10,966 nt of DNA, taken from assembly GCA_016870235.1 (NCBI GenBank), contig VGCB01000035.1:1-10966 (forward strand), written 5' to 3'. Made by a program: the position numbers and the translations under genes. The DNA comes from Actinomycetota bacterium. Its GTDB lineage: Bacteria; Actinomycetota; Thermoleophilia; Gaiellales; Gaiellaceae. Shown one piece after another: positions 1 through 10,966 of the stretch. Every line of letters begins with the position of its first letter. The stretch's first letter is position 1. The notes under the pieces were generated by a model. That model saw nothing but the letters and a program-made list of their open reading frames with translations. It did no database searches and was not told the origin of the DNA.

Positions 1-1041
1 CAACTTGGCGATCTCACCTACCTCGAACACACGAAGCAGACCCTCGACGAGTTTGCTCGTGAGTGGTGGGAGCGGTACGCCACGACAGAGCTGGCTCCGA
101 GGACACAGAAGCTCTACGCCCAACTGTGGGATCGACACATTCTCCCTCGCCTCGGCACCCAGCAGCTCCGGCAGCTGACACCGAACCTCGTCGCCGGATT
201 CCAGGAGGATCTCCGCATTGCCGGCGTCGGTGAGCCGACGATCCGCAAAGCACTTGCCCTCCTCCAGTCCGTCTGCCGTGAGGCAGTCACCTGGGGCCGG
301 ATCACAGCGAACCCGGTCAAGCCGGTCAAGAAGCGATCACAACACCGCACGCGGAGCGTTCGACCGCTGATGCCTGAGGCAGTCGAGCGGCTGCGGCTTT
401 ACACATCCTCCGAAAGGGACGCGACGCTCATCTCACTGCTTGCCTACGCCGGACTTCGCCCCAGCGAAGCTCTTGCGCTCACATGGGCGGACATGGGCGA
501 ACGCACGATTCTCGTCGAGCGGGCTCTGTCTCTCGGTGAGATCAAGGAAACCAAGACCAGGTCGACACGCACCGTAAAGATGACCGGCAGCCTCAAGGCT
601 GATCTGCACAAGCTGAAGATCCTGAACGGGATCCCGAACCAGGACACCCCGATCATTCCTGCGCACGACGGCGGCTATTGGGGTGACGACGACTGGCGCA
701 ATTGGCGCCGGCGAGTGTTCCAGCCCGCTGCCAAGGCGAGCGGGCTCGACGGGATCCGGCCGTACGACTTGCGGCACTCATTCGTGTCGCTGCTGATCGC
801 CGAAGGACGCAGCATCGTCGAGATCGCCCGGCAGGCCGGCCACTCGCCGACCATGACCCTCAACACCTACGGCCACGTCTTCGACGAGCACGACGGCGGC
901 CTGGGCCGCCCTGCCGAAGAGGTCATCCGCGACGCCCGCATCAAGACCAAGCGGGAACTCCGTGCACCCTCCGTGCACCCTCGAACCGACCCAGTTGGCT
1001 CAGAAGGCGACGAAGCTCTGCACTTTGCAGAGCTTTTGTAG
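1..1041 (+). CDS. Site-specific tyrosine recombinase (phage-type integrase), 5' end cut by window edge
   Basis: Catalyses integration and excision of a mobile element. The frame is open from base 1, so the true start lies upstream; the ATG at 370 is internal. The visible N-terminal part (about the first 110 residues) resembles the helical core-binding domain, including a WERY/APRTQKLY segment and a helix ending in NPVKPVKK. The catalytic domain follows: Arg in AYAGLRPSEAL, Lys in the beta-hairpin KTRSTRTVKM, the box-II segment PYDLRHS (Tyr in place of the more usual His, Arg present), His in AGHS, and the nucleophile Tyr in NTYGHVF. The DNA is less GC-rich than its right-hand neighbours, which fits horizontal acquisition. 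The stop TAG (1039-1041) abuts a convergent tRNA-Thr, the classic arrangement for an integrase beside its attachment site. The tail after the nucleophile contains an 11-bp tandem duplication (961-982) that sets the reading frame of the last residues. Family assignment is secure; the element type is unknown. Confidence 0.93.
   Translation, partial: QLGDLTYLEHTKQTLDEFAREWWERYATTELAPRTQKLYAQLWDRHILPRLGTQQLRQLTPNLVAGFQEDLRIAGVGEPTIRKALALLQSVCREAVTWGRITANPVKPVKKRSQHRTRSVRPLMPEAVERLRLYTSSERDATLISLLAYAGLRPSEALALTWADMGERTILVERALSLGEIKETKTRSTRTVKMTGSLKADLHKLKILNGIPNQDTPIIPAHDGGYWGDDDWRNWRRRVFQPAAKASGLDGIRPYDLRHSFVSLLIAEGRSIVEIARQAGHSPTMTLNTYGHVFDEHDGGLGRPAEEVIRDARIKTKRELRAPSVHPRTDPVGSEGDEALHFAELL
961..982. 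repeat. Perfect 11-bp tandem duplication in the integrase tail
   Basis: The unit cgtgcaccctc occurs at 961-971 and again at 972-982 with no mismatch. Eleven is not a multiple of three, so gaining or losing one copy moves the integrase C-terminus into another frame. With one copy the frame would run on to a TGA at 1101-1103, across the tRNA. With two copies it stops at 1041. Confidence 0.85.
1013..1037 (+). terminator. Hairpin with short T-tract at the integrase 3' end
   Basis: The arms aagctctgca (1013-1022) and tgcagagctt (1026-1035) are perfect 10-bp inverted repeats with a 3-base loop. The run tttt at 1034-1037 partly overlaps the stem. The layout suits an intrinsic terminator for the integrase message, though the T-tract is short and the hairpin lies within the last codons. 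Read on the other strand it sits just past the 3' end of the tRNA, so it could instead help end or process the tRNA transcript. It could also be an integrase-binding arm. The structure is plain; the role is inferred. Confidence 0.45.
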
Positions 1042-1083
1042 AGCCCTCTGACGGACTCGAACCGTCGACCCCCTCCTTACCAT
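1042..1083. other. Probable attachment-site core within the 3' half of tRNA-Thr
   Basis: Tyrosine integrases commonly recombine within the anticodon or T-arm region of tRNA genes and leave a duplicated 3' segment at the far end of the element. Here an integrase gene abuts the 3' end of tRNA-Thr, so the stretch from the anticodon loop to the tRNA 3' end is the natural candidate core. No second copy is present in the window; it would be expected upstream of base 1. Inferred from arrangement only. Confidence 0.4.
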
Positions 1084-1114
1084 GGAGGTGCTCTACCGAC
1101 TGAGCTAAGAGGGC
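1042..1114 (-). tRNA. tRNA-Thr (anticodon GGT)
   Basis: The reverse strand folds as a standard 73-nt cloverleaf. The acceptor stem is GCCCTCT/AGAGGGC with discriminator U, the D stem GCTC/GAGC with an 8-base loop, and the anticodon stem CCTCC/GGAGG. The 7-base loop ATGGTAA puts GGT at positions 34-36 and reads the Thr codon ACC. The variable loop has 5 bases, and the T stem GACGG/CCGTC closes the loop TTCGAGT. CCA is not encoded. The gene is intact and its 3' end lies directly against the integrase stop codon, so if an element integrated here it restored the tRNA 3' half. Confidence 0.97.
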
Positions 1115-1123
1115 GAGGACATC

Positions 1124-1129
1124 AGTGTA
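1124..1129 (-). promoter_or_regulatory. Candidate -10 box for tRNA-Thr
   Basis: On the minus strand TACACT lies 9 bases ahead of the mature tRNA 5' end. It fits the TAnnnT pattern of a sigma-70 type -10 element. No convincing -35 box was found at the usual distance. Confidence 0.4.
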
Positions 1130-1203
1130 GCCGGGACTCCGTCGGGCGATCGACCGCTGAGCGGCCAAGCGCCGCGGGTCGAGCAGGCACACTCCCGGCC
1201 GGC

Positions 1204-2082
1204 ATGACGGCCCTTCGCGCGATCCGGAACCAGCTCGACACGATCGGCGTGCGCGGCATGGTCTCGCTCGCGCTGCGGCATCGCCGCGGGCGCCCGGTCG
1301 GGATCTGGCCGACAGTCGAGGCGGCGCTCGCCGGGAAGCGCGGGCTCGAGATCGGCGGGCCGAGCGCCGTCTTCCGTCAGCGCGACCTCGTCCCCGTGTA
1401 CGGCGTGCTCGCGGGGCTCGACAACTGCCAGTTCGCGAGCGACACCATGTGGCACGGCTCGCAGAGCGACCGCAGCCCGTTTCACTGGAGCCACGGGAAG
1501 CCGCCGGGGACGCACTTCGTGCTCGACGGCACCGAGCTCGCGCCGATCGCCGACGGCGCGTACGACGTCGTCCTCTCCTCCCATGCGCTCGAGCACATCG
1601 CGAACCCGTTGCGGGCGCTCGCGGAATGGGCGCGCGTGGTCGGGCCGGAGGGCCACGTGCTGCTCGTCGTGCCGCACGCGGAGACGACGATCGACCGGCA
1701 CCGGTCGGTGACGACGCTCGAGCACCTCGTCGACGACCTCCGACGCGGCACGACGGAGGACGACCTCACGCATCTGGACGAGTTCGTCGCGCTCGCCGAC
1801 TGGTGGCTCGAGCCGACCGGGACGACCCGCGACGACTTCGTACGCCGCCAGGCGCAGTTCGTCGCGGAGCGGGCGATCCACCACCACGTGTTCGACACCC
1901 GCCTCCTCGTGCGGCTGCTCGACCGCGCCGGCTTCGGGCTCGTGGCCGTCGAGGCGGCGCTTCCCTTTCACGCGATCGCCCTCGCGCGGGTCTCCGGCGC
2001 CGGCGGCAACGGCGCGTTCCTGGAGCCGGACGCGGAGTGGTCGCGGCGGAGCTGCTTCCGCCGCGACCGGGTCGCGACCTGA
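1204..2082 (+). CDS. Class I SAM-dependent methyltransferase (methyltransferase type 11-like)
   Basis: Predicted soluble enzyme of 292 residues transferring a methyl group from S-adenosylmethionine to an unknown acceptor. The Rossmann-fold motif I is GLEIGGPS (residues 47-54). An acidic motif-II position is D108. The segment YDVVLSSHALEHI (120-132) is the usual motif IV/post-motif region, followed by NPLRAL and a hydrophobic strand VLLVVPH. From memory, the LEIGGPS signature with a later THLDEF segment and a HHHVFD segment recurs in a group of uncharacterised methyltransferases often found near sugar or surface-polymer genes. No such genes are present here. The ATG at 1204 is the first in frame; there is no clear Shine-Dalgarno sequence, so the start is moderately certain. 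It lies 89 bases from the tRNA and converges with the SRPBCC gene, whose stop codon begins at the very next base. Substrate unknown. Confidence 0.88.
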   Translation: MTALRAIRNQLDTIGVRGMVSLALRHRRGRPVGIWPTVEAALAGKRGLEIGGPSAVFRQRDLVPVYGVLAGLDNCQFASDTMWHGSQSDRSPFHWSHGKPPGTHFVLDGTELAPIADGAYDVVLSSHALEHIANPLRALAEWARVVGPEGHVLLVVPHAETTIDRHRSVTTLEHLVDDLRRGTTEDDLTHLDEFVALADWWLEPTGTTRDDFVRRQAQFVAERAIHHHVFDTRLLVRLLDRAGFGLVAVEAALPFHAIALARVSGAGGNGAFLEPDAEWSRRSCFRRDRVAT

Positions 2083-2565
2083 TCAGAGGAGCGCGTCGAT
2101 CTGGCCGGCCGCGAGCCGCATCCCCTCCTCCATGCCCATCGCGGCCAGCTGCTCGAGCGCCTCGAGGCTCGGGAACCGCGACAGCGTCGTCATCGTCGTG
2201 CCGCCGTCGGGCCGTGCGACGAGCGTGACCGTGATCTCGACCGTCGGCATCTCCGGGTTCGGCGCACCTGCCTCGTCGGCGAAGCCGTCCTCGAAGACGA
2301 GCCGCGTCGGCGCGTCCACCTCGACCAACCGCCACCAACCTCCGTGGCGGTCACCCTCGGGGCCGGTCATCACGTAGGCGACGCGGCCGCCGGGCCGGAG
2401 GTCGTGATCGACCACGGTCGCCGGATAGGTCGGCGGGCCCCACCAGCGCTCGAGCTTCCGCGGGTCGGCCCACACCTGCCAGACCGCCTCGACCGGGGCG
2501 TCGAAGTCGGCGGTGAGGGTCAGGGTCAGCGCCTGCGGGTCCTTGACGATGCTCGTCACGGTCAT
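2083..2565 (-). CDS. SRPBCC / AHSA1 (START-like) domain protein
   Basis: A 160-residue protein of the AHSA1 branch of the SRPBCC fold, a helix-grip barrel with a hydrophobic ligand cavity. Typical signatures are FDAPVEAVWQVWADP near the N-terminus, KLERWWGPP, the strand segment DLRPGGRVAYVMTGPEG, WWRLVEVDAPTRLVFEDGF, and a C-terminal helix ending GMRLAAGQIDALL. It starts inside the end of the upstream ArsR gene: ATG and TGA share the four bases ATGA (2562-2565). A Shine-Dalgarno sequence GAGGAG on the minus strand (2573-2578) lies 7 bases ahead, so translation is probably coupled. ArsR plus SRPBCC pairs are a common bacterial operon, but their ligand is generally unknown. Some relatives in the wider fold act in polyketide or lipid chemistry; nothing here points to a specific substrate. 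Confidence 0.92.
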   Translation of the reverse strand: MTVTSIVKDPQALTLTLTADFDAPVEAVWQVWADPRKLERWWGPPTYPATVVDHDLRPGGRVAYVMTGPEGDRHGGWWRLVEVDAPTRLVFEDGFADEAGAPNPEMPTVEITVTLVARPDGGTTMTTLSRFPSLEALEQLAAMGMEEGMRLAAGQIDALL

Positions 2566-2912
2566 CGGTCTGCTCCTCGGTCGGGGTCGGCGAGAACGGC
2601 TTCGATCCGGTCGACGCGGTCGCGCCAGACGACCTCGAGCTCGTCGAGCAGCCGCCGTGCGCGACGAATCGCCTCCGCGTTCCCGCGTACGAGCCGCTCG
2701 CGCCCGCGCCGCTCCTTCGTCACGAGCTCGGCACGCTCGAGCACCGCGACGTGCTTCTGGATCGCGGCGAAGCTGACCGGATAGTGTCGTGCGAGGCCGG
2801 AGACGGTGACGTCGGCGCGAAGCACGCGCGCGAGGATGTCGCGGCGGGTCGCGTCGGCCAGCGCCTGGAAGACGCGATCCGCATGCCCGGCCTCGAGACA
2901 ACATACAACCAT
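2562..2912 (-). CDS. ArsR/SmtB-type winged-helix transcriptional repressor
   Basis: A 116-residue regulator. The opening RVFQALADATRRDIL is typical of the family. The helix-turn-helix runs through VSGLARHYPVSFAAIQKHVAVLERAELV, followed by the wing KERRGRERLV and a C-terminal dimer helix. The ELCVCDL-type cysteine metal site of classical ArsR proteins is absent, so this is unlikely to be a metal sensor. It belongs with the regulators paired with SRPBCC proteins. The ATG at 2912 is the only sensible start because an in-frame TAG stands directly before it (2913-2915). This gives an unusual N-terminus (MVVCCLEAGH). The start codon lies inside a perfect dyad (2900-2925), which suggests the protein represses its own promoter by binding over the start site. 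It is the first gene of a two-gene operon and is divergent from the cyclase fusion, 73 bases away. Confidence 0.92.
   Translation of the reverse strand: MVVCCLEAGHADRVFQALADATRRDILARVLRADVTVSGLARHYPVSFAAIQKHVAVLERAELVTKERRGRERLVRGNAEAIRRARRLLDELEVVWRDRVDRIEAVLADPDRGADR
2573..2578 (-). promoter_or_regulatory. Ribosome binding site for the SRPBCC gene
   Basis: GAGGAG on the minus strand lies 7 bases before the ATG at 2565, inside the last codons of the ArsR gene. It is one of the few clear Shine-Dalgarno sequences in the window and supports the overlapping start. Confidence 0.65.
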
Positions 2913-2925
2913 CTAGTTGTATGTT
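2900..2925. promoter_or_regulatory. Perfect 10-bp dyad, likely ArsR autoregulatory operator
   Basis: The arms aacatacaac (2900-2909) and gttgtatgtt (2916-2925) are exact inverted repeats separated by six bases. They are AT-rich in very GC-rich surroundings. The dyad covers the ATG of the ArsR gene and a minus-strand TAACAT (2921-2926) that fits a -10 box, so a bound dimer would block transcription start. It also lies about 50 bases ahead of the candidate promoter of the divergent cyclase gene and could affect it. From memory, operators of ArsR regulators paired with SRPBCC genes often contain an AACCAT...GGTTG-like dyad, and the half-site here is similar. Confidence 0.7.
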
Positions 2926-2973
2926 ATGGCTTCGAGGAGGACGCCAACGCCTCGCGTCGTGGACGCGCCTCGC

Positions 2974-2979
2974 TATAAC
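2974..2979 (+). promoter_or_regulatory. Candidate -10 box for the cyclase fusion (leaderless start)
   Basis: TATAAC lies exactly six bases before the ATG at 2986, the distance at which transcription would begin on the A of the start codon. No Shine-Dalgarno sequence is present. No good -35 match was found. Confidence 0.45.
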
Positions 2980-2985
2980 TGGCGC

Positions 2986-5900
2986 ATGGCCGTCGCCACC
3001 GGCGAGCGCCGCATCGTCACCGTGCTGTTCGCCGACATCGTCGGATCGACCGCAATTGCGGAGCAACTCGGCCCGGAGCGCTCGAAGCTCGTCGTCGACG
3101 AGGTTCTGCGACTCATCGGCGCCGAGGTCGAGCGCTTCGACGGAACCGTCGCGCAGCTCGTCGGCGACGAGCTGTACGCGGTCTTCGGCGCGCCGAGGTC
3201 GCACGAGGACGACTCCGAGCGCGCCGTCCTCGCGGCTCTCGCGATTCAGGGCGCGGTCGCCCGCTACGCGGAGGAGGTGGGAGAGGCCTACGGCATCGCG
3301 CTCTCCGTGCGCGTTGCCGTCAACACCGGGCCGGTCGTCATCCAGCCTGAGAGCGACGACCCGTACAACGCGCTCGGGGAGACGGTGAACGTCGCCTCCC
3401 GGATCCAGGAGGTCGCAGACGCCGGGGAGGTCGTCGTCGGCCCGGCGACACGGCTCCAGGTCGCAAGCTTCTTCGAGCTCGAACCGCTCGGCGCGCGCGA
3501 GCTGAAGGGCGTCTCCGAGCGGGTCGACGTGTTTCGCGTCGTCGGCGCGGGCGGTCCTGTTGCGGTTCCGCCTGCGGGGCCGCTCGTCGGTCGCGACTTC
3601 GAGCAGAGTGTCCTCGAGCGCGCGCTCGAGGGCGTCGCCGAGGGCCGCGGCGTCGTCGTCGCCGTCATCGGGGAGCCCGGCATCGGCAAGACGCGCCTCG
3701 TCGCCGAGGCGCGGGCGCGCTTCGACGACCGTGTCCGCTTCGTCGAAGGACGAGCGGTGTCGTACGCGCAGGGCTTCGCCTACTACGTCATCCGCGAGCT
3801 CCTGCGGGACTGGCTCGGCGCCACCGCTGCAACCCCGGAGGCGCGCGTTCGCCTCGAGCTGAAGGCCGCGCTCGCCGGTTCGCTCGGTGGGGACGCCGAC
3901 TCCTCGTACCCGTTCGTCGGCAGTCTCCTCGGCATCGCGCTCGAGCCGGACGCCCAGCAGCGCCTGCGCGAGCTGAGCCGCGAGTCGGTCCAGACCCGGA
4001 CGTTCGAGGTCGTCGCGGAGCTCGTGTGCGAGCTCGCGGCCGACCGCCCGCTCTGTCTCGTGCTCGACGACCTCCACTGGGCGGACGAGTCCTCGCTCGA
4101 CCTGCTCGAGCGCTTGCTCGGCGTCACCGACACCGCCGCCGTGGCCCTCGTCCTCCTCCATCGGACGGAGCGCGAGCACCGTTCGTGGGCTCTCGGCGAG
4201 TTCGCCCGACAGCGCTTCCCGCATCGCTATCGCGAGATCGAGCTGCGACCGCTTCCGAACGACGCGAGCCGCACGCTGGCGACGGCGTTCTCCGGCGCCG
4301 AGCTGCCCGACCGCGTCCTGGACCTCCTGACGGAGCGCGCGGGCGGCAATCCGCTCTTCCTCGAGGAGGCGCTGCGGGACCTCGTCGAGCGCGGCGCTCT
4401 CGAGCGTCGCAACGGGCGCTACGAGCTCGCGGCCGGCGTCGTCGACCTCGTCGTCCCGGCAGTCGTGCAGGGCACGCTGCAGGCCCGTCTCGACCGTCTC
4501 GACCCCGAGAGCCGTCAATTGCTTTCCATCGCCGCGGTCGCCGGGCGCACGTTCGTGCTTCCCCTGCTCGAGGAGCTGATGCCGGCCGCCGTCGTGACGA
4601 CCGCGCTGTCAGAGCTGCAGCGGCTCGACCTCGTCGTCGAGGTGCGGCGCCGGCCCGTCCCCGAGTACCGCTTCCGCCACGGCCTCGTTCAGGAGGCAGC
4701 GTACGCCAGCCTCGTCGAGCAGCGTCGACGGCGGCTCCACCTCGAGGTCGGGGTGGCGCTCGAGCGCCTGACGGCCGAGGCCCCGGAGCGTGACTACGCA
4801 GAGCTCGCGCGGCACTTCGCCGAGGCCGACGACGCCGAGCGGGCCGCCGACTACCTCGTCAGGGCCGGCGACGCCGCCCGGGCCGTCTTCGCCGATCAGG
4901 AGGCTGTTGCGCACTACGAGGCCGCCGGCCGCTTCCTGGCGCGGATCGGCGAGGACGCCCGGATGCGGGAGACGCTGTTCAAGATCGCGCTCGCCCGGCA
5001 CCTGGCGTCCGACTACGCGCGGGCCGAGGACGCGTACGACGAGGCGTTCTGCTGCAGCATCGACGAGCCGACGCAGCTCCCCGCCACGGAGCGGCTGGAG
5101 ACGGCGATGGGACCCATCGCCGATCACGTCCTCGTGCCCGGGCACGTCTACTCGACGGAGACGACCGGTATCGCGGCGCACCTCTTCCGCGGGCTGCTCG
5201 CGGTCGACGCGGACATGAACGTCGTCCCCTCCCTCGCCGACAACATGCGGGTCTCCGCCGATGGGCGCGAGTACCTGTTCCGGCTGCGCGAAGGCATCCG
5301 CTGGAGCGACGGGCACCTGGTCACCGCCGAGGACTTCGCCTGGACGTGGGAGAGGATGCGGGCCGAGGGCGCCGTCACGGCCTTCCTCCTCGAGGGTGTC
5401 GAGGCGCGCGCCCTCGACGAGCGGACACTCGAGGTCCGCGTCGACCGGCCCCGCCCCTCCTTCCCGTATGCGCTCGCCTCGGTCTGGTCCTTCCCGTGGC
5501 CGAAGCACGAGTGGGATCGGCTCGGGCCGGACTGGTGCCGTGCCGAGCCGCTCGTGAGCAACGGTCCGTACGTGCTCGTCGAGCGACGCCCCGAACGGCT
5601 CGTCCTCGAGGCCAATCCGCACTATCGGGGCCGACGCGGCAACATCCGCGAGATCGCGATCGCAACCGACCCGCACGCCGGCGACGAGTTGTTCGACCTG
5701 TGGCGGGAGGGCCGGTACGACGTGCTCGCGGTCAACAGGCCGGTGGACGGCGTCGCCGACACGGAGCCCGAGCCGTTCTCGGAGCTCGGCCTCACGTTCG
5801 TCGGCTTCAACGCCAGCATGGAGCCGTTCAGCAGCGAGGCCGTCCGTCGGGCGGTCGCCCACGCCCTCGACGCGGCGGAGGTCGCCGTCGCCCTCGGTAC

Positions 5901-5991
5901 GTCGTCGACGCCGGCGGTGCGCGGGGGCGCGATCCCTCCGGCGATGCCAGGTCACTCCACGCGCGTACGGATTCCGTACGATCTCGAGTAG
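2986..5991 (+). CDS. Class III nucleotidyl cyclase - AAA/STAND ATPase - SBP family 5 fusion, ended by an internal TAG
   Basis: The visible product is 1001 residues. Residues 1-185 are a class III cyclase domain: metal-binding D17 (FADIVGST) and D61 (VGDELYAVFG), and transition-state N135 and R139 (NVASR). Q57 replaces the lysine usual in adenylate cyclases and N128 sits at the second specificity position, so the substrate is uncertain. An ATPase domain follows with VGRD, Walker A GEPGIGKT (229-236) and Walker B CLVLDDLHWAD (357-367). Next come winged-helix and FRHGLVQEAAY segments (563 onward) and a short TPR-like helical stretch to about 685. From about 692 the protein is a family 5 solute-binding domain (peptide-binding type), with LFRLREGIRWSDG (764-776) and NPHYRG (877-882). 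There is no signal peptide, so this domain should be cytoplasmic. The TAG at codon 1002 cuts it, and homology continues in the same frame to 6492. The ATG at 2986 fits the family N-terminus; ATG 2926 is an alternative. Domain calls are firm; biological role unknown. Confidence 0.9.
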   Translation: MAVATGERRIVTVLFADIVGSTAIAEQLGPERSKLVVDEVLRLIGAEVERFDGTVAQLVGDELYAVFGAPRSHEDDSERAVLAALAIQGAVARYAEEVGEAYGIALSVRVAVNTGPVVIQPESDDPYNALGETVNVASRIQEVADAGEVVVGPATRLQVASFFELEPLGARELKGVSERVDVFRVVGAGGPVAVPPAGPLVGRDFEQSVLERALEGVAEGRGVVVAVIGEPGIGKTRLVAEARARFDDRVRFVEGRAVSYAQGFAYYVIRELLRDWLGATAATPEARVRLELKAALAGSLGGDADSSYPFVGSLLGIALEPDAQQRLRELSRESVQTRTFEVVAELVCELAADRPLCLVLDDLHWADESSLDLLERLLGVTDTAAVALVLLHRTEREHRSWALGEFARQRFPHRYREIELRPLPNDASRTLATAFSGAELPDRVLDLLTERAGGNPLFLEEALRDLVERGALERRNGRYELAAGVVDLVVPAVVQGTLQARLDRLDPESRQLLSIAAVAGRTFVLPLLEELMPAAVVTTALSELQRLDLVVEVRRRPVPEYRFRHGLVQEAAYASLVEQRRRRLHLEVGVALERLTAEAPERDYAELARHFAEADDAERAADYLVRAGDAARAVFADQEAVAHYEAAGRFLARIGEDARMRETLFKIALARHLASDYARAEDAYDEAFCCSIDEPTQLPATERLETAMGPIADHVLVPGHVYSTETTGIAAHLFRGLLAVDADMNVVPSLADNMRVSADGREYLFRLREGIRWSDGHLVTAEDFAWTWERMRAEGAVTAFLLEGVEARALDERTLEVRVDRPRPSFPYALASVWSFPWPKHEWDRLGPDWCRAEPLVSNGPYVLVERRPERLVLEANPHYRGRRGNIREIAIATDPHAGDELFDLWREGRYDVLAVNRPVDGVADTEPEPFSELGLTFVGFNASMEPFSSEAVRRAVAHALDAAEVAVALGTSSTPAVRGGAIPPAMPGHSTRVRIPYDLE

Positions 5992-6036
5992 GCGCGCCGG
6001 CTTCTCGCGGAGGCCGGGTGTCCGGAGGGGCGTGGG

Positions 6037-6492
6037 TTGCCTCCCTTGACGCTCCTCTCTCACACCGCAATGCGCGTCGAGCCGATCGCGGCGGCGCTCC
6101 GCAGCCTGGGAGCAGCAGTCGACGTTCGCGAGACCGGCGACACGATACTGCCGGAGGACGTCGCCCGAGTGCACGTGTGGGTCTCGGGATGGATTGCCGA
6201 CTACCCGGATCCGGAGGGCCTCTTCCACGGGCTCTTCGAGAGCGGCTGGCCGCTCCTGCGCGACCCCGACGCCCTCGACCTGCTCGAGCGCTCGAGGCAC
6301 GAGCGAGACCCGGAGGCGCGGATGGAGACCTTCCACGAGATCGACCGTCTCTGGGTCGGCGAGCGCGCCGCGATCGTCCCGATCCTCTACCATCGCTCGC
6401 TGCTTCTCCGGCGTCCCTGGGTCGACGGCGTGTGGGCGAATCCCATGTGGGGCCTCGTCCTGGACTCGGCCACCGTGCACCGATCCGTCTGA
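6037..6492 (+). CDS. C-terminal lobe of the SBP family 5 domain, separated by the TAG at 5989-5991 (broken gene part or reinitiated fragment)
   Basis: This is the rest of the cyclase fusion in the identical frame. Homology resumes at once after the stop at 5992 with ARRLLAEAGCPEGRG, the usual sequence following (D)PE-K/Q in family 5 binding proteins. It runs through DYPDPEGLFHGLF (1072 onward in read-through numbering) to a TGA at 6490-6492. The full frame would encode 1168 residues apart from the stop. The entry starts at TTG 6037 because GGAGGGG (6024-6030) precedes it by six bases and could allow reinitiation. Those bases also encode a family-typical PEGR, so the match may be chance. If translation does not restart, this is a dead 3' remnant or the visible result of a sequencing error. 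It converges with the dipeptidase gene 71 bases on. Confidence 0.7.
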   Translation: MPPLTLLSHTAMRVEPIAAALRSLGAAVDVRETGDTILPEDVARVHVWVSGWIADYPDPEGLFHGLFESGWPLLRDPDALDLLERSRHERDPEARMETFHEIDRLWVGERAAIVPILYHRSLLLRRPWVDGVWANPMWGLVLDSATVHRSV

Positions 6493-6563
6493 CGCGAACC
6501 CGCGCGCCGCGCTTCCTGTCGGGTCAGGAGGATCCCGATCGTCCGGCGTCGCTCGTCGCCGCG

Positions 6564-7601
6564 CTACGCGGGGAGGGCGCCTCGGAGGAAGCGGAGGAGG
6601 TTTCCGGCCAGGACGCGCTCGAGGACGTCGCCTTCGAGACCGCGGCGTCGGAGGCCGGCCACGAGCTGCGGGAAGTCCTCGGGCCCGCCGAGGCCGTCGA
6701 TCGCCGCGTCCGGTGGGAGGGCCGTGTCCATGAGCGCGTCGGGCGGCGGCCTCCAGCCGAGCGCGCGGGCGATCTGCCGGCCGAAGTCCGAGCCCGAGGC
6801 GACGTGCTCGGTGCCCATCACGGCGAGCGCGTGCTCGACGTGGTCGACGACGCGATCGATGGTCGGGCGCTCCGGATCGATCCCGAGCGGGTGCTGCATG
6901 ACGCCGAGAACGCCGCCCGCCTCCGCGAGCGCGCGGAGCTGCTCGTCGCCGAGGTTCCGCGGATGGTCGTAGACAGCCCGGCAGCCTGCGTGGCTGCACA
7001 GGATCGGTGAGCCGGCCGCGCGCTCGAGGACGTCCCAGAACGTGCGCTCGGAGGCATGGGCGAGGTCGATCGCGACGCCGAGCTTGACGCACAGGTCGAC
7101 GAGCCTGCGGCCGAGCTCGCTGAGCCCGCCGCCGCCGCGCTCGCCGGCGCCGTCCGCGAACGGGTTCCGCCGGTTCCAGGTGAGCCCGACCATCCGCACG
7201 CCGAGGGCCCAGAAGGTCTCGAGGAGCCACGGGTCGTTCCCGAGTGCCTCGGCGCCCTCGAGCGCGAGCAGGAGCCCGATCGGGCCGTCTCGTCCGGCGA
7301 CGTCGAGATCCGCCTTGCGACGAACCGCGATCACCGCACCGGCGTGCAGGCGGAGCGTCCGCTCGAAGGCGGCCACCTGGGTCATCGCCGTCCGCAGCGC
7401 GCCCTCCGGCAGCACGTCCAGGTCGGCATAGAGCGCGCACACCTGGAGCGCGACGCCGCCCGCACGGAGGTTCGGCAGCCAGTGTGCGCCGAAGGGGTCG
7501 TCCTCGCCGCGGCGGAAGCCGCGCACGACGAGCTCGGAGAGGAGATCGCTGTGCGCGTCGGCGATGCCGAGGCCGGGTGGGGCGCTGTGATCGCGGGTCA
7601 C
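6564..7601 (-). CDS. Membrane dipeptidase homologue (peptidase family M19)
   Basis: A 345-residue zinc-dependent dipeptidase. All metal ligands known for the family (renal dipeptidase type) can be placed: H17 and D19 in DAHSDLL, the bridging E115 in LLALEGAEAL, H182 in IDLAHAS, H204 in CSHAGCRA, and D272 in GSDFG. The conserved HPRNL and GGVLGV segments lie between. There is no convincing signal peptide or lipobox, so despite the family name the protein is probably cytoplasmic. M19 enzymes cleave dipeptides, including those with D-residues, and some act on beta-lactams or other amides; the substrate cannot be told here. The GTG at 7601 is chosen because it sits six bases after a -10-like GACAAT; a TTG at 7619 would add six residues. 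The gene is divergent from the MFS transporter and convergent with the cyclase fusion. The long upstream extension of this frame is antisense to the MFS gene and is not coding. Confidence 0.92.
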   Translation of the reverse strand: MTRDHSAPPGLGIADAHSDLLSELVVRGFRRGEDDPFGAHWLPNLRAGGVALQVCALYADLDVLPEGALRTAMTQVAAFERTLRLHAGAVIAVRRKADLDVAGRDGPIGLLLALEGAEALGNDPWLLETFWALGVRMVGLTWNRRNPFADGAGERGGGGLSELGRRLVDLCVKLGVAIDLAHASERTFWDVLERAAGSPILCSHAGCRAVYDHPRNLGDEQLRALAEAGGVLGVMQHPLGIDPERPTIDRVVDHVEHALAVMGTEHVASGSDFGRQIARALGWRPPPDALMDTALPPDAAIDGLGGPEDFPQLVAGLRRRGLEGDVLERVLAGNLLRFLRGALPA

Positions 7602-7607
7602 GCGGGG

Positions 7608-7613
7608 ATTGTC
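7608..7613 (-). promoter_or_regulatory. Candidate -10 box for the dipeptidase gene
   Basis: GACAAT on the minus strand (plus-strand attgtc) ends six bases before the GTG at 7601. The spacing equals that seen at the cyclase and MFS starts. The first base deviates from TAnnnT, so the call is tentative. Confidence 0.35.
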
Positions 7614-7667
7614 CGTCAACGGGCGCCGGCCTGCGTCGTACCGCGAACACCGCGCTGCCGCGATTTG

Positions 7668-7673
7668 TAGGGT
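7668..7673 (+). promoter_or_regulatory. Candidate -10 box for the MFS transporter
   Basis: TAGGGT fits TAnnnT and is followed by six bases and then the ATG at 7680, which suits a leaderless transcript. The same bases (agggtgg) could instead be read as a weak ribosome binding site. Confidence 0.4.
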
Positions 7674-7679
7674 GGCCCG

Positions 7680-8873
7680 ATGAACCGGCCGCTCCTTCTC
7701 CTCGGCGTGGCCGGCTTCGTCTCGGGGACGACGATCAGGCTCGCCGAGCCGTTGCTGCCGCGGGTCGCCGAGGACTTCGACGTCGGCGTCGGCCGGGCGA
7801 GCGTGCTGATCTGGGGCTTCGCGATCGCGTACGGGCTCTTTCAGCTCGTCCACGGGCCGCTCGGTGACCGGATCGGCAAGCTGCGCGCGATCACGATCGG
7901 CACGTTCGCAGCCGGGCTCGCGTGCGCGGTGTGCGCGACGGCAACGAGCCTGCCGGCGCTCGCGGCCTTCCGCTTCCTCTCCGGTGTCACGGCCGGCGCG
8001 GTGATCCCGCTCTCTCTCGCCTACGTCGGCGACACGGTCGCGTTCGGCGAGCGCCAGGCCGCCCTGGCGCGGTACCTGATCGGGACGCTCAGCGGTCAGG
8101 TGGCGGGGCCGCTCGTCGGCGGCATCCTCGGCGACGCCGTCGGCTGGCGCGTCACCTTCCTCGTGCCCGGGGTCGCCTTCGTCCTCATCGGCGTACTGCT
8201 GACGCCGACGGCGCGCCGGTCGCCGCGCCCCTCGCGCGACGGCGTCCCGCTCAACCCGCTGCCCGGCTACGCACGGCTCGTCCGGCATCGCCACGTCAGG
8301 GTCGTCCTCGGGGCGACGGCACTCGAGGGAGCGCTGTTCATGGGCATCTACGGGTACCTCGGCGCCTTCCTCCGGCACGAGTACGCCCTGAGCTACACCG
8401 CGATCGGGCTGGTCCTCGCGTCCTTCGGGTGCGGCGGGATCGCGTATGCGGCGGTGGCCAAGCCGCTGATCCGACGACTGGGACAGCCCGGGCTCGTGCT
8501 CGGCGGCGGCGCCGTCGTCGCGGGCGGCCTTCTCGTCGTCGCGCTCGCGCCGAGCTGGATCGCGTGCGTGCCGGCGCTCGCGCTCGTCGGCGTCGGCTTC
8601 TTCATGCTGCACACGACGCTGCAGACGCGCGCCACCGAGATGGCGCCCGAGACGCGCGGCGCGGCGGTCGCCGCCTTCGCCGCCTCGATCTTCTTCGGGC
8701 AGACCGTCGGGGTCGGCATCATCGCGGCGCTGCTCGACGGCGTCGGCTACCGCCCCCTGATCGCGGTCTCGGCGGGCGGGCTGCTCGTCCTTGCCACCTG
8801 GTTCCGCCTCCGCCTGCCGGAGCTCGAGCGCGCTCGTCTCGGTGGGCAGGCGTCAGCCCACGCGGAGAGGTGA
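7680..8873 (+). CDS. Major facilitator superfamily (MFS) transporter
   Basis: A 397-residue integral membrane protein whose hydrophobic pattern suits twelve transmembrane helices. After the first two helices comes the MFS motif A, HGPLGDRIGKLRA (from residue 58), in the cytoplasmic loop 2-3. A motif-C-like GQVAGPLVGGILGDAVGWR follows in helix 5. There is a central cytoplasmic loop rich in Arg and Pro around 176-195, then a second six-helix half. Size and layout resemble drug- or sugar-efflux members (AraJ/Bcr type), which export small molecules by proton antiport. The substrate cannot be inferred. The start ATG is the first in frame and follows a -10-like box. The last 21 bases overlap the end of the convergent GGDEF-EAL gene, so the two transcripts must overlap. 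No dedicated regulator lies beside it. Confidence 0.92.
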   Translation: MNRPLLLLGVAGFVSGTTIRLAEPLLPRVAEDFDVGVGRASVLIWGFAIAYGLFQLVHGPLGDRIGKLRAITIGTFAAGLACAVCATATSLPALAAFRFLSGVTAGAVIPLSLAYVGDTVAFGERQAALARYLIGTLSGQVAGPLVGGILGDAVGWRVTFLVPGVAFVLIGVLLTPTARRSPRPSRDGVPLNPLPGYARLVRHRHVRVVLGATALEGALFMGIYGYLGAFLRHEYALSYTAIGLVLASFGCGGIAYAAVAKPLIRRLGQPGLVLGGGAVVAGGLLVVALAPSWIACVPALALVGVGFFMLHTTLQTRATEMAPETRGAAVAAFAASIFFGQTVGVGIIAALLDGVGYRPLIAVSAGGLLVLATWFRLRLPELERARLGGQASAHAER

Positions 8874-10865
8874 CCGGCCGCCCTGCGGCGTCCGCGATCG
8901 GCGGATATGCGCGACGACCTCGTCGTACTCGAGCGCGGGCGTGAACAGCCAGCCCTGACCGAGCCGGCAGCCGAGCGTGTCGAGGTAGTCCGCCTGCTCC
9001 GCCCGCTCGATCCCCTCCGCGACCACGGTCAGGTCGAGATCCGCGCAGAGCGAGACGAGCGCGCGCAGCAACCGCTCGTCGCGACTGGCCGTGCCGATCG
9101 CGTCGACGAACGGCTTCGCGATCTTCAGCAGGTCGACCGGGAGCCGGCCCAGGTAGCTGAGGGACGAGTACCCGGTGCCGAAGTCGTCGAGCGCGACGCG
9201 GATCCCCTGCGAGCGGAGCGCCTCCAGCCGCTCCACCGCGCCCTCCGGGTCGGAGAGGAGAAGGGACTCGGTGATCTCGACGATGAGACCGTCCGAGCTG
9301 AGGCCGGCGGCAGCCGTCGCCTGGCTGATGAACGCGGGCAGATCCGTCTCCGCGAGCTCCCGCGCCGAGAGGTTGACGGTGACGAAGAAGCCCGGCAGTT
9401 CGAGGTCCCGCCGGATCGCCACGCAGGTCTCCGCCGCCCGCGCGATCGCCCAGCGTCCGAGCTCGACGATCAGCCCCGCCTCCTCGGCGACCGGAATGAA
9501 GTCCATCGGCATCACGAGCCCGCGCGTCGGGTGATTCCACCGGATCAGCGCCTCGGCGCCGATCGTCGCGCGCACCGGCAGCTCGACGATCGGCTGATAG
9601 AAGAGGTCGAGGCCACCGTCGGCGATCGCCCTCCGCAGGTCGGAGCGGATCGCGAGGCGGTCGCGCGAGCGGCTCGAGAGCTCGTCCGAGTACTGCTCGT
9701 GACCGCCCTTGCCGCGGGACTTGACCGCGTACATGGCGAGGTCCGCCCGCTGGATCAGGACATCCGCGTCGATTCCCGGCGTGCTCGTCGCCGTCCCGAC
9801 GCTGACGGTGACCTCGAACTCACGGCCGGCGATGGTGACCGGCTCCCGGAACACCTCGAGCAGCTTCGAGACGATCCGTTGGGCTGCCCGCTCGCCGTGA
9901 TCCTCGACGAGGATCGCGAACTCGTCGCCGCCGACGCGTGCGACCGTGTCGCCCGCCCGCACCGACCGGAGCATGCGCTCCGCCGTCAGCCGGATCAGCT
10001 CGTCGCCGGCTGCGTGGCCGAGGTCGTCGTTGACGTCCTTGAAGTCGTCGACGTCGAGGTACACGATCGCGACGGTCTCCTCGCGGCGCCGGGCGAGGGC
10101 GTGCTCGAGGCGATCGCGGAAGAGGGCGCGGTTCGCGAGGCCGGTGAGCGAGTCGTGGAACGCTTGGAAGGCCAGCTGGCTCTCGAGCTCCTTCCGCTCG
10201 GTGATGTCGACCATGAACCCGCGGCTCACGCGCCGGCCCCCGGCATCGGAGACGACGACCGCGTCGTCGAGGAACCACTTCCAGCGGCCGTCACGCGTGA
10301 GCAGCCGGTACTCCGTCCGCGTCGGCCGGCCTGACTCGATGTGTGCCTGGAACGCGGCTTCGTTGCGTTCCCGATCGTCGGGGTGGATGAGCCTGTCCCA
10401 CATCCCTCCCTCGGCGAGCCAGTCCTCGACGGGGTAGCCGAGGAGCTTCTCGAGCTGCGGGCTCGCATAGACGGTCGGTGCCCCCTCCTCGTCGAGGAGG
10501 ACCGCGTAGGTGACGAGAGGGAGGGTCTCGATGAGCTGCCGGTACTCCTCCTCCCGGGCGAGCCGGCGACCGAGCTCCTCCTGGAGCTCGACCTCGAGCC
10601 GGTCCCGTTCCCGCCGCAGCCTGCGCCCGAAGAGCGACCGGATGCGGTACACGAACACGGCGATCCCGACGACCGCGATCATCCAGGAGATCCCGCCGGC
10701 GATCGTTCCCCAATCGGGCTTCAGCGAGAGCGCGATCGAGCCGCCGACGAGGATCGCCGCGAGCTGCACTGCGAGGCCGCGCGCCGACACGAGCAGCGCG
10801 AACATCGTCGCCATCCACCCGTAGAACGGCACGTAGGCGTGGAGTGCCCCCGTTTTGGTGGACAT
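8853..10865 (-). CDS. Membrane-anchored PAS-GGDEF-EAL cyclic-di-GMP turnover protein
   Basis: A 670-residue protein. Two, possibly three, hydrophobic segments (about 16-48 and 55-73) are followed by a basic, charged helical linker, probably a coiled coil (74-105). A PAS domain spans about 108-225 with IHPDDRE and a terminal MVDITERK. The GGDEF domain (about 228-395) carries an intact GGDEF at 312-316 and a product-inhibition I-site RAGD at 303-306. It should therefore be able to make c-di-GMP from GTP. The EAL domain (about 405-655) keeps EAL (438-440), the Asn in NLSAR, the Glu in EITES, DDFGTGYSS, the Lys in LLKIAKPFV, VAEGIE and the Gln in GQGWLF. It should therefore be able to degrade c-di-GMP. 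The usual KID is KIA here, a change I believe is common in actinobacterial relatives. The PAS domain probably sets the balance; its ligand is unknown. The ATG at 10865 has no visible Shine-Dalgarno sequence. The gene is convergent with the MFS gene. Confidence 0.95.
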   Translation of the reverse strand: MSTKTGALHAYVPFYGWMATMFALLVSARGLAVQLAAILVGGSIALSLKPDWGTIAGGISWMIAVVGIAVFVYRIRSLFGRRLRRERDRLEVELQEELGRRLAREEEYRQLIETLPLVTYAVLLDEEGAPTVYASPQLEKLLGYPVEDWLAEGGMWDRLIHPDDRERNEAAFQAHIESGRPTRTEYRLLTRDGRWKWFLDDAVVVSDAGGRRVSRGFMVDITERKELESQLAFQAFHDSLTGLANRALFRDRLEHALARRREETVAIVYLDVDDFKDVNDDLGHAAGDELIRLTAERMLRSVRAGDTVARVGGDEFAILVEDHGERAAQRIVSKLLEVFREPVTIAGREFEVTVSVGTATSTPGIDADVLIQRADLAMYAVKSRGKGGHEQYSDELSSRSRDRLAIRSDLRRAIADGGLDLFYQPIVELPVRATIGAEALIRWNHPTRGLVMPMDFIPVAEEAGLIVELGRWAIARAAETCVAIRRDLELPGFFVTVNLSARELAETDLPAFISQATAAAGLSSDGLIVEITESLLLSDPEGAVERLEALRSQGIRVALDDFGTGYSSLSYLGRLPVDLLKIAKPFVDAIGTASRDERLLRALVSLCADLDLTVVAEGIERAEQADYLDTLGCRLGQGWLFTPALEYDEVVAHIRRSRTPQGGRSPLRVG

Positions 10866-10966
10866 CTGAGCGCTTGGTCGGCAGTGTCCGGCTGGGCGGG
10901 AAGGATGGGCCGCTCTGCCAAGGGGTTGGAACCATCGGAGGCCGTATCCGCCGGAGTTTCGGCGTG

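Follow-up and report, generated by a model that had tools for sequence, protein, structure and literature searches.

A class III cyclase, a STAND-type ATPase and a putative cytoplasmic sensor of SBP family 5 in one actinobacterial reading frame, interrupted by a stop codon

In the window (the whole analysed stretch of 10,966 nucleotides from a contig of a soil-type Actinomycetota bacterium), a single frame, when read through one internal TAG codon, encodes a class III cyclase, then a STAND-type ATPase that carries a brief TPR-like segment, and finally a complete SBP family 5 fold. In our opinion, the intact members of this family are probably one-protein cytosolic sensors, in which ligand closure of the SBP would lead to opening and multimerisation of the STAND part and thereby to pairing of the cyclase, with the SBP serving as an exchangeable cassette. 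The window copy is cut by the stop codon and may be non-functional. The features are as follows.

2986..6492, + strand: whole cyclase-STAND-SBP5 reading frame with one TAG inside (translation and homologs)
3013..3519, + strand: class III cyclase domain, residues 10-178 (Pfam PF00211; residues conserved in 108 homologs)
3154..3156, + strand: Gln57, at the site of the usual substrate-selecting Lys (106/108 homologs)
3367..3369, + strand: Asn128, at the site of the usual substrate-selecting Asp (108/108 homologs)
3559..5085, + strand: STAND core with arm and short TPR-like stretch, residues 192-700 (separate model, pLDDT 91.7; structure matches)
3580..4143, + strand: AAA_16 match, residues 199-386 (Pfam PF13191)
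3670..3693, + strand: Walker A, GEPGIGKT, residues 229-236 (Lys235 in 108/108 homologs)
4057..4086, + strand: Walker B, LVLDDLHWAD, residues 358-367 (Asp362 in 108/108 homologs)
4795..5049, + strand: five TPR-like helices, residues 604-688 (AlphaFold model)
5086..6480, + strand: entire SBP family 5 fold, residues 701-1165, lacking a signal peptide; the stop falls inside it (Pfam PF00496; structure matches)
5953..5955, + strand: His990, signature residue of STAND-linked SBPs (residue comparison)
5989..5991, + strand: in-frame TAG, codon 1002, within the SBP domain (sequence)
6199..6201, + strand: Asp1072, which aligns to the Asp in the ADYNEP motif of OppA (108/108 homologs; OppA alignment)

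The domain order had been proposed in a first-pass annotation, and a Pfam search of the read-through frame confirms it, with Guanylate_cyc at residues 10-178, AAA_16 at 199-386 and SBP_bac_5 at 745-1086, all of them above the Pfam cut-offs. The SBP had been placed at residues 692-1168, in good agreement with this match and with the predicted fold at 701-1165. The expectation that other genomes carry the same order also holds: all three domains are present in 110 of 120 homologous proteins among the matches listed (outputs were counted by hand from the Pfam columns), and within one class the full order turns up in 11 of 199 genomes sampled. It is unusual to find an import protein fused to a cyclase, which might raise the suspicion that assembly or gene calling joined two genes near base 5050; however, given this recurrence, we rule such a chimera out and consider its chance negligible. 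The full-length AlphaFold model has a pTM of only 0.58, and thus does not fix how the domains pack.

The description of the gene as a single frame does not survive. Starting from the ATG at 2986, the TAG at 5989-5991 is met before the terminal TGA at 6490-6492, so that the truncated product has 1001 amino acids, encoded by 2986-5988; indeed the public prediction for the contig is this 1001-residue form (P0001). Hence the window gene may be a dead remnant, whose protein, deprived of the C-terminal portion of the SBP lobe, plays no part in sensing in this bacterium, and we take this seriously while rating it at slightly less than an even chance. The stop codon and the public prediction speak for it. 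Against it, identity to P0002 does not drop past the stop (57% before it, 58% and 69% after), and third-position GC is high on both sides (0.87 against 0.90). Because both coding signal and identity persist beyond the TAG, it is either a nonsense mutation of recent date or an error in the sequence. It is also an ordinary stop here rather than a reassigned codon, since two other genes of the window, for an integrase and a peptidase M19, end in TAG. In any case, a dead remnant would concern the window copy, not the family.

The cyclase retains the metal-binding Asp17 (106/108 homologs) and Asp61 (108/108) as well as the catalytic Asn135 and Arg139 (108/108 each). The Lys/Asp pair by which canonical adenylyl cyclases select their substrate is absent, and Gln57/Asn128 stand in its place. 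Among 48 loci compared, this pair occurs in only two, both of them SBP fusions, and in subfamily B the substrate-selecting pair differs from it. Rv0386 reportedly carries a Gln/Asn pair too, as a known exception to the canonical one. On the residues compared, membership in the class III nucleotidyl cyclases stands despite Gln57/Asn128; since the pair is non-canonical, activity and product are uncertain. As to a role in anti-phage defence, Pycsar cyclases match this part only weakly (best E 3e-9). A TOMM kinase/cyclase fusion model (TIGR03903) covers only residues 5-663 and scores 267.2 bits, well below its cut-off of 705.75.

The ATPase has what is expected of a STAND NTPase, namely Walker A, Walker B with paired acidic residues, and a NOD with winged helix and arm; its best structure matches are 6MFV, MalT and Apaf-1. 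The first-pass annotation saw the SBP as a replacement of the long TPR tail. The SBP does occupy the C-terminus, but the replacement is not complete, as five helices are retained at 604-688, equal to roughly two and a half hairpins of the TPR-like kind.

The C-terminal domain belongs to SBP family 5 by its Pfam match above the cut-off and its whole two-lobed fold. Such proteins normally act outside the cell membrane, and the suggestion that this one lacks a signal peptide and transmembrane segments is borne out: nowhere does the Kyte-Doolittle mean over 19 residues exceed 1.65, a peak that lies inside the ATPase, and no hydrophobic stretch that could mark a signal peptide, lipobox or membrane segment stands before or in the SBP domain. 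Export or membrane anchoring is thus ruled out by the scans of the protein and of its family, with the qualification that the hydrophobicity test discriminates only at a higher cut (when it is relaxed to 1.7, it lets through 21 of the 108 rows of the family and 11 of the 95 others).

Similar SBPs without signal are not confined to this family. A domain of the same type ends STAND proteins whose output is a cyclase, a SARP/BTAD activator or a Ser/Thr kinase, chiefly in Chloroflexota, with up to three SBP stretches per protein; outputs were read by hand from the Pfam columns, and 28 rows with no listed output (most below 1100 residues, some partial) count as unknown. The link between SBP family 5 and SARP/BTAD regulators, which the first-pass annotation had mentioned, was therefore correct, though the pattern proved broader and takes in kinases as well, a third kind of output. 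Compared with 27 other SBPs, those linked to STAND proteins group as a single lineage (support 100/99), and they are marked by His at position 990, where import SBPs have mostly an aromatic residue. For the ATPases of the same proteins a single lineage is rejected (AU p 7e-64), which rules out one common ancestor for the whole proteins; the ATPase of our family branches with those of cyclase-ATPase-TPR and Rv0386-type proteins. These trees use the simple LG+G4 model, and long branches drew a warning from both tree programs. The comparison SBPs were at first 8 from three genomes, which was too thin, then six plasmid SBPs were added and then 14 Chloroflexota frames (two of them partial, L131 and L133), while the long-branched plasmid row L125 was left out of the last tree. 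Because the SBPs form one lineage and their ATPases do not, the trees make the SBP look like a sensory cassette that has been passed between different STAND switches. We give about even chances to a more general statement: a distinct SBP family 5 lineage, marked by His, left export and became a mobile cytoplasmic cassette on STAND proteins driving cyclases, SARP activators or Ser/Thr kinases, and these make up a general, not yet described class that senses cytosolic peptides or similar nutrients.

A cytoplasmic SBP5 regulator as such is not new. According to PMC13060122, SgrR of E. coli and DsvR of Vibrio cholerae are cytoplasmic HTH-SBP5 transcription factors with a C-terminal SBP_bac5 as presumed sensor, and to that extent they resemble the cyclase-STAND-SBP5 proteins, while differing in their N-terminal HTH output and in having neither a STAND ATPase nor a cyclase. 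SgrR is the nearest precedent, but the window protein does not belong to its family: with the NCBIfam SgrR model it scores 25.7 bits, where the cut-off is 476, and the N-terminus is a cyclase, not an HTH (SgrR_N). Among STAND regulators, MalT, AfsR and PH0952 use a TPR array as sensor, whereas here an SBP5 follows the TPR-like hairpins. Cyclase-ATPase-TPR and Rv0386-type cyclase-ATPase-LuxR proteins share the front half of the family but have no SBP. Another, separate class of receptors places SBP5 on the same kinds of output (cyclase, SARP or kinase), yet in these the propeller and the SBP come after a membrane helix (108 of 109 rows), and their SBPs branch apart. The import proteins OppA, DppA, DppE and MppA resemble the family in having the whole fold as well as the ADYNEP-motif Asp; the family SBP differs in lacking a signal peptide and a partner importer and in its His at 990. 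A literature search, judged by title and abstract opening, found no paper on such STAND-SBP proteins.

We therefore keep the proposal of a cytoplasmic sensor acting through an ATPase switch on a nucleotide cyclase. Of the readings considered, it agrees best with the folds, with the conservation of catalytic and Walker residues, with the lack of an export signal and with how widely the family is conserved. The order and folds of the domains, the conservation of their catalytic, Walker and pocket residues, the lack of an export signal and the disagreement of the SBP tree with the ATPase tree were computed directly, and from these we infer the ligand binding, the switching, the multimerisation, the control of the cyclase and its product. 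The C-terminal SBP5 would bind a small, probably peptide-like ligand and close on it; the closure would release the STAND ATPase from a closed resting state; the freed ATPase would exchange nucleotide, open and multimerise; and N-terminal cyclase domains would thereby be paired to make a cyclic nucleotide, most likely cAMP. Class III active sites form between two protomers. Nothing was found that points to an oligosaccharide, which had been named as another ligand.

It could be argued that the SBP no longer senses a small molecule and is a scaffold for a partner protein, or a mere lock that closes the STAND part. Loss of Asp1072 in subfamily B (4/4) fits such a role, as does position 942, which is Asn in 19 of 28 non-STAND SBPs and in only 1 of 13 of subfamily A. 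Nevertheless the two-lobed fold is retained whole, Asp1072 is kept in all 108 subfamily A homologs and in 80 of 94 other STAND-SBP rows (14 have no Asp there), and the cassette is found with three kinds of output, so we regard this alternative as unlikely. We think it still more improbable that the SBP docks to, or is held by, an ABC importer and reports transport rather than free ligand. Free SBPs dock to importers from outside, a side out of reach of a cytosolic domain. Also, the remark that no ABC permease or ATPase gene is nearby agrees with our scan, as none is found among the window proteins scanned with Pfam. A free relative in Rhizobium has adjacent permease and ABC ATPase genes. At 12 surveyed loci importer genes were recognised, among the matches listed, at one only (L117, subfamily B), where an importer of another SBP family, family 3, lies close to the gene; this survey scanned 125 of 135 called frames and the best 25 of 123 and 25 of 88 families, so rare importer genes may be missed. 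Such coupling does have a precedent in MalT, which is restrained by the transporter ATPase MalK (PMC6468293).

Neither these 12 loci (125 of 135 frames, among the matches listed) nor the window gave a hint of the ligand from neighbouring genes. Four loci (L107-L110) share a type III pantothenate kinase, FtsH and, in part, folate and tRNA-synthetase genes, a set that is missing from the window. The integrase (1-1041) sits directly to the left of tRNA-Thr, against its 3' end and on the side facing away from the cyclase, and for this reason we do not see the cyclase gene as cargo of an integrated element.

Much of immunity and regulation depends on STAND proteins, and to our knowledge the inducer is not known for most of the bacterial ones. 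Because SBP5 domains are among the best-understood ligand traps, a STAND protein with an SBP5 sensor would offer a direct route to inducers. Further, an extracytoplasmic transport module appears to have found a second use in the cytoplasm, with three different outputs and in phyla far apart from each other, and the relatives with other outputs point to a little-described kind of bacterial sensor. One row, from Leptolinea, proved to be a peptidase-TM-SBP protein, and falls outside the STAND-linked SBPs in the last tree.

The domain order reported in the first-pass annotation, a cyclase followed by an ATPase and an SBP family 5 domain, holds. In the frame opening at ATG 2986, Pfam assigns all three above cut-off (class III cyclase 10-178, AAA_16 199-386, SBP_bac_5 745-1086), and the order is also present in other genomes. 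A query with the SBP part returned 432 proteins at E <= 1e-5, and 110 of the 120 matches listed, the window protein counted in, have cyclase, AAA_16 and SBP5; the remaining 10 are each shorter than 1000 residues. Where the matches listed have a named organism, it belongs to Gaiellaceae or Actinomycetota. In a survey of 199 genomes of Thermoleophilia, the class of genome G002, with the best three candidates per genome scored, 12 genomes match at E <= 1e-100, 11 with the full order and one (G179) with just the front half. The fusion is both real and common. Automatic annotation labels such proteins 'substrate-binding protein/class 3 adenylate cyclase'.

The same annotation spoke of a single frame, and this part has to be withdrawn: a TAG at 5989-5991 (codon 1002) breaks the frame before the TGA at 6490-6492. 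TAG is an ordinary stop here, since the integrase and peptidase M19 genes of the same window both terminate in it. The coding pattern continues past the TAG: third-position GC is 0.87 beyond it (5992-6489) vs 0.90 ahead of it (5488-5988), and P0002, the nearest homolog, shows no drop in identity (57% over 851-1001, 58% over 1003-1100, 69% over 1101-1168). The window copy is therefore either a freshly broken gene or the product of a sequence error. In the homolog alignment, relatives that lack the stop have ordinary residues at that position.

Where does the SBP domain reside? A 19-residue mean hydropathy of at least 1.9 is reached in 2/108 family rows, near residue 378 within the ATPase, and in 0/95 other STAND-SBP proteins (STAND ATPases fused to SBP5), vs 108/109 propeller-type fusions; with the cut at 1.7 the figures are 21/108, 11/95 and 109/109. 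Among eight ordinary SBP frames from the same genomes, six carry a lipobox-like stretch, and in the other two the hydrophobic stretch is of another kind. The cyclase and the ATPase require cytosolic ATP. We take the SBP domain to be cytosolic.

All 108 full-length homologs share the metal-binding Asp61, the catalytic residues Asn135 and Arg139, Lys235 of Walker A and Asp362 of Walker B; the other metal-binding residue, Asp17, is found in 106, the two misses being gaps. The substrate-selecting pair is Gln57 (106/108) and Asn128 (108/108) in place of Lys/Asp, as in mycobacterial Rv0386; within the 48 cyclase-bearing loci readable there, it is confined to L001 and L002, each of them an SBP fusion. 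Asp1072, which aligns opposite the Asp of the OppA ADYNEP motif, is present in 108/108. Comparison of 12 genome loci separates two subfamilies: A (eight loci, L107-L113 and L118) has the Gln/Asn pair and Asp1072, and B (four, L114-L117, 39-42% identical to the window protein) has Asp combined with either Ala or Gly at the cyclase pair and Gly at 1072. Asp17, Asp61, Asn135, Arg139 and Walker A are retained in 12/12.

According to PMC6468293, STAND proteins are closed and ADP-bound at rest until an inducer releases them, with ATP uptake and multimerisation following; PMC10936776 gives a similar account of AfsR. In our proposal the SBP would shut on its ligand, the STAND module would then open, and the cyclase domains would pair after that opening. 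Class III cyclase active sites arise between two protomers. The chain is coherent, but only its individual parts are shown. Asp1072 and fold kinship favour a peptide-like ligand for subfamily A; that the product is cAMP is our guess.

The SBP and ATPase trees disagree. The SBP tree has 75 rows: 38 STAND-linked SBPs (13 A, 4 B, 8 cyclase, 7 BTAD, 6 kinase), 27 other SBPs, nine propeller-type and one peptidase-linked. All 38 fall on one side of a branch with support 100/99, the outside sample (27 + 9 + 1) being small. In the ATPase tree these proteins group by output, A and B with SBP-less cyclase-ATPase proteins, and a single clade of STAND-SBP ATPases fails the AU test (p 7e-64, 101 rows). The simplest account is that the SBP was handed from one STAND protein to another, or that front halves were swapped before it. 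The STAND-linked SBP lineage has a residue signature of its own, His990 (A 13/13, B 4/4, other STAND-SBP 87/94, import-type 1/28, propeller-type 0/9) and Asn859 (in the same order 13/13, 0/4, 89/94, 3/28, 0/9). Asp1072 (13/13, 0/4, 80/94, 18/28, 9/9) is not peculiar to it. SgrR and DsvR are already described as cytoplasmic regulators that bear an SBP5 domain (PMC13060122). The literature searched, which covered few subscription papers, yielded neither STAND proteins with an SBP5 sensor nor exchange of that sensor between three outputs.

Other outputs carry SBP5 as well. A second frame of G002 reads cyclase-TM-NHL propeller-SBP5 and has 3143 relatives at E <= 1e-5; the Pfam column for the 120 listed gives 33 cyclase, 34 BTAD/SARP and 1 kinase. 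Locus L007 (Caldilineae) has the order BTAD-AAA_16-TPR-SBP5 and 2078 relatives; among the 120 listed, the output reads as BTAD in 61, kinase in 16, both of these in 3 and cyclase in 12, and none is listed for 28; the organisms named among them are Chloroflexota and one Fidelibacterota. In the class of L007, 14/120 genomes match at E <= 1e-120, and each of the 18 such matches sits in a frame of 879-1338 residues, which exceeds the length of a free-standing SBP. P0245, P0292 and P0310 are listed with BTAD, kinase, AAA_16 and SBP5, that is, two outputs and one sensor. SBP5 also occurs in tandem, with three stretches in P0242 (1991 aa) and two in the 1338-aa frame of G310:C455. Another SBP5 fusion, L119 (3928-7422, Leptolinea sp. 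HRD-7 plasmid), combines Peptidase_MA_2 with a following SBP5, a strong membrane segment lying between them near residue 438; in the tree its SBP is close to those of L127 and L128.

The genes around the sensor gene are as follows.
2083-2559, minus strand: AHSA1 protein, divergent from the cyclase gene
2562-2912, minus strand: ArsR-type regulator, divergent from the cyclase gene
6564-7610, convergent on the sensor gene: peptidase M19 (membrane dipeptidase family)
8853-10865, minus strand: PAS-GGDEF-EAL protein

At the start of the ArsR-type regulator there is a perfect inverted repeat of 10 bases (2900-2909 / 2916-2925). It precedes the cyclase ATG by about 60 bases and could be shared by the two promoters. 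A peptide link via the adjacent peptidase M19 is tempting, but with the relatives' loci this peptidase was not among the first 25 neighbour families listed. In the region 1-1114, a phage-type integrase gene, clipped at the window edge, ends at tRNA-Thr (1041-1114, minus strand), on the 3' side of the latter; an integrated element to the left probably has its border at this junction. In L117 (8037-16356), the subfamily B gene is divergent beside a zinc-ribbon cyclase-ATPase-TPR paralog, and family 3 SBP and permease genes lie 2-6 kb downstream.
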